In this document: in pieces, positions 1-64,000 of the stretch
Numbering within the stretch: the first letter of the stretch is position 1
How the letters are laid out: each line of letters opens with the position of its first letter
Source: Romeriopsis navalis LEGE 11480
GTDB taxonomy: Bacteria > Cyanobacteriota > Cyanobacteriia > Leptolyngbyales > Leptolyngbyaceae
Assembly (NCBI RefSeq): GCF_015207035.1
Contig: NZ_JADEXQ010000006.1
Span: 1 to 64,000, forward strand
Length of the DNA stretch: 64,000 bases
Direction of reading: 5' to 3'
Made by a program: the position numbers and the translations under genes
Notes under the pieces: model-generated
What the model was told of the DNA's origin: nothing
The model's input: the letters and a program-made list of their open reading frames with translations, nothing else
Databases searched by the model: none

Positions 1-115
1 GGTGCAAGAATTTAGTCAAAAACTTTGAGTGGACCCTCGAACATGCCAGAGCCAAGCTCAATCTCTGTTTCATTCGCTTGATGCTCAAACGACTCGCTAA
101 CACATAGATCTCAAA
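1..115 (+). mobile_element. right end of an insertion sequence (partial)
   Basis: The first ~110 bases carry the 3' end of a transposase reading frame that stops at 105-107. An integrase gene on the opposite strand loses its homology to other integrases at about the same place. The simplest reading is an IS whose right end lies near 105-125 and whose body extends left of the window. The exact boundary, terminal inverted repeat and target duplication cannot be fixed without the other end. Confidence 0.5.
3..107 (+). CDS. IS transposase, C-terminal fragment (5' end outside window)
   Basis: Reading frame 3 is open from the window edge to a TAG at 105-107 and gives 34 residues. The tail contains NLVKNFEWTLEHARAKLN followed by LCFIRLMLKRLA. 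Tails of this kind (a basic 'NLVKNFE..' stretch followed by 'LCFIRLMLKRLA') are characteristic of DDE transposases of the IS4/IS5 superfamily common in cyanobacteria. The catalytic residues are not in the window, so the family is inferred from the tail only. The gene is partial because it begins before base 1. It runs towards, and probably into, the integrase remnant on the minus strand. Confidence 0.55.
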   Translation, partial: CKNLVKNFEWTLEHARAKLNLCFIRLMLKRLANT

Positions 116-411
116 TGGGTTCTATACTCGTAGAAGCGCTGGAATAGCATCACCGGGTCGATGGTTGTATTCCTTGAGGGTGATGCGCCACAGTACTTAG
201 CCAATGTGGGGTCGTAGTTCCCTGTAATCAGGTCAGCCTCGATTTGGTTGGCTTTGGCCTCAGCAACTTTACGCGCGAGCGCCGTGTCGTACATCTTCAA
301 GTAGAGGGTTTTCCGGTTCCCCGCATAGGACCAGCGCAACCGGAGATTACCCCGATCGTTTTCAACCTTGACTCGCTGTTTTGCCTGGCCCATGCTGTCT
401 ACCCATGTCAT
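97..411 (-). pseudogene. tyrosine-recombinase (integrase) N-terminal fragment, truncated by an IS
   Basis: The 104-residue product starts with MGQAKQRVKVEND (from the second Met at 393; the first Met is at 411) and continues with LRLRWSYAGNRKTLYL. This is the Arm-type DNA-binding N-terminus of cyanobacterial phage/island integrases. A normal enzyme is about 350-420 residues, with core-binding and catalytic domains carrying the R-H-R-Y residues. None of these are present. The reading frame dies at 97-99 inside the IS tail, so the gene was probably interrupted by the insertion. It lies about 150 bp beyond the 3' end of tRNA-Val, the usual attachment target of such integrases. I infer a decayed integrative element extending left of the window. 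Confidence 0.7.
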
Positions 412-537
412 CTTCGTCTACCAATTCGCTACCAATGGTAGGGGATAGATCGGTTTAACTCTGACCAAAGATGACCCAGGTTGGCAAAAAAAGTTAACTG
501 CAGTTGTCGTACATGGATACTGCTAGATACAACGAAA

Positions 538-553
538 CCCCCACTATGGAGGG
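538..553 (-). terminator. weak hairpin after tRNA-Val
   Basis: On the minus strand a CCCTC/GGGGG stem (with one G-U pair) is followed by TTT. It lies 12 bases past the tRNA 3' end and could terminate the tRNA transcript. The stem is only five pairs, so the call is tentative. Confidence 0.3.
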
Positions 554-564
554 CTTACAAGATA

Positions 565-636
<72 letters not shown>

Positions 637-843
637 GGGCATGCCTGAATTACTCAAGCGCCTAAACAATATAGCGAACTGTGTTTATTTCGTCTACTAA
701 CTGGGGCAAAAAACGATTGTCCTGAGAATTTTCCGTACCAGATGTTTGGGCGGAATGCCCCAGTCGCGACTGTTTTGAAGTTAACCGATGTGAGTTGAAC
801 CAGGGATTTTGGCTGATCTGGAAATATTTTAAGTACAAACGTA

Positions 844-873
844 TTGACAAGATCTGTCCCCACTTGCTAACGT
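844..873 (+). promoter_or_regulatory. candidate promoter / palindromic region upstream of the ParM-like gene
   Basis: TTGACA at 844-849 is followed, after 18 bases, by TAACGT at 868-873, a weak -10 match. The same stretch holds an inverted pair CTAACGT (867-873) / ACGTTAG (912-918) around GTACTTATGTAC (872-883). In parMRC-type loci the partner protein binds repeats upstream of parM, so this is the natural place for such a site. No clean iterated repeat is visible. Confidence 0.3.
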
Positions 874-1001
874 ACTTATGTACTAATGGGTCGAAATGAA
901 TGCAAGCGGGGACGTTAGTTGACTATCTGGTGTTTCAGCTGAAGCGGCTATTTGCTCCCCATCACTGGCGACTTGCCAATCACCATAGGAGAGAAATTCC
1001 C

Positions 1002-2048
1002 ATGACTGCGATGCAAACACGTCCGCAAGAACAAGCCAAGCCAAGTAAGAAAACATCGCTAATCGCTGAACCGGGTTTAATGCGAACGGTCGCCTTGGAC
1101 GCCGGTAATTATGATTTGAAGTATTGGGATGGCATCGGCAATCCGAGTGCAGTGCGATCGATGCGGTATCAGTTGCCCACGGGCCGTGATCCGGTCAAAT
1201 TCAATGATAGTTCGCCATTGGTCGAATTGGCTGATGGTACGCGGTACCACTTTGGTATGCAAGCCTATAAATATCGCCGTCAGCAACAAACGGTGGTCGA
1301 GAACAAAGTTGATTTGTCGAAGTTGCATCTTTACGCTTGCTTAGAGCCAGGGCCGCTAGAAGATGGTCTGTGTCGTTTATCGGTGAACCTCCACGTTTCC
1401 ACTCCCGAACCGGAACGACACCGCAAGCTGATTAAGGAGCAATTATTGGGATATCACGAATTTACCCGGAATGAAATTCCATTTGAAGTCACCGTCGAGC
1501 GGGTCGAAGTGGAGCGGGAGGGCCTGGGGGCCTATCGGACCGCACAACGGATGGGGCTGATTCCGGATACGGGCTACACGATCGTGATTGACCTCGGTGG
1601 TGGCACCTGGTTGAGTCGGTTGATTGATTCCGATGGGGAAGTGATTGATGAAAATGTGATGGATCGTGGTGGTTCCTATGATTTAGCCACCTCAATCAGC
1701 TTTGATAAGCGTTTAGCCAATGCCCTGGGGACAACCGCTGATCCGGGCATTATTATGGATGGATTTCGCAGTGGTCATGTCTACGCTGATACCGGGCATG
1801 GTTGGGAAGACTGGCTCGATGAGTATTTAGACTCTTGGTATAAGAATATCTTCCGCATGGTGAAGTCACAGTACACACCATTTATGCCGAGAGTGACGCG
1901 GTTTTTGGTGACGGGTGGGAGTTCCCATTTGATTGCCGATCGGTTTGCTGGGTTCCCATTGTTTGCGGTGATGCCGGACCCCCAGTTTGCCAATGTTCGT
2001 GGTCTTTATCCTGTGGAGGAACTACAGCTATGCATGACAACAAATTAA
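1002..2048 (+). CDS. ParM/StbA-like actin-family ATPase
   Basis: An actin-fold ATPase of 348 residues. Phosphate-1 motif VALDAGNYDLKYW lies near residues 29-41. Phosphate-2 motif IVIDLGGGTWLSRLID is near 195-210 and adenosine motif FLVTGGSSHLI near 305-315. This D-x-G-N-x-x-x-K signature is that of ParM/StbA filament-forming partition proteins rather than of MreB or Hsp70. The start is placed at ATG 1002 because AGGAGA lies at 987-992. The frame is open up to 900 but has no comparable ribosome site there. The gene overlaps the next one by 19 bases, as in two-gene partition operons. ParM proteins polymerise with ATP and push plasmids apart. A role on a chromosome beside an integrase remnant is unknown and may reflect an integrated plasmid or element. 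Confidence 0.8.
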   Translation: MTAMQTRPQEQAKPSKKTSLIAEPGLMRTVALDAGNYDLKYWDGIGNPSAVRSMRYQLPTGRDPVKFNDSSPLVELADGTRYHFGMQAYKYRRQQQTVVENKVDLSKLHLYACLEPGPLEDGLCRLSVNLHVSTPEPERHRKLIKEQLLGYHEFTRNEIPFEVTVERVEVEREGLGAYRTAQRMGLIPDTGYTIVIDLGGGTWLSRLIDSDGEVIDENVMDRGGSYDLATSISFDKRLANALGTTADPGIIMDGFRSGHVYADTGHGWEDWLDEYLDSWYKNIFRMVKSQYTPFMPRVTRFLVTGGSSHLIADRFAGFPLFAVMPDPQFANVRGLYPVEELQLCMTTN

Positions 2049-2356
2049 GACTCAGCCCGGATGTGATTAATAAAGCTGAGGAGATTGCGGAGACCTGGGG
2101 ACTGAAAAATGCGCGGGCGGCGATCGAAGCGGTATTTCGGAAATATGCCGATGATTATCAATATGGTCGGCAGCCAATGATGGCGATGTTTTCCGAGATG
2201 CAAATGCAAGCCATGTCCATGGGCGACGCGGCAACGATGATGCCCGCAACTGTGCCGGCTGTGCCGACCGCGCCCCCGGTGCGGGAACCGATTGCAGTGG
2301 CTGCACCAACAAGTTGTAAAGCCTTGAACGAGCTGGACGATCTGCTTGGTCTATAG
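2030..2356 (+). CDS. small ribbon-helix-helix-like partner of the ParM-like protein
   Basis: The product has 108 residues. Residues 5-42 (KLRLSPDV, then two helices ending AVFRKYADDY) have the strand-helix-helix spacing of a ribbon-helix-helix DNA-binding domain. A Met/Ala/Pro-rich linker follows, then a short acidic C-terminal helix (LNELDDLLGL). In ParR of R1-type plasmids the N-terminal RHH binds centromere repeats and a C-terminal helix contacts the ParM filament end, and this layout matches. The start ATG lies inside the 3' end of the ATPase gene, preceded by GGAGG around 2013. A strong terminator follows. The family name is inferred from position and architecture, not from recognised sequence identity. 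Confidence 0.6.
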   Translation: MHDNKLRLSPDVINKAEEIAETWGLKNARAAIEAVFRKYADDYQYGRQPMMAMFSEMQMQAMSMGDAATMMPATVPAVPTAPPVREPIAVAAPTSCKALNELDDLLGL

Positions 2357-2412
2357 TGTGTCCTGCCACATCAATTGTGTTTCCTGCAGAGAAAATTTGG
2401 TGTTAACATTTT

Positions 2413-2443
2413 GTCAGGCTAGTGTTTATTAGCCTGACTTTTT
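2413..2443 (+). terminator. intrinsic terminator of the parM-like operon
   Basis: A perfect 9-bp stem GTCAGGCTA/TAGCCTGAC with an 8-base loop is followed directly by TTTTT. It lies 57 bases after the small partner gene and just before the end of the convergent gene at 2458. Confidence 0.85.
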
Positions 2444-2457
2444 ATCGACTTACTCTT

Positions 2458-3003
2458 TTAGTAAATTCTGATTCTGTGGGCTAAATTACAGCATTCACAG
2501 TCACTGCCAAGATGTTTGCCGAATGACAGTAACAGCGCGATCGGTTGCGTTTTTGAAGAGCTGAGAATTTTGCTTTGTACAGCAGTAGTGAGGTAGGGCT
2601 GTTCTGGCTCATACTGTTTGCCCGTAATCCGAGTGCCATCAAAGCAGCCAAGATTAAATTCATATTTGCCCTGCCGCAGTACATTGACGCTGTTTCCCTG
2701 CTGGATATTTTGGGCGATTGCTTGCTGAAAGCCGAGTTGAGCAAATTTAGTAATGCGTAAATACGCGACATTAACGGTTTCGTCCCAGATTTTTGTTTCG
2801 CGGGTAACCAGGTAGCCACAAACGACAGTGTCAAATTCGTCATCGCCAAACATGCCATAGCGTTCGCTGCGCTTTAGCTTGAGATCACTCCGTTGGGTGA
2901 AGTTGCAGGGATTGGCCGCTTGGGTTTGGGTCTGAACGCTACTGGTTAAACCGAAGGCGATCGCTACGAATAGACTAATGCTGAAAAAGCGCAGAACTTG
3001 CAT
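2458..3003 (-). CDS. secreted hypothetical protein
   Basis: A 181-residue product with a clear signal peptide (basic start MQVLRFF, hydrophobic core, AxA-type site near TQAANP at about residue 30). The mature part has five cysteines, two of them in a CECC cluster near the C-terminus, suggesting disulfides in the periplasm. A YGYLVTRETKIWDE-like middle and 'LGCFDGTRITGKQYEP' are visible, but I do not recognise a family. The gene converges on the parM-like operon and is divergent from moaE. Function unknown. Confidence 0.6.
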   Translation of the reverse strand: MQVLRFFSISLFVAIAFGLTSSVQTQTQAANPCNFTQRSDLKLKRSERYGMFGDDEFDTVVCGYLVTRETKIWDETVNVAYLRITKFAQLGFQQAIAQNIQQGNSVNVLRQGKYEFNLGCFDGTRITGKQYEPEQPYLTTAVQSKILSSSKTQPIALLLSFGKHLGSDCECCNLAHRIRIY

Positions 3004-3238
3004 AATGGCTTTAAATTGAAAACTATTCCGTCATTTGAGGTCGATGTGTGGAAGATGAATCACTACACAATCATTCAATTCAGTCGTAAGCCGGAGTGAC
3101 GCCATGCTGATTGGCCTAGTTTCATCAAACTACAAACTTCTGGGACAATGCTATAAAGATTTCCTTTAGCTTGTCTGGAGGAATTTTGTCTGGAAAAATT
3201 GTTGTGTTGTGGGCGGAATGCCTAAGGATGACTTGGTT

Positions 3239-3751
3239 ATGACCCAGGGACCCAATGTTTTACCAGACTTCAAAGCCCCACCGGCCAATATTGCGCGATA
3301 CGCAGGCGATCAGTTGCAGATGACGTTTGCGCCCCTGTCCTTAGATGCGGCTTATCGTGCGGCGGATGACGGGGCCAACGGTGCGATTGTTGTGATGAGT
3401 GGCATGGTCCGGAATAAAACGGATGAGCGATCGGTAATCTGTTTGGAGTACCAGGCCTACGACCCCATGGCCCTGCGGGTGTTTCAGCAAATTGCGGCGG
3501 ATGTCCGGCAACAGTGGCCGGATGTCACCCACGTGGTGATTATGCATCGGACGGGCAAGTTGGTAATTGGTGAAATTAGTGTGCTGGTTGCGGTTGGGGC
3601 GCCCCACCGGCGTGAAGCCTTTGCCGCCTGTCAGTATGCGATCGATACGCTAAAGCACAATGCCCCAATTTGGAAAAAAGAGCATTGGGCGGATGGATCG
3701 AGTTCCTGGGTAAATATTGGTGATTGTGAACGACTTGATCCACCGAGCTAG
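3239..3751 (+). CDS. moaE: molybdopterin synthase catalytic subunit MoaE
   Basis: MoaE, with the small subunit MoaD, inserts two sulfurs into cyclic pyranopterin monophosphate to make molybdopterin in the cytoplasm. Family signatures are clear: GAIVVMSGMVRN, LEYQAYDPMA, MHRTGKLVIGEISVLVAV, PHRREAFAACQYAIDTLK and the C-terminal APIWKKEHWADGSS-W, which holds the catalytic lysines. Start choice is uncertain. ATG 3239 has AAGGA at 3224-3228. ATG 3218 and GTG 3209 are in-frame alternatives that add 7 or 10 residues to a non-conserved N-terminus. At 170 residues it is slightly longer than the typical 150. No moaD or other moa gene is adjacent. Confidence 0.92.
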   Translation: MTQGPNVLPDFKAPPANIARYAGDQLQMTFAPLSLDAAYRAADDGANGAIVVMSGMVRNKTDERSVICLEYQAYDPMALRVFQQIAADVRQQWPDVTHVVIMHRTGKLVIGEISVLVAVGAPHRREAFAACQYAIDTLKHNAPIWKKEHWADGSSSWVNIGDCERLDPPS

Positions 3752-4085
3752 CTGGGTGTCGATCATCGATAGGTCTGTGTGACGGACGATCGCCGGTAAT
3801 TGGTGCACCGCAAGCATGGCGCGGAGTATGTCGCAATTCCGTAAAAATCCTGGTAATTATGACAACTTTCTATAGCTGGTGATACGTTTAATGATCACCA
3901 AACACGTCGTAATTATCGGTTTAAGTGCTTATTTTGACCAAATTTCTGCCATTTTGTCCCGTAGCATTTTCGGAGAAAGTCGGTATAAATTAATGATGGT
4001 CAATGATCTTTGCGAATTCCAGTCATGGCTTGAATGACGGAGTTCCGCCTATTCGTTGTTGCAATTATTTTCGTGTGAAACTGTT
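3752..4085. other. intergenic region before the DUF4912 gene
   Basis: This gap of about 330 bases has no convincing reading frame or hairpin. It must hold the promoter of the long downstream gene, but I see no clear -35/-10 pair. Confidence 0.4.
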
Positions 4086-7000
4086 ATGCCGCTCAAATCC
4101 TCGCCTCGACTTCAGTTTTCCCTGGTATTGGCATTGGCGGGTTTGGCGATACCCGTTGGGCTAATCGCACCGTCATCCGTACAGGCAGTTTCAGAACCAG
4201 AAGTAAAGACATCACCGGCGGTAACCGCTCCGCTGAAGGTGCGAATTGATGGCTCGGGCAGCATGGCCGGGATTAATGCGACGTTGCAAGAAACGTTTGC
4301 GAAACAGAATCCGAATGGTCAAGTTGTCGCTCAAGTAAATGGGACGACTGCGGGCCTCCAAGCGCTCCGCGATGGGAAAGTTGATTTGGCGGCGATCGGT
4401 CGCGATTTAACTGAGGCAGAGACAGCAGAAGGGTTGGTTGCGATCCCGATTAAGCGGGAAAAAATTGCCATGTTGGTCGGCGATTATAACGCCTATGACG
4501 GTAATACAACGATTGATCAGTTTGCGAATATGTTTCGCGGGGTGATTACCAATTGGTCGGAAATTGAAGAGAAGTTAGATGTGCCGGTCCGGTTTATTGA
4601 TCATCCGGAAGACAGTGATACACGTCTTGCCCTGAGTCGCTATGCGGCTTTTCGGTCGTCGGCGTTTGAGAATGGTGTGACCACGGAACGCTTACCGGAC
4701 GAAAAAACGGAGTCCTTAGTGAAGGCGCTGGGGAATGATGGCATTAGTTATCTCGTAATCAGTCAAGCCCGCAATTTGCCGGGCACGCGCATTTTGTTTA
4801 TGCACAAAACTTTGCCGGATAATCCCAATTACCCATTTTCGCAGGGATTTTCCTACGTTTATCGTCGGGGACAACTCACGCCTGCGGCCAAAGCCTTTCT
4901 CAAAAGTCTGAATCAGCCAGAGGCGATCGAGACTTTGCGCTATTCCACGGTGCCAGGCGTCGATATTTTGTTGCCAAACGATCCCGCTATCAACGCTGCG
5001 TTAGCGGATCAGCCAGGGGTAACTGCGGTGCCATCCACTGACGCTGCTGCTGCAGCGACCAGCACAACGGCGGTGAAAGCGGGTACAGATGCAGGTGGTG
5101 TGTATAGCAATCACCCTCAGCCGGATGCGGCACCTTGGTGGTGGCTGTTGCCGGTGGCTGCTGGGGTGGCTGCCGTCGTGGCTTTCAAAGCCAAGCGCGG
5201 TGCGGGCGGTGTGGTGCCTCCTGGCAGTATCGATGCTTCAACCGCCGTGGGAAAAGTGACGCCAATTGCGGCATCAGGTAAGTCGACAGTGATGGTGCCG
5301 TCAACGCCGAATGCGCCAACTGCGCCTGCCTCTGATCTAACGCCACCGAATGGGGGAACGGCGATGGCGCCGCCGCCGGAAACAGGCGCAGCGAATCTAT
5401 CAGATCCCCCCAGCGGCGCGGCTGGACAACTGAACCTGCCAGGTGTGGGCGTGGTGGCGGCGGGCGGCGCGGCACTGGGCGGCTTAACGGGCGATCAGAT
5501 AGCTGATCAGGCCACTGATCCAAACGCGATTGATGGCAATGAAGTGGCGGCAGCCGATGCATCGGCGGTGGTCGATGCTGCGACGGTGAGTGAGCATGCT
5601 GCAGACGATCGGGATACGGCCGATACCGCGGTGCCGGGTCAGTTAAAGATGCCTGGATTGGGTGGATTGGCAGCTGGCGCAGCGGGTGTGGCGGCTGCGG
5701 GTGTGGCCGTCGGTGCTGGGATACTGGGGCAGGAAAAAACATCGGATAAACCGGCGGATGCCGAGCAAGATAGTTCGTCGACCAGTGGGCCGGACTCAAG
5801 TGCCTTGGATGCGCCGGATGCGACAACTCCGGTTGCTCCGGTAGAGTCAACTGTGGTGCCAGCGGCGATGACTCCGGACGATCGTGCAAACGATCCGGCG
5901 GCGAAACAAACGCCGCCTGTGACGGCACCAGATGTCGCTGCGGCTGATCCGACGATTGTTTCCGCGCAGATGGATAATCGCCCCTTGGGAATCGGTGGTT
6001 TAGCGGCCGGTGCCGCTGGGATTGCTGCCGCCGGCGTTGCGGCTGGTGCTGGCATGCTAGGCCGTAAAACTGATCAAAATGCGAATGCGGCGGATTCTGC
6101 GAATGCGAATGCAGCCGAGCCTGATCCAGCGATGGCGGATGATACCGCGACTGAGCGTCGGATGGAATTCCCTGGTGCAGCGATCGATAATCCGTCCGTG
6201 GATGACCACGGGGTTGCGGGACGCCGCCTTGACTCCGACGTTTCCACCGCTGGAACGGTGCTGCCCGATGCGGATATTGCGACGGATGGGACAACATTCC
6301 AGCCCATTACGCAGTTGCCCGCTGATACACAGTCGCCAATGCCAACGGAGGAATCAGACATCCCTTTTGGCCAGGGGCATGATGCGGCAACGGTTGATCG
6401 CGCCGATCGCCAAGCCACGTTGCCCCGTCTTCGTGATATGACGACTGATACCAGTGTGTCTGATGTCAGTGCGCCTGATGATACCAGTGGATCAGTGGCG
6501 GTTGCGACAGCCACATCTGAACCAAATGGTGCAGGTGCGGCGATCGCCGGTTTTGGCGTTGCGGGTTTAGGCGCGGCGGCGTTGCGGAGTTCTGCTCAGC
6601 AACAGGCGGGCGAACAGTCAGATAGTCTGTCCCAAACGAATGTCGAAGCGACGAAATATGATGTCGGTCAAGCTGATCCGGCTACGGCCGCTTCGCGTTT
6701 TTCCAGCACCGATATGAATGCGGCGGCCTTAGCGGATGTCGATGATGACTTACCGGATTTGCCCGATGGGTATGGCGACCCGCGAATTGTGCTAATCCCG
6801 CGTGATCCGCAGTGGGCCTATGCTTACTGGGATGTGCCAGAGGAAATGCGGCGGCCGTTACGGGCTCAGGGAGGTAAGCAGTTGGCCCTGCGTTTATACG
6901 ATGTGACTGACGTTCAGGACAATAATTATCAACCCCACAGCATGGTGCAACATGCTGTGGATGAGTTGGCCCAGAATTGGTATTTAGAAATTCCCGTCAG

Positions 7001-7685
7001 CGATCGTGACTACCTGGTGGAGCTGGGCTATGTGGCTGATGCCGACGAATGGTTGAGTTTGGTGCGATCGAATAGTGTGCGGATTCCACCGGTTTATCCA
7101 TCGGATTGGGTGGATGACCAAATGGTGTCGATCGATTGGGATGAGTCGCTGCAGGGGCGCAAGTTTGGCAATCTGGAAATTGCCGCGCAGCCAGCGGCGG
7201 CGACCCTACACGAAACGATGTTTGATCTATCTCAGCCCAGTATGACGGCTCCGGGGTCACAGTTTGGCTCGATGCCGATGGCCCAAGCGGGCGCGCTGAG
7301 TTCCTACATTTTCCCATCCGGGGTTGGTCAGTGGGCGATGCCGACGGAATCGGGGGTGAATATGTCGGGGATGGGCTGGTTCTCTGGGACGCTGCCCGCG
7401 TCGCGGCAACGCCAGTTTTGGTTAGTGGCCGATGCCGAATTGATTGTCTATGGGGCCACCGAACCCGATGCCACCGTGACGATCGCCGGTGAACCGATTC
7501 GTCTCAGCCCCGATGGTACATTCCGTTTGCAGATGTCCTTCCAGGATGGTCAGTTAGATTTCCCGATTATGGCCGTGGCAACGGATGGCGAGCAGATGCG
7601 GCAAGTCCACTTGCGCTTCGAGCGTCAAACTCCATTGCGGGAGACGAATACGAAGGCAGAAGCGCAGCCCGAAGATTTGGATTAG
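4086..7685 (+). CDS. long PBP-like / DUF4912 membrane-anchored protein
   Basis: A 1199-residue protein with an unusual domain order. A signal peptide (MPLKSSPRL.., hydrophobic core, VQA near residue 35) is followed by a phosphate-binding-protein-like domain at about 45-310 (IDGSGSMAGINATLQE, then DGKVDLAAIGRDLTEAE). A membrane segment WWWLLPVAAGVAAVVAF lies near 349-366. About 500 residues of Ala/Gly/Asp/Pro-rich low complexity follow, containing four Gly/Ala hydrophobic segments near 448, 518, 631 and 813. A DUF4912 domain lies at about 895-1010 (PRDPQWAYAYWDVPEE), and an Ig-like C-terminal domain at about 1110-1180 (FWLVADAELIVYGATEP). DUF4912 proteins are common in cyanobacteria and of unknown function. 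ATG 4086 is preferred to TTG 4056 because the signal peptide then starts correctly. It is a single-gene unit ending in a strong terminator. Envelope localisation is inferred. Confidence 0.8.
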   Translation: MPLKSSPRLQFSLVLALAGLAIPVGLIAPSSVQAVSEPEVKTSPAVTAPLKVRIDGSGSMAGINATLQETFAKQNPNGQVVAQVNGTTAGLQALRDGKVDLAAIGRDLTEAETAEGLVAIPIKREKIAMLVGDYNAYDGNTTIDQFANMFRGVITNWSEIEEKLDVPVRFIDHPEDSDTRLALSRYAAFRSSAFENGVTTERLPDEKTESLVKALGNDGISYLVISQARNLPGTRILFMHKTLPDNPNYPFSQGFSYVYRRGQLTPAAKAFLKSLNQPEAIETLRYSTVPGVDILLPNDPAINAALADQPGVTAVPSTDAAAAATSTTAVKAGTDAGGVYSNHPQPDAAPWWWLLPVAAGVAAVVAFKAKRGAGGVVPPGSIDASTAVGKVTPIAASGKSTVMVPSTPNAPTAPASDLTPPNGGTAMAPPPETGAANLSDPPSGAAGQLNLPGVGVVAAGGAALGGLTGDQIADQATDPNAIDGNEVAAADASAVVDAATVSEHAADDRDTADTAVPGQLKMPGLGGLAAGAAGVAAAGVAVGAGILGQEKTSDKPADAEQDSSSTSGPDSSALDAPDATTPVAPVESTVVPAAMTPDDRANDPAAKQTPPVTAPDVAAADPTIVSAQMDNRPLGIGGLAAGAAGIAAAGVAAGAGMLGRKTDQNANAADSANANAAEPDPAMADDTATERRMEFPGAAIDNPSVDDHGVAGRRLDSDVSTAGTVLPDADIATDGTTFQPITQLPADTQSPMPTEESDIPFGQGHDAATVDRADRQATLPRLRDMTTDTSVSDVSAPDDTSGSVAVATATSEPNGAGAAIAGFGVAGLGAAALRSSAQQQAGEQSDSLSQTNVEATKYDVGQADPATAASRFSSTDMNAAALADVDDDLPDLPDGYGDPRIVLIPRDPQWAYAYWDVPEEMRRPLRAQGGKQLALRLYDVTDVQDNNYQPHSMVQHAVDELAQNWYLEIPVSDRDYLVELGYVADADEWLSLVRSNSVRIPPVYPSDWVDDQMVSIDWDESLQGRKFGNLEIAAQPAAATLHETMFDLSQPSMTAPGSQFGSMPMAQAGALSSYIFPSGVGQWAMPTESGVNMSGMGWFSGTLPASRQRQFWLVADAELIVYGATEPDATVTIAGEPIRLSPDGTFRLQMSFQDGQLDFPIMAVATDGEQMRQVHLRFERQTPLRETNTKAEAQPEDLD

Positions 7686-7704
7686 TCAGGTGGGACAAGC
7701 GACT

Positions 7705-7753
7705 AACTACTGTGACGTAATTGGCCCCTGGAGCTGATTACGTCACAGTAGTT
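7705..7753. terminator. bidirectional terminator, perfect 17-bp stem
   Basis: A perfect inverted repeat (7705-7721 against 7737-7753, arms beginning AACTACTGTGACG) with a 15-base loop lies between two convergent genes. It ends seven bases before the stop of the minus-strand gene. It has short T runs only, but the stem is long enough to serve both directions. Confidence 0.75.
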
Positions 7754-7759
7754 TGTGGT

Positions 7760-8161
7760 CTAGCACAGTTGGTTTAGACGATGATGATAGCCTGGACGCC
7801 TATCGTTCCTCACATCGGCGATGATCGGCGGGGCTTGGTCAATCAGAATATTGATGGTTAATCCTGTGCGGCTATCCCAAAAGGTATGGTCTCCACTCTC
7901 ATGGAGTTGGGTACAGCGCTGTCCCACAAAGACCTGGACAAACTTGGCATATCCCGCTGGACTGAGCTGCAATCCCACAATTTCGGTGCTGTCGCCGGCG
8001 GGTGTCGGTAAGTAATTCAGATTATTTAGCACCTTATAAGCGATATCGGCCTGGATGAGGCTATCCAGGAGGCGCGGTAAATTGCCACAACTAGCAGTCT
8101 GGTAGTAAACCGACTGGGGCGAAGACGCATTGACCATACTTGCAATTAACAAAGCATTCAA
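7760..8161 (-). CDS. hypothetical protein, probably exported
   Basis: A 133-codon frame opening with a TTG (8161). The codons just upstream remain open and encode a hydrophobic run (YLAVIWLNALLIASMVNA), so the true start is probably further upstream and the protein probably has a signal peptide. No ATG or GTG is obvious there. The body contains two Cys and motifs such as LSPAGYAKFVQVFVGQRC and FWDSRTGLTINILIDQ. I do not recognise the family. It ends at the shared terminator with the DUF4912 gene. Confidence 0.5.
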   Translation of the reverse strand: MNALLIASMVNASSPQSVYYQTASCGNLPRLLDSLIQADIAYKVLNNLNYLPTPAGDSTEIVGLQLSPAGYAKFVQVFVGQRCTQLHESGDHTFWDSRTGLTINILIDQAPPIIADVRNDRRPGYHHRLNQLC

Positions 8162-8498
8162 CCAAATTACGGCGAGGTAACAATCAACTGTGTTGGGTCT
8201 GAAAGCAAGATGTGTTGGTGAATCAAGTGTTCTAGCTGGCGGGTGAAGGCCAGAACTGTTTGTATATAAACACTTTTGGCTCGAATTATCACTTTACTTT
8301 ACCAGGGTTGACATAGAGCACCACCTCTCCCGATCGGAGGATTTTTGTCAAAATCGCTAGGGGTTTATCCGGATTTGAGCCGCGACATATGACGGATAAT
8401 GCACACCTGGATCAGGCTAGAGTGCCCGCCCGTGTTATCTTTGATTGCAGATAAATCGTGGTTTAGGTGCCCTTGCGGGTGCGACTTGAGAAATTCCT
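8162..8498. other. intergenic region between divergent genes
   Basis: About 340 bases between divergent genes. TTGACA occurs at 8308-8313, but no matching -10 lies at the usual distance. Part of it is probably the true 5' end of the minus-strand hypothetical gene. Confidence 0.35.
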
Positions 8499-9692
8499 AT
8501 GGCTGACTTCCAAGCGGTGAGTTCCGCTGTCGCTGAGCTTTATAATGTTTACCCATTTCCCCCGGAGCCGCTGCTGGATGAAGCGCCGATCGGGTATAAC
8601 TGGCGATGGGACTGGAACACCGCCTACAGCTTTTGTGCTGGGCAAAAGCCGCGGCAGCAGCAGATTCGGATTTTGGATGCGGGCTGTGGGACGGGCTGCG
8701 GGACGGAGTACCTGGTGCATCTCAATCCAAAGGCGGAAGTAATTGGGATTGATCTGAGTGCGGGTGCCTTGGAAGTGGCGAAAGAGCGCTGCGATCGTAG
8801 CGTTGGTGGTCGAGTCCAGTTTCAGCATTTAAGTTTATTTGACGTGGACCAAGTGCCTGGTCAATTTGATTTGATTAACTGTGTGGGGGTGCTGCACCAT
8901 ACGCCTGACCCGATTCGAGGGATTAAGGCCCTAGCGGATAAGCTGGCCCCCGGCGGGATTATGCATATTTTTGTCTATGGCGAATTAGGCCGCTGGGAAG
9001 TCAACCTGATGCAGCAGGCAATCGCCCTCTTGCAAGGTGAGAAGCGCGGTGACTACCGTGACGGCGTCCAGATTGGGCGGCAAGTGTTTGCCAACTTGCC
9101 GGAAAACAACCGGCTGGTTCTGCGGGAGAAAGAGCGCTGGGCCATGGAAAATACAAGGGATGAATGCTTTGCCGATATGTATGTGCATCCCCAGGAAATT
9201 GACTACAACGTCAATACGCTGTTTGAGTTGATTGATGCTTCGGGTTTAGAGTTTGTGGGCTTTTCGAATCGGCAAGTTTGGGATTTGGCGCGCTTGGTCG
9301 GCCAGTCCCCGGAAGTAATGGAACGGGCCGCACAACTGACGGAACGTCAGCGGTATCGCTTAGCCGAGGTGCTTGATCCTGCGAGCTTTACCCACTATGA
9401 ATTTTTCCTTTCGAAGGGTAAGCTCGAATCTCCAGATTGGACGGATGATACGACTTTGCTGCAGGCGATTCCGGTCCGCAGTGGTTGTATGGAAGGCTGG
9501 CCAAGCCCCACGTTCTTTAATTTTGAGTATCAGTTGGTGAAGCTCTCGGATGCGGAACTGGAATTTGTCAAAGCGACGGATGGGAATACGTCCCAGACGG
9601 TTGAACAATTATTAGCCGCCACCTCAATTGATCTGGCAGCAGTGCGGAATTTGCAAGAATTACAAGTTGTTTTGTTAACGCCAGGGGGCTGA
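8499..9692 (+). CDS. class I SAM-dependent methyltransferase
   Basis: A 397-residue cytoplasmic protein. The SAM-binding motif ILDAGCGTGCGTEYL lies near residues 58-72, followed by the acidic strand VIGIDLSAGALEVA (ribose-binding Asp) and motif IV/post region LINCVGVLHHTPDP near 126-140. The N-terminal segment AVAELYNVYPFPPEP is typical of cyanobacterial methyltransferases whose substrate is unknown. The last ~190 residues form a separate helical domain without an assigned role. It lies 61 bases upstream of the BlaI-like gene and may be co-transcribed, but the spacing does not require it. Confidence 0.82.
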   Translation: MADFQAVSSAVAELYNVYPFPPEPLLDEAPIGYNWRWDWNTAYSFCAGQKPRQQQIRILDAGCGTGCGTEYLVHLNPKAEVIGIDLSAGALEVAKERCDRSVGGRVQFQHLSLFDVDQVPGQFDLINCVGVLHHTPDPIRGIKALADKLAPGGIMHIFVYGELGRWEVNLMQQAIALLQGEKRGDYRDGVQIGRQVFANLPENNRLVLREKERWAMENTRDECFADMYVHPQEIDYNVNTLFELIDASGLEFVGFSNRQVWDLARLVGQSPEVMERAAQLTERQRYRLAEVLDPASFTHYEFFLSKGKLESPDWTDDTTLLQAIPVRSGCMEGWPSPTFFNFEYQLVKLSDAELEFVKATDGNTSQTVEQLLAATSIDLAAVRNLQELQVVLLTPGG

Positions 9693-9753
9693 GTTCTGAG
9701 TTGAGAATGTAGAATTGAGTTTGATGTCTTCTCTGGTTGAGGTCGCTTTGCCC

Positions 9754-10188
9754 ATGGGTCAATTGCCAAACTATCGCCCCAAGCAATTATCGTTAGGGCC
9801 GTTGGAACGGGAGATCCTGGAAATTGTCTGGTCGCTTGATGCGGTTACAGTCCGGGACGTGCATCAGCAGATTTTGGCGGACCCCAGCCGTGAGTTGGCC
9901 TATACCTCGGTGACGACGGTGCTGAAGCGGCTAACTAATAAGGGCTGGTTGGCCTGTAATCGTCAAGATAAGAGTTTTGTTTGGCATGCATTAGTCAGCC
10001 GTGCCGAAGCCAATGCCTTGTTTGCCTATGAGCAGTTGCATCAGTTTCTGGCGGTGGGTAACCCCGATATTGTGGCCGCGTTTGCGGATCAACTGGATCA
10101 AACCAGCGTTGATCAGCTCGATTCGATCGCGCAGAAATTACGTCAGGCGCGGCAGCAGCGAACTCCCCCCGTTGGCCCAGGAGCTTAA
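9754..10188 (+). CDS. BlaI/MecI/CopY-family winged-helix repressor
   Basis: A 145-residue regulator. The winged helix spans LSLGPLEREILEIVWSL through VTTVLKRLTNKGWLACNRQDKSFVWHAL, which is the canonical BlaI pattern. The C-terminal part is the helical dimerisation region where partner proteases cleave. I place the start at ATG 9754 because GAGGT sits at 9739-9743. ATG 9724 is the alternative. The next gene begins three bases after its stop and encodes an M56 protease, the usual partner. By analogy, signal-activated proteolysis would relieve repression. The regulated genes and the signal are unknown, and no beta-lactamase is near. Confidence 0.88.
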   Translation: MGQLPNYRPKQLSLGPLEREILEIVWSLDAVTVRDVHQQILADPSRELAYTSVTTVLKRLTNKGWLACNRQDKSFVWHALVSRAEANALFAYEQLHQFLAVGNPDIVAAFADQLDQTSVDQLDSIAQKLRQARQQRTPPVGPGA

Positions 10189-10191
10189 GCG

Positions 10192-11112
10192 ATGTTGCAT
10201 CTGCTGATGTTGGCGATGAGTTTGGGGTTAGCGCTGGCGTTGCGCCTAGTGTGGCTGCGTTATGAGGCGGCCGCGACGGGTTGGCAGGCGCGCTGGAATT
10301 GGGTGCGTGTGGCGTTTGTGTTGCCGCCATTGGTGCTGATTACGACCGCGATCGCCCTGTTTTGGATGGGGCCAATTTGCCATATGGCGCATCATCAGAT
10401 GATTCGGGGATGGCAAGGGATGCTGACCTATGGCTGGGCCTCGATCTACCTGATCCTACTCGCGATTTTAGGACTGCGGTTGTTGCTTGACGGTGGACTT
10501 GCTCTGTGGCGGCTGCGCCGCTATCCGCCGGTGGCTTTAACTCTGACGGCGCCTCAGGCGGCACCGCAATCGATGGCGCGGCTGATTCCGACGGATCTCC
10601 CCTTTATCGCCCAGATTGGTTTGTGGCGGCCGCAGTTGGTTGTGAGTCAGGGGTTGCTGAATCATTTAGATGATGAGCATTTAGCGGCGGTGCTCTGTCA
10701 TGAAGCCGCCCATCAGCACTACGCCGATACGTTGTGGTTTGCTGGTTTGGGTTTATTGCGCCGCGCTAGCCGGTGGTTGCCCCAGACCGAGGCGCTATGG
10801 CAGGAATTATTGTTGTTACGGGAATTGCGCGCCGATCGTTGGGCGGCGGCACAAGTTGATCCATTGTTGTTAGCCGAGGCGCTCTATACGGTGGTCAGCG
10901 CTCCACAATCCATGCAGTTTGGGGCGATGGAATTTGGCGCGGCCTTTAACGAAGCCTTAGTGCGCGATCGCTTAAATGAACGGGTGGATGCTTTACTACA
11001 GCCGGATTTGAGCGATGATGCCGTCAGTGCGCCGTTCAAATCGGTGTGGTTTATTGGTTGTGCCTTGATGGTGGCATTGCTGCCGCTATTGACCTTGACG
11101 CTGCATTACTAG
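10192..11112 (+). CDS. M56 (BlaR1-like) membrane metalloprotease
   Basis: A 306-residue integral membrane protease. Hydrophobic segments occur near residues 1-18, 40-58, 80-100 and 283-303. The zinc-binding HEAAH is at residues 170-174, with a downstream glutamate in LRELRADRWA as the likely third ligand. BlaR1/MecR1 have the same protease core plus an extracellular penicillin-binding sensor domain. That sensor is absent here, so the trigger must be something else. It forms an operon with the BlaI-like repressor, which it presumably cleaves or inactivates. Confidence 0.85.
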   Translation: MLHLLMLAMSLGLALALRLVWLRYEAAATGWQARWNWVRVAFVLPPLVLITTAIALFWMGPICHMAHHQMIRGWQGMLTYGWASIYLILLAILGLRLLLDGGLALWRLRRYPPVALTLTAPQAAPQSMARLIPTDLPFIAQIGLWRPQLVVSQGLLNHLDDEHLAAVLCHEAAHQHYADTLWFAGLGLLRRASRWLPQTEALWQELLLLRELRADRWAAAQVDPLLLAEALYTVVSAPQSMQFGAMEFGAAFNEALVRDRLNERVDALLQPDLSDDAVSAPFKSVWFIGCALMVALLPLLTLTLHY

Positions 11113-11188
11113 CTTGACGTGCCAGGCGCGATAGTCGCACCAGTGACTGCCCCGCTAGGGATTGCACGGACTGTTTAATGAATCATCT

Positions 11189-12817
11189 CTAGCTCAATCC
11201 GGATGCTTCTTCCATGCCGAGGTTACGGGGAATTTCGAGCCAGAACGTTGTCCCCTGACCGAGTTCTGACTTAGCCCAGATTTTGCCTTGATGCTGTTCG
11301 GTCATAATTTTGTAGCTAATTGACATGCCAAGTCCGGTGCCTTGCCCGACGGGTTTGGTGGTGAAGAACGGATTAAATAAGGATTTTTGCTGTTCTTCAT
11401 CCATCCCGATGCCATTATCCTGAATGCTGATCTGAATATGCGTATCGGTGCTTTGTGTCGTGATGGTAATGGTTGGTGGGCAATCCGGTTGATTGTCAGC
11501 AATTGCATCGATCGCATTACTAATGACATTCATCAACACTTGGTTGATTAAGCCGGGGTAGCAGATAACGGCTGGAATATCGCTATATTGCTTCTGAATT
11601 GTAATCGGTAATTTCTGCGCATTACTCGCCAGATTATGTTGCAGGATCATTAATGTGCTTTCAATCCCCTCATGCACATCGGCCTGTTTGCGTTCGGCTT
11701 CATCCAGTCGGGAAAAATTCCGCAGAGAAAGTACAATTTCGCGAATCCGATCGGTGCCGGTTTGCATGGACTGCAGGATTTTTGGCAGATCTTCCCGGAC
11801 AAAGTCAAAGTCATACTCCTCTTTAAGCTCATCGAGTTTTGCCTGGGCCGTGGCATCGCCTGGTTCGTAGGTTTCCATGACTTGCAGCAGATCCTGGCTG
11901 TAGTTGCCGACGTGCTTCAGATTGCCGTGGATGAAATTCACAGGGTTATTGATTTCATGGGCAATACCGGCGACTAATTGGCCCAGGCTCGACATTTTGG
12001 CTGATTGGACCAGCTGGGCTTGGGTATCTTGCAGCTCATCTAATGCGTTCTCTAATTGCGAATTTCGCTGGGTTAGTTCGCGCGATCGTTGGTCAACGAG
12101 CCCTTCCAAATTTTGATTGGTGGCTTCAAGGGCCGCTTGGCTCTGATTGAGATCCTGAATATATTGTTGCAGAAGTTTGAGAACTAAGCTCCATGCGGGA
12201 ATCAACAACAGAAAACTGGTGCCGGTAATGGCGATGGAAGCGAGCAATTGATAGCGGAATTCGGTGACCTTTTGCTCGAGCTGCTGCTGGATTTTTTGAT
12301 TCCGCCGCCGACTGCCTGTGACGTAGATCTCTTTCCATTTCTCATATTCTCGGCCAGACAAGATCGCCATCGCCTGCTGACGTTTGTCTTGCTTGATTAA
12401 GCGAAAGACTTCGGTTTCTAACTCCGCCAGTTTGTCGTCGGCTTCGTTGGTTTTGACTTGGTTATCATCAATCTGGGTGGCGGCGGCGAGGGTCGTGGCT
12501 TCTGCGAGAACTTTCGTCAGTTTGGGCTTGACCTTCCAGTAGCGTTTTTCCCAATTTTTGTCACCGGTGGTGACTTTCAGCCATGTCGTCATGGTGAGGA
12601 CTTCATCGTAGTAGATGATTTGGTCACTCAGTTGCCGGAGGCGAAATTCCCGCTCTTGGATACTCTTGAAACTCTGGTAAGACTGACTGGTCATCCAAAC
12701 GAGTGGGGCAAATAGCACTAGCGTCAGTGCGGCGGTGCCCATCACAAGTTGATTTGGATGATTCTTAAGTTTGCTCAGAGCAGGATTGTGCTTAAGCCAA
12801 AGGATTTTCTGAAACAC
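11189..12817 (-). CDS. membrane sensor histidine kinase
   Basis: A 542-residue orphan kinase. TM1 is near residues 24-42 and a helical extracytoplasmic sensor of about 150 residues follows (4-helix-bundle-like). TM2 is near 190-212. A coiled coil (ALEATNQNLEGLVDQRSREL) leads to HisKA with the phospho-acceptor in GIAHEINNPVNF near 287. The HATPase shows the N box NQVLMNVISNAIDAI, G1 DNGIGMDEE, and FFTTKPVGQGTGLGMS. No response regulator is adjacent. Its catalytic half is very similar to that of the next kinase upstream, but the sensor half differs. Confidence 0.9.
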   Translation of the reverse strand: MFQKILWLKHNPALSKLKNHPNQLVMGTAALTLVLFAPLVWMTSQSYQSFKSIQEREFRLRQLSDQIIYYDEVLTMTTWLKVTTGDKNWEKRYWKVKPKLTKVLAEATTLAAATQIDDNQVKTNEADDKLAELETEVFRLIKQDKRQQAMAILSGREYEKWKEIYVTGSRRRNQKIQQQLEQKVTEFRYQLLASIAITGTSFLLLIPAWSLVLKLLQQYIQDLNQSQAALEATNQNLEGLVDQRSRELTQRNSQLENALDELQDTQAQLVQSAKMSSLGQLVAGIAHEINNPVNFIHGNLKHVGNYSQDLLQVMETYEPGDATAQAKLDELKEEYDFDFVREDLPKILQSMQTGTDRIREIVLSLRNFSRLDEAERKQADVHEGIESTLMILQHNLASNAQKLPITIQKQYSDIPAVICYPGLINQVLMNVISNAIDAIADNQPDCPPTITITTQSTDTHIQISIQDNGIGMDEEQQKSLFNPFFTTKPVGQGTGLGMSISYKIMTEQHQGKIWAKSELGQGTTFWLEIPRNLGMEEASGLS

Positions 12818-12980
12818 AAGTTTAAGCGGTTAATGTACAGGGCACCGGGTAGATTCGCTGTAGAAGCGTGACTGTTGCGAAGTAGCGTTGCGGCATATCG
12901 CCCTGACAAAACGATATGGTTTAAGTCTGCCCAGACTGAGTTGCAAAATCGACGGGGTGATTGCGGATCTGGCTTGATGT

Positions 12981-14969
12981 TTAATGTGGGTTGACACCGG
13001 TGGTATTTCGGTCGGACTTACGGCTCAGAGATTCCAGGCGCTCGCTCGGTGGGTTTGTGAGCGGCTGTCCGCTCGGAATCTTGATCCAAAATGTAGTCCC
13101 TTGGCCTGGCTGTGACTCGGCCCAAATTTGCCCTTGATGTTGCTCAGTGATGATTTTGTAGCCGATCGATAACCCCAAGCCCGTGCCTTCTCCAACGGGT
13201 TTGGTGGTAAAGAAGGGATTGAATAAAGATGCTTGGTCTGCCTCGCGAATGCCGATGCCATTATCCGTAATCCCAATCTGAACTTGGTTGGCGGTAATGT
13301 TGGTTTGGATCGTAATTTGGGGTTGCTGATTGTGCGGGGTGGCCCGGAGCGCATCGATCGCGTTATTCAGGATATTGATCAAGACTTGGTTGAGTAAACC
13401 GGGATAGCAACTGACGGTCGGTAGTTCGCCGTACTGTTTGACGACTGTGATCGCTGGCTGGTTGGCTGTGCCTTTGAGTTGGTTGGCCAAAATCATCAAC
13501 GTGCTTTCAATTCCCTCATGCAAATCGACGGATTTGCGATCGGCTTCATCTAACCGAGAGAAATTCCGCAGTGAAAGGACGATTTCGCGAATGCGATTGG
13601 TCCCGATTTGCATCGATTCCAGCAGTTTGGGTAAATCAGCTCGGAGGAAGTCTATATCGACGGATTGCTTGATTGCCTGGATTGCGTCCGGACTCTGGGG
13701 CAGCGCGCGATCGTAAGCGGTAACGAGTTCCAATAGCGCCTGACTATACTGATGCATATATTTCAGATTGCCATGGATGAAATTCACCGGATTATTAATC
13801 TCGTGGGCGATCCCCGCCACCAGTTGCCCTAAGCTCGACATCTTGGCCGATTGCACCAGCTGGGTTTGAGTTGCCTGGAGCTCATTGAGGGTTTGCTTCA
13901 GTTGGGCTGCCTGATCAGTTTTAACGCCGACTAATTGTTGAATTTTGCGGTGTTGCCGGATCGTAATTGCCATATAGGTGGCGAGGATGATCGTGATCCC
14001 GAGGCCCAACCCCCGAATTAACCACAACTGTTGCTGAAAGGTTTGCGGCAGTTGTTGGGATTTGTCGCTAGGTGGAATCAAAACCTGCCATGTTTCCGTC
14101 CCAATCCTTACCTGGCTGCGACAAAACCGGATTTGCGGGCAGACGGATTGCAGATTTGGCGTTTCTTGATGCTGGAAGTTTAGCTGTTGATTTTTGGCCG
14201 TCCACGCCAGCCAAAAATCTTGATTAGCGGCGTCTTGTCGGAGGATTTGTAAATCATGACCATCGGTATCAATTTGGGTCATGACCTCCTGCATAAAGCC
14301 GCGAAATTGAAACACCGCATTCACAAAGCCGCGGATTTCACGATCGGGCTGATGCCCCGATTTGAGGACCGGAATAAAGGCGGTGAACTCAGCCGGTCGG
14401 TTGGGGTGCTTGACCATGCCGGTGGTAGACATGAGCCCGGAGCCATGGGCATTGGCTAAGGCCTGCCGATAGACCGTGGCTTGTCCCCAGTTCAAGCCGA
14501 TCGTCGCGCCTGGCGGCTGGCGATTGCTCTCGATTTGTGTTGTGGGAAAATAGTTGGCTTGTTTGCGGGCCGGAATAATGCGGTTGTTGGGCAAATGCTC
14601 GACAATTGGCCCATAGGTTGCTTCGTAGGTCGCCCGTTGATCGTGGGTGACATATTGTATCCAGCCTAAATCGCTGATGCCTTGATCCCGCCGGAGAAGT
14701 TCGCGGCTGAATTCCTGAAATTGCCATGCATCCAAGGTTTTAGCGGATGCAATTAATGTCGCCAAGGACACTGGGGCGGCGAGTTTTTGGTTGATTTTCG
14801 CTTGGAGTGAAGCGGTGATAATTTCGACGTAACGACTATGCTCCATGGCCATCCGGTTTTGTTCCAGCTGCTTCAGGGCGGTGGTGGTGAGGATGGTGAA
14901 CCCAATTCCAGTCAGAAGTGTGAGGCCCACCGGCAGGTATTGCCGAACCTTGGGCAAAAAGGATGCCAT
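12981..14969 (-). CDS. CHASE-domain sensor histidine kinase
   Basis: About 662 residues from ATG 14969. A TM segment (YLPVGLTLLTGIGFTILTT) is followed by a CHASE-type periplasmic ligand domain (residues ~45-270, with DLGWIQYVTHDQRATYEATYG) and a second TM (LWLIRGLGLGITIILATY). The HisKA contains GIAHEINNPVNF near 388. The HATPase has DNGIGIREAD and FFTTKPVGEGTGLGLSIG. CHASE domains sense small extracellular ligands, and the ligand here is unknown. The frame stays open to 15113, but the added 48 residues contain no signal and cover a hairpin, so 14969 is preferred. It is in the same orientation as its paralogue and 163 bases from it. No response regulator is nearby. Confidence 0.88.
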   Translation of the reverse strand: MASFLPKVRQYLPVGLTLLTGIGFTILTTTALKQLEQNRMAMEHSRYVEIITASLQAKINQKLAAPVSLATLIASAKTLDAWQFQEFSRELLRRDQGISDLGWIQYVTHDQRATYEATYGPIVEHLPNNRIIPARKQANYFPTTQIESNRQPPGATIGLNWGQATVYRQALANAHGSGLMSTTGMVKHPNRPAEFTAFIPVLKSGHQPDREIRGFVNAVFQFRGFMQEVMTQIDTDGHDLQILRQDAANQDFWLAWTAKNQQLNFQHQETPNLQSVCPQIRFCRSQVRIGTETWQVLIPPSDKSQQLPQTFQQQLWLIRGLGLGITIILATYMAITIRQHRKIQQLVGVKTDQAAQLKQTLNELQATQTQLVQSAKMSSLGQLVAGIAHEINNPVNFIHGNLKYMHQYSQALLELVTAYDRALPQSPDAIQAIKQSVDIDFLRADLPKLLESMQIGTNRIREIVLSLRNFSRLDEADRKSVDLHEGIESTLMILANQLKGTANQPAITVVKQYGELPTVSCYPGLLNQVLINILNNAIDALRATPHNQQPQITIQTNITANQVQIGITDNGIGIREADQASLFNPFFTTKPVGEGTGLGLSIGYKIITEQHQGQIWAESQPGQGTTFWIKIPSGQPLTNPPSERLESLSRKSDRNTTGVNPH

Positions 14970-15063
14970 AAAAATCTTGAGAAAACCTGCAAATAACGGC
15001 GATCGAATTGGCTGGTCCTGCCTGACATTAGGCTGAAGGCGGGGACGGTTGGCTATCAATCGA

Positions 15064-15107
15064 TGGGTGATTATGAGCGCGCGATCGCAAGTGCGCGGCA
15101 TCACCCA
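15064..15107 (-). promoter_or_regulatory. hairpin in the leader of the CHASE kinase gene
   Basis: Arms TGGGTGAT (15064-15071) and ATCACCCA (15100-15107) enclose a GCGCGATCGC word. It lies about 95-140 bases upstream of ATG 14969 and may be a leader structure. No other evidence supports a role. Confidence 0.25.
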
Positions 15108-15180
15108 GCTCATGTGATTTAAATATGCCTTGGCGACGGAAGCGGATAACCTGTGATTCTACGTAAATCCCTGTTCTGCA

Positions 15181-15285
15181 AAGGTTGTGGGCGCTATGGA
15201 ACAGCAGTTTTGACGATTGAGAAAGTTCGTTTTACCAAGGTTGTGGGCGCTATGGCGCAGAAAATTTGATGGTTGAGAAAGTTCG
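15181..15285 (+). repeat. imperfect tandem repeat, two 49-base copies, period 56
   Basis: Copies at 15181-15229 and 15237-15285 share AAGGTTGTGGGCGCTATGG and GATTGAGAAAGTTCG or a close variant, differing mainly in the middle. The repeat ends 68 bases before the carB start codon and lies in its probable 5' leader or promoter region. Confidence 0.8.
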
Positions 15286-15353
15286 AGCGCAAACCAGTGG
15301 CGCAAACCCTCTACAATGGATCGGATTTGTCGCGTCTTTTCAGTGAACTCACC

Positions 15354-18300
15354 ATGCCACGTCGTAACGACATCAAAAAGATTCTGCTAATCGGTTCCGG
15401 CCCCATCATTATTGGTCAAGCCTGTGAATTCGATTATTCAGGAACCCAAGCCTGCAAAGCCTTAAAGGATGAGGGTTATGAAGTGGTGCTGGTGAATTCG
15501 AATCCCGCTACAATCATGACGGATCCGGAAACAGCAGACCGCACATATATTGAGCCATTGACGCCAGAACTTGTGGCGCAGATCATTGAGCAGGAAAAGC
15601 CGGATGCCTTGCTCCCGACGATGGGTGGGCAAACGGCATTGAATATTGCGGTGGCGCTGGCGAAGAATGGCACGTTAGAACGGCACGATGTGGAGTTGAT
15701 CGGGGCAAAACTGCCAGCGATCGAAATGGCTGAGGATCGCAAGCTATTTAAAGAAGCGATGGAGCGCATTGGCGTTGGCGTTTGTCCATCGGGCTTAGCG
15801 GAAACGATGGAGGAAGCGAAGCAAATCGCGGAGCAAATTGGCTCCTATCCCTTGATTATTCGGCCCGGATTTACGATGGGTGGCACGGGCGGGGGGATTG
15901 CCTATAACCAGGAAGAGTATGAACATATTGCTCAGTCGGGCTTAGAAGCGAGTCCCACGTCGCAGATTTTGGTCGAGAAATCGCTCTTGGGCTGGAAAGA
16001 ATACGAGCTAGAGGTGATGCGCGATCTGGCGGATAACGTGGTGATTATCTGTTCGATCGAAAACTTTGATGCGATGGGGGTGCATACGGGGGACTCAATT
16101 ACCGTAGCGCCAGCGCAGACGTTAACCGATAAGGAGTATCAGCGTTTACGGGATGCCTCGATCAAAATCATTCGTGAAATTGGGGTCGAAACCGGTGGCT
16201 CGAATATTCAGTTTTCGGTGAATCCCGAGAACGGCGATATGATCGTGATTGAGATGAACCCGCGCGTATCGCGGTCTTCGGCGCTGGCGTCGAAAGCCAC
16301 GGGTTTCCCGATCGCGAAGATGGCTGCGAAGTTGGCGGTGGGCTATACCCTGGATGAAATTCCCAACGATATTACGAAAAAGACCCCGGCTAGCTTTGAG
16401 CCGACGATCGATTATGTCGTGACGAAGATTCCGCGTTTTGCCTTTGAGAAGTTTCCCGGGTCAGAGCCGGTCCTGACGACGCAGATGAAGTCGGTGGGTG
16501 AAGCTATGGCGATCGGGCGGACTTTTCAAGAGTCATTTCAGAAAGCGCTGCGATCGTTGGAGATTGGACGCTCTGGCTGGGGCTGTGATCAACCGGAGGT
16601 AATGCCGCCGATGGAACAGATTCGTTCGAGTTTGCGTACTCCCAATCCCGATCGGGTGTTTACCTTGCGTCATGCGATGCAGGCTGGGATGAGCGTTGAG
16701 GAAATCTATGAAATTACGGGGATTGATCCTTGGTTCTTGGATAAATTAGCCGACTTACTGGTGACCGAAAACTTCCTCAAGCAATCGCCGCTTGATCATC
16801 TAACGAAGTCGCAGTTCTACGCTGTGAAGCAGCAGGGCTTTAGCGATCGACAGATTGCCTTTGCCGTTGGTGTGGATGAAGATACTGTGCGACGGCAGCG
16901 TAAATCCCTCGATGTGATTCCGGTTTACAAAACCGTTGACACTTGTGCGGCGGAATTTGAGGCGTTGACTCCTTACTACTACTCGACTTATGAGGAAGAG
17001 TCGGAGGTGTTGCCTTCGGATAAGCCGAAGGTGATGATTCTGGGGGGTGGCCCAAACCGGATTGGTCAGGGGATTGAATTTGATTACTGCTGCTGTCATG
17101 CTTCGTTCTCGCTGCAAGACGATGGTTATGAAACGATCATGGTTAACTCGAATCCGGAGACGGTTTCGACTGACTACGATACAAGCGATCGGCTGTACTT
17201 CGAGCCCCTGACGAAGGAGGATGTGCTCAATATCCTCGAAGCCGAGAATCCGGTAGGTGTCATTATTCAGTTTGGTGGGCAGACGCCACTGAAACTCGCC
17301 GTTCCATTGCAGGAATACCTCTCCAATGATGCGCCAGTGCAGACGAAAATTTGGGGCACTTCGCCCGATTCGATTGATACGGCCGAAGACCGTGAGCGCT
17401 TCGAGAAAATTCTGAATGAGTTGAATATTAAGCAACCGCCAAATGGCATTGCCCGGAACTATGAGGAAGCGCGGGTGGTGGCGCAGCGGATTACCTATCC
17501 AGTGGTGGTGCGTCCGAGTTATGTGTTGGGGGGACGGGCGATGGAGATTGTCTACTCGGACGCGGAACTCGATCGCTATATGACTTACGCGGTGCAGGTG
17601 GTGCCCGATCATCCGATCTTGATTGATAAGTTCCTGGAAAATGCGATCGAAGTGGATGTGGATGCGATTGCCGATGCCGCGGGTGCAGTTGTGATCGGTG
17701 GTGTGATGGAGCATATTGAGCAGGCGGGGATTCACTCGGGTGATTCGGCTTGTTCGATTCCAACCGTGTCGCTGCCCGATCACGTCCTGGCGCAGATTCG
17801 GACTTGGACGGTGCAGCTTGCCAAGGCACTGAAAGTGATCGGGTTAATGAATATTCAGTTTGCGGTGAAAGGTGAGGAAGTCTATATTTTGGAGGCGAAC
17901 CCCCGCGCATCGCGGACAGTCCCGTTTGTCTCGAAGGCGATCGGCAAACCATTGGCGAAAGTCGCAGCACGCGTGATGTCGGGTAAGACGTTAGCCGAGC
18001 TGGGCTATACCACCGAGATTATTCCATCCCATATTTCGGTGAAGGAAGCGGTATTGCCGTTTGCCAAGTTTCCAGGTACCGATACGATTCTGGGGCCAGA
18101 GATGCGATCGACCGGGGAGGTCATGGGCATTGATGTCGACTTTGGCCGGGCCTATGCGAAGGCCGAGTTTGGCGCGAGTCAGTCATTGCCACAGTCGGGG
18201 ACGGTGTTTATTTCGACGAACGATCGCGATAAGCAAGCGGCGGCGGAAGTGGCGAAAATGTTTATTGAGTTAGGCTTTGCGGTCGTGGCAACGAGTGGTA

Positions 18301-18590
18301 CCCGCAGTGTGTTGCAAGGGGCTGGCATTAAGGCCGATTTGGTTTACAAACTGCATGAAGGACGGCCGCATGTGCTTGATGCCATTAAAAATGGCGATGT
18401 GCAGTTGATTGTGAATACGCCAACGGGGGCGGAAGCACAGTCCGATGGTCGAGCAATCCGTCGGGCGGCGATCGACTATAAGGTGCCGATCGTCACAACA
18501 ATTGCGGGGGCCAAGGCAACGGCGGCGGCGATTCGGGCAATGCAGTCCCAGGCATTGACGGTGAAAGCGTTGCAGGATTACATCGGATAA
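15354..18590 (+). CDS. carB: carbamoyl-phosphate synthase large subunit
   Basis: CarB makes carbamoyl phosphate from bicarbonate, ATP and glutamine-derived ammonia for arginine and pyrimidine synthesis, together with CarA (not in the window). The 1078-residue length fits the family (~1070). The N-terminal half starts [20 protein letters not shown] with an ATP-grasp domain ([17 protein letters not shown]). The homologous second half begins near residue 557 ([20 protein letters not shown]), and an MGS-like allosteric domain starts near 951 ([12 protein letters not shown]). The frame is open upstream to 15273, but the conserved N-terminus begins at ATG 15354 and the upstream part overlaps the 49-base repeat, so the longer form is unlikely. 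Confidence 0.97.
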
Positions 18591-18592
18591 TG

Positions 18593-18617
18593 TTTGGGCG
18601 TGCATTCCGCGCCCAAA
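18593..18617 (+). terminator. hairpin after carB
   Basis: An 8-bp stem TTTGGGCG/CGCCCAAA with a 9-base loop starts three bases after the carB stop. The U tract is poor, so termination is plausible but not certain. Confidence 0.45.
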
Positions 18618-18681
18618 TAAGATATTTTCCATGTCGTTGGGATTGATCGGCCGGGATTGGTTGGTTGGATTTTGGGGTTGT

Positions 18682-18706
18682 ATGGGCGGGGTATTCCCGT
18701 CCCTAT
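18682..18706. terminator. GC-rich hairpin between convergent carB and tetR
   Basis: The stem ATGGGCGGG / CCCGTCCCTAT has one bulge and a small ATT loop. It overlaps the stop codon of the TetR gene at 18703, so it could act for either strand. Confidence 0.35.
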
Positions 18707-19278
18707 GGCTGCCATTTTTGGATGAACCAATCAATTACCATGGCTAATTTGTCTGCTTCGGGTACGTGATATTGTTCGCTGGTGGGCATGGGGAAGAAAT
18801 AACCGATCGAATATAAAAATACCGTCAAATCTTGTTCAAGGTGATTGATTTCGAAAATTCCTTGGTCAATGCCTTTTTGTAAGATCTGGTAGACCGTGGC
18901 GCGGAAACGTTGATCTTGGGTTTGCTTAAATTCGGGTTTGAGTTTGAGTACGGCAAGGGTGAGTTCGGCCGCATGATCGCCACTGTTGCGTGCGGCCTCA
19001 ATTACGGCAAATCGACTCAGGAGAAAGGCTTTGAGTAGTCGATCGGCCCGTTTGCGTGACTTGGCGATGTCGGTGGCTGTTTCTGACTGCGTGAAGGTTT
19101 CGGCCACGGCAATAATGATTGTCTTTTTGTTTTTAAAATAGAGATATAGCGTACCAACCGCAATGCCCACATCCTGGGCAATTTCCTGCATAGTCGTTTT
19201 ACGCACGCCATAGCGTGTGAAGCGATTTGTTGCTGCTTCTAGGATTGCGGTGCGTTTTGTTTCGTCGAGGGTTTGCAT
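18703..19278 (-). CDS. TetR-family transcriptional regulator
   Basis: A 191-residue regulator. The N-terminal helix-turn-helix is typical: ILEAATNRFTRYGVRKTTMQ, then EIAQDVGIAVGTLYLYFKNK (residues ~13-55). The helical ligand-binding C-terminal domain is divergent, as usual. It starts two bases after the P450 stop codon, so the two genes are translationally coupled. It probably represses the P450 operon by binding the palindrome upstream of that gene, with a hydrophobic ligand releasing it. The ligand and operator assignment are inferred. Confidence 0.9.
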   Translation of the reverse strand: MQTLDETKRTAILEAATNRFTRYGVRKTTMQEIAQDVGIAVGTLYLYFKNKKTIIIAVAETFTQSETATDIAKSRKRADRLLKAFLLSRFAVIEAARNSGDHAAELTLAVLKLKPEFKQTQDQRFRATVYQILQKGIDQGIFEINHLEQDLTVFLYSIGYFFPMPTSEQYHVPEADKLAMVIDWFIQKWQP

Positions 19279-19280
19279 CG

Positions 19281-20633
19281 CTACTGCCGCTGCTGTAGTT
19301 GCACTTGTACGCCATTCGCTGGCCGTAGTGTGAACCGTGGATCGATGGCAAAGGACTGGCCGGGAGTGAGTTCTATTTTAAACCGTTGACTGATCATACT
19401 TAACGCGGTGAGGGCTTCCATCAGTGCTAAACTTTTGCCGATACATATGTGGGGGCCTGCGCCAAATGGAATATAAGCGTATTTATGGCGTTGGGCAACT
19501 GGGGCGGGGAGGAAGCGATCGGGGTCAAATTGCCACGGATTATCCCAAAACTCCGGATGTCGCATGGTGAAATAAGTGGCAATGATGCACATGCTGCCTT
19601 TGGGAACGTGGTAGCCATCGAGGTGATCATCGCTGATCGGACTACGCGGTTGGCCAAGTCCGGGTGGATAGAGTCGCAGCGATTCGTCAAAGACACGGCG
19701 GGTATAGTCGAGTTGCGATAGCTGCTCTAAAGTCGGTGGTTGACCGTTGAGGCGTTGACTGACTTCCTGATGCAGATTGTCGGCAATTTCTGGCTGGCTA
19801 GCGATGATTTTCCAAGTCCAGGCGAGGGATGTGGCGACGGTTTCATAACCGGCATTGAGTAGCGTAAAGATTTCGTCGCGGATTTGCTGATCACTCATGC
19901 CGATGCCAGTTTCGCTATCTTGGGCATCGAGGAGCATAGCGAGTAGATCAACGCGATTGGTCTGCCCTTCCCGGCGCGATCGGATAATTTCAGTAACGGT
20001 GTCATCTAGAATTTGCTTGGCTTGACGGAACGTGCGATTGTGCGGTGTCGGTAGCCATAGGGGGGGCGAGATCGGGTTGCTAATGCGGGAGTAAACGTAG
20101 GCCAGGGCGGTCCGAAAGGCTTGACCAACTCGGTTTTCGGATTGACTAATATCGAGGCCGAACAACGAGCGACTGACCATCTTCAGGCTCAGATCAATCA
20201 TGGCAGCGGCGATGTCGATCGGTTCATCCTCGGGCTGATTTTCCCATTGCTGAATCAGGTCTTGTACCGCTTGCACAATCACCTGATGTAATTCTTCTAG
20301 GGCTTTGCGCTGAAAGGCCGGTTGCATCAGGCGGCGGTGCTGTTGCCAGGACTCACCGTCATTGGTGAAGAGTCCTTTGCCTTGAAGCAGGCCCATTGAT
20401 TTGACGACTAAATCCGGTTTTACGTAGCGATCACCCTTGGTTGCCAGCATTTGTTCGGCATGGCGCGGGTGAATCATTACATAGTAGGAGAACCCTGGCA
20501 GGATGGGGATGCGGATGATGTCGCCGTGGACTTTCCAGAACTGGTCGATCGATTTAAGTGGATCTCGCTGGAAGGTTTGGATCTGTGGCAGGAGATAACC
20601 GCTTGGCCCTGGTGGGTAAGGAAGTTTTGCCAT
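19281..20633 (-). CDS. cytochrome P450
   Basis: A 450-residue soluble P450. It shows the proline-rich start LPYPPGPSG, the I-helix oxygen-activation motif NAGYETVATS near residue 260, the ExxR motif in ESLRLYPPG near 316, and the haem loop FGAGPHICIGKSL with the axial cysteine at 397. The sequence resembles the bacterial CYP102/CYP4-like group acting on fatty acids or hydrophobic compounds, but the substrate cannot be read from the sequence. It needs ferredoxin or another reductase partner, and none is encoded beside it. It is co-transcribed with the TetR regulator downstream. An AT-rich promoter with a perfect palindrome lies just upstream. Confidence 0.93.
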   Translation of the reverse strand: MAKLPYPPGPSGYLLPQIQTFQRDPLKSIDQFWKVHGDIIRIPILPGFSYYVMIHPRHAEQMLATKGDRYVKPDLVVKSMGLLQGKGLFTNDGESWQQHRRLMQPAFQRKALEELHQVIVQAVQDLIQQWENQPEDEPIDIAAAMIDLSLKMVSRSLFGLDISQSENRVGQAFRTALAYVYSRISNPISPPLWLPTPHNRTFRQAKQILDDTVTEIIRSRREGQTNRVDLLAMLLDAQDSETGIGMSDQQIRDEIFTLLNAGYETVATSLAWTWKIIASQPEIADNLHQEVSQRLNGQPPTLEQLSQLDYTRRVFDESLRLYPPGLGQPRSPISDDHLDGYHVPKGSMCIIATYFTMRHPEFWDNPWQFDPDRFLPAPVAQRHKYAYIPFGAGPHICIGKSLALMEALTALSMISQRFKIELTPGQSFAIDPRFTLRPANGVQVQLQQRQ

Positions 20634-20650
20634 GAATGTGCCTGGTCGAA

Positions 20651-20684
20651 AATGAATAATGAATATTATAATTTATTATTCATT
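20651..20684 (-). promoter_or_regulatory. P450 promoter with TetR-operator-like palindrome
   Basis: AATGAATAAT (20651-20660) and ATTATTCATT (20675-20684) form a perfect 10-bp inverted repeat with a 14-base centre. On the minus strand a TATAAT (complement of 20665-20670) lies inside it. The site sits 18-51 bases upstream of the P450 start and its outer arm touches the stop codon of the LuxR-type gene. Placement over the -10 fits autorepression by the TetR protein of the operon. Confidence 0.65.
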
Positions 20685-21388
20685 TACAGCGTTAGCCCGA
20701 GTTTGGCAACCATTTCGGTGCGGGAGGCGACTTCGAGTTTTCGGAACATGCGTTTGAGTGCTTGTTTGACCGAGTTCTGTGTAATCCAGAGTTCTGTGCC
20801 AATTTCGGCGTTAGTTTTGCCTTGGGCGACGAGGTTGGCGATTTGGCGTTCGCGGGCTGTGAGTTTTCCAATGTGGGGATTCGAGCTGGTTTGCTGCTGG
20901 AGGCTCGCAAGTTTGGCGGAGACGTGTTGGCAAACGGCACTGAGTTTGCTGAGGTCTTGCTGATTAAATGCCGGAGTATTGTCGCCACGGGCAAAGTGAA
21001 TCGAACCGATTAGCTCGCCTTGGCCAACGATCGGCCCAGTCATGATGTGGGCGTGGTCATATTCAGAGCAGCAACGATCGTACAGTGGGCTCTGCTTCCA
21101 GGTACCGGCAGGCAGCACAATTTCTTCATGTGCGTGTGCATGGTAGTCCATGACGTATTGCATCACGGGGTCTACTTGTTTCCCGATTTTTTGATAGCGC
21201 TCGATGAAATGATCGGAAACGCCAACGGTGTCGCAATGGGCAATTTCGTGCTGTTTGTCCAGGAGATAAATACCCCATTTATCGGTGTTGAAATGTGTGT
21301 GGATTTCGTCCATGAACCGGAATCGCAGGGATTCGATCGTCGGCGCGGTCGCGATCGATTGAAAGAAACCGTGGAGCGCGTTGGTCAT
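20684..21388 (-). CDS. GAF-domain LuxR-type transcriptional regulator
   Basis: A 234-residue regulator with an N-terminal GAF-like sensory domain (about residues 12-160; FRFMDEIHTHFNTDKWGIYLLD, GPIVGQGELIGSIHFAR). The C-terminal LuxR helix-turn-helix (GKLTARERQIANLVAQGKTN, with the recognition helix in the following NSVKQALKRMFRKLEV) lies at about 173-234. No receiver domain is present, so the signal is probably a small ligand or redox cue bound by the GAF domain. It is divergent from the DJ-1-like gene, with 88 bases between, and reads towards the P450. Its targets may be either neighbour. Confidence 0.88.
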   Translation of the reverse strand: MTNALHGFFQSIATAPTIESLRFRFMDEIHTHFNTDKWGIYLLDKQHEIAHCDTVGVSDHFIERYQKIGKQVDPVMQYVMDYHAHAHEEIVLPAGTWKQSPLYDRCCSEYDHAHIMTGPIVGQGELIGSIHFARGDNTPAFNQQDLSKLSAVCQHVSAKLASLQQQTSSNPHIGKLTARERQIANLVAQGKTNAEIGTELWITQNSVKQALKRMFRKLEVASRTEMVAKLGLTL

Positions 21389-21476
21389 AGCAAAACTGTA
21401 CCCACTTGAGGACTATCCAGGCGGGGTGCCTGTGCCTACGATAGTTTCATGATCAAGGATTTAGGGCAACTATTAC

Positions 21477-22169
21477 ATGCTGAAAACGTTTCAAATTGGC
21501 TTAGTGATTTATCCCGGTTTGGTGCAATTAGATGCACTTGGGCCATATCAAGTTCTCAGTTTTCCGCCGAATACCACTGTGCATTTGGTCGCACAGACGT
21601 TGGATGCAGTTGAAAGTAATGAAGGATTGACGCTACATCCAACCCAAACCTTTGCTGACTGCCCACAGTTGGATGTGTTGTGTGTACCGGGGGGTGGGCT
21701 CGGTCAGATTGAGGCGATGCGGGATGTGGCCCTATTGAATTTTCTGCGTCAGCAGTCGGAGCAAGCAATGTATGTGACAAGTGTTTGTACTGGATCGATG
21801 ATTTTGGCGGCGGCGGGTTTGCTGCAAGGCTATAAAGCAACTTGTCACTGGATGTTTCAGGAGCAGCTGGGGATGTTGGGGGTAGAGGTCGTGCCAGAAC
21901 GGGTGGTAATCGATCGTAATCGCATTACGGGTGCTGGTGTGACTTCGGGGATTGATTTTGGGTTTGTATTACTCAGTCAATTATGTGGTGTGGAAACCGC
22001 GAAGCTGACGCAGCTAATGATGGAATATGACCCGCAGCCACCGTTTGATTCGGGTACACCGGAGCAGACAGAACCAGAAATTTTGCAGCAGTTTATGTCG
22101 ATGGGTAAACCGTTTGCGGATGCGTTTTTGATGGTGACTCAAGAGGTTGCCAATTCTTTGTCAGAATAA
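21477..22169 (+). CDS. DJ-1/PfpI-family protein, isonitrile-hydratase-like
   Basis: A 230-residue DJ-1/PfpI protein. The nucleophile-elbow cysteine is C104 in VTSVCTGSMILAAAGLL. The N-terminal VIYPGLVQLDALGPYQVL has the acidic Asp position seen in isocyanide hydratases. GAGVTSGIDFGFVLLSQLCG near 155-175 is also shared with that subgroup and with the amidase-like part of GlxA regulators. Isonitrile hydratase converts isonitriles to N-formyl amines. The exact substrate is inferred from subgroup resemblance only. AGGG at 21463 precedes the ATG. It is divergently arranged with the LuxR-type regulator, a likely controller. Confidence 0.82.
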   Translation: MLKTFQIGLVIYPGLVQLDALGPYQVLSFPPNTTVHLVAQTLDAVESNEGLTLHPTQTFADCPQLDVLCVPGGGLGQIEAMRDVALLNFLRQQSEQAMYVTSVCTGSMILAAAGLLQGYKATCHWMFQEQLGMLGVEVVPERVVIDRNRITGAGVTSGIDFGFVLLSQLCGVETAKLTQLMMEYDPQPPFDSGTPEQTEPEILQQFMSMGKPFADAFLMVTQEVANSLSE

Positions 22170-22368
22170 TGTATCGCTCTACGTCTGAATTAAGTTGCTA
22201 CGGTTGCGCGTGGTTATGCAATTGTTATGGGAACTACTCCCGCGATGGATCTGGGGGTTGCTTATTGTGGGATGAATCTAACGATCGATGGATTTTCCTG
22301 GGCCGGAATAGTCTGACTTTAGCAAATCATCAATACGCGATTCATTCGATAGATCAGCAACGCCCAAG

Positions 22369-25300
22369 TTATGAACCACATGGGTTGAGTAATTCCTGAA
22401 TCAAAAGCGCCAACTGTCTAAGTCGGATGGGCTTACTCATATAGCGATCGGCCCCCGCTGCCAAACAACGCTCCTCATCCCCTTCCATCGCCAATGCGGT
22501 TAGGGCAACGATCGGCGTCTGAGACAGGGCTGAGATCTGGCGGATATGCTGCGTTGCCACTAAGCCATCCATCCCCGGCATCTGAATATCCATCAAAATC
22601 AGGTCAGGCAACTCTGACTGGGCTAGTTCGATCGCGGCTTCTCCATTTTGAGCTACTGCTAAACGATACCCTTTGGCTGCCAGATAACTTGATATTGTTT
22701 GGATACTTGCCTCATTATCTTCAGCTAGCAAGAGCAGTGGTGAGACCTTTGGACTGCTAATTTCGGGCATCGGTAGACTCAAGTCTGATGCCGCTTGGCT
22801 ATTTGCCGAACCCTCACGGCTAAAGGTGGAATAGGGAAGCTCAATCATAAAATGACTGCCAACATTCAGCTCGCTAGTGATGGTAACGTCGCCGCCATGC
22901 AGTTCTACAATCTGTTTGACCAGTGCCAAGCCCAGACCTGTTCCCTCATATTGCCGATTCAGGGAACTGTCGATTTGGATAAATGGCTGAAATAGTTTTG
23001 GTAGATTCTCTGGAGCGATCCCAATTCCTGTATCGGCGATCGTCAATTTTAGATAATCCTGATCATGGGTTATGTTCGCTGGGATTGGCTCAACGATGAG
23101 TGTGACGTGCCCGCCTTCAGGGGTGAATTTCACCGCATTATTCAGGAGGTTGATCAACACCTGGCGCATGCGACGTTCATCGACTTCAATATTAGGGAGG
23201 TGTGAGGGCACTTTTAGATGGAGATGCACATTTTGTTTCATGGCTTGTTGCCTAACAAAAGTCAAACTAGACTCGCAAAGATATAGGACTGAAACTTCGG
23301 CATAGACCAGTTCGACTTGACCTGACTCAATCTTCGCTAAGTCAAGAATTTCGTTAATCAGCTCCAACAAATGTGAACCACTCTTGTTAGTAATATTTAT
23401 CGCATTTAGCTGACGTTCATTTACTTCACCAAAAATACCTTCCTCTAAGCCTTCGGTCATGCCCAGAATGGCATTGAGCGGTGTGCGCAGCTCGTGACTC
23501 ATATTAGCCAGGAATTCATCTTTCATGCGTGTTGCACGGATCAGCTCTTCGTTGGTACGTTGGAGTTTGGCTTCGGTTTGCTTGCGATCGCTAATATCAA
23601 CCACCACCCCATACCAAGCCACATCGCCATTCTCTAGTCGTTCTGGACGACACATAATCTGTATCCATCGGAGTCCCTTTTGGGGCAGCAACAAACGAAA
23701 CTCCTCAGAATGGGGCTTCAACGTCACAGCAGATTTCTGGAGCGAAACTTGCAATTTGGCAATATCATCTGGCTGGAACCTTTCCCATATCAAAGTGATA
23801 TTTTGGAGAGCTGCTTCAGGTTCAAGCTCAAAGATTTCACGTACCTGGGAACTAACATAAGTGAGTCCATCGCTACCATCAAGACGTAGGACATAGCGAT
23901 AGATCATCCCTGGTACATTCTCCGTCATGCGACGGAATTGAGCCTCAGTCTTTTGGAGGGCTAGCTCTGCTTTCTTGCGCTCGGTAATATCAATGTTGGT
24001 TCCTACTGCCCTTATCAGTTGTCCATGCTCATCAGATTGAAGGACAATTGTGGACATGACATGTCGAATGGAACCATCCGATCTGACAACTCTGAACTCT
24101 TTAAAAATAGGGTTTTTATCGCCTTCCTTCAGTTGTGCCTGTTCCAAATCATCCGGATGGACTAACCTTTCCCAGTCCTGGTAAGTACCCTCAAATGTTT
24201 CGGGCGATATGCCATAGATCTCAAACATTCGGTCATCCCAGGAAAGATGATGGTTCTGGAAGTTACATTCCCAAATGCCGAGCTGAGCTGACTCAATGGC
24301 AAGTTCTAGCTTGTTTGATAGCGTCTGTAATTGTTGCTCATAGTGCTTGCGCTTAGTGATATCAATATTGGTTCCTACTGCCCGTATCGGTTGTCCCTGG
24401 TGGTTATATTGCTTTAAGACGGTGGAAGCAACATGCCGAATTGAACCATCCGGTCGGATCACTCGAAACTCTATGTGAACAGGATTTTTAGCCTCTTGCT
24501 GTTCCTTCTGTCTGATCTGTTCTAAATCATCCGGATGGACACACCTTTCAAAGCTCTGGTAAGTCCCTTCAAATGTTTCGGGTGAGATGCCATAGATTTC
24601 AAACATCCGGTCATCCCAGGAAAGACAATCGTCGTGGAAGTTCCACTCCCAGATGCCGATTTCTGCACTTTCTAGGGCCAGTTCGAGGCGTTGTGACAAG
24701 GCTTTTAGCTGCTCTTCTGCTTGTTTGCGATCGGTAATATCAACAACAATGCCTTCCCAAACTGTATCGCCATTGTCCAATCGCTCTACACTGGCAAAAT
24801 TCTTGACCCAACGAATCCCTTTTTGCGGCAAAACGACCCGATAGGTAATTTCGGATGCTTCCAGTGTTTCGGCTGAAACCTGGATTTTATGGCTGATTTG
24901 GGGCACATCGTCGGGATGGATTCTATCCCAAACGGTATTTTGCAGGGCAATCTCGGGTTCAACTTCAAACAGCTCCCGCACCTGGGAACTTGCATAGGTC
25001 ATTTCGTCCTGACCATCAGCATGGCGAACATAGCGAAAAATCATCCCCGGCACATTTTCCGTCATCCGGTGGAACTGAGCCTGAGTATCTTTTAGAGCCT
25101 GTTCAGCCGCTTTGCGATCGCTAACATCTCTCACCGTACAGTGGAATAACCTTTCCTCTTGATATCCAATTGAGGTAAGAGTCACCTCAGTCCAGGAATT
25201 TTCTCCATCGAAGCGTTGATGAAGCCACTCAAAACGAGCACTCCCCCTTTCCAAGGCATGCTCCATCATGACTTGAGCCTTATCTTCAGAAAGTTGACCA

Positions 25301-28300
25301 TCCGGCTGCCTTTCTGGGGAGACTTGATATGGTTGGAGGGCTAATAACTCGTCTTTGCTCGGATATTGGAAGAGGTCAAGGGCTGCCTGGTTGCAATCTA
25401 CAAATCCTTTATCTCCCCATAAAAGGACAGCATCGGCAGCTTGATTAAACAGAGTTTTGAGACGGCCTTCTGAGGCAGCAAGCTGAGCTGTGCGCTCCCT
25501 CACTCGTGCTTCCAATTCATGGTTCAGCTTTGCAAGGGCTCCTTGACTTTGCTGTAGGGCTTGAGTGCGTTCTTCGACACGCTGCTCCAGATGCCGATAA
25601 AGCTGTGCATTGTCGAGGGCGATCGCGGATTGGGCGCAGAGGAAGTTAATGACGGTGATGCGATCGCGGGTGAATACTCCCGTCGTGGATTCGTTCTGCA
25701 AGTAAAGAACACCGATGAGTCTCCCCCGGTGGAGCATGGGGGCACCCAAGGCACTCCAAGATTGATGAGGGCGGAAGTGAGAGGCCACTAAGACGGCATC
25801 ATCATTGGCATCATCCAAAACGACCATCTCTTGGGTGTTTTTAACGTACTGAATCAATTGAACGGGTAATGCTGAACGATTGTCCAAGGGCTCTGGCGTG
25901 AGGTTCATCGCCTCTAATGTTGCCCTAGCCCTCACCTGCCAGTTTTCTTGGCCATCGGGCATGATGATGGCACAGTGGTCGGTTCCAGAGGTTTGCAACA
26001 TTATTCGAGAGAGTTTCTCTAGCAACTCATCTAGGTCAATGCTTTCCGTGAGAAGCTGGGATGTTTTGAAAACCGTAGCCAGATCAAACTTTTGGTTGAT
26101 TCCCCCAGTTGAGGTTGAGGTGACGTTGGAAGAAGCATGGGTGGATAGATTGACTGGAGCAATGCTGCTCAGGGTTGCGAGGGTATCTGAGGATTCTGTT
26201 GCTGGTTGAAGAATGGGCTGAAGTAGCTGGGGGTAGCGTTTTTCTAAGTCATCGGTTTTAGCCCTGGCTCCCCAACGGTCATAGCAGTAGTAGGCCTCTT
26301 GCAGATAGTCTGCAGCGACTCTGTCTTTGCCCCAGTCGATGTAGAATTTAGCCGCTAGTTCATTGGCCAGGGCTTCTTCTTGGAGGTACTGGTGTTTCTT
26401 TGCGCCGGCGATCGCCTGATCATAAAACTCTAGGGCCTCTACTCTATTACCTAGAACGCGATGTCTTTCAGCCTCCACCAAATCATATTTATGCTGAAAA
26501 TTCATGGGGGCGTGGCTGGCCCAAATCTTATATTTCTCCTGGTTCCTTCGTACTTTTTCTAAATACTGATCGTCTAATGTTTCCTCTATAAGACTTGATG
26601 CATTAATCTGGCTCAAACAGATCAGAGAGTCATAAAAATAAAAAATGTATTCTGTTGGCCATCCACTTACGCTGTCTAGATTGTCTTGAACAAGCTGAAT
26701 CGAAAGCAAGGCCTGATCTTGACGAGAAAATAGATATTGTAGGATTGACTGATACAGATAAAGGTGGTGCAGACCGAAGAAGTCTTTATCTTCTATCATG
26801 GAATTGACAGATTCTTCTAAATCAAATGCATCACTTTCCAAGTCCTCAGGCTGCCCCAGTTCAGCCATTAATTTAGAAGTAATTTGATTCAGCATCTTAA
26901 TAAGTCTCTTTGCATGAGCATGGTTTAGTCTTTGGGCTGCCTGATGCGCTGAAATAATTTCAACCTGTAGAGATGCCAACATCTCACCACAGAAAAAGAG
27001 ATTTTGACATTTGGACTGCATTGAATATCCACCATATTCAAAATCACCATTTTCTAGGCAAAGAGCATATGCTTGAGAAAATAAGGGTCGTGCATCCCGT
27101 AAATGCGATTTAAGATAGCTTGTGTAAGCTCCTACAACATTTAATATGCGAGTTTTGGTTGGGTTTTGTGGAAAAATGTCTACGACTTTAAGACTTAGTT
27201 GACCAAACTGATAGTATTTCTCAATATCTTGATCGATTAAACCAACCAGAATTCCATAAGAAGAATAGGCATAGGCTGAGTAGGGAGAGTTTCCATTTTC
27301 GAGTGAAAATCTAACGAGTTTTAGTGTAATCAGCCAAAACAAATTTGTGTCACTGATGATTGTAGGCGCACCAAGGGCAAGTAAGAGTTGAGCCACTGCC
27401 AGCTTTTGGGGATCTTTCAGCAGCGGTAGTTTCACTATTGACTCAAAGCTGAACTGACTAATATAGGGTTGGAACTTCCTATACTCCTGCTGAACCTGCT
27501 CAAAACTAGAAGCGCTAGGCAGATCAACACCTAACTCTTCTAATATCTCTCTTGCAGTTGTAATGGCTAAACCATAGTTGTGCTGGGAAGCATACAATTG
27601 AATTTGAGTTCGTGCCGAGGGGACTTTATCTAAAGCCTGTCTGGCATGATTTTTGATTTCAATTGTGAATTGCTCCGTCATTGAGCCATCACCAGTTAAG
27701 TAGGCTGACTCGGTCGCTAAATTATGTAGATCTAGCGTGAGCTGATACCTTCTCTCCCAAGAGTTTTCCCCCAATAAAGACAACCCCTTTTTCGCATAGT
27801 CAAGGCTGGCTTGATAAGCAATTGATTTTTTGGCTCTTGTTCCAGCAATCAAATTTAAGTGAGTCAATTCATCACGATCAGACTGTTTGACAATTAATGT
27901 TTCACAAAGGTTGAAGTGGCCAACGATATCAAATATCTTTTCTTCTAGGCTTTTCTGAGATTGGTCTTTACTCAAGAGTTGACCAATTTGGTAATGTACG
28001 ATTTCTCTTTCGGATTGCGGGATGAGAGAATAAGCGGCCTGTTGCACGCGATCGTGGAGAAAGTAATACTTCAAATGCAACGGTTGAGATGAGCTTTGCA
28101 ACCGTTCATCAGTTTGGCTATTTCTTAGAAATAACTTATATATTTGGCTCTCCGGCAGCACTAGCCCAAGTTGGAGTGCTGGCCATAAATCCTCAGCCAA
28201 CTGCTCCTGAGCACGTTCACACACAACTGCCAGAGTCGCCAAGTCAAACTGGTTGCCCACACAAGATGCAACTTTCAAAACCTCCTGGGTCTGCTTTGGC

Positions 28301-30195
28301 AGCTTCCGCAACCGAGTTCCCATAAATGTAACCACATCTTCATTGAGGGATAGCTGAGTGAAGTCACAGTGCCAATATCTAGCCTCAATATCAAAGTAAA
28401 TTTGGCCATCGTCATAGAGTCCCTGAAGCAACTGAGTGATAAAAAATGGGTTGCCTTGGGTCTCCTGATAAATTAACTCCGATAGTGATGCAGTGCGATG
28501 GATGTCGTGTAACAGCGTATCGGACACCAATTGAGTCGCATCGCTTAGTTTGAGTTGCTCCAGTGTCAGCGTTCTAACCCATGCCCCTTGGGTCTTGAGG
28601 TCTTCTAAGGCCAAGACCAGCGAGTGAGCTGGAGAAACTTCATTATCTCGATAGGCCCCCAGGATAAGGAGATGGCCTGACTGAGACTCAGTCATTAAGG
28701 TTTTGAGTAAGTTGAGCGAAGCGGAGTCCACCCACTGGAGATCGTCCAAAAAGATGACCAAGGGATGCTCTGGCTTGGCAAAAACCTGAACAAACTTACC
28801 AAAGAGCAGATTAAAGCGATTTTGAGCCGCAGCTCCAGACAATTCGGGAACCGCAGGCTGGACGCCAATGACCAGCTCTAACTCAGGAATCACCTCAATC
28901 AAGACTTGGCCACTGTCGCCAACCGCTGTCAAAATCTTGGTTTTCCAATCTGCAAGAATGACATCCGTTTCCCCTAATAACTGACCTATTAAGCTGCGGA
29001 ATGCCTGGACAAACGCAGAGAAGGGAATATTGCGGTTGAGTTGATCAAACTTACCTTTGATGAAATAGCCCTTCTGCCGAGTGATTGGTTTGTGGACTTC
29101 ATTCACCACGGCAGTCTTACCGATGCCAGAAAAGCCCGCCACGAGCATGAGCTCTGAGCGGCCCTGAGCAACGCGCTCGAAGGCATCAAGCAGGGTTTTG
29201 ACTTCCGCTTCTCGTCCGTAGAGCTTCTCAGGAATGATGAAGCGGTCACACAAGTCTCGCTGCCCTAGCTCAACTCCCTCAATCCGTCCCGATGTCTCCC
29301 ATTGATGCAAACACTGCTGCAAATCATACTTTAGCCCCAAGGCACTCTGATAGCGGTCCTCAGCATTTTTAGCCATTAGTTTGAGGACAATATCGGAGAG
29401 CGGTTTGGGGATAGCGGCAGAGAGAGCACAGGTTGGCACAGGTGTCTTAGCAATGTGGCAATGGATAAGCCCCATGGGGTCATTGCTCTGGAAGGGAAGT
29501 TCCCCAGCGAGTAATTCGTACAGTGTTACTCCCAGACTGTAGAAATCGGCACGGTAATCAATGCCCCGGTTCATGCGCCCGGTCTGCTCAGGTGCGATGT
29601 AGGCCAGGGTGCCTTCTAATGAATTGGGACTTTGGAGTTCCTGGATTTCCTTGGGCAGTAGGGAGGCGAGACTAAAGTCCATCAGCCAGACTTGGTGAGT
29701 GTCTGGCTGAATCAGGATATTAGCTGGATTGATGTCCTTGTGTAGAACTCGATACTGACTGAGGTGATGCAGGATATCCGCCATCTGTAGAGCAATGTTC
29801 AGCACCTGAGCGACGGAAAGACGATCGTGGGCTTTGCCATATTTCCGGAGGTCGATCCCACCGACATCTTCCATGACCAACGCATAGCTGTGGTTCCAGG
29901 GAACTAATGCCAGGGGACGAATAATGCCAGGAATGTTCAGATTCTTCGCAATGATGTACTGATTACGAAAATGAACGAGCGCGTTAAAGCTGGGGTATGG
30001 CGATCGCAATACCTTAATTACAACTGGACGTACTGGTTCAGGCTCAATCGCCTCTGAGCCAATAGGCTGTTCTGACTGTGCTCGATCGTTGTCGGCAAAG
30101 CCCCGATACACCTCTACGTGATTCTTTGCGTAGATCTTTTCTGTCAAGGTATACCCTGGAATTGATATAGGGGGGTGATTAAGGGTATCCACCAT
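22369..30195 (-). CDS. giant Ser/Thr kinase - ATPase - sensor histidine kinase - receiver (HstK type)
   Basis: A 2608-residue multidomain signalling protein. A Ser/Thr kinase domain lies at about 10-300 (HKDINPANILIQ near 150, then a DFS in place of DFG). A STAND-like AAA ATPase follows (Walker A GFSGIGKTAVV near 355, LVIFLDDLQWVDSASL near 485). Next come about 800 residues of TPR-like helices, a GAF domain (~1375-1530), a coiled coil and five PAS/PAC domains (~1580-2190). HisKA (NMSHELRTPLNAILGM near 2232), HATPase (TIADTGIGIAPENLP, GTGLGLALVKQ) and a C-terminal receiver (LILMDIQMPGMDGL near 2538) complete it. The family is known in cyanobacteria and linked to stress responses. The helical middle is distinctly AT-richer than both ends. 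It is transcribed alone. Confidence 0.95.
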   Translation of the reverse strand: MVDTLNHPPISIPGYTLTEKIYAKNHVEVYRGFADNDRAQSEQPIGSEAIEPEPVRPVVIKVLRSPYPSFNALVHFRNQYIIAKNLNIPGIIRPLALVPWNHSYALVMEDVGGIDLRKYGKAHDRLSVAQVLNIALQMADILHHLSQYRVLHKDINPANILIQPDTHQVWLMDFSLASLLPKEIQELQSPNSLEGTLAYIAPEQTGRMNRGIDYRADFYSLGVTLYELLAGELPFQSNDPMGLIHCHIAKTPVPTCALSAAIPKPLSDIVLKLMAKNAEDRYQSALGLKYDLQQCLHQWETSGRIEGVELGQRDLCDRFIIPEKLYGREAEVKTLLDAFERVAQGRSELMLVAGFSGIGKTAVVNEVHKPITRQKGYFIKGKFDQLNRNIPFSAFVQAFRSLIGQLLGETDVILADWKTKILTAVGDSGQVLIEVIPELELVIGVQPAVPELSGAAAQNRFNLLFGKFVQVFAKPEHPLVIFLDDLQWVDSASLNLLKTLMTESQSGHLLILGAYRDNEVSPAHSLVLALEDLKTQGAWVRTLTLEQLKLSDATQLVSDTLLHDIHRTASLSELIYQETQGNPFFITQLLQGLYDDGQIYFDIEARYWHCDFTQLSLNEDVVTFMGTRLRKLPKQTQEVLKVASCVGNQFDLATLAVVCERAQEQLAEDLWPALQLGLVLPESQIYKLFLRNSQTDERLQSSSQPLHLKYYFLHDRVQQAAYSLIPQSEREIVHYQIGQLLSKDQSQKSLEEKIFDIVGHFNLCETLIVKQSDRDELTHLNLIAGTRAKKSIAYQASLDYAKKGLSLLGENSWERRYQLTLDLHNLATESAYLTGDGSMTEQFTIEIKNHARQALDKVPSARTQIQLYASQHNYGLAITTAREILEELGVDLPSASSFEQVQQEYRKFQPYISQFSFESIVKLPLLKDPQKLAVAQLLLALGAPTIISDTNLFWLITLKLVRFSLENGNSPYSAYAYSSYGILVGLIDQDIEKYYQFGQLSLKVVDIFPQNPTKTRILNVVGAYTSYLKSHLRDARPLFSQAYALCLENGDFEYGGYSMQSKCQNLFFCGEMLASLQVEIISAHQAAQRLNHAHAKRLIKMLNQITSKLMAELGQPEDLESDAFDLEESVNSMIEDKDFFGLHHLYLYQSILQYLFSRQDQALLSIQLVQDNLDSVSGWPTEYIFYFYDSLICLSQINASSLIEETLDDQYLEKVRRNQEKYKIWASHAPMNFQHKYDLVEAERHRVLGNRVEALEFYDQAIAGAKKHQYLQEEALANELAAKFYIDWGKDRVAADYLQEAYYCYDRWGARAKTDDLEKRYPQLLQPILQPATESSDTLATLSSIAPVNLSTHASSNVTSTSTGGINQKFDLATVFKTSQLLTESIDLDELLEKLSRIMLQTSGTDHCAIIMPDGQENWQVRARATLEAMNLTPEPLDNRSALPVQLIQYVKNTQEMVVLDDANDDAVLVASHFRPHQSWSALGAPMLHRGRLIGVLYLQNESTTGVFTRDRITVINFLCAQSAIALDNAQLYRHLEQRVEERTQALQQSQGALAKLNHELEARVRERTAQLAASEGRLKTLFNQAADAVLLWGDKGFVDCNQAALDLFQYPSKDELLALQPYQVSPERQPDGQLSEDKAQVMMEHALERGSARFEWLHQRFDGENSWTEVTLTSIGYQEERLFHCTVRDVSDRKAAEQALKDTQAQFHRMTENVPGMIFRYVRHADGQDEMTYASSQVRELFEVEPEIALQNTVWDRIHPDDVPQISHKIQVSAETLEASEITYRVVLPQKGIRWVKNFASVERLDNGDTVWEGIVVDITDRKQAEEQLKALSQRLELALESAEIGIWEWNFHDDCLSWDDRMFEIYGISPETFEGTYQSFERCVHPDDLEQIRQKEQQEAKNPVHIEFRVIRPDGSIRHVASTVLKQYNHQGQPIRAVGTNIDITKRKHYEQQLQTLSNKLELAIESAQLGIWECNFQNHHLSWDDRMFEIYGISPETFEGTYQDWERLVHPDDLEQAQLKEGDKNPIFKEFRVVRSDGSIRHVMSTIVLQSDEHGQLIRAVGTNIDITERKKAELALQKTEAQFRRMTENVPGMIYRYVLRLDGSDGLTYVSSQVREIFELEPEAALQNITLIWERFQPDDIAKLQVSLQKSAVTLKPHSEEFRLLLPQKGLRWIQIMCRPERLENGDVAWYGVVVDISDRKQTEAKLQRTNEELIRATRMKDEFLANMSHELRTPLNAILGMTEGLEEGIFGEVNERQLNAINITNKSGSHLLELINEILDLAKIESGQVELVYAEVSVLYLCESSLTFVRQQAMKQNVHLHLKVPSHLPNIEVDERRMRQVLINLLNNAVKFTPEGGHVTLIVEPIPANITHDQDYLKLTIADTGIGIAPENLPKLFQPFIQIDSSLNRQYEGTGLGLALVKQIVELHGGDVTITSELNVGSHFMIELPYSTFSREGSANSQAASDLSLPMPEISSPKVSPLLLLAEDNEASIQTISSYLAAKGYRLAVAQNGEAAIELAQSELPDLILMDIQMPGMDGLVATQHIRQISALSQTPIVALTALAMEGDEERCLAAGADRYMSKPIRLRQLALLIQELLNPCGS

Positions 30196-30848
30196 GACTA
30201 TGAATCCATAAATAACTACTTAGTAGAACTGAATGCACCGTTAAGAATTCTTTAGGTTAAGAACTCTCTAGAAAAAGGATAAGTGCACAACTAAGAAATT
30301 GCATTTAGCCAAAATCTATCATGACTAAAAGTATTGAAATTGTGATTTCAAACAAATAAATTGATATTTGTACAACTTGGTCAAAATCACTGAACCGTCT
30401 GTGCGATAACTCTAGAATATCCTGATAATAGTATGTCCGGCACTCGGGGAAGGAAAAGGGGTGCTTTAGCTTGATTTCTCCGTTTACGAGCAAATAAATC
30501 GCTAAATACTAAGTACTGCTAATCAGATAATAAGTTGAGTTGTGCATAAAGCGGCTGATTATATGTCGGTTTTGAAAGATGGCGTATATCCACGGAGAAA
30601 ATCGATCGTACGTTTTCGTCAAGGCATGTATAATCGGGCACTCAAGTCCGGTGATTGTTCTGGTGGCTGACGGATGCTCTGGGCTGGAAAGCATTGATAG
30701 GTGAGGCATACCGTTCGATCGTGATTCGGTGGTACACCGCACCCGTGGCATCGGTCATCGTCACCAGACAGCCGCCAGGCGATGCGGCAAGATAGAACTA
30801 TCGAAGCGCGCTGCGGGATTACAACCAACCCTCACGGAGAAATACATC
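30196..30848. other. AT-rich intergenic region between divergent genes
   Basis: About 650 bases hold the promoters of the giant kinase (minus) and of the helical protein (plus). A direct repeat TTAAGAA-TCT occurs at 30241-30251 and 30257-30267 (period 16), 46-72 bases upstream of the kinase start. No RNA gene or credible reading frame is seen. Base composition becomes normal again after about 30600. Confidence 0.5.
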
Positions 30849-31364
30849 ATGGCTAACGCATGGAAAGAGCAACTGACTGATAGCTTCGAACAAGCAAAAA
30901 CCGTTGGCGGATCGCGTTGGAACAAGATTTACAGCATCTTGCGAGAAACGCTACCGCAGATTTGGGCCGAAGTTACTTCCGGTGCCAAGGAAATGGGCGG
31001 TATCGGTACAGAAGTCGCCAGCGTTGCCACAGAAACTCTCCGTGAAGAAGGCAAGGTTAAAGCGCTCACTTTGCGTGAACAGTTGGGTGAGCAGCTTCAG
31101 AAGTTTATTGAGCAATTCAAAGCTACCGCTGCAGTCAAGACAGATGAACTGAAAGACCAAGCCGGTGATTGGGACGTTAAACTCGAAGCGCGTTACGGCA
31201 ACAACTACAAAGTTGCTCGCCAAGGTCTCGATAAGGTCGTCGAACTGTACAAAGCGAACCAAGCGCAAGTCGCCACGGAAGCTGCTGGAACTGTTCCCAC
31301 GATCGAAGTGCCCTACCAAGTGGTTGACGAACCTGTGGCTCACGCTGGCAGCACCGGGCAATAG
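30849..31364 (+). CDS. helical, charged conserved hypothetical protein
   Basis: The 171-residue product starts at ATG 30849, preceded by ACGGAGA. The frame is open upstream to 30729, but that part has no ribosome site. It is almost wholly predicted amphipathic helix: VGGSRWNKIYSILRETLPQI, then LREQLGEQLQKFIEQFKATA and YKVARQGLDKVVELYKANQ. The composition is rich in Ala, Glu, Lys and Gln, with no signal peptide, membrane segment or Cys. The pattern recalls apolipoprotein- or LEA-like proteins that coat surfaces or stabilise membranes, but I do not recognise a named family. Favourable codon choice and the strong terminator suggest a well-expressed gene. Confidence 0.72.
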   Translation: MANAWKEQLTDSFEQAKTVGGSRWNKIYSILRETLPQIWAEVTSGAKEMGGIGTEVASVATETLREEGKVKALTLREQLGEQLQKFIEQFKATAAVKTDELKDQAGDWDVKLEARYGNNYKVARQGLDKVVELYKANQAQVATEAAGTVPTIEVPYQVVDEPVAHAGSTGQ

Positions 31365-31488
31365 TATTGTGCCGCGCTTTGCTACATCAGAACCAAGGAC
31401 GTGATTGCCGTGGTGCTGGATAACTTCAACAAACTCCCAGAGATGGAATACTCAAGTTTTTGATCTCTAGCCTCTCTCTAGCAAAATT

Positions 31489-31525
31489 GCGCAGTGGAAT
31501 TACGTTTTCACTGCGCTTTTTCTTT
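31489..31525 (+). terminator. intrinsic terminator of the helical protein gene
   Basis: A perfect 8-bp stem GCGCAGTG/CACTGCGC with a 12-base loop is followed by CTTTTTCTTTG-like T runs. It lies about 125 bases after the stop and before the convergent S4 gene. Confidence 0.85.
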
Positions 31526-31577
31526 GATCCGTAATATTTGATGTTCCCACCAAAATACGGTGTCTAAATCCAGCCGG

Positions 31578-32357
31578 TTAGACCAGTCGGGTCAGATTCA
31601 CGCGATATCGTTGTTTCTTCGTAATCATCACTTCGCCAATCTCTAACCGACCTTTGCCCCGAATTGCGACCAAATCGCCGGTCTTCACGACGGAACTGGC
31701 TGATTTAGTTTCCTTCCAATTCACCCGCACATCGCCGGAGCCAATCATATCCACCATTTTGCTGCGGGACATGCCAAACCCGGCAGAAGCGATCGCGTCT
31801 AACCGCATCGAGGCTTCCGTCGTCACCATTTCTTTTTTCTTCGGCTCCCGAATCTTCAGCTCATCCAGGCCAATTTGCTTCGTTTTGACGGGTACCGATC
31901 GCACCTGATTCAGACTGTCTTCCAGAAATTCCACGAGCTCAGGGACGACTATCGCCTGGGCACCGCGTTCTCCCAATACAATTAGATCACCCACTTTCTC
32001 CCGCACAATTCCCGTTCCGAGCAGTGACCCGAGGAAATCGCGGTGGGTAGCGGAGTCGAACAAGAAATTACCAGCAATGCTGATAGCAGCAAGCTCGACG
32101 CTTTCGGTATCGAGGGGGAGATCCGTGCGGGCAATCGCCAATCGCTGCCGTTCCGCCTGAGGATAGCCACCCCAAGCCACTAGCTCAACTTCCGTTAATC
32201 GACTAAATGCTCGTTGGGCCTCGGCAAGTTCTGGCGGTGACAGAAAATCCGTCGGCACGATTTCCCAGGTTTTGATTGCCTGCTCCGCCCGATCGATAAT
32301 TTTGACCAGGGTTTCTGGATTCTCGGCCCCTTTCAGTATTTCGTCCTTCGGCAGCAT
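31578..32357 (-). CDS. photosystem II S4 domain protein
   Basis: A 259-residue RNA-binding protein of the cyanobacterial and chloroplast 'photosystem II S4' family. Its YlmH-like N-terminal two thirds (EVELVAWGGYPQAERQRLAI, LGSLLGTGIVREKVGDLIV) are followed by an S4 domain at about 183-250 (RLDAIASAGFGMSRSKMVDM, GDVRVNWKE, VKTGDLVAIRGKGRLEIGEV). The S4 fold binds structured RNA. The family was linked to photosystem II by phylogenetic distribution, and its exact role is unclear. It is monocistronic and convergent with the helical protein gene. It is good evidence for a cyanobacterial source. Confidence 0.93.
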   Translation of the reverse strand: MLPKDEILKGAENPETLVKIIDRAEQAIKTWEIVPTDFLSPPELAEAQRAFSRLTEVELVAWGGYPQAERQRLAIARTDLPLDTESVELAAISIAGNFLFDSATHRDFLGSLLGTGIVREKVGDLIVLGERGAQAIVVPELVEFLEDSLNQVRSVPVKTKQIGLDELKIREPKKKEMVTTEASMRLDAIASAGFGMSRSKMVDMIGSGDVRVNWKETKSASSVVKTGDLVAIRGKGRLEIGEVMITKKQRYRVNLTRLV

Positions 32358-32613
32358 AGGCAGTTTGGTTAAGCGCGATTGCGCTCAATACGCGTAAATT
32401 GCATAGAATCCCAGTCTAGACTGCTTTTGCCTCGGGTTCAATTAGGGTATGTGCTCCGACTCATTCATGTCCGGGAACCCTCCCTGGCGATCGTCCCCGT
32501 TTGGATTGTTTAATAGAATGCAAGCAGCATTTCAAAGAGTCGTTTACAATAGTTAATAAATACTTAAGATCGCTGTTTACGTTCAGCCAACTGCTCCAAA
32601 CCCTGCACCCAAT

Positions 32614-34530
32614 ATGCCCCACCAGACTAACGCTGGAACCCTGACTGAAGTGAATTCATCCGCCTCGGCGCTCGTGACAGCGGAGGAAGATATTTTCCTG
32701 CGTTACAATCCCGAGGCAATTTCGGCATATTACAGTACGCGCCCGTGGCAGGTGGCCGGTCGCTCCAAAGAGGTGTTTGGCTCACTGTCCCGTTACTTTG
32801 GCGCAGTGTGGCTCGATAAGAAGTGGGGGCGCGAAGATGAGCCAACCCAGCGACGCCGGGCGATCGAGCTGCGTGATCTCCTCACTAAGCTGGGTCCGGC
32901 ATTTATCAAGATTGGTCAGGCGGTCTCCACCCGCCCGGATCTAGTACCACCGATCTATCTTGAAGAACTTTCCAAGCTGCAAGACCAGATCCCGCCGTTT
33001 GATAACGAAATTGCCTTTCGCTATATCGAAGAAGCCTTGGGGGCGCGGCCCGAGGAAATTTTTGTGGAGTTGTCCGAGTCGCCGATCGCGGCGGCTTCCT
33101 TGGGGCAAGTGTATAAAGGGCGCTTGAAAACCGGCGAATCGGTTGCCGTTAAAGTTCAGCGTCCCGGTTTGGCCGAGCTAATTACCCTCGATGTTTACAT
33201 TCTGCGGGGGATCTCGGCTTGGGCGATGAAAAAATTTCCGGCGATTCGGAGTGATCTCGTCGGGATTCTCGATGAATTTGCTGAGCGGATTTTCGAGGAG
33301 ATGGACTACACCCACGAAGGACGGAATGCGGAACGGTTTGATCAGCTATACAGCTACATGCCCGAAATTTATGTCCCGGAAATTTACTGGGATTACACGT
33401 CGCGTCGCGTGTTGACGATGGAGTGGATTGAGGGGACAAAGCTGACCCAAATCGATGCCATCATGGCCCAGGGGATTGATGCAACGGCCCTGATCGAGGT
33501 GGGTGTGCAATGTTCCCTACGGCAACTATTGGAGCATGGCTTCTTCCATGCTGATCCCCATCCGGGCAACTTACTGGCGATGCCTGATGGGCGGTTAGCC
33601 TACCTCGACTTCGGCATGATGAGTCAAATGGAGCCGTATCAGCGATATGGCTTAATTGAAGCGATCGTGCATCTGGTCAATCGCGATTTTGAATCCTTAG
33701 CGAGTGACTACGTGAAGCTGGAGTTCCTATCCCCTGAAGTGGATTTGACGCCAATCATTCCAGCATTCGCGCAGGTGTTTAGTGAAGCGATGACCTCTAG
33801 CGTTTCCGAAATCAATATCAAAACCATTACGGATAAGCTTTCAGAATTGATGTATGAATACCCGTTTAAGGTGCCAGCTTACTTTGCGCTGATTATTCGA
33901 TCGCTCGTCACGCTGGAGGGGATTGCGATTAATATTGATCCCGAATTTAAGGTGCTAACCAAAGCCTATCCCTATGTGGCAAAGCGCTTGTTGACTGACC
34001 CTGCCCCAGAATTACGTTCATCGTTGAAGAGTTTACTGTTTCGCGGTGAAGAATTCCGTTGGAATCGGTTGGAAAATCTGCTGAATAATGCCAAGGGTAG
34101 CCGTGAGTATGACCTAAGTCGATCGCTTGATCAGTCGATCGATTATCTGTTCTCAGAGCGGGGTGATGACATTCGAAACCGTCTCGCGGAAGAACTGATC
34201 CGTATGATCGATGGGTTTGGGCAAAGCTGGCTGGGCAGTCTTCAGTTGAGCCTGGGGCAGCGGTTTGGCTTTGCCGTGGACGAAGCGCAGCCTTCTCCCG
34301 AGGCGGATCAAGCCATGGGACATGTGCAAAGGATTTGGGGTATCTTGCAGGAAACGGAGGGCGTTGATCCGAACCAAATCCTCCCTGTTTTACCGAAGCT
34401 ACTGTTTAAGCCCGAAGCCCAGGAACTGGGGCAGCGTGTCGCAAATGGTGTGGCCCAGCGGGCCCTGGCAAGATTTGTGCGCGAGATTTTCCTGCGGGAT
34501 GAAGCCGCCAATGCAATGGAGAACCATTAA
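32614..34530 (+). CDS. ABC1/UbiB-family atypical kinase
   Basis: A 638-residue protein of the ABC1 (UbiB/AarF/COQ8) family. The family-specific motif FIKIGQAVSTRPDLVP is near residues 97-112. The Ala-rich nucleotide loop AAASLGQVY, which replaces the Gly-rich loop, is near 157-165. The lysine of VAVKVQRP is near 178, the catalytic loop FFHADPHPGNL near 309-320 and the metal-binding YLDFGMM near 330-336. Cyanobacterial members are associated with prenyl-quinone and tocopherol metabolism and stress tolerance, probably as ATPases at membranes. A hydrophobic stretch after DKLSELMYEYPF (ALIIRSLVTLEGIAI) may be membrane-associated. Transcription is monocistronic. Confidence 0.92.
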   Translation: MPHQTNAGTLTEVNSSASALVTAEEDIFLRYNPEAISAYYSTRPWQVAGRSKEVFGSLSRYFGAVWLDKKWGREDEPTQRRRAIELRDLLTKLGPAFIKIGQAVSTRPDLVPPIYLEELSKLQDQIPPFDNEIAFRYIEEALGARPEEIFVELSESPIAAASLGQVYKGRLKTGESVAVKVQRPGLAELITLDVYILRGISAWAMKKFPAIRSDLVGILDEFAERIFEEMDYTHEGRNAERFDQLYSYMPEIYVPEIYWDYTSRRVLTMEWIEGTKLTQIDAIMAQGIDATALIEVGVQCSLRQLLEHGFFHADPHPGNLLAMPDGRLAYLDFGMMSQMEPYQRYGLIEAIVHLVNRDFESLASDYVKLEFLSPEVDLTPIIPAFAQVFSEAMTSSVSEINIKTITDKLSELMYEYPFKVPAYFALIIRSLVTLEGIAINIDPEFKVLTKAYPYVAKRLLTDPAPELRSSLKSLLFRGEEFRWNRLENLLNNAKGSREYDLSRSLDQSIDYLFSERGDDIRNRLAEELIRMIDGFGQSWLGSLQLSLGQRFGFAVDEAQPSPEADQAMGHVQRIWGILQETEGVDPNQILPVLPKLLFKPEAQELGQRVANGVAQRALARFVREIFLRDEAANAMENH

Positions 34531-34586
34531 CCTTGATGCGCCGTTAGATTTGGTGGTTCGCTAGATTTGGCCGTTCGCGAATGCCG

Positions 34587-34621
34587 CAGCGGAGACAAGC
34601 AAAACTTGCTTGTCCCCGCTG
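34587..34621. terminator. hairpin between convergent UbiB-like and FemAB-like genes
   Basis: A 15-bp stem with a single mismatch (34587-34601 against 34607-34621, arms beginning CAGCGGAGACAAGC) and a 5-base loop. No T tract follows on the plus strand. Position between convergent genes suggests a transcript end. Confidence 0.55.
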
Positions 34622-34666
34622 TTGTGTGCGATCGTCCTAGGCGTGAGCGCGATTTAGGAATGTGAT

Positions 34667-35740
34667 TTAGGCCGCGCGATAGCTAGGGAAGAATTCCGTT
34701 GCTTCAAGTTTGGACACCGAGTTGCCTAAATGCTGGGCGCGTAACTGCGTCAGGGTTTGGTATTTGGTTTCATCGACTACCATTCGCAAGGTATAGAACG
34801 GATGCCGCAGCTTGGAGAACCCTGCTTTAAAGCGGTAGACACAGTCTTCTTTAGAACCGCCAACGCCACCCCCGAGATGCATAAACTCGTTGCCCCGCTC
34901 TTTGGCCCAGTAGCGTGCAAAGTCTGTTTCTAAACTGCTCGGTGATAGATTCACGAACTTGTCGCGGGTACCGCCCAAGGCACTTTGGACAATTCCACCG
35001 GATTCAGTATATAGACCCGCACAGGCCATTTCGCCTTCATGTTCCACAACGCACATATGCAGGTGCTCTCCCAGCAAGTCATGCATCTTGTGGAAATAAG
35101 CGCGATCGAATTCGTAATAACCGGGATTGGCATTCACCCGATCCATGGTCTCTTCATAGATACTGACAAACTCATCAATGTTTGCGGCCACGGGCACAAT
35201 CTTCGCTTCCATGCCCAGGCGCTTACATTTGTTGATGGTGCTGCGGTGGCCGGAGCGGGTGGGGCTCCACAGATTTTCCAAGCGTAAATCAACGGATACC
35301 GTCTCGCCATTTTCCGTTAATGTACCAGGCGCAAACAATTCGGTATGGGATTCATTCAGCACCGGATGCAACCGCAAGAAGATCGAACAAACACCCCGGT
35401 CTTTTAAGTTTTGTTTGAACGCGGCTAAAGCGCTATCAGGAAACCCCGGTGTTTGAATGGCGGCATCGCTGAGCAATAGCCCGGGATAGCCATAGGGCGA
35501 AATTGCATCATAGAGCGTTTCCTCAAGCATTTGGGCGGGGACAACATCATCACAACGCCGTAGCAAGTAAGGAATTAGCAGTGTTTTGTCGTCTTCCTGA
35601 ATCAGGACAGCTTCTGGGATTGTGCCTTGACGATCGGCTTCTAGCTGTAGATATTGCGGTAATTGATATACATCGTGGCGCAGCTGCGTGAGGGCGTCCA
35701 TCCATTCAGGCGAATCGGGCTGGAGTATGTGCACGTTCAT
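34667..35740 (-). CDS. FemAB/GNAT-like acyltransferase of the EPS locus
   Basis: A 357-residue cytoplasmic protein of the BioF2/GNAT-like type seen in polysaccharide loci. The double-GNAT outline is visible: an N-terminal half with LPQYLQLEADRQGTIPEA, then RSGHRSTINKCKRLGMEA at about 158-175 and FVSIYEETMDRVNANPGYYE. The acyl-binding half carries HMCVVEHEGEMACAGLYT and LGGTRDKFVNLSPSSLETDF, with FMHLGGGVGGSKEDCVYRFK. FemAB enzymes transfer amino acids from aminoacyl-tRNA, while GNAT relatives use acyl-CoA. Either would acylate an amino sugar, which fits the aminotransferase gene just upstream. The donor and acceptor are inferred from context. It is the last gene of the minus-strand EPS run, with AGGAC before the ATG. 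Confidence 0.75.
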   Translation of the reverse strand: MNVHILQPDSPEWMDALTQLRHDVYQLPQYLQLEADRQGTIPEAVLIQEDDKTLLIPYLLRRCDDVVPAQMLEETLYDAISPYGYPGLLLSDAAIQTPGFPDSALAAFKQNLKDRGVCSIFLRLHPVLNESHTELFAPGTLTENGETVSVDLRLENLWSPTRSGHRSTINKCKRLGMEAKIVPVAANIDEFVSIYEETMDRVNANPGYYEFDRAYFHKMHDLLGEHLHMCVVEHEGEMACAGLYTESGGIVQSALGGTRDKFVNLSPSSLETDFARYWAKERGNEFMHLGGGVGGSKEDCVYRFKAGFSKLRHPFYTLRMVVDETKYQTLTQLRAQHLGNSVSKLEATEFFPSYRAA

Positions 35741-35987
35741 GAAATAGTCCTATGGGAAGTGATGTATGAGCAATGGACAGACGTCGATCATCAAATTCTC
35801 ATTACCCTCCGATACTAGAAGCAATTAAAAATGAAGTGCTGTGGCCTTACGGTTTTTTAATCTTTGAAATTTAATGCTGCTTCAAACTCTTGGAAGCAGA
35901 ATGTTTTCAGTCTCGGGATGTTGCCGATGTGCATCGAACAACATCCCAAATTGGTAAACTCGGGGCGGCTTCCAGTGCGGATTCCGC

Positions 35988-37184
35988 TCAATGCGATCGA
36001 TAAAGTTGGGTAACGATATCAATCACCCGCTGCCGTTCTTCTGCCCGGAGATTAGAGCCGGAAGGGAGGCAGAGTCCACGGTCAAATAGTGTTTCCGCAA
36101 CGGCCCCGCCAAAATGCTCACAACCGGCAAAAATGGGTTGCAAATGTAGGGGTTTCCAAACCGGGCGGGACTCGATGCGCTGGGCCGCCAAGGCGCGCCG
36201 AACCTGATCGCTGGTGGCGCCAAATTTCTGTGGGTCGATTGTCAGGCAGGTAAGCCAACGGCAGGATTCACCATAGCTGGCTTCTGGCATAAATTCTAAG
36301 CCAGGTAGCTCACTTAAGCCTTGGGCATAATGGTCAAAATTTTCGCGTCGGGCCCGGACACGATCGGCTAATACTTGCAATTGACCGCGGCCAATGCCCG
36401 CTAAGATATTGCTCAACCGGTAATTGTAGCCAACCTGAGAATGTTGATAGTACGGCACGGGATCTTTAGCTTGCGTGGCAAAGAAACGTGCTTGCTTGAT
36501 CAACGCTTGATCATCGGCCACCAGCATCCCGCCGCCCGAGGTGGTGATCATCTTATTGCCGTTGAATGAATAAATCCCCATACGGCCAAAGCTGCCGGGA
36601 GATTTGCCCTGATAAGTTGCGCCTAAGGCTTCGGCGGCATCTTCAATCACGGGAATATTGTAGCGATCGCACAATGCAATAATGGGTGCGATATCGGCAC
36701 ACTGACCGTAGAGATGGACGACAATTACTGCTTTGGGTAATCGACCAATGCGATCGCGTTGCTTTAAGGCCTGTTCCAGCAATTCGGGGTCCATATTCCA
36801 GGACGTACGATCGCTATCAATGAAAATCGGTTTCGCACCGCAGTAGGTAATCGGGTTGGCCGAGGCTACAAAGGTCAGCGTTGAGCAAAAGATTTCATCA
36901 CCCGGCTGGATATCGAGCAATGTCAAAGCCAGGTGTAACGCTGCAGTCCCGGTGCTAACGGCGGCGGCATCCCGGGTTCCCACCGTTGTGGCAAACTCCT
37001 GCTCAAATGCGTCAACATGCGGTCCCACCGGCGCAATCCAATTCGTCTGGAATGCTTCTTGCACGAATTGAAGTTCGGCGGTGCCCATGTGGGGCGGTGA
37101 CAACAAAATTGGTGTGAAATCAACGATTTCGCGTAATGTTGTTGGACGTAATCGATTTTGAGTTGTGGTAATTGCTTGGTTCAT
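35988..37184 (-). CDS. DegT/DnrJ/EryC1/StrS-family sugar aminotransferase
   Basis: A 398-residue PLP enzyme that converts a nucleotide-linked keto-sugar to an amino sugar. The conserved N-terminal FTPILLSPPHMGTAELQFVQ is present, with VSTGTAALHLALTLL for the cofactor phosphate pocket and VIEDAAEALGATYQGK carrying the ring-stacking Asp. The Schiff-base lysine is K211 in FNGNKMITTSGGGML. QVGYNYRLSNILAGIGRGQL is also typical. The likely substrate is the 4-keto product of the FlaA1/CapD-type dehydratase encoded earlier in the locus. Its neighbours are the PhyH gene upstream (251-base gap) and the acyltransferase downstream. Confidence 0.93.
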   Translation of the reverse strand: MNQAITTTQNRLRPTTLREIVDFTPILLSPPHMGTAELQFVQEAFQTNWIAPVGPHVDAFEQEFATTVGTRDAAAVSTGTAALHLALTLLDIQPGDEIFCSTLTFVASANPITYCGAKPIFIDSDRTSWNMDPELLEQALKQRDRIGRLPKAVIVVHLYGQCADIAPIIALCDRYNIPVIEDAAEALGATYQGKSPGSFGRMGIYSFNGNKMITTSGGGMLVADDQALIKQARFFATQAKDPVPYYQHSQVGYNYRLSNILAGIGRGQLQVLADRVRARRENFDHYAQGLSELPGLEFMPEASYGESCRWLTCLTIDPQKFGATSDQVRRALAAQRIESRPVWKPLHLQPIFAGCEHFGGAVAETLFDRGLCLPSGSNLRAEERQRVIDIVTQLYRSH

Positions 37185-37435
37185 GATGCTTTAGCCAGTA
37201 TAGAAATAGGGGGTTGAGGCACTGGGGGGAGACCGAAGAGGTATGTCGAGACGATGCAACTGGCTCGATCAATGGGGAAAAGTCGGCGGCTGATTGTTAT
37301 GTGATGCGTTAGTGGCGATGATCGGCGGCGGAACACGGCGCTCGCATTGGTTGGGTTGTAGCATTCGCAATCCAGCTCGGAACTTCGAATGATTTTGCTG
37401 TCTTGGCGATCATCTAGCTACTTATGTTTGTGTTG

Positions 37436-38398
37436 CTAGACGACGCTTTCTAACTGTCGCTGTGGTTGGCGTTGATAAGTTGCTTCATCCCAAATCAAGG
37501 GAAATACCGTTGGGTCAGCATAGTCTGGATGACCATTGGCTAAGCGGCGACAGAAGCGATCGAGATGGTGGTGAAAGAGTCCGCCTTTCGGATTAGGAAT
37601 GGGATTGAATTGGTTATTGCCATCTTGGAGATGCACGGGCAGCGCGATCCGGGGGCGATCGCTGTGGTTGGGATAGCTCCCGTGAATTGCATGGTGATGA
37701 TGGAAGCTAATTTGGCCTTTCTTGATGGCCATTGGCACCGGCCGCATTGTCCGACCAGCGGCGGCGAGTTCTGATTCTAAGCTGTCAAGATCAGCGACGC
37801 AGAAGTTGCGTAATTCATGGAATTCTTCCCATTTGTGGCTGCCATCGATCACGACTAATGGTCCCATGTCGACATCGACATCCTGTAACGGTACCCAAGC
37901 GGCGATGGTTGTGGAATTGCAAAAACTGCAATAGGCAAAATCAGTATGCCAACCAATCACATTTTCTGCGTCGTTACCTTGAGGGGGCTTGTAAATCAGT
38001 TGCTCTTCGAATAAGCGCATACTGGCGTTGCGGGTGAGCCGGGCAGCGATCGCCCCAATGATCGGATTCAGCGCAATTGCTTGAAACTCTCGCATTTGCC
38101 GCGCCACGAATTCGTGATTGCGGAGACTATCATCATCGGTGGACGACCAGTTGGCAAATTCCGCCTGGGGAATCGTCGCATCCCGCTCACCTCGGTAGAA
38201 TCGATCGCACCCCTGCATTACCGTTTCAAAGATGGATTCGGGTAGGACTGGCGGGGAGACATACCAGCCATGGGTCTCAAAGAATTCAATGTCGGCGGCT
38301 GTTGGCAGCAGTGCTTCTTGTTCCGCCGTTAGCGGGATGGGGGGACGGGCCGCGATCTCAATCGCAAGGTGATTCATGGTCTTAGATTTCCTATTCAA
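37436..38398 (-). CDS. PhyH-family 2-oxoglutarate/Fe(II) dioxygenase
   Basis: A 320-residue phytanoyl-CoA-dioxygenase-family protein. The metal triad is readable: H151 and D153 in GWHTDFAYC, and the distal H239 in AIHGSYPN. The 2-oxoglutarate-binding arginine is in SDRPRIALPVHLQ about ten residues later. The N-terminal IEFFETHGWYVSPPVLPES is the family's usual opening. Such enzymes hydroxylate lipids, natural products or sugars. Its place 15 bases after the initiating sugar transferase and before the aminotransferase suggests hydroxylation or oxidation of a sugar or lipid-linked intermediate, but the substrate is not known. Confidence 0.87.
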   Translation of the reverse strand: MNRKSKTMNHLAIEIAARPPIPLTAEQEALLPTAADIEFFETHGWYVSPPVLPESIFETVMQGCDRFYRGERDATIPQAEFANWSSTDDDSLRNHEFVARQMREFQAIALNPIIGAIAARLTRNASMRLFEEQLIYKPPQGNDAENVIGWHTDFAYCSFCNSTTIAAWVPLQDVDVDMGPLVVIDGSHKWEEFHELRNFCVADLDSLESELAAAGRTMRPVPMAIKKGQISFHHHHAIHGSYPNHSDRPRIALPVHLQDGNNQFNPIPNPKGGLFHHHLDRFCRRLANGHPDYADPTVFPLIWDEATYQRQPQRQLESVV

Positions 38399-38413
38399 GC
38401 GGTTTGCTGATGC

Positions 38414-39160
38414 TTAGTTGAGCTTGGGTTTACTTTGGGCATAGTGGCCATTTTCCAGATCGCGTCGCACTTCCTCGTCGTAGACCCCATCGCGTCGAAG
38501 TACGGTTGGAAATGTCCGGAGCAAAACATTCAGATCAAGCCAGAAGTTCCAGCGATCGACATACCATGTCTCAAGTTGAAATCGCTCGATTTCCAGATTG
38601 TCCAAACCGCCATTCACCGTGGCCCAAGATGTGACGCCTGGCAGTAAAAACAGGCGGCGTTTGTCGGCATCGCTATATTTTTCCAGATTGCTCGGTAGCA
38701 GTGGCCGCGGGCCGACTAAACTCATATCGCCCTTAATCACGTTGAATAATTGGGGTAATTCATCGAGATGATATTCGCGCAGAAAATTACCGATCGGGGT
38801 AATCCGAGGATCGCCTTTATAGGTGTCAGCGCCTGTGCCCTGGTGGATTGCGCCGTTCACCATCGTGCGGAATTTGTAGATAGTAAATGTACGAGCCAAT
38901 AAACCGGAGCGCTTTTGACGGAAGAAGATCGGACCGTGGGAAGAAGACCGAACGGCTACCGCAATCACGATCATTAGGGGTGAGACGATCGTCAAAGCCA
39001 AAAGCGCTAAGGAAAAATCAATCACGCGTTTAACGATCCAGTAAAGCCGTAGATTGGGGCGCGAATCAAGATAAATTTTGTGGAGTCGTCGCCAGCGGGT
39101 TGAACTCCACCATGCGGAGGCTGGTGCCATCATTGTGCTGGAACTGTGCATCATATTCAT
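38414..39160 (-). CDS. initiating sugar-phosphate transferase (polyprenyl-P glycosyl-1-phosphate transferase)
   Basis: A 248-residue monotopic phosphoglycosyl transferase that starts EPS repeat units by moving a sugar-1-phosphate from UDP-sugar to undecaprenyl phosphate. One hydrophobic re-entrant segment (VIDFSLALLALTIVSPLMIV) lies near residues 46-70. It is followed by FFRQKRSGLLARTFTIYKFR, the catalytic DE pair in LREYHLDELPQLFNVIKGDM, and LVGPRPLLPSN. It lacks the large N-terminal multi-TM part of WbaP and resembles the short PglC-like core with a small N-terminal extension. Its position near the 3' end of the EPS locus is compatible with a separate promoter in the gap at 40.5-41.1 kb. 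Confidence 0.92.
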   Translation of the reverse strand: MNMMHSSSTMMAPASAWWSSTRWRRLHKIYLDSRPNLRLYWIVKRVIDFSLALLALTIVSPLMIVIAVAVRSSSHGPIFFRQKRSGLLARTFTIYKFRTMVNGAIHQGTGADTYKGDPRITPIGNFLREYHLDELPQLFNVIKGDMSLVGPRPLLPSNLEKYSDADKRRLFLLPGVTSWATVNGGLDNLEIERFQLETWYVDRWNFWLDLNVLLRTFPTVLRRDGVYDEEVRRDLENGHYAQSKPKLN

Positions 39161-39280
39161 AGGTCGTCGTTGGGAGATTTTGCGAAGTGAATAATTGAAC
39201 TGAACACTGTGAACTGAAGGCTGTGAACTGAATTCTTGTTTGTGTTTGTTCGAGCGATATCTAGCCGGTTGCTAGTTGGA

Positions 39281-40462
39281 TTAGTTCAACGAAGGTATGG
39301 CGGCTGCACCGCCTAAGTTGGACTGATCGTTTAAAGCTTCGTTGTAGAGTGCTTCATAGGTCGCTAGGACATTGGCGCGATCGTAGGCTCCAAGTCTTGC
39401 TTGAGCTTGCTGCGCAATTTGCTGCCGCAGGTCTGGTTGGGTCATCACGCGATACATGGCTTGGCTCAGGGTTGCGACATCACCGACTTCCACGAGTAGT
39501 CCACAGCCCTGCTGGAGTAGGTCTTGGGTACCCCGGATATTGCTACCAATGACGGGCACATTCAGGTACATCGACTCCATCACGCAGTTGGGTAAACCTT
39601 CCTGGGCTGACATCAATATGGTGGCGGTGGCCGCTTGAATTAATCGGGGTGCATCCCGTCGAAAGCCGATGAAATGCACGCGATCGCCAATGCCGAGTTG
39701 GTCCGCGAGCTGGCGCATTGCACCTTCCAAGGGGCCATCACCGGCCAAGACTAGATGGGCCGTCGATTGCGGGACGAGGGCAAAGGCCCGCAATACATCC
39801 CAGTGCCGTTTCCGGGGAATAAATTCCGCGAGGGATAGCAGCATGGGGACGTCTTGGGGAATGCCCATTTCGAGTCTGACTGCGGCAATTTCGTGGGGTT
39901 TAATGCGACCGCGGCTAAAGCGATCGAGATCAACGCCTGTACCGGGAATCCGGCGAATCTTCGTGGCGGCGGCAAGTTGATGCTGCCGCGCACTTTGTTC
40001 ATCTTCCTGATTGACGGTCACGATATAGTCGGTCCAGGGGGCCGCGATTTTTTCAAGACTCAAAAAGGCGAGATTTCGCAGCCAGGATGCCCCTTTATAA
40101 AAATGGAATCCTTGGGCGGTATAAATCACCTTGACCCGTCCTTGACGTCGAAACTGATTGAGCGCATAGCGCCCGATAAATGAGGCGGTAGGCGTTGACA
40201 TCAGTACGAGGTCATATTGTTCCGCGAGATAAGCCTGGCGAATTTGTTTGGGGGCAGTGAGGAAATTACTCAGTGCTAAGGGATTGCGTGAGATTTCAAT
40301 GTCCCAAACTCGGTTAAAGGCATCAATACAATCCGGATGCTGTGAAGCCTTATTCGCCATCCCATCAACCTGCCAGCCAAGGCGTTGAAAGTGACGGGCA
40401 AAATGGAGAAAGAATGCTTCCAGTGATTCAGGGATTGTCGTGATAATGAGGAGCTTTTTCAT
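39281..40462 (-). CDS. glycosyltransferase family 4 protein
   Basis: A 393-residue GT-B glycosyltransferase. The N-terminal domain starts KKLLIITTIPESLEAFFLHF and contains VIYTAQGFHFYKGASWLRNL, typical of the CapM/WbpH type. The C-terminal GT4 domain has LSLAEFIPRKRHWDVLRAFA, VLAGDGPLEGAMRQLADQL, and the E-x7-E-type motif in ILMSAQEGLPNCVMESMYLN. It adds a sugar to the undecaprenyl-linked repeat unit at the inner membrane. The specific donor cannot be inferred. It begins after the 684-base gap and precedes the sugar-transferase gene by 120 bases. Confidence 0.9.
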   Translation of the reverse strand: MKKLLIITTIPESLEAFFLHFARHFQRLGWQVDGMANKASQHPDCIDAFNRVWDIEISRNPLALSNFLTAPKQIRQAYLAEQYDLVLMSTPTASFIGRYALNQFRRQGRVKVIYTAQGFHFYKGASWLRNLAFLSLEKIAAPWTDYIVTVNQEDEQSARQHQLAAATKIRRIPGTGVDLDRFSRGRIKPHEIAAVRLEMGIPQDVPMLLSLAEFIPRKRHWDVLRAFALVPQSTAHLVLAGDGPLEGAMRQLADQLGIGDRVHFIGFRRDAPRLIQAATATILMSAQEGLPNCVMESMYLNVPVIGSNIRGTQDLLQQGCGLLVEVGDVATLSQAMYRVMTQPDLRQQIAQQAQARLGAYDRANVLATYEALYNEALNDQSNLGGAAAIPSLN

Positions 40463-41146
40463 GCTGAGTTATCACAATGAGTACAACAATTAGATTGCTA
40501 GAGATGATTTCTCCAGCATCACAACGGTCCAGAATGCAAGTGATGAAGCTGATGGCAAACCAGCTTCGAATATAATCAGAGGCGACCAGCTATTGCGGAA
40601 TGAAGGATGGGTTAGTTCGCCGATTTGGCTAGCTGGTGAGACTGCTGCTCGATTACTTGAATTTTATTGATTAAACGTTAGCGATTCATCGATTTACATA
40701 GAGTGTGGGTATTTCTATGCATGTTGAAGATTGCGATGTTGATAACGTTTAAAGTGTTTGGTCTTGAGACGATTTCACTGATCATTGTACTAGTCTCACT
40801 TGGCTCGATCCTACCTCCTTGGGAGGAACTGTGAATGCCTCAGGGAGGAGTTTTGAGGTTTTCTGCCTGCGATTTTGATGCGCTAAATTGTATGCTGTTG
40901 ATTTGATTAAGATATGGCTTAGTGAAGGTCTTTATCAGGTTACAATGCGCCGCTGCCTTGGCTGTTGTTTTGTCTTTATGCCGAATATGATTTTCTGTGT
41001 GGCGTACTGCTGCCGCTGTTGTCTTAAACCTTATCTGATGCGGGACGATGGCTCACATCAGATGATGATACATCGCTAAACAACAACGCCCGTGGTTCAG
41101 CGATGATGAACCACGGGCGTTGTCCTGACTTTAAGTTGGGTAGCGG
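40463..41146. other. intergenic gap inside the EPS locus
   Basis: This is the largest gap inside the EPS locus (684 bases). It holds the terminator described for the DUF4091 gene and several short CCTCC/GGAGG and CTCAGGGAGGAG elements around 40820-40860, and is AT-rich near 40650-40760. It probably contains a second promoter for the last five genes. I find no credible gene. Confidence 0.5.
41084..41122 (-). terminator. terminator after the DUF4091 gene
   Basis: A perfect 16-bp stem (41084-41099 against 41107-41122, arm CAACGCCCGTGGTTCA) with a 7-base loop. It lies 25 bases downstream of the stop of the minus-strand gene and is followed on that strand by TTGTTTAG. It divides the EPS locus into two transcription units. 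Confidence 0.8.
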
Positions 41147-42781
41147 TTAACTGGCGTTTTCGATCGCAATGGCCAGTCGTTCACGGGCTGATGCAATCGC
41201 TTTTGGATCACGGGTCCAGTTTTTCCAATCTGGTGCCATCTCGCGGCTAATACTGAGCGCTTGACCGGCTTGACCAAGATTTTTCAAAATCTGCACATAT
41301 TCATAATCCTCAACCCCTTCGCGCAACCACTTCAAGCGCATTGAGGGCGCAATTGCGCTAGTGCCAACCATGGCCCCCGGATAAACCAACATGCCCTCCC
41401 CGGGATAATGCTGACTCAGATCATCTTCCCAGGGAACTTCGACATTATTCCAAGGGTCATTCGTCCAAGAATCAACTTGCCAATACAATGTCCCCGTGAG
41501 GTTGTGGCTCTGATTCATGAAGCCTGGCAGAATCCGGAAGTTGAGTGGCGCAAAATCGATTTCCCATTTCGGCGAGTAGCGGTCTTGGACCAAGGCCGTA
41601 TAGGACCAGACTTCATCGCCTTTTTGCTGGACGGTGTTGATGCGATCGGCGGCCTCTTCCTGTTGCGTTGGTAAAACAACCCAAATATCCACTGCCGACT
41701 GTCCACTGCCAGAATCATCATCATAGAGTTCGGGCGTTGGTGTCATGACGACGAGCTGTTTGACTGCTGCCTGATGCAGATTCCTCGCCCACTGTTTTAA
41801 CGGCTCATACATGCCAGGGCAGTCATTAATTTCATCGGCGGTATAGGCATATTTGAGTAGCGCATCTGAGTGTGACGCAGATGTGTTTTGAATAGTCTCC
41901 ACTGACGGCGCTTCATTGATCCGGCAGGTTTTAATATTCGCGCCGCTCCAGAACGGTAACCGGACCGAACTCAAGCCCCACTGATTGATTAAATTGGGTT
42001 CGTCAACGGGGTTGATTTTAGTCGCAGGCATTAACCGATGTTTGGTAAATTCGGCCAAACTCGCATAACTCGTCGGTTCCCAGAAGGAAAATGAAGAGTT
42101 GAGTGAGGGTTTGCGCGGTAACTCAAAATCCCAAACGTGTAATAGGACTGTGCCTGTAGCACTGCCGGCATCGCTGGTCACGGTAAATGTTCCTTCATAG
42201 TCACCGGCTGGTGCATAGGTTGGGACAAACACATCGGCCCAAATCGGTTGGTTGGTTTGCACCCCAAGATTAAAGGGGACAGCATCCAGTGTGGCTCCGC
42301 TTAAATCTTGCTGCGTTACTGGGTCGACAAAGGGGATGAGTCCATCGGCATACCATCCTGCGCCTAATGGACGGTTGGTACTGTTGTTAATCGTCCAACT
42401 CGAATTTGGCACATTGACATAATGTTCGCGATACAGCGTGATATTTGACTGGTCAATGATGGCCCCACCGGGGCCAACTAAATTGCCGACTTCGACATTC
42501 ACATTATTCAGAGCCTGCTGATTGGCGCGAATGCCAATTTGAAATGGTTCGTACTCGCCGCGAGCGGCGAATAGTTTAATCTCTGTATTGCTGCCAGGTG
42601 TATCATTCAGCCCAATTCGCGTCAAACCATCAACGGCCCAAACCTGTAGGTTCGTGGTCGCGGCGCTGGGTAGCCATAAATTATGGGAACAGGCGACCAA
42701 AACAAACGTAATTAGGCCGATAAGACCCAAAATGACTTGACGAAATTGGCGAATTAAATCGTGCTTAAACCTCAGTTTCAT
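41147..42781 (-). CDS. DUF4091-domain lipoprotein of the EPS locus
   Basis: A 544-residue exported protein. A lipoprotein signal peptide ends in the lipobox LVAC (C31), so it should be lipid-anchored in the envelope. An N-terminal beta-rich part (residues ~40-210) contains AARGEYEPFQIGIRANQQ and IWADVFVPTYAPAGDYEGTF. A TIM-barrel-like middle follows, then a C-terminal DUF4091 domain with LTGTLYWQVDSWTNDPWN and WLREGVEDYEYVQILKNL. DUF4091 proteins resemble glycoside hydrolases but have no firmly assigned activity. Inside an EPS locus it may trim or modify the polymer outside the inner membrane. Confidence 0.82.
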   Translation of the reverse strand: MKLRFKHDLIRQFRQVILGLIGLITFVLVACSHNLWLPSAATTNLQVWAVDGLTRIGLNDTPGSNTEIKLFAARGEYEPFQIGIRANQQALNNVNVEVGNLVGPGGAIIDQSNITLYREHYVNVPNSSWTINNSTNRPLGAGWYADGLIPFVDPVTQQDLSGATLDAVPFNLGVQTNQPIWADVFVPTYAPAGDYEGTFTVTSDAGSATGTVLLHVWDFELPRKPSLNSSFSFWEPTSYASLAEFTKHRLMPATKINPVDEPNLINQWGLSSVRLPFWSGANIKTCRINEAPSVETIQNTSASHSDALLKYAYTADEINDCPGMYEPLKQWARNLHQAAVKQLVVMTPTPELYDDDSGSGQSAVDIWVVLPTQQEEAADRINTVQQKGDEVWSYTALVQDRYSPKWEIDFAPLNFRILPGFMNQSHNLTGTLYWQVDSWTNDPWNNVEVPWEDDLSQHYPGEGMLVYPGAMVGTSAIAPSMRLKWLREGVEDYEYVQILKNLGQAGQALSISREMAPDWKNWTRDPKAIASARERLAIAIENAS

Positions 42782-42840
42782 GATTTTTGTACGGTAATTA
42801 TGCGTTCAACTGTGTCGATTCAGCGTTTTTGAGGTTGCGG

Positions 42841-43980
42841 CTAGCTTGTTGCCAGCACGCTTTCATATACTCCTTCGTATTGCGTGACGATCGCATCCAA
42901 GGAGAAATGCTCCAGAACGCGATCGCGAGCGACTTTGCCTAATTGAGCCCGGCCATCGGGGCCAAGCTCAATTAACTCTTGCCAACCTTGAGCCAACGCT
43001 GCAGCATTACTGGGCGGGACAACCCGGCCCGCATTGCCGACCATGGCTGCGGAGTCCCCTACATCCGTCACGACGCAAGGCACCCCAGCGGACATGGCTT
43101 CGCCGAGAATCATCGGTGAGGCTTCGCCGTAGGCGGATGATGATGAGGCAATGTCTAAGGCCGCGGTCAAACGTGGAATGTCACGGCGTTCGCCCAATAA
43201 ATGCATTTTTTGCTGCATGCCGACGGATTGAATTACAGCGGTTAATTCGGCATTGGCTTGATCAACCCCGTCGCCGATTAAGACAAAATGGGCGTCGGGA
43301 TACGATTTTGCGAGGATTGCCGCGGCCTGTACAAAGTTGGCATGGTCCTTCATCGGATGATAGCGACAGATCAAACCGATCAAGAAGGTATCATCTGGCA
43401 AATTCAATTCAGCCCGCACGCTCGATCGGGCTTCCTGCGAAGGGATAAATAAATTGGTGTCCGCTGCATTGGGAATGACGCAACCCTGTTCAATGGGATA
43501 ACCGATCGCTTCATGCTGCGTTCGAGCCACTGCCGAGACATAGATGTGTTTGCTGGCCAATTTGGATAAAGCGGCCGATAGTTTAATTACCTTGCTGGTG
43601 AGTTTCTTCTCGAGATCAAAGGAGTAAACGGTGTTCTGAATATTCAATAACACCGGCAGTTTGCGGGGGGAGATGAGACTGACGAATTGGGCGGCCAAAT
43701 TGCCGTGAAACATCCAGCCTTGAATCACATCTGGCTTTAATTTCCGGATTGTCTGGAGTAGTTTCCAGATAATCCCCGGTGTGGGCACCGCTCCGGGTGC
43801 CATGTCCAGCGTGTAGATCGGCACGTCTAACGCCTGAATCGGGGCGCTCCACTGATCATGGCCCATTAATGAGATCACAACGGGGCTAAAACGCTGACGA
43901 TCGAGCTTAGAAAGCAGCTTATACAGCATAATTTCCGCGCCGCCAGTGGAAAGTCCAGTGATCAGAAATGCAATTTTCAT
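42841..43980 (-). CDS. glycosyltransferase family 4 protein
   Basis: A 379-residue GT-B enzyme. The N-terminal donor-independent signature ITGLSTGGAEIMLYKLLSKL is typical of EPS GT4s. The C-terminal domain has LICRYHPMKDHANFVQAAAI, HFVLIGDGVDQANAEL and YGEASPMILGEAMSAGVPCV with the conserved acidic pair. It probably adds one residue of the repeat unit. It ends 59 bases before the DUF4091 gene and begins 145 bases after the polymerase gene, in the same transcription unit. Confidence 0.92.
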   Translation of the reverse strand: MKIAFLITGLSTGGAEIMLYKLLSKLDRQRFSPVVISLMGHDQWSAPIQALDVPIYTLDMAPGAVPTPGIIWKLLQTIRKLKPDVIQGWMFHGNLAAQFVSLISPRKLPVLLNIQNTVYSFDLEKKLTSKVIKLSAALSKLASKHIYVSAVARTQHEAIGYPIEQGCVIPNAADTNLFIPSQEARSSVRAELNLPDDTFLIGLICRYHPMKDHANFVQAAAILAKSYPDAHFVLIGDGVDQANAELTAVIQSVGMQQKMHLLGERRDIPRLTAALDIASSSSAYGEASPMILGEAMSAGVPCVVTDVGDSAAMVGNAGRVVPPSNAAALAQGWQELIELGPDGRAQLGKVARDRVLEHFSLDAIVTQYEGVYESVLATS

Positions 43981-44125
43981 GATTGATGCTCGATTAAATG
44001 AGAAAGTACAGGATTGTCGGTTAGGGGCTTGACCGAATCAAATGGTGTTTGATCGCGGCAAACCTGGTGTGTTTGAAATCTAGGGCGCAAATTTTCGTTC
44101 GATGTCGCGCCGTCCAGCCTGTGAA

Positions 44126-45433
44126 TTACGATCGCAACGATCGATTTTGCGCTGTCATTGCCATTGGCGGTGCGGCCAGCTCAGGACTGGGTCGACCGCG
44201 CGCTGATTGTGCCTGGTCGGTGGCTTTCATGGCGGCCATTAAGGCAAAGCTGATCAGGATATAGCGATCGTCGGTTAGGGTATGGGCAAAACAACCCCAG
44301 AGGCTGACGATCACCACGAAAATTATCCCCAATCGTCGATATTTCCCCTGCATCCCCCCACCGCTGGAATAGATGAGGCTAGGCACCAGTGCCGCACCGA
44401 ATAAGCCATGATCTGCCATGAAATATAAGTAGGTGTTGTGCGTGGAAATCTTGGTGCTTAAATCTAGGGTGGAGCCAATGCCATGCCCCAGAAAAGGTCG
44501 TTCGAGAAACATCTGAATGGCTGCCCCCGCAACTTCCATCCGCGAATCCGCCGATCCCTCTTTGGCCAGTGGATTTTTAAACCATTCCAAACGGCCTAAC
44601 ATATCATCGGTGAGAATTCCGGCGGCATTGAGTTGGTAGATATCAATCACGCCGCTGGCAATCAGTACGGTGAGGCAGGCGATTGTGCCGAGTCCCCAGT
44701 ACAGGATGCTTTTGCCCTCAATCACGCCGGTAAAGCTATAAAAGGTCAATAGCACGAGCCAACAGAAAATTGCGCCCCGTGAAAACGTGACGAAAATGAT
44801 CATGCCGACGATCAAGATAAATGGAATGCGGAACTTTTTGGGTAACAGATGAATGCAAAAAATCAAACCGAGGACAAGCGCAAAGGCCGTTTTATTCGGA
44901 TCGATATAGAGTCCGGCGGGGCGATCGGCATAACGTAATGTGCCAACGGGGCGATCGACAAAATCGATCACGGCAAATGTGAGTGGATTGAATAGTTCAA
45001 TGATCACATTCACACCGCTAATCACCATTGCGATAAATACCGCTCGCCTGGCCCATAACTGCACGACCGCTGGGCCAGAGAAAATGACCGCCATGGTCAA
45101 GACAAAAAAGATGGTCATCATCCGTCGCGTCGATTCTTCGACGGCGACATCTGAGAAGCGGGAGAGCCCCGATGACAAATTGGATAGCACAAAAAAGCAA
45201 CAGAGCCAAACCACTAGCGGTAGAAAGAACCGGAGACGATCGCGCACAAAGACATACCAGATCGGCAGCGAAGCGCCGAAAAAGAGTGGGATAAATTTCG
45301 TGGGTGGTGGCAGTAATTCAGTCTTGAAGAAAAAGAAATCGGCATTGGTGAAAAATGCCAATACTGCACACATCGCTAAAATGCACTGATACACCAGCAA
45401 GATTTGGCTGTTTTTTGAATGTCCTTGTTGCAT
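44126..45433 (-). CDS. O-antigen-ligase/Wzy-like polymerase
   Basis: A 435-residue inner-membrane protein with about ten to twelve hydrophobic segments across its length. The Wzy_C/O-antigen ligase motif is readable: PFLGHGIGSTLDLSTKISTH followed by NTYLYFMADHGLFGAALVP. The loop YADRPAGLYIDPNKTAFALV is also typical. In Wzx/Wzy pathways this protein joins lipid-linked repeat units in the periplasm. Polymerase rather than ligase is preferred, since the locus has no other polymerase. It lies 64 bases downstream of a GT4 gene. Confidence 0.85.
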   Translation of the reverse strand: MQQGHSKNSQILLVYQCILAMCAVLAFFTNADFFFFKTELLPPPTKFIPLFFGASLPIWYVFVRDRLRFFLPLVVWLCCFFVLSNLSSGLSRFSDVAVEESTRRMMTIFFVLTMAVIFSGPAVVQLWARRAVFIAMVISGVNVIIELFNPLTFAVIDFVDRPVGTLRYADRPAGLYIDPNKTAFALVLGLIFCIHLLPKKFRIPFILIVGMIIFVTFSRGAIFCWLVLLTFYSFTGVIEGKSILYWGLGTIACLTVLIASGVIDIYQLNAAGILTDDMLGRLEWFKNPLAKEGSADSRMEVAGAAIQMFLERPFLGHGIGSTLDLSTKISTHNTYLYFMADHGLFGAALVPSLIYSSGGGMQGKYRRLGIIFVVIVSLWGCFAHTLTDDRYILISFALMAAMKATDQAQSARGRPSPELAAPPMAMTAQNRSLRS

Positions 45434-45497
45434 GGATAAGCGCCCACCATAGCAGTGGTTGATGTGCCGTCAATGACGATATTCAGCGGGGCAAAAT

Positions 45498-46589
45498 TTA
45501 GATGTTGTTGAACAACGATAAATAGTTTTGGGTCGAGGTCTGGACTGAGAAGTCGAGCGATCGCGCTTGCAGTTGTGCTCGATCTTGCGGTGACGTCAAT
45601 ACCTGTGCCATCGAGTTGGCTAACGCGGCCACATTGCCGACGGGCACTAAAGCACCGTATTTCCCAGCGGCTAAGATTTCTTGGGGGCCAAACGGACAGT
45701 CGGTCGCGACGACCGGGCAACCACAGGCCATGGCTTCAATCAGCACCGTGGGCAAGGCTTCCCACCGCGAGGATAAGACAAAGGCACTGGCCCGGTGCAT
45801 ATAGGCATAGGGGTTATCCACAAAACCCGGTAATGCGACAGCTTCGGTCAGTCCGAGGCGCTGAATTTCGGCTTCTAGAGCTGGGCGGTCTTCCCCTTCG
45901 CCCAAAATCATCAGCCGGGCCGACTTGTGTTTTCTTAACCGTGCAAAGGCTTGAATCAGTGTGATAAATCGCTTTTGTTCGGTTAAGCGACCCACCGATA
46001 GGAAGACAGGTGGTTCACCTGTTTGAAACCAAGGGTGGGTGATGTCAGCCTGAGCCTTGGCGAGCAGCGTTTCATCGACGACGGGATTGTAAATTGTGCT
46101 AACTTGTCCTTCGGCAAAATTGATTTGGGCTTGTAAATCTTGGGCAATCCCCTGGGACACGCTGACGATCGCCGTGGCTTGGGGGTACAGAAATTTCATA
46201 AATAACGGGACAAGGCGACCGCGTAGTACTTTGGGGGTACTGGCCGACGGATTTTCATGTTCTACTAGGACAACGCGGGTGTTCGTTCCAGAGAGTTTCG
46301 CGGCTAAAACAGCGGCGACATTGGCATGTTCCAAATGGGCAATCAGCACATCGGGCTGTGATTGACGCAAATATTTAGCTAAGGGTGATACGGCGCGCAT
46401 GACGCCGGTTTGGGCCAAGTCGATGATGCGGACAGTGGGGGGAACTTCTTGGAGATACGGTCCCTCGGATTTGGCGAGGACTAAATCTAAGGCTAACTCA
46501 TGTTCGGATAGACCTTTGAGTAAGTTCACCGCGACGCGCTCGGCGCCACCACCATGGAGATTGGGGAGGAAAAAGGCAACTCTTTTCAT
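45498..46589 (-). CDS. glycosyltransferase family 4 protein
   Basis: A 363-residue GT4. It opens with LPNLHGGGAERVAVNLLKGL and has PEGVSTIYNP-like acceptor regions. The C-terminal domain shows VFLSVGRLTEQKRFITLIQA, MILGEGEDRPALEAEIQRL and VLSSRWEALPTVLIEAMACG, with the E-x7-E acid motif. Its GAERV signature is shared with the next upstream gene, so the two are probably paralogues with different acceptors. It is transcribed with the polymerase gene. Confidence 0.93.
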   Translation of the reverse strand: MKRVAFFLPNLHGGGAERVAVNLLKGLSEHELALDLVLAKSEGPYLQEVPPTVRIIDLAQTGVMRAVSPLAKYLRQSQPDVLIAHLEHANVAAVLAAKLSGTNTRVVLVEHENPSASTPKVLRGRLVPLFMKFLYPQATAIVSVSQGIAQDLQAQINFAEGQVSTIYNPVVDETLLAKAQADITHPWFQTGEPPVFLSVGRLTEQKRFITLIQAFARLRKHKSARLMILGEGEDRPALEAEIQRLGLTEAVALPGFVDNPYAYMHRASAFVLSSRWEALPTVLIEAMACGCPVVATDCPFGPQEILAAGKYGALVPVGNVAALANSMAQVLTSPQDRAQLQARSLDFSVQTSTQNYLSLFNNI

Positions 46590-46652
46590 AAATTAGGTAA
46601 AAGCTAAGGAGCAGGGGCATGGCGATCGTCAATCCCATGTTGAATCGGATGA

Positions 46653-47786
46653 CTAGCCGGAATGGGATAGCGCAATAGTTTGCTGGCGTTCATCTAAGAC
46701 GGTGGTAATGAGGCTTTCCCACATTTGCATCACGGTTTCGATGCCAAAGCGTTCAGTTACCTCCGGGGCGCGGGCCGCCAGCTTTTGACGTGCTGTTTCG
46801 TCGGTCATTAGCTGTTCCATTGCCGCCGTTAAGGCGGTGACATTTTCCGGTGGTACCAAGAGGCCATCGACTCGATCACGAATAATCTCACGGGGGCCAC
46901 TGAGGCAGTCCGCCGAGATGACGGGTAAGCCCGATGCCATTGCTTCACATAAAGCATTGGGGAATCCTTCAAACCGCGAAGACATCACGAAAATGTCGGC
47001 TTGCTGGAGAAAGTCGTTGGGATTTTTGACCGCCCCGATGAAATGGACGCGATCGTTCAGCCCCAACTGGTCACGTTGTGCTTCGAGCTCTGCGCGTAAT
47101 TCGCCTTCACCAAGTACTGTTAAGTTCCAGTCGGGATGACGATCACGCAACGGCGCAAAGGCATCGAGCAGCAGATCGAATCCCTTTTGGGGATTCAGCC
47201 GCCCCACGGCGATTAAGGATGGCCCCGTGAGGAGTTTTTCCGCTGGTTTTTCGGCTAAGTTGACCGCCATGGCCGGATTGGGAATCACACAGCCACGGGC
47301 TTGGACTGCTGGAGAGAAGTAATTCAAGGCCCGTTCCGTGATGGCGACGACACGATCGGCTTTGGGATACATCCACTGGCGCAGCAATTCCCAACTACGA
47401 TTTGCGCGGCACATTGCCGGATGATTTTGTTCATCCACAATGATTGGGAAAGGCAAGTTGCGGGTTGCGAGTAAGGTCGTCACATTCGTTGTATCTAAGA
47501 AGCTGATCACAACGTCGGGGCGGCTATCAATGATCGCCGATCGCAGGGTTTGAACGCGTTTAAAATTATTACTAATTGCTGCGAATAAGTTCGGTGAATC
47601 GCGTTCCATATCGAGTGGGATATGTCGCACTCGCTGATCAAGTTCATAAAAGGGTGGAACGGTGCCATCATCAAAGGTCAAGAAGGTCAGTGACCAGCCT
47701 TTGGCGGCCCACTGGTTGGCCATAATCGATAAGACTCGTTCAGCACCGCCAGAAGTGAGCGCATGAATAATTAGTGTTGCTCGCAT
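46653..47786 (-). CDS. glycosyltransferase family 4 protein
   Basis: About 377 residues from ATG 47786 (RATLIIHALTSGGAERVLSI). The frame is open to 47855, but the conserved GT4 N-terminus begins at this ATG, so the extra 23 residues are rejected. The C-terminal domain has LIAVGRLNPQKGFDLLLDAF, TVLGEGELRAELEAQRDQL and VMSSRFEGFPNALCEAMASG. It resembles the neighbouring GT4 that begins LPNLHGGGAER. Catalysis and linkage are unknown. Confidence 0.93.
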   Translation of the reverse strand: MRATLIIHALTSGGAERVLSIMANQWAAKGWSLTFLTFDDGTVPPFYELDQRVRHIPLDMERDSPNLFAAISNNFKRVQTLRSAIIDSRPDVVISFLDTTNVTTLLATRNLPFPIIVDEQNHPAMCRANRSWELLRQWMYPKADRVVAITERALNYFSPAVQARGCVIPNPAMAVNLAEKPAEKLLTGPSLIAVGRLNPQKGFDLLLDAFAPLRDRHPDWNLTVLGEGELRAELEAQRDQLGLNDRVHFIGAVKNPNDFLQQADIFVMSSRFEGFPNALCEAMASGLPVISADCLSGPREIIRDRVDGLLVPPENVTALTAAMEQLMTDETARQKLAARAPEVTERFGIETVMQMWESLITTVLDERQQTIALSHSG

Positions 47787-47999
47787 TGTACAAAATCTCA
47801 ATGACTTGAATAAGGAGTCTGACATCATTAACTGGTATATGTCATGGTATTTCATCCATCTGTAGAAGTACTTCTATATTAGCTATTTTGATTGACTCCT
47901 ATGCAATCGCATTTTGCTTGTTAAGCAGTCAAAATTTAATAGATTTATGTAAGCAGTCTAAAGTGAAAATTAAGCTAAATCTGATGTCTGAATTATGTT

Positions 48000-49364
48000 T
48001 TAATCAGCGATTTTTTCCAGCTTGTGTTGCATGAATGAAAACGTTGCTAAAAATGTTAGCAAGTAGATGCAGCTAGTTGATAGGGCGATGCCCTTGATGC
48101 CAAAGTAGCTGACGAACAGGTAGTTGAAGATGATATTCAGTAAGGGCGAAAATCCAGATGTCCACAGCAGAATCTGATTCAGTCGCATCGAAGAAATTAG
48201 CCGAACGACTAGAATATTTGCCACATAAAAGGGGATTTGTAAGGCAAAGCAGATTTGAATTTGTGCGACTAGATCGGTGTCACTGGCGATAAATGCACCA
48301 CGTTGAAATAGCAGTCGAATGATTAGTTCGGAGCCGATCAGCAAGATCCCAGTCAGCGGAATGGTGATGGCGAAAATCAGTCCGAGATATTGGCGTAATG
48401 TGTGGCGGACACCACGCCAATTTTCATGGGCAATCATCTTCGAGAAATAAGGAATTACGGCGGCGCTAATTGCAGTTGTCGATAGCCCAACGAGTACAGC
48501 AGTTAAGCGATTGCCATAATTGAGGGCGGCGACACTTCCTGGCAACATCATTGCGGCCATAGTTTGATCGATAAAGTTCGCGCTACTGAACAATAAGGCC
48601 CCGGCAACCATCGGCAGATATTGGCCGATGACTTGGCGCAGATTTTGATCGAGGCCATGCCAGCTTGGGTAAAGCGATAATTCCTGGCGCCGCAAAGCCG
48701 TACCTAAAAACACAACCTCTAGCAGTTCGCCAAGGACAACACCCGCCGCAAATGCAAAAATTCCCCATTGTGGAAATGCGATCATCATAAAAATGCTCAT
48801 GATCGGGGTGAGCACCGGGCACAGTGCCGCTAATACAAACCGTTCGCCAGCATTCAAAACGGCACTCCATAGGGTGATGATGCCACTCAGTAATACCGAT
48901 GGTGTAATCACCCACAATAACTGCAATGTCATTTGCAGTTTTGCCGGTTCAAAGCCTTGGGCAATCCAGCCGAGATAGATTGGGGCGGTGGCGACCATGC
49001 CAATTGAAGTGAGTACGAGTAGCCCAATTCCCCAAATCATAGCGCTGGAAAATAGCTGTTGGGCAGCGACTTTTCCTTGTTGTTCGCGGACTTGGATGTA
49101 AGTTGGAATGAGCGCAGCATTCAATGATTCTGAAATCACTGTAATGATGAAGGCTGGGACTAATAAGGCAATTAGGAAAGCATCTAACTCATTCCCGGTA
49201 CCAAACCGCCAAGCGACAACAGCGTCTTTGATAAAGGCTGCAAACTTGACTAAAACCGTGGATAAACCAACGATGACGATCGCCCCAAAAATTTGGCGAC
49301 TGACCGAACCACTCGTGAGCTGTTTCCAGCGGCTATAGAATTGCTGCATTTTGTTCGTTTGCAC
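48000..49364 (-). CDS. MurJ/Wzx-like flippase
   Basis: A 454-residue polytopic MOP-superfamily transporter with about 12-13 hydrophobic segments. It shows the MurJ/MVF-type N-terminal pattern KFAAFIKDAVVAWRFGTGNE and ALIPTYIQVREQQGKVAAQQ. MurJ flips lipid II. Its presence inside an EPS locus between glycosyltransferase and dehydratase genes suggests that this copy flips the undecaprenyl-linked repeat unit (Wzx role). That assignment is from context, and a general murJ elsewhere in the genome would support it. Confidence 0.85.
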   Translation of the reverse strand: MQTNKMQQFYSRWKQLTSGSVSRQIFGAIVIVGLSTVLVKFAAFIKDAVVAWRFGTGNELDAFLIALLVPAFIITVISESLNAALIPTYIQVREQQGKVAAQQLFSSAMIWGIGLLVLTSIGMVATAPIYLGWIAQGFEPAKLQMTLQLLWVITPSVLLSGIITLWSAVLNAGERFVLAALCPVLTPIMSIFMMIAFPQWGIFAFAAGVVLGELLEVVFLGTALRRQELSLYPSWHGLDQNLRQVIGQYLPMVAGALLFSSANFIDQTMAAMMLPGSVAALNYGNRLTAVLVGLSTTAISAAVIPYFSKMIAHENWRGVRHTLRQYLGLIFAITIPLTGILLIGSELIIRLLFQRGAFIASDTDLVAQIQICFALQIPFYVANILVVRLISSMRLNQILLWTSGFSPLLNIIFNYLFVSYFGIKGIALSTSCIYLLTFLATFSFMQHKLEKIAD

Positions 49365-49467
49365 AAGACACCTAAATTAGCGCACTCGGTAAATGGGGGT
49401 GAATAGACAATCAAATGATTTATTGATATCCTGCGTTGCCCTTTAAGTTGGCAAGATTCGGAATTAA

Positions 49468-49487
49468 AGCCCACAATGCTGTGGGCT
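49468..49487 (-). terminator. hairpin after the CapD-type gene
   Basis: A perfect 8-bp stem AGCCCACA/TGTGGGCT with a 4-base loop lies between the dehydratase and flippase genes, about 65 bases past the dehydratase stop. The following TTAATTCC is a weak T run. It may attenuate rather than fully stop the transcript, since the downstream genes belong to the same pathway. Confidence 0.45.
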
Positions 49488-49550
49488 CTAGGGGCAACTC
49501 AAAATTGCATCATGACTTAAACATGATTTTTTTGAATCATATTCGTGGGC

Positions 49551-51494
49551 CTAAGCCGCACGATCGTGTGCTTGTCTTGCTAAGGACTGGCTTGGGGTAT
49601 ATTCCGGAACCAATTGCTGGAGCAGATGGCGAATCTGATAAATGTCTTGCTGAAATGCCGCTTTTGCCAGGACAATCACTTGCTCCAGTAAGGTTTCAGG
49701 TAAATTATGACTGGCATTGCGCACCATCAAAATCTTGTCGTGGTCGGTGCGTTCGTAGGATTCACCCTGGATGAATAATTCCTCGTAGAGCTTCTCGCCG
49801 GGGCGCAAGCCCGAGAAGTTGATTTTGATCTCACGGCCAACTTGATAACCCGATAAGCGGATTAAATCCTCGGCCAAAGTGACAATCTTAATCGGCTGTC
49901 CCATATCAAGCATTAGCACCTCACCACCGCGGCCTAAAACTGCGGCTTGTAATACTAGCTGCACGGCTTCTGGAATTGTCATAAAGTAGCGGCAAATTTC
50001 GGGATGTGTCACCGTAATTGGTCCACCTTGCTCAATTTGCCGTTTGAACGTTGGAATCACGCTGCCACGGCTGCCCAACACATTGCCAAATCGGACAACA
50101 ACGTAAGATAAACCGGTACGTTTTGCGGTACTCAGGACAATCATTTCAGCGACGCGCTTACTGGCTCCCATCACATTGGTCGGATTAACTGCTTTATCGG
50201 TAGAAATCATCACAAAGTGCTGGACGCCATATTTGGTTGCTGTATTGACCAGATTTTGGGTACCCAAAATATTATTGGTAATCGCCTCTGGGGGATTAGT
50301 TTCCATCAGCGGTACATGCTTGTGGGCGGCGGCATGGAAAATCATATTGGGCTGAAACTGCTCAAAAATGGCCGACATCCGCTCACGCGATCGAATGTCG
50401 GCAATAAAGACTTGCAGGTCGGGGGTTGCTTCACCCCGATCGCGCATCTCGTTCATGACTTGGAGCAATTCCTGGTGAATCACAAATACGGAGTTCTCAC
50501 CTTTCCCTAATAAGGCAATCGCCGTTGGTTGACTTTGGAGCAGTTGGCGGCAGAGTTCACTGCCGATCGAGCCACCGGCCCCAGTAATCAAAATTCGTTT
50601 GGCGGCCATTAGCTGTTTAACTGGCTGTGTATCTGTTTGAATCGGTTCACGGCGTAGGAGATCTTCAATTCGCAGCTCACGGACGTCACTCAGATGGGCC
50701 CGGTTACTGAGAATTTCTTCAATGCTGGGGAGGGTATAGGTGGAAATTCCGGTGCTTTGACAGATCTCCGCAAGCTCGCGCACAACGGTGCCAGAAGCAG
50801 TCGGAATTGCAATAATGATACGTTCAACTTGCAGGGCACAAATCACTTCCGGAATTCGGTGGCGATTGCCAACGACGGAGATCCCGTGAATTTGCAGTTT
50901 GAATTTGCTCTGATCGTCATCAATATAGGCGATCGGATGGATATTTAAACTGGGATTGCGCTGGGCCTCTTGGACAAAGCTGGTGCCGGCCATCCCGGCC
51001 CCGATAATCAAGGTGGGGATACCGGTTTCGGTCGTCTGTTGTTTCTGCGTGGTTTGGATTTTACGGAGACTAAAGCGACTGATGCCGACTAAGATGGCAC
51101 AAAATAAGCCATCGAGAAATGGGAGAGAACGCGGTAATCCCGGCGGCATGATGGTCATCATATTGCCAGATAGCAAAAAGACGAAACTTTGGAGTGCAAT
51201 GATTACGCCCGCAATTTGGGCTAAGGCACTTAATTCATGGATGCTGGCATAACTCCAGTCGTGGCGATAAAAGCCGAACAGTCGGAGGACGATTAATTTC
51301 AGGAGTAGAAATATGCCGGTTCCGATCAAGAGTGGGAGGCCGTAAACCGACCAAGATACTTGACCATCGAGCCGAATCCATAGTGCTAAAGCCGGAGTGA
51401 TTAGAAACGCTAAGATATCGAGAATCAAGAAAACGCGATTTTGTTTTTTCGCCAGGGGGAGGCGGAGGGAATTCAACATGGTAAAAGGATGCAT
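49551..51494 (-). CDS. FlaA1/CapD-type nucleotide-sugar dehydratase, membrane form
   Basis: A 647-residue protein. It has four hydrophobic segments in the first ~130 residues, then a first Rossmann fold (TLIIGAGMAGTSFVQEAQ). The catalytic SDR domain begins near residue 298 (RILITGAGGSIGSELCRQLL), with FHAAAHKHVPLMETNP and MISTDKAVNPTNVMGASKRV at the active site. Family members are UDP-GlcNAc 4,6-dehydratases/epimerases that feed amino-sugar synthesis, here probably the DegT aminotransferase. ATG 51494 or ATG 51479 could be the start, and neither has a strong ribosome site. It follows the Wzc-type gene by 70 bases. Confidence 0.92.
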   Translation of the reverse strand: MHPFTMLNSLRLPLAKKQNRVFLILDILAFLITPALALWIRLDGQVSWSVYGLPLLIGTGIFLLLKLIVLRLFGFYRHDWSYASIHELSALAQIAGVIIALQSFVFLLSGNMMTIMPPGLPRSLPFLDGLFCAILVGISRFSLRKIQTTQKQQTTETGIPTLIIGAGMAGTSFVQEAQRNPSLNIHPIAYIDDDQSKFKLQIHGISVVGNRHRIPEVICALQVERIIIAIPTASGTVVRELAEICQSTGISTYTLPSIEEILSNRAHLSDVRELRIEDLLRREPIQTDTQPVKQLMAAKRILITGAGGSIGSELCRQLLQSQPTAIALLGKGENSVFVIHQELLQVMNEMRDRGEATPDLQVFIADIRSRERMSAIFEQFQPNMIFHAAAHKHVPLMETNPPEAITNNILGTQNLVNTATKYGVQHFVMISTDKAVNPTNVMGASKRVAEMIVLSTAKRTGLSYVVVRFGNVLGSRGSVIPTFKRQIEQGGPITVTHPEICRYFMTIPEAVQLVLQAAVLGRGGEVLMLDMGQPIKIVTLAEDLIRLSGYQVGREIKINFSGLRPGEKLYEELFIQGESYERTDHDKILMVRNASHNLPETLLEQVIVLAKAAFQQDIYQIRHLLQQLVPEYTPSQSLARQAHDRAA

Positions 51495-51564
51495 GATGTA
51501 AAATCAGGGGATGCGTTGGGATCGCTTAAATCGGGTGAATAAATCTTTCTCGCAGTCGTCCAGC

Positions 51565-53727
51565 CTAGGCGGCTGGGCGGGAGACAGTCGGCGTCTCCTC
51601 GGCATCGTGATGGTAATAGCTCTGGGTTTCTGACTTGCCAATGATGCCGTTGACGACTTGGCCAATGACATATTGCTCCGATTGGCTGAGGCGCTCCTTG
51701 GCAAATTCAATACATTCAAATGTGGCAAAGCCGGGGCGTAGGATAAATAAAACACCATCGCTGAGTTTGCCCATGACGAGGGCATCATTGCCCACTTTCA
51801 GGGAAGGCGTATCAATTAGCACAATGTCATAGCGAGCTTGAAACTGCTCCATCAGTTTTTGCATGCGCTGTGAGTCGAGGATTGCAATGGAGTTGGGGGG
51901 GACGACCCCAGCGGGGAGCACATCGAGTTGGTCGGTCACGGACTGAACGGCATTCTGAGGGCGCAACTGCTCGACGAGCATATTACTCAACCCTTGATTG
52001 TTCGACAGTTTCCAAATCCGATGTTGGGTTGGCCGATAGAAATCGGCATCAATAATCAGCACACGTTTGCCGGCTTGGGTAAAGGCCATGGCTAAGTTGG
52101 CGGTCACCAGTGATTTCCCTTCCTTTGGGACACTACTCGTTACTGTCAGCGCTTGGATTGGCCGATCGGGGCTAGCGAACTTTAAGTTCGACTGCAACAT
52201 GCGATAGGCTGCGCCCATGAGCGAGGTGGCTTCCAACTCAATTGAGACATCTTCAATTGGCTCATCGCTCGGTGGAATGCCGACAAAATTGCGTTTACGT
52301 TTACCATTCCATGGAATCACCCCAAGCGAGGTATACCCCACCCATTGTTTGGCTTGATCGACGGTTTTGATGGTGCGATCACGTTTTTCGAGGATGGCGA
52401 TCGTGCCAGCACTCAGCAATAGACCTAATATCCCTAGGCCGAGATACGGGGCTGATGCGACGGGTTCATCTGGCACAACGGCGGGGGATAAGATGCGAGC
52501 GTTACCAATCTGTTGCTGTTCGACGACTTTTAACTCATTGCTCTTTTGGAGCAAGCGGGCGTAGGTGGTTTGATCGGCTTCGAGTTTGCGAGCCAGTTGA
52601 CGTTGCTCTTCCTCTAAGCGGGGTAATCCTAAAGCGCGGGAGCGTTGGGCACTCTGTTCACGCAGCAGCCGGGATAATTTTTGCCCGAGCCCCAACCAAT
52701 TGTTTTCGGTGTTCACCAGCTCGCGTGTCAGTGTTTGTTGGAGATTGCCCGCTTGTAAATTCCGACTGGGAATTGGGCGATTACCGGTGACATTTTGGAG
52801 TCGGTTTTGCAGCATGTTGGCCAGCGATTGCCGTTGGGCCATGAGCTTTTGCATGCGAGGATGCTGATTGCGATATTGTTTCGACTGTAAGGCAATGGTT
52901 TGATCAAATTTTTGGAGTTCTTGCAGGGCCGTTTGGATACCGCTATTTTGACTAATCTCGGTGAGCATGACCGCACCGCGACTGTTGTTGCCGACTTGTT
53001 GGCGGAGGGCGCGAGCCTGCGACGCCAGGCTGGACATTTCCGCCTGAATGGCAGTGATTTCCTGTCGTAGATCTTTTTGTAAATTGATGCTGACGGTGCG
53101 GTCTTCGGCGATCGCCGTCACTTGATTTTTTTCTTTAAACTGACGCAGTGCGGCTTCGCTGGCAACGACGGCGGCTTTGCTTTGGGGCAGTTGTTTCTCG
53201 ATGAAGCGGCGGGCGCTCCGGACCTGCTCACGGGTTTTCTCGACTTTGTCTGCGAGGTACAGCTCCATGAGTTTGTTGACCACGCGTGCTGTCAGTTTGG
53301 CATCGGAATCTTGATAGGCGACCTTTAACGTGTCCGTGCCTCGGACTTCTGAAACCTTGAGTTTTTTCAGTAAATCACGGCGCTTGAGCGGTTGATTTGC
53401 ATCATCACGTAAATTGAGTTGATCAATCGTTGTTTGGGTCAAATTGACCGATCGTAGGACTTCTGCTTCGGTGCTGAGCGGGCTGTTTTGATCATTGGAC
53501 GACTTGAGTTCGCCGAGTTCCTCACCCAGCTCTGTCAGAATTGGAGTTGAAGATTGGCGTTGAAACTCAAGCTGGGCTTCGGCCAAATAGGTTGGTTGAC
53601 GGCGTGCTATTGCACTGACTCCCAGAATACAAGTGCCAGCGAGTACGAGCGTTGCCGGTAGCCATCGCCGTTTGATTGCAGGAATAATTTGGTTGGGTTG
53701 TGCTTTCAATGCGGATGGCGAACTCAT
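51565..53727 (-). CDS. Wzc-type polysaccharide copolymerase with tyrosine-kinase domain
   Basis: A 720-residue inner-membrane protein. TM1 lies near residues 23-42 and is followed by a Wzz-like periplasmic domain with a long coiled coil (~150-410). TM2 (YLGLGILGLLLSAGTIAIL) is near 435-455. The cytoplasmic BY-kinase follows: Walker A TSSVPKEGKSLVTANLAMAF near 530, Walker A' RVLIIDADFYRP near 559, and Walker B DIVLIDTPSLKVG. The C-terminus has only one short tyrosine pair (SYYHH) instead of a long tyrosine cluster. It controls chain length and export with an outer-membrane Wza, which is not in the window. It is the first gene of the locus, so its promoter lies in the gap above. Confidence 0.95.
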   Translation of the reverse strand: MSSPSALKAQPNQIIPAIKRRWLPATLVLAGTCILGVSAIARRQPTYLAEAQLEFQRQSSTPILTELGEELGELKSSNDQNSPLSTEAEVLRSVNLTQTTIDQLNLRDDANQPLKRRDLLKKLKVSEVRGTDTLKVAYQDSDAKLTARVVNKLMELYLADKVEKTREQVRSARRFIEKQLPQSKAAVVASEAALRQFKEKNQVTAIAEDRTVSINLQKDLRQEITAIQAEMSSLASQARALRQQVGNNSRGAVMLTEISQNSGIQTALQELQKFDQTIALQSKQYRNQHPRMQKLMAQRQSLANMLQNRLQNVTGNRPIPSRNLQAGNLQQTLTRELVNTENNWLGLGQKLSRLLREQSAQRSRALGLPRLEEEQRQLARKLEADQTTYARLLQKSNELKVVEQQQIGNARILSPAVVPDEPVASAPYLGLGILGLLLSAGTIAILEKRDRTIKTVDQAKQWVGYTSLGVIPWNGKRKRNFVGIPPSDEPIEDVSIELEATSLMGAAYRMLQSNLKFASPDRPIQALTVTSSVPKEGKSLVTANLAMAFTQAGKRVLIIDADFYRPTQHRIWKLSNNQGLSNMLVEQLRPQNAVQSVTDQLDVLPAGVVPPNSIAILDSQRMQKLMEQFQARYDIVLIDTPSLKVGNDALVMGKLSDGVLFILRPGFATFECIEFAKERLSQSEQYVIGQVVNGIIGKSETQSYYHHDAEETPTVSRPAA

Positions 53728-54549
53728 AAGTAGGACCTGTGAACGTTGCGAAATGCCGATCAGTTGATGCTTGGCATTTCGGGTATGGTTTGGAATTAAC
53801 GGCGTTGAGCGGATGATGCCGGTGATGAATTTACACGGCGATCGACGTCAATTAACGGTGACAGGCTTGTGCTAGATCGAACCTGTCACCCCGGAATCGA
53901 TAACGATAAGGTGGAATTTGCGGTATGTGTCAGCTAACGACTAATCAGACTGGCGTTGATTGCATTGCGGCAAGTCTGAGAAATATCGTGTTTTGCTGCA
54001 CGTTTTATTTATAGCGAAATTGTCGACAGGACATTCTGAAGTATATATAAAATTTCTTTTTTATGTTTCTTGCTGTATTTGATTTCTAGTTTTATAAAAT
54101 TTTGAAATAGTTTTTGGTAATTGGTTGTGGCGTTTTTGGTGGCTAGTTTTGGTCGTGATTTATGGCTGGATTTATAATTTTTTAGAGTTGCTTTTTGTGA
54201 TGTCGAAAGAAGTACTTTATAAGTGTGATGTTGCAGATAGTCTCTCTGCATTACGGCGTATCCTTAGCTGGATTTTTGGATATTTTTCTATGCCTCGGAA
54301 TATATAGTGGGTTAGATTGAGGTGTGCGGTTGTACGCTCAACTAACCGGAATCGCTGACTGGCAGTCTATCCTGCCGCGCTTTGTCGCATTATGAAGCTG
54401 GGCGTGATGGCCTGCTGCTCGCGGCCAGGTATGATGCCGCTACGTTGAGTAAATTCAGGTGGGCATCCGTCTTGAGGATGACCTTTATGGGGATGTGGCA
54501 ATCACGCTAGATGTTGCTGTATGGAACTTTCGGATCGAGCTTCTGACTT
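53728..54549. other. intergenic region upstream of the EPS locus
   Basis: This 822-base gap separates the EPS locus from a divergent hydrolase gene. Bases 54000-54310 are very AT-rich and could hold the EPS promoter. On the minus strand TATAAA (complement of 54008-54013) is -10-like, but no good -35 lies at the right distance. Reading frames here lack ribosome sites and look like chance. Confidence 0.5.
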
Positions 54550-55536
54550 ATGCTTTGGATGATGCAGCTGCTAGTGATACTGCTTGGAGCGATTTCGCAG
54601 GGTGTTGGCTGTTGGCGTGAAGATCGTCAGGCGCAACTCGGTCAATTCGTGGATGTGAATGGCCGTCAATTGCATTTAGTTGTGCGGGGTCACGCTGATC
54701 CAATGCAGCCAACGATCGTGCTTGACCATAGCCTGGGTGGGGTTGAAGGATATTTTTTAATCGATCAATTGTCCCGGCTCAGCCGCACTTGTATTAGCGA
54801 TCGGGCCGGTTATGGCTGGAGTCAACGGTCGGCGAAAAGGCGCACCAGTGCTCAGATTGTCCAAGAACTCGATACGGCCTTGACCGAGGCCGGTCTAGAG
54901 CCGCCCTATTTACTGATTGGTGATTCCTTCGGCAGCTACAACATGCGGCTGTATGCCCACACATTTCCTGACAAGGTCTGTGGCCTGATTTTGACGGATG
55001 GGCTGCATGAATCAGGCATGTTAAATATGTCACCCCTGCTGCGGGGTTTACAGGCATTCTTTATCTCTGGGTTTCTCGTGGCGATTCTCGGCAGCACGAT
55101 CGGGGCCATCCGTTTGCTGCGCTGGCTCGGGTTGTTTTACTGGCTGAAACCGGAGTTGCGCCAGTTTCCCCAATGGGCCTTTGATGCAGCGACGCGATCG
55201 TTCTGTCGACCGCAGCATTGGTGGACCATGACCCAGGAATTATTCTGGATGGACCAAAGTGGCCAAGAACTTGCCGACGCGAATGACTTGGGTGACTTGC
55301 CGATCGTCGATATCCCCGCCGCATCGTTTTTTATCCCTGCCTGGTGGACACGTTTAATTCCGTTAGGCCGGGCCAATGCCCTGCGTGACCAAATGCATGA
55401 AAAACTGATGCAGCTTTCCACCAATTGCAAGCAGATTGCGGCTCCTGAGAGTGGTCATTTTGTCTGGATTGACCAACCGGCAGTGATGCTGGAGGCAGTG
55501 AAGTGGGTGTTGGAACAGCAGAATCAACGTGATTAG
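54550..55536 (+). CDS. alpha/beta-hydrolase, probably membrane-associated
   Basis: A 328-residue alpha/beta-hydrolase. A hydrophobic N-terminus (MLWMMQLLVILLGAISQGVG) may be a signal anchor. The nucleophile is S126 in LIGDSFGSYNM. The oxyanion region shows VLDHSLGGVEGYFLIDQLS and the catalytic histidine is H303 in ESGHFVWID. DRAGYGWSQRS before the nucleophile is typical of proline-iminopeptidase and haloalkane-dehalogenase-like hydrolases. Substrate unknown. It is divergent from the EPS locus and apparently monocistronic. Confidence 0.87.
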   Translation: MLWMMQLLVILLGAISQGVGCWREDRQAQLGQFVDVNGRQLHLVVRGHADPMQPTIVLDHSLGGVEGYFLIDQLSRLSRTCISDRAGYGWSQRSAKRRTSAQIVQELDTALTEAGLEPPYLLIGDSFGSYNMRLYAHTFPDKVCGLILTDGLHESGMLNMSPLLRGLQAFFISGFLVAILGSTIGAIRLLRWLGLFYWLKPELRQFPQWAFDAATRSFCRPQHWWTMTQELFWMDQSGQELADANDLGDLPIVDIPAASFFIPAWWTRLIPLGRANALRDQMHEKLMQLSTNCKQIAAPESGHFVWIDQPAVMLEAVKWVLEQQNQRD

Positions 55537-55644
55537 GCTTGCTTGAACAAGTTGTTTAGTTGCATAGGTTGTTTAGTTGCACAGATGCTTACTTGAATAA
55601 CCAATCCACTGGCCATAAATGGAACTGAGTCAGGCAATGGGAGA

Positions 55645-57156
55645 TTATTCCGCTTCTTCTTGTTTGCCCTGTTTTTGCCAGTCGATTTTCGATCGTAGCT
55701 CCCCTTTAATCCGACTCAGGATGGAGTCTTCATCGAGAGTCTCCAGAATATTACTCACAACTTCCTTTGGCCCCCCTGGTCCCCAGGAGGCCCCATTGGC
55801 GAGATAGACTTTGGCGACTTGGCCAATTCCATAGGAGGCCACCCCCGCGACGCCCGCTTGGGTAATTGCGACTGAAATATACGGCACTAGCGATAATCCA
55901 CCCGTGGCGGGGGCACTGACTCCCAATAAGCCTTTGAGTGAACCTAAACCAAAGGTGGCAATCAACTCCCCAGCGGTCATCCCCCCCATGGCGAGACCGA
56001 TACTTTTCAGTAGATCCGTTGCGCCTTTTTGGGTCATTTCGATCCCGTAGAGCTTGGAGAGGGTGACGATCATCGCCACATCGATCGCCGCACTACTGAC
56101 CAAATCGAGCACACTGATGGGATTCACGGCAACGGCGATCGCTTTGGTCATCACCGCGTTCCAGATCGTCTTATTCGCTTGCTCCTCACGGATGGACATC
56201 TTGCGTTTGACGACCTGCTCATTCACGTCATCGGCATATAGCATCGAGTTGAGCGCGACGAGGGACTTGCCTTCACGATGTAGAATCTCCAAAATCTTGA
56301 GTTTCAGATCGTCAATCTGCGGCACGCCCGGAATCATCTTGACGGTAATCCGGCCATCGGGCTGGCGAGTGGCTTGGGGACTCAGCGGCGCAGCGGAAGC
56401 CATCACCACTTCATCGGGGGACACAAGTTCTTTGACTCGCTCATCGCGAATTTTTAAGTAAACGCTTTCACGATCGGCATCCGGGTACTGATCAATTTTG
56501 TTAAATACCAAGACGATCGGCTTGCCGATATCGCGCAACTGGGCCAAGGCTTTATATTCCACTTTCGTAATATCACCGGAAACGATAAACAGCAGCAGGT
56601 CTGATTGCTCCGCCACTTCTTTAGCTAACAATTCCCGTGCTTCCCCACCGACTTCATCAATTCCCGGTGTATCAATCAGCTGAATCGTGCTTTTCTCCGC
56701 ACTGGGGAGCGCCGCTTGGAGAATGGGATGGTTGGGGTCAGTAAATTCCTGCGGATCGATTTCCCAGTTGGCCACATGGTAAGAACGCGTCACCCCATGC
56801 ACCGCACCGGCTTCAAACACCTTTTGGCCCAGCAACGCATTTAGCAGGGAAGACTTACCTCGACCCACCATGCCAAAGGCGGCAATGTGGATCACCGATT
56901 CTTCCAGCTTGCGCTGCATTGCCTCCAGGCCAGTGATCGCCCCTTCAAGACCGTCGCGCTCCCGCGGACTCAAATCCAACTTGGCGATCATGTCGCGAAT
57001 ACTGCTTTGGGCCTGACGGTAGTTGAGTTCTTCCTGGATCTCGTCAAAGTCCATCAGCGCTTCGTCAAAGCTATCGAAGAGCGCCCGAGTTTCGGCGGAA
57101 AGAGCGTTGGTTTGATCGCTAGACTGATCGTGCGGTTCCGGCATGGTGAGCGGCAT
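55645..57156 (-). CDS. GTPase with DUF697-type membrane domain
   Basis: A 503-residue Era/dynamin-like GTPase. G1 (GMVGRGKSSLLNALLGQKVF) is near residues 92-111, G3 (LIDTPGIDEVGGEARELLAK) near 160-180 and G4 (VLVFNKIDQYPD) near 215. The C-terminal half contains hydrophobic Gly/Ala segments (LSLVPYISVAITQAGVAGVA) like those of DUF697 and YcjX-type proteins, which associate with membranes. Such proteins are common in cyanobacteria and are proposed to act in membrane remodelling or stress. The exact role is unknown. It is transcribed alone and divergent from the carbohydrate cluster. Confidence 0.87.
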   Translation of the reverse strand: MPLTMPEPHDQSSDQTNALSAETRALFDSFDEALMDFDEIQEELNYRQAQSSIRDMIAKLDLSPRERDGLEGAITGLEAMQRKLEESVIHIAAFGMVGRGKSSLLNALLGQKVFEAGAVHGVTRSYHVANWEIDPQEFTDPNHPILQAALPSAEKSTIQLIDTPGIDEVGGEARELLAKEVAEQSDLLLFIVSGDITKVEYKALAQLRDIGKPIVLVFNKIDQYPDADRESVYLKIRDERVKELVSPDEVVMASAAPLSPQATRQPDGRITVKMIPGVPQIDDLKLKILEILHREGKSLVALNSMLYADDVNEQVVKRKMSIREEQANKTIWNAVMTKAIAVAVNPISVLDLVSSAAIDVAMIVTLSKLYGIEMTQKGATDLLKSIGLAMGGMTAGELIATFGLGSLKGLLGVSAPATGGLSLVPYISVAITQAGVAGVASYGIGQVAKVYLANGASWGPGGPKEVVSNILETLDEDSILSRIKGELRSKIDWQKQGKQEEAE

Positions 57157-57321
57157 TGGGAAGAATTGCCTTCAGCATAGCCCAAGGGTTGGGACCTGCA
57201 AAGTAAAGATTGCCGTCATAGCCGGATGGGTGAATCGTCGCAGGGCCTAACCGTAACAACATCTTGTCTTACAGGTGTGATCTATCCGGTCGATTGCCAA
57301 GAGCCTTGAGCAGGACCAAAT

Positions 57322-57360
57322 GCGGATTGATATAACGTTATGTATCAACTCGTAATCCGC
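57322..57360 (+). promoter_or_regulatory. nested palindrome upstream of the glucoside cluster
   Basis: ATAACGTTAT (57332-57341) is a perfect 10-base palindrome inside TGATA...TATCA (57328-57332 and 57343-57347) and GCGGATT...AATCCGC (57322-57328 and 57354-57360). The site lies about 130 bases upstream of the first gene of the cluster and resembles an operator. No regulator is encoded next to it, so the binding protein is unknown. Confidence 0.5.
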
Positions 57361-57487
57361 TATTGCTACCACGGCTGTAACGTCACTAAACCCGCCTGCG
57401 AGTGGCGTTGTTTGCATACGTCCAGCCAACTGTCTGAGCTGAAGGAGTTTGGCGGTTGGGGTCATTTCTGATCACTCTCCATTTTTT

Positions 57488-58291
57488 ATGATTAATAAAC
57501 TGCAAAATCAAGTGGCTTTGGTTACTGGGGCAAGTTCCGGGATTGGTGCGGGTGTGGCGGTGGCCCTGGGTGCCGCTGGGGCTAAAGTGGTGGTGAATTA
57601 TGCCCGCAGCTCGAAAGGAGCCGATGCGGTAGTCAGCGAGATCCAAGCGAATGGGGGCGAGGCGATCGCCGTGCAAGCCGATGTGAGTCAGGAAGAGCAA
57701 GTCCTGAGACTATTTGAGCAGATGTATGCGGCTTATGGCACGATCGACATCCTGGTAAATAATGCCGGACTCCAAAAAGATGCTGCCTTTGTCGAGATGA
57801 CTCTGGCGGACTGGAATAAAGTGATTGAGGTGAATCTGACGGGGCAATTTCTCTGTGCCCGTGAAGCAGCAAAGGAGTTTCTGCGGCGTGGTGTGGTGCC
57901 CGAAAAATCCTGCTCGGCGGGCAAGATTATTTGTATGAGTTCGGTGCATGAAGTCATTCCCTGGGCCAAACATGCCAACTATGCGGCCTCTAAAGGTGGT
58001 GTGATGCTATTGATGCAGACCATGGCTCAAGAACTGGCTCCGGCAAAAATTCGGGTCAATAATATCGGGCCAGGGGCGATCAAAACGCCGATCAACACTG
58101 ATGCCTGGGCAACGCCGGAAGCGGAAGCCGAACTACTCGAACTAATTCCTTATAACCGAGTGGGACTGCCAGTCGATATCGGCAAAGCGGCAGTATGGCT
58201 AGCATCCGATGACTCGGAGTATGTGACCGGAACAACCCTATTTGTCGATGGGGGCATGACCCTGTATCCCGGCTTTGCCACTGGTGGTTAG
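57488..58291 (+). CDS. short-chain dehydrogenase, glucose-1-dehydrogenase-like
   Basis: A 267-residue SDR. The NAD(P) motif TGASSGIGAG is near residues 14-22, VNNAG near 94-98, and the catalytic tetrad includes S152, Y165 and K169 (NYAASKGG). The C-terminal end VTGTTLFVDGGMTLYPGF is typical of glucose 1-dehydrogenases (glucose to gluconolactone). The frame is open upstream to 57449, but ATG 57488 aligns with the family start. It is the first gene of a plus-strand run of glycosidases, consistent with oxidising the glucose they release. Specificity is inferred. Confidence 0.9.
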   Translation: MINKLQNQVALVTGASSGIGAGVAVALGAAGAKVVVNYARSSKGADAVVSEIQANGGEAIAVQADVSQEEQVLRLFEQMYAAYGTIDILVNNAGLQKDAAFVEMTLADWNKVIEVNLTGQFLCAREAAKEFLRRGVVPEKSCSAGKIICMSSVHEVIPWAKHANYAASKGGVMLLMQTMAQELAPAKIRVNNIGPGAIKTPINTDAWATPEAEAELLELIPYNRVGLPVDIGKAAVWLASDDSEYVTGTTLFVDGGMTLYPGFATGG

Positions 58292-58363
58292 GGGTTCGGC
58301 CAAGGCATTGATGAGCCGAATTAATTCATCAGCATACAGCATTCACCTTGTGGGAGTTTTCAT

Positions 58364-60070
58364 ATGTCTAGCGATATCGCCCCAGTCCCAGAGCAAGTCC
58401 CAGGGCAAATCTCAGAGCACTGGTGGAAAAGTGGCGTCATTTATCAGATTTATCCGCTGACTTTTGCAGATGGCAACGGGGATGGAACGGGAGACTTGCC
58501 AGGAATTATTCAACGCTTGGATTATTTGAATGATGGCAATCCTGATAGCCAAACCAGCTTAGGCGTTGATGCAATTTGGCTATCGCCGATTAACAAATCA
58601 CCCATGGTCGACAATGGCTATGACATCAGTGACTACAAAAGTATCTACCCCACGTTTGGGACATTAGATGACTTCGACACCCTCATGTCCAAAGCCCACC
58701 AGCGCGGCATCAAAGTCATCTTGGACTTGGTGGTGAACCATACCTCCAATCAACATAACTGGTTTACCGAGTCGCGCTCCAGCCAGGATAATCCCAAAGC
58801 CGATTGGTATTTATGGCAAGATCCACCCACCGATCGTGACCTACCAAATAATTGGTTATCGTACTTTGGTGGGACGGGTTGGACCTATTGCCCAAGGCGT
58901 CAGCAGTATTACTTCCACACCTTTAATGAAAACCAACCCGATCTAAACTGGCAAAATCCAGCGGTCCGAGCTGCCATTTATGACATTGTGCGATTTTGGC
59001 TCGATCGTGGCGTCGATGGATTTCGGTTGGATGCCTCGAGTGTATACAGCAAAGATCCCGACTTTCGCGACAATCCGATGAAGTATGGCGCGTCGGATAA
59101 AAATGCCTATAACAATTACCACCATCTGTACGACAAAAACCTCCCCGAGAACCATCAAATTATCAAAGAAATTCGGGCCGTGATGGATGAATATGGCGAT
59201 CGGGTGTTAATTGGCGAAACCTTTATTGACAGTCGGCTCTATGATTCAACAATTTTTCATGGCGTCAATAATGATGAGTTGCATCTGCCATTGACCTTTG
59301 AGTTTCCCTTTAGCCCTTGGTATCCCGGCTATATCCAACGCGAAATCGAGAAGAAAGAATTCACCACACCCCAGCAAGCCTGGCCGATCTACTTTTTAGA
59401 CAATCACGATATTCCGCGCCACTTGTCCCGTTGGATTGCCTGTAGTTTATGTACAGATTCGACCAAAGTAGCGAAAGCGGCGGCGACCTTATTACTCACC
59501 CTGCGCGGCACGCCAGTGCTTTACTACGGCCAGGAATTGGGCATGGTCGATAATGTCGATATTCCGATCGATAAGCTACAAGATAAAGCCGTTGTCGCCA
59601 GTGAGACGGAGGAAACACCACCGGCCCGTGATGGTGCCCGCACGCCAATGCAGTGGGACCGTTCGGCCCATGCGGGATTTAGCTTTGGGCAGGAGGTTGA
59701 GCCGTGGCTCCCCGTCCACCAAAACTATGGGGAGCTGAATGTGGAATCAGCCCTCGCAGACAACAGATCAATCTTGAATTTTCATCGTCAGTTGATCAAA
59801 GTTCGGAATCAACATGAGGCATTGCGAATTGGGCAATGGCGATCGCTAATCCATTATCCCCACGAACACCTCGTCTACGTGCGCGAAACTGCGACAGAAA
59901 CGATCTTGGTGTTGATTAATTTCGGCCATGAGCAGGCTTGTACGATCGATGTGGCAATTGCCCCAGAAGATTGGACCGTATTGCTATCGACCGTCCATCA
60001 AACTGGGGAATGCATGACCTTACCGGATGTGCTGCAAGCATTTGAAATTTCGATTCTGAAGCAGGCGTAA
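58364..60070 (+). CDS. GH13 alpha-glucosidase
   Basis: A 568-residue glycoside hydrolase of family 13. It contains the four GH13 regions: VILDLVVNHTSNQHNWF (I), GFRLDASSV with nucleophile D223 (II), IGETFID with acid/base E285 (III), and FLDNHDIPRH with the stabilising D349 (IV). It has oligo-1,6-glucosidase/alpha-glucosidase layout with GVIYQIYPLTFADGN-like start and a C-terminal beta domain. No signal peptide, so it is cytoplasmic. Likely substrates are maltose- or isomaltose-type oligosaccharides or glucosylglycerol-type glucosides. It is separated by 3 bases from the next gene, so the two are co-transcribed. Confidence 0.94.
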   Translation: MSSDIAPVPEQVPGQISEHWWKSGVIYQIYPLTFADGNGDGTGDLPGIIQRLDYLNDGNPDSQTSLGVDAIWLSPINKSPMVDNGYDISDYKSIYPTFGTLDDFDTLMSKAHQRGIKVILDLVVNHTSNQHNWFTESRSSQDNPKADWYLWQDPPTDRDLPNNWLSYFGGTGWTYCPRRQQYYFHTFNENQPDLNWQNPAVRAAIYDIVRFWLDRGVDGFRLDASSVYSKDPDFRDNPMKYGASDKNAYNNYHHLYDKNLPENHQIIKEIRAVMDEYGDRVLIGETFIDSRLYDSTIFHGVNNDELHLPLTFEFPFSPWYPGYIQREIEKKEFTTPQQAWPIYFLDNHDIPRHLSRWIACSLCTDSTKVAKAAATLLLTLRGTPVLYYGQELGMVDNVDIPIDKLQDKAVVASETEETPPARDGARTPMQWDRSAHAGFSFGQEVEPWLPVHQNYGELNVESALADNRSILNFHRQLIKVRNQHEALRIGQWRSLIHYPHEHLVYVRETATETILVLINFGHEQACTIDVAIAPEDWTVLLSTVHQTGECMTLPDVLQAFEISILKQA

Positions 60071-60073
60071 ATT

Positions 60074-61072
60074 ATGAACATATCACCACTCGAACTACGT
60101 CGCTATGCGGGTTGGAGTAATGCTGTTTGGGTGATCGGTCATGGCGCACTGCAATTAGTGTTGGTGCCAGAGGTGGGCGGGCGAATTATGGGCATTCGCT
60201 GGCAAGATCAAGATCTGACTTGGGTCAATCCGGCACTCGCAGGTCAACCATTAGACATCAGCGAACTAGAGCATCCCGCTACAGATAAGGTGTCACTAGG
60301 TTTCCCACTCTGGGGTGGGGATAAAACATGGCTGGCTCCACAAGATCGCTGGAATAATCAACTGCCATTTATTGATTTAGATAGTGGGGCCTATGAGTTC
60401 GTTGTGCTAGAACAATCACCGGCCCAAATCACCGTGCAAATGATCAGTCCCATTTGCCGCGAAACCGGTATCCAGATCACACGGACGCTGCATGTCGGAA
60501 CGATCGACCAGGGATGGAGCGTGATTCACAAAATCGAAAATTGCACTGATCAGTCAGTGGAATGGGGGATCTGGGGTAATAGTATGATGCGTCGTCCAGC
60601 GACGGTGTTTTTACCAATTCGGGCTGATTCCAGTTTTCCGCAAGGGGTGAAAACCTTTGAATCAGAAGGTGAGGCAATAGGGGCGCGATCGCAAGTCGTT
60701 GAGCCGCTCGATGGGTTTGCCGCTATTCGCTGTGAAGCACCCCTGAAATTCAAATATGGCGTTGATAGTGATGAGGGATTAATCCTGGCAGTTTTTCCCG
60801 ATCAGGATAATCAGTACGTGGCGCATCTAAAGCAATTTCTGACGTTTCATCCGCAGCCCTATGGGCATGGCTGTGTCGCGGAGGTGTTTAATGCCGAAGC
60901 CTATGACTATCTAGAATTGGAAATCCACGGGCCAGTGCAACGGCTCCAACCACAGGAAAGTGTTGAATTGTTGGAGGAGAATCGCCTGATAAATTTATCG
61001 ACAATGCCCACGACGGCGACAGAAGTGCAGCAAGTACTTAGCCAAATGCATTCAATGGCAAGCCGGTTATGA
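60074..61072 (+). CDS. mutarotase-like / DUF4380-type protein
   Basis: A 332-residue protein with a beta-sandwich pattern like galactose-mutarotase superfamily members. The opening contains LVLVPEVGGRIMGIRWQDQD and TWVNPALAGQ, with FPLWGGDKTWLAPQDRWN around the usual sugar-binding face. Histidine pairs of canonical mutarotases are not clearly present, so the enzymatic role is unsure. It may bind or epimerise the sugar released by its neighbours. It starts 3 bases after the GH13 stop, in the glucoside cluster. Confidence 0.75.
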   Translation: MNISPLELRRYAGWSNAVWVIGHGALQLVLVPEVGGRIMGIRWQDQDLTWVNPALAGQPLDISELEHPATDKVSLGFPLWGGDKTWLAPQDRWNNQLPFIDLDSGAYEFVVLEQSPAQITVQMISPICRETGIQITRTLHVGTIDQGWSVIHKIENCTDQSVEWGIWGNSMMRRPATVFLPIRADSSFPQGVKTFESEGEAIGARSQVVEPLDGFAAIRCEAPLKFKYGVDSDEGLILAVFPDQDNQYVAHLKQFLTFHPQPYGHGCVAEVFNAEAYDYLELEIHGPVQRLQPQESVELLEENRLINLSTMPTTATEVQQVLSQMHSMASRL

Positions 61073-61194
61073 CACACCCAGTTTTACGGATACCGACATG
61101 ACCATTCCAGCAGTGAAAACGGCCTCTAAATTCAACGATAGACTGCCCTTTAATAACCCCATTATCATATGCTGTCAACGGCAAGGATAACCCC

Positions 61195-63192
61195 ATGACG
61201 ATTCAATTTGGCCGCGAAATCTGTGGCGATTTAGCGATCGCCCAAAGCCGGGAATGGCTGGTCGCAAATGGAATTGGTGGTTATGCCTCAGGGACAGTCG
61301 CGGGTGGCCTTAACCGGCGATATCACGGCTTATTGGTTGGGGCGTTACAGCCGCCCTTAGGCCGGACATTACTTGTGAGCAAACTCGATGCGATCGTGGA
61401 ATATGCCGATCGCATCTACCCCCTATCGACCAATCATTGGTCAACGGGGATAACCGAACCTCACGGCTATCGACATATTGAGCAATTCCGCTTAGCAGGC
61501 AGCGTGCCGGTTTGGACCTATGCCCTGGGTGATGCACAGTTGTCAAAACGGATTTGGATGCAGCCAAAAGCCAATACGACCTATGTACAATATCAACTGC
61601 AACGGGCCAGCCAACCGATTTACTTATCGCTCAAGGCGTTGGTAAATTATCGGGATTACCATAGCCAGACCCAAGCCTCGGATTGGCAAATGCAAGTGAC
61701 CGCGTTGAAGCAAGGCATCTGTGTCCAAGCATTTCCCACCGCCACGCCAATTTATTTATTCAGCGATCGCGGCCAATTTCAGCCGCAACATGACTGGTAT
61801 CAGGGGTTTGATTTGCTGATGGAGCGTTATCGCGGTTTGCCGGACCAGGATGATCATCTCTATGCTGCGGATTTAACGGTCGAGCTAGCGCCGGGAGAGT
61901 CGCTGCTGATTGCCGCCAGTACCGAGGCTCATCCAGTGTTAGATGGTGCAGTGGCTTGGTCGGATTACCAGCGTAGCGAACAGCAACTGCGAGAGCATTC
62001 TCTAAATCTATCGTCACAACATCGTCAAACCGAACCGGAGTGGATTCAGCAGTTGGTTTTGGCAGCGGCACAGTTTATCGTCGATCGCCCCTTAACCCAT
62101 GTCCCAGACGGTAAAACCATCATCGCAGGCTACCCTTGGTTTGGCGACTGGGGGCGCGACACGATGATTAGTTTGCCAGGATTGACGATCGCTGCCGGTC
62201 GCCCAGAAATTGCCCGCACAATCATTCGGACATTTGCCCGCTACCTTGATCAAGGGATGCTGCCGAATCTGTTTCCAGATGCGGGGGAAACACCAGAATA
62301 TAACACCGTTGATGCAATTCTCTGGTACTTTGAGGCGATTCGGGCTTACAATGCCGCCACTGGCGATGATGACTTATTACAGGCGATTTGGCCTGCTTTA
62401 AATGAAGTGATTGACTGGCATCGCCGGGGCACCCGATACAACATTCATTTGGATACAGATGGCCTGATTTATGCCGGGGAGACTGGGGCACAGCTCACCT
62501 GGATGGATGCCAAAGTCGGCGATTGGGTCGTGACACCCCGCATTGGCAAGCCGATCGAGATTAGTGCCCTCTGGTATAACGCACTCCGGAGCATGGCCCA
62601 GTTTGCCCAACAGTTAGGCAAACCGGCAGATGATTACCAGCGATTAGCCGCCCAAACCCGCTTGGGATTCCAGCGATTTTGGCAGGCGGAGCAAGGCTAC
62701 TGCTACGACGTATTAGATGGCCCAGAAGGTAATGATGATGCTCTCCGACCGAATCAGATTTTTGCGGTGTCGTTACCGTTTGCCGTTGGTCGCGTGGCAT
62801 TATTCAATCCCACCCAACAGCAATCGATCGTTGATATTTGTGCTCGATCGCTGCTGACCTCCCACGGCTTACGATCGCTTAGCCCCGAGCATCCCCAATA
62901 CGTTGGGCAGTATGGGGGCAATCCACTGCAACGTGATGGTGCCTATCATCAGGGCACAACTTGGGGCTGGCTGATTGGCCCCTACGTGCAAGCGCATTGG
63001 CACGTCTATGGTGATGCCGCCTACGGGAAAACGGTATTACAAACGCTGGCCCAACATTTACAGGCGGGTTGTGTGGGCAGTTTAAGTGAAGTTTTTGATG
63101 GCGATCCACCGTTCACACCACGGGGCTGTTTTGCCCAGGCTTGGACTGTGGCTGAGGTGTTGCGGGTTTGGCGGTTGTTAGCTGATCGTTAG
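61195..63192 (+). CDS. amylo-alpha-1,6-glucosidase / glycogen debranching-type enzyme
   Basis: A 665-residue GDE-type (GH133-like) enzyme. The N-terminal domain begins EWLVANGIGGYASGTVAGGL with NRRYHGLLVGAL. The catalytic (alpha/alpha)6 domain has AGYPWFGDWGRDTMISLPGL near residues 311-330, AILWYFEAIRAYNAATGDDD and QLTWMDAKVGDWVVTPRIGK with conserved acidic residues. It hydrolyses alpha-1,6-linked glucose at glycogen or limit-dextrin branch points. Consistent with the cluster, it would supply glucose for the SDR. It lies 122 bases after the mutarotase-like gene. Confidence 0.94.
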   Translation: MTIQFGREICGDLAIAQSREWLVANGIGGYASGTVAGGLNRRYHGLLVGALQPPLGRTLLVSKLDAIVEYADRIYPLSTNHWSTGITEPHGYRHIEQFRLAGSVPVWTYALGDAQLSKRIWMQPKANTTYVQYQLQRASQPIYLSLKALVNYRDYHSQTQASDWQMQVTALKQGICVQAFPTATPIYLFSDRGQFQPQHDWYQGFDLLMERYRGLPDQDDHLYAADLTVELAPGESLLIAASTEAHPVLDGAVAWSDYQRSEQQLREHSLNLSSQHRQTEPEWIQQLVLAAAQFIVDRPLTHVPDGKTIIAGYPWFGDWGRDTMISLPGLTIAAGRPEIARTIIRTFARYLDQGMLPNLFPDAGETPEYNTVDAILWYFEAIRAYNAATGDDDLLQAIWPALNEVIDWHRRGTRYNIHLDTDGLIYAGETGAQLTWMDAKVGDWVVTPRIGKPIEISALWYNALRSMAQFAQQLGKPADDYQRLAAQTRLGFQRFWQAEQGYCYDVLDGPEGNDDALRPNQIFAVSLPFAVGRVALFNPTQQQSIVDICARSLLTSHGLRSLSPEHPQYVGQYGGNPLQRDGAYHQGTTWGWLIGPYVQAHWHVYGDAAYGKTVLQTLAQHLQAGCVGSLSEVFDGDPPFTPRGCFAQAWTVAEVLRVWRLLADR

Positions 63193-63337
63193 TCGATCGT
63201 GATGGGAGGCCCAGAATTAATTTAAATCCATAACCGACTTGAGCGTTATAGCAGCTTATAGGACAGGCCAGATAGGACAAGCCCGATGACTCGCAGTTTG
63301 GTCGAATGCAGGCTCCTCAGCAGTGAAGGATAACCGG

Positions 63338-64000
63338 ATGAATTTAGAATCACAGCGATTAGCGGCAGCCCGCGATCAGCAAGTTCCCTGGAAACGGTGG
63401 GGGCCGTACCTGAGTGAACGCCAATGGGGGACGGTGCGTGAGGATTATAGTGCGGGGGGCACGGCTTGGGATGATTTTCCCCATGAGCAATCGCGATCGC
63501 GGGCCTATCGTTGGGGCGAAGATGGCATTCTCGGGATTTCCGATGCTCAGCAGCAACTCTGTTTTGCGATCGCCCTATGGAACGGCAAAGATCCAATTCT
63601 GAAAGAACGAATATTTGGCCTCACTGGCAATCAAGGCAATCACGGCGAAGATGTCAAAGAGTATTATTTCTACCTCGACAGTACGCCGACCCATTCCTAC
63701 ATGAAGGGACTGTACAAATACCCCCAAGCTACTTTTCCCTACGCCTGGCTCAAACAGGAAAATCAACAGCGTGGACGAGCCGGGATGGAGTTCGAGTTGC
63801 TCGACACTGGCGTCTTTGATCAGCAGCGTTACTATGATGTCCAGGTCGAATATGCAAAGGCCACCAGCGATGATATTTTAATTCGCATTAGCGTTACTAA
63901 TCACGGGCCGGAAACCCAAACATTACAGCTCTTACCAACGCTCTGGTTGCGGAATACTTGGGCTTGGGGCGATTCGGTACAGAAGCCGAATCTTCAGTCA
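63338..64000 (+). CDS. GH63-like glucosidase, N-terminal part (runs off the window)
   Basis: An open frame of 221 codons from ATG 63338 to the window end, with a good site GAAGGA at 63325-63330. The N-terminus is [20 protein letters not shown], then [40 protein letters not shown] and [20 protein letters not shown]. This is the start of the large MGH1/GH63-like glucosidases of bacteria (about 850-900 residues), whose characterised relatives hydrolyse alpha-glucosides such as glucosylglycerate or mannosylglycerate. The catalytic acids lie beyond the window. It is the fifth gene of the glucoside cluster. Confidence 0.88.

Follow-up and report, generated by a model that had tools for sequence, protein, structure and literature searches.

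Plasmid-sorting actins that have become host machinery are already known. The FcmBC/CorMR systems of filamentous, heterocyst-forming cyanobacteria consist of a chromosomal ParM-derived actin gene followed by a ParR-like gene with an acidic C-terminus. They are characterised by being needed for rod shape and by membrane-associated filaments, and cell shaping is shown for FcmBC, whose mutants have no obvious change in nucleoid distribution according to the available text of the study (PMC12645912). Chromosomal ParMs are also known in some Firmicutes, where Dh-cParM1 and Cb-cParM (Desulfitobacterium, Clostridium) represent conserved chromosomal ParM-ParR pairs within one lineage; the accessible sections of that report make no mention of an SOS box (PMC12270681). 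A chromosomal actin-like protein with a DNA-binding adaptor is likewise found in AlpC-AlpA of the Corynebacterium prophage CGP3, which is expressed early after mitomycin C induction, has 24 alpS promoter repeats and is proposed to move phage DNA, as far as the accessible part of the paper goes (PMC4446434). Plasmid R1 carries ParMRC, in which an actin-fold protein is followed downstream by an RHH-type partner with a C-terminal helix.

We analysed a 64,000-nucleotide stretch of DNA from Romeriopsis navalis (hereafter the window), in which a gene at 1002..2048 on the plus strand encodes a ParM/Alp-type actin-like ATPase of 348 amino acids. The protein matched Pfam ALP_N (PF17989) above the cut-off (E = 6.6e-8) and PHROG 691, 'partition protein' (1.3e-22), and comparison of its AF2 model with the PDB recovered Ta0583 (Z = 25.7), Alp7A (23.6), CorM (23.0), pSK41 ParM (22.6), the cParM structure 8x1i (21.0, with 16% identity by structure alignment) and the R1 structure 4a61 (19.9). 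Residues D33, G35 and N36, D197 and G199-T202, and G305 and G306 are invariant in 25 aligned rows, and from general knowledge of actins we take them to be the nucleotide site. Together, Pfam, the AF2/PDB comparison and the alignment place the protein among the ParM/Alp actins, with the actin fold and the phosphate and adenosine motifs intact; the predicted product is an actin-fold ATPase whose nucleotide-site residues are all retained, as the initial annotation had proposed in calling it a ParM-type ATPase. The phage collection gave no match at E <= 1e-3, and the StbA_N profile (PF06406) matched nothing in the R. navalis genome, nor in the control genomes. Of three candidate start codons (1002, 900 and 844), the ATG at 1002 appears best placed, because the ribosome-binding site AGGAGAG lies at 987..993 (plus strand) and positions 844-849 form a TTGACA box.

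The ATPase gene overlaps by 19 nt a gene for a ParR-like partner of 108 amino acids (2030..2356, plus strand), and an intrinsic terminator of 11 pairs followed by TTTTT (2413..2438, plus strand) closes the operon. Both the overlapping layout and the terminator had been recognised in the initial annotation. The identical overlap recurs at 44 of 51 distinct loci, so it is not due to chance. Counted from the ATPase loci, the partner follows at 49 of 51 (one of the 49 is frame-interrupted); of the remaining loci, one is cut off by the end of its contig and the other is a broken copy. Homologues of the ATPase are thus regularly accompanied by the partner, contrary to the pattern that the initial annotation had named as refuting its reading. 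A suspected ATPase-partner fusion at locus L032 (genome G006) was rejected as a broken copy with stops.

The partner gave only two matches in Pfam, both below the cut-off (E = 0.085 and 0.21), none at E <= 1 in NCBIfam or the PHROGs, and weak matches to unrelated names only among sequences of solved structures. Its AF2 model, a monomer with a mean pLDDT of 67 in which the strand of an RHH is unassigned, contains helices at residues 10-23 and 28-45, with a block pLDDT of 88-92 over residues 11-40, as well as a C-terminal helix at 97-106 that is weaker. Foldseek with this model returned no match at E <= 0.001; a structural second look found MazE, TacA, CopG, NikR and Arc at low Z scores (3.8-5.1), with plant TCP-type factors matching about equally high (Z = 4.8). 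Because of the AF2 topology and this second look, the N-terminal domain (residues 1-47) is likely an RHH domain. It is followed by a variable linker and a conserved C-terminal helix with a CEALDELDDLLGL-type motif: in an alignment of 27 partners the motif is kept, the acidic helix is near-invariant and few parts are as well conserved as the RHH domain, whereas the linker varies. The small RHH-like protein of the initial annotation is therefore upheld as likely by the AF2 monomer, and its acidic C-terminal helix is seen in model and alignment alike. The C-terminus of ParR binds ParM. A ParR-like RHH partner (at low Z) with a C-terminal helix beside a ParM, a hallmark of type II partition systems, is found here, and by analogy the ATPase would, with good probability, form a filament to which the partner is tethered through this helix.

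To place the pair in its host lineage we searched the genomes of the same order. One orthologue per genome (one match each, E <= 1e-40) was present in 40 of 42, including one broken copy and two truncated at contig ends, and the operon is chromosomal in the single-contig genomes G012, G016 and G025. Across a phylum sample the ATPase occurred at 66% identity or more in 6 of 386 genomes. The operon is missing from G029, a 99% complete genome, so the system is not strictly essential. The ATPase tree of 38 genomes shares 18 of 35 splits with that of RpoB (200 label shuffles gave no more than 3), and path lengths in the two trees correlate with r = 0.85 (at most 0.28 in 999 permutations); 15 of the 18 strongly supported ATPase splits are common to RpoB and 2 conflict with a strong RpoB split. 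Values of dN/dS are 0.014-0.061 for the ATPase (10 pairs) and 0.012-0.193 for the partner (9 pairs), with dS above 1 in several pairs, a sequence signature showing both genes under strong purifying selection.

The ATPase family is nested among plasmid-type ParMs in the tree. Among plasmid records, the closest protein outside the family is the ParM of the 38 kb Allocoleopsis plasmid pMIC7113.05 (NC_019741.1; 51%), and support for the clade of the chromosomal group against this plasmid gene is moderate (0.91; 94). The plasmid gene also overlaps a partner gene. This encodes a different partner, whose C-terminus NALDALLSA resembles that of the R. navalis partner by eye, and its promoter carries a different palindrome with perfect 13-bp arms (L109:5864-5896). 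As in the cParMR systems, the R. navalis pair is a conserved chromosomal ParM-ParR pair; unlike type II plasmid systems, R1 ParMRC among them, it is chromosomal and congruent with RpoB instead of being carried by the replicon that it partitions. We therefore regard it as very probably a domesticated host ParM-ParR system, inherited mainly vertically in one cyanobacterial order and a few neighbouring families, which was one of the options in the initial annotation (a chromosomal filament system in a new role). No paper on the ATPase-partner family was found in the open-licence PMC literature.

FcmB-FcmC of Nostoc punctiforme and CorM-CorR of Anabaena PCC 7120, the latter named in the title of PDB 9rmi, apparently belong to the same family: an FcmB proxy (L113) matched CorM at 3.9e-224, against 0.0091 for the profile of the R. 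navalis ATPase family. The R. navalis ATPase as an orthologue of FcmB/CorM was ruled out by the tree and by the AU test, which placed FcmB/CorM on a separate branch of plasmid-type ParMs (p = 1.4e-5 against a common clade, from a quick tree with long branches). The two types share 21% identity over 221 residues, and FcmC-like proteins are longer (about 139-179 amino acids where complete). The tree sets the R. navalis family on its own plasmid-type branch outside the FcmB/CorM clade, and it looks like a separate domestication. It is possible, if less than even, that this independently domesticated pair stands in for FcmBC/CorMR as a cell-shaping system with its RHH partner recruited to the membrane. 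The layout is alike, FcmBC shapes cells with nucleoids left without obvious change (PMC12645912, in its available text), and the two ParM types overlap little among genomes: the FcmB type occurs in 2 of 42 genomes of the order (59-65%) and 61 of 386 of the phylum. However, exclusivity is not shown, since their co-occurrence in none of the 386 phylum genomes is about what chance gives (about 1 expected) and G007 within the order has both. This reading is also weakened by the strong conservation of the RHH domain in the partner and by the fcmB-like upstream regions, which do not contain the palindrome described below (27 distinct regions, with a best score of 8 of 10).

The promoter of the R. 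navalis operon is conserved. A -35 hexamer TTGACA lies at 844..849 on the plus strand, at the same position in many loci by eye (it was not among the hits of a simple promoter scan), and 51 upstream regions aligned on the palindrome place a putative -10 region, assigned by position and sequence, at 868..873 (plus strand; TAACGT in the window, TATAGT in most relatives). It is overlapped by the 14-bp palindrome CGTACTTATGTACT at 871..884, which on the minus strand fits the LexA (SOS) box RGTACNNNDGTWCB exactly. This is the one exact match in the whole window (0.32 expected) and is not surprising in itself, as 27 of 100 shuffled windows contained at least one. Upstream of the operon, however, the box scored 11 of 11 at 37 of 51 loci and at least 10 at 50, compared with 0.3% and 7.4% of 2040 shuffles and with 0 and 3 of 49 downstream controls. 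All 37 perfect boxes coincide with the best palindrome of their locus; at L018, L027 and L064 the best palindrome is weak or away from the -10 region. The consensus of the operon palindrome equals that of published putative cyanobacterial LexA sites, AGTACWNWTGTACT, and the Nostoc 7120 ssb site differs from the window's palindrome by one base, according to the available text (PMC3091678).

All 30 genomes tested encode LexA itself (29 with a match above the cut-off; 8.1e-53 in R. navalis), and 29 of 30 genomes had lexA promoters scoring 10-11 of 11, a count made without a shuffle control; their boxes are mostly like GGTACAnnTGTTCT and less symmetrical than the operon's palindrome. In recA promoters the box reached 10 of 11 in 6 of 29 genomes and 11 in none (shuffles, 8.1%), the window's own recA promoter scoring 10. 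The SOS regulon would thus be unusual here, an argument against a classical SOS network. Searching 41 genomes of the order for the exact palindrome gave 60 forward hits versus 13 with the reversed pattern; from a reading of the list 15 lie at the operon, and 19 of the first 20 fetched from the other 45 are intergenic. The operon-less G029 still has two exact palindromes. These comparisons show a conserved operon promoter that has, besides a LexA-type palindrome on its predicted -10 region, a second conserved box, and they make LexA control of the operon moderately likely. The open-licence PMC literature yielded no report of a chromosomal parMR with a LexA box.

The second conserved element is a TGGGGACA-type box. 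With both strands of the 300 nt upstream considered, 34 of 51 loci contain a full match of 8 of 8 positions, compared with 0.9% of shuffles; the copy in the window itself is imperfect. The box may be the site of the RHH partner. A pair of TGGG ... GGGGAC boxes about two helical turns apart (887..913, plus strand) is a candidate RHH/ParR site, and a weaker palindrome, AGTACAAACGTATT (9 of 10), lies on the -35 side at 832..845 and recurs in near relatives with a spacing of 38-39 bp (L001, L002, L003, L004, L032, L034).

RHH repressors often bind palindromes in their own promoters. A reading that we consider rather unlikely therefore assigns the 14-bp palindrome to the RHH partner, as its operator or centromere (parC), instead of taking it as a LexA box, with pure autoregulation as in plasmid type II systems. 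It would agree with the joint conservation of palindrome and RHH domain, with the different promoter palindrome of the plasmid relative that has a different partner, and with the scarcity of LexA boxes at recA. Against it stand the identity with an independently published LexA consensus, the excess of exact, largely intergenic palindromes in the order, their retention in G029, and the second conserved box, which would be available to the RHH protein.

That the system actively segregates the chromosome, with the RHH protein bound to a centromere there, appears improbable. The ParR-like RHH protein is under selection and the operon is chromosomal, and the possibility was raised by the cParM authors in the available text (PMC12270681). 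However, the palindrome forms no array: with 0-4 exact copies per genome, scattered and without clusters, it is not supported as a dispersed chromosomal centromere (exact pattern only). Nor did the iteron scan at the chromosomal loci find an array above shuffles, a weak test in that plasmid relatives also equalled shuffles, and no direct repeats were found at 640-1010. By the same weak test the R. navalis locus showed neither a centromere array, as in R1 ParMRC, nor iterons to set beside the promoter repeats of AlpC-AlpA. AlpC-AlpA is moreover part of a prophage, and none was noticed beside the R. navalis operon. The inverted repeats at 867-918, put forward in the initial annotation as centromere-like, do exist; the best-paired arms (856-867/902-913, 12 bp with one mismatch, by eye) are absent from the repeat-finder output, and by eye the nearest relatives have not retained the hairpin. 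The repeats overlap the promoter, where the palindrome resembles a LexA box more closely than a parC, and what had been read as a centromere looks like a promoter with a LexA-type box.

Head-to-head with the operon lies tRNA-Val(CAC) (565..636, minus strand), and beyond its 3' end lies a 104-residue N-terminal piece of a tyrosine integrase (97..411, minus strand; Arm domain PF12167, 1.7e-7). Integrases enter at the 3' ends of tRNA genes. The operon is at the 5' side, so the piece falls outside it. The same tRNA neighbours the operon at 16 of 51 loci by pattern, in other genera too; ARAGORN confirmed it at all 15 flagged loci besides the window and at 0 of 6 unflagged loci tested. No protein-coding neighbour is common to most of 20 stretches and the window; such neighbours vary between genera, and one set is common within one genus code. 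That an integrated plasmid or island left the operon behind as a remnant, by chance beside a tRNA, is very improbable and we reject it: the nearby tRNA and integrase piece, the nesting among plasmid-type ParMs and the unlike neighbours between genera would favour it, but the operon and the integrase piece lie on opposite sides of a tRNA neighbour that is repeated across genera, a further copy of the tRNA end was not found in the window, the GC content of the two genes (0.504 and 0.538) is close to the window's 0.506, and the distribution of one copy in nearly every genome of the order and the RpoB-congruent tree indicate inheritance. Of the initial annotation's integration scar, the integrase piece and tRNA remain; the plasmid remnant or stabilising island module does not.

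Overall, a domesticated host ParM-ParR filament system with a LexA-type promoter is the explanation that we favour, with reasonable confidence. LexA on the palindrome would keep the operon low, and DNA damage would relieve this repression. The RHH dimer would bind DNA, perhaps at the TGGGGACA boxes, leading to autoregulation, and the partner's C-terminal helix might cap or nucleate ATPase filaments, as ParR does for ParM. The filaments would thereby be anchored to DNA or another cell structure, the payload being the host's own chromosome or envelope and not a plasmid. What is moved or held is quite possibly DNA (chromosome or nucleoid); a role in cell shape is only slightly less probable, and something other than these is rather unlikely. 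More tentatively, we propose a plasmid-derived, vertically inherited core of an actin and a DNA-binding adaptor under host LexA, whose damage-induced filaments would, while repair is under way, tether or move copies of the chromosome, or else hold the cell or alter its shape.

If this is true, plasmid machines of one kind have been recruited on more than one occasion and placed under different control, and a host actin cytoskeleton would be under SOS control. The conserved LexA-type box offers a concrete and cheap test of its role, namely DNA damage, and the question of what chromosomal ParMs do would become directly testable in a transformable filamentous cyanobacterium.

The ATPase gene (1002-2048, forward strand), its start placed behind AGGAGAG, is overlapped by the partner gene (2030-2356, forward). 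A TTGACA -35 box (844-849, forward) and a -10 region (868-873, forward, assigned by sequence and position) precede the pair and a terminator (2413-2438, forward) closes the operon, near the start of contig 6 of this 6.47 Mb genome. The ATPase was initially annotated as a ParM-type actin, and this was borne out by matches to Pfam ALP_N (6.6e-8) and PHROG 691 (1.3e-22) and by structural comparison. An AF2 model built from 25 family members (mean pLDDT 79, low-confidence ends 1-24 and 339-348) matched, in a second look, Ta0583 (Z 25.7), Alp7A (23.6), the cyanobacterial CorM (23.0) and pSK41 ParM (22.6) best, with Spiroplasma MreB3 (18.3), DnaK (18.0) and MamK (17.8) ranked lower. The presumed nucleotide-site residues show no variation across the 25 aligned rows.

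In an alignment of 27 members, conservation of the partner is high in the first ~47 and last ~13 residues, and the part between is free in both sequence and length. Its AF2 model (mean pLDDT 67) contains helices at 10-23 and 28-45, whose blocks average near 90, and, less confidently, a C-terminal one at 97-106. In the second look this model matched CopG, NikR, Arc, MazE-mt1 and TacA, which we take to be ribbon-helix-helix (RHH) proteins, at Z 3.8-5.1 (rmsd 1.7-1.8 over 42-44 residues for CopG), and plant TCP-type factors fell in the same Z range. The RHH fold suggested by the initial annotation is thus likely from the modelled helices and these low-scoring matches but not proven, because Foldseek alone found no match for the partner model at E <= 0.001. 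The nearest plasmid relative has a 51% identical ATPase but another small protein as its partner, the C-terminus of which (NALDALLSA) is similar to that of the partner studied here. Similar C-termini on different partners are as would be expected of a protein that contacts the ATPase through its C-terminus and DNA through its N-terminus.

The search for ATPase homologues lacking the partner left the proposed pairing intact. Among the 64 loci fetched at >60% identity, 51 of them distinct, the partner directly follows the ATPase at 49, including one from a metagenome assembly (L002) in which its frame is interrupted; of the remaining two, L029 stops at a contig end and L032 is a broken copy. The exact 19-nt overlap of the two genes recurs at 44 of the 51. 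The broken copy (L032:576-1130, also G006:C56) retains about 118 ATPase residues, followed by an unrelated frame with stops; the end of the partner is weakly recognisable downstream.

Named organisms with relatives of the operon include Alkalinema, Leptolyngbya, Myxacorys, Oculatella and similar cyanobacteria. An ATPase match, one each at E <= 1e-40, was found in 40 of the 42 genomes of the host's order, being absent from G008 (69% complete) and G029 (99% complete); that of G006 is the broken copy, and contig ends truncate those of G036 and G039. The gene is chromosomal in the single-contig genomes G012, G016 and G025, and also on 5.7-7.3 Mb contigs of G015 and G017-G019. Across the phylum sample, matches of at least 66% occurred in 6 of 386 genomes, including G052 and G254, which belong to other families. 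ATPase and RpoB trees of 38 genomes, the latter from a 597-residue part, have 18 of 35 splits in common, a number that did not exceed 3 in any of 200 label shuffles, and their path lengths correlate at 0.85 (at most 0.28 in 999 permutations). Of 18 strong ATPase splits, 15 are also in the RpoB tree and two contradict a strong RpoB split. The ATPase dN/dS is 0.014-0.061 (10 pairs, dS >1 in three). By pattern search, tRNA-Val(CAC) adjoins the operon at 16 of 51 loci from eight genus codes; ARAGORN confirmed it in the window and at every other flagged locus (15), and at none of six unflagged loci tested. The protein-coding neighbours vary from genus to genus. From these results, the pair appears to have been inherited vertically while the surrounding gene order decays.

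The proposal that the operon is an integrated element, perhaps a plasmid remnant, did not hold: an N-terminal integrase piece (97-411, reverse strand) lies on the 3' side of tRNA-Val (reverse strand, 3' end at 565) and the operon on its 5' side, the window, whose contig begins at base 1 so that the left side cannot be followed, contains no second copy of the tRNA end, and operon GC equals window GC. An element may have used tRNA-Val on its 3', integrase side. The integrase piece ends at a stop codon, 97 bases into the contig.

Nostoc cells are described in PMC12645912 as shaped by a chromosomal ParM-derived actin, FcmB, with a ParR-like partner. FcmB was represented here by a proxy, the ALP_N protein present in all nine family-f7 genomes searched, in place of the Nostoc punctiforme sequence itself. 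Because one of these proxies (L113) matches CorM (PDB 9rmi) at 3.9e-224, FcmB of Nostoc punctiforme and CorM of the Anabaena structure are apparently two names for a single family. The type was found in 61 of the 386 phylum genomes (E <= 1e-20) and, at 59-65% identity, in two of the order's 42, both of one genus code: G007 (C372:13174-14199, L161), which holds both systems, and G008 (C139:570-1581, L162), whose copy carries internal stops. A further 14 genomes of the order gave FcmB-query matches at 22-28% only. L113 is 21% identical to the window ATPase over 221 residues. In a quick tree of 64 ATPases, with long branches present, the window family is a clade (support 0.91) beside an Allocoleopsis plasmid gene (0.997 jointly), and FcmB/CorM is placed elsewhere; a common clade of the two was rejected at a cost of 59.9 log units (AU p = 1.4e-5). 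From these separate positions we read the two families as probable independent domestications.

The promoters differ likewise. A palindrome, AGTACnnnnGTACT (871-884 in the window), reaches at least 9/10 in 46 of 51 upstream regions (shuffles 0.5%, downstream controls 0/49), whereas the best score in 27 distinct FcmB-like regions is 8/10. It lies over the -10 region at nearly all loci, L018, L027 and L064 being less clear. Its column majority over the 51 regions, approximately TATAGTACNNNTGTACTA, equals the consensus of the cyanobacterial LexA box, given as RGTACNNNDGTWCB (after Mazon et al., cited by PMC3091678); the putative LexA sites reported in PMC3091678 have the consensus AGTACWNWTGTACT. 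LexA-box scores are 11/11 at 37 of 51 loci (shuffles 0.29%, downstream 0/49) and at least 10/11 at 50 (7.4%, 3/49), unchanged when taken at each locus's best palindrome. The only exact match in the 64 kb window is the operon's own, with 0.32 expected and at least one in 27 of 100 shuffles. lexA was found in all 30 genomes tested, and its promoters score 10 or 11 in 29, a figure without a shuffle comparison. The recA promoters count against the LexA reading: of 29, only six score 10 and none scores 11 (shuffles 8.1%); the six include the window's genome and its near relatives G005, G007 and G010. Across the order, recA promoters (L272-L301) are mostly without the box and lexA promoters keep theirs, a predicted SOS network that is unusual. 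At 34 of 51 loci there is also an exact copy of a second element, TGGGGACA (shuffles 0.9%), which by eye adjoins the palindrome or, inverted, precedes the -35 box. We infer a putative LexA site in the palindrome and a putative site of the RHH partner in the second element. In the plasmid relative, the TTGACA box is flanked by a 13-bp inverted repeat without mismatches (L109:5864-5896, NC_019741.1), which together with the different partner there offers a natural test of operator-partner swapping.

Elsewhere in the order, the exact pattern TAGTACNNNNGTACTA has 60 forward occurrences in 41 genomes, compared with 13 for the reversed control; 15 are at the operon itself, and of 20 fetched from the other 45 (L220-L239), 19 are intergenic. 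Exact TAGTACnnnnGTACTA palindromes among these (e.g. L223:1201, L224:1203) in some cases precede DUF2721 or MTEVKT... genes. Five downstream genes from the two commonest settings were tested against Pfam: three are DUF2721, one below cut-off, and two, starting MTEVKT with hydrophobic C-terminal stretches, matched no Pfam family. Genes behind TAGTACnnnnGTACTA sites are candidate targets of the palindrome's regulator. G029, which gave no match to the window ATPase or FcmB at E <= 1e-5 and is 99% complete, keeps two exact palindromes (L240, L241), one in a promoter-like setting, TATATAGTACAGTTGTACTAA. Because of the excess over the control, the intergenic positions and the sites in G029 without the operon, the scattered sites are better explained by a putative chromosomal regulator that has targets of its own than by a site specific to the operon.

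The operon is ordinary in part, chromosomal ParMR pairs being of an already known kind. What is new is its lineage, its independence from FcmBC/CorMR, the pair of heterocyst-forming cyanobacteria, and its possible SOS control.
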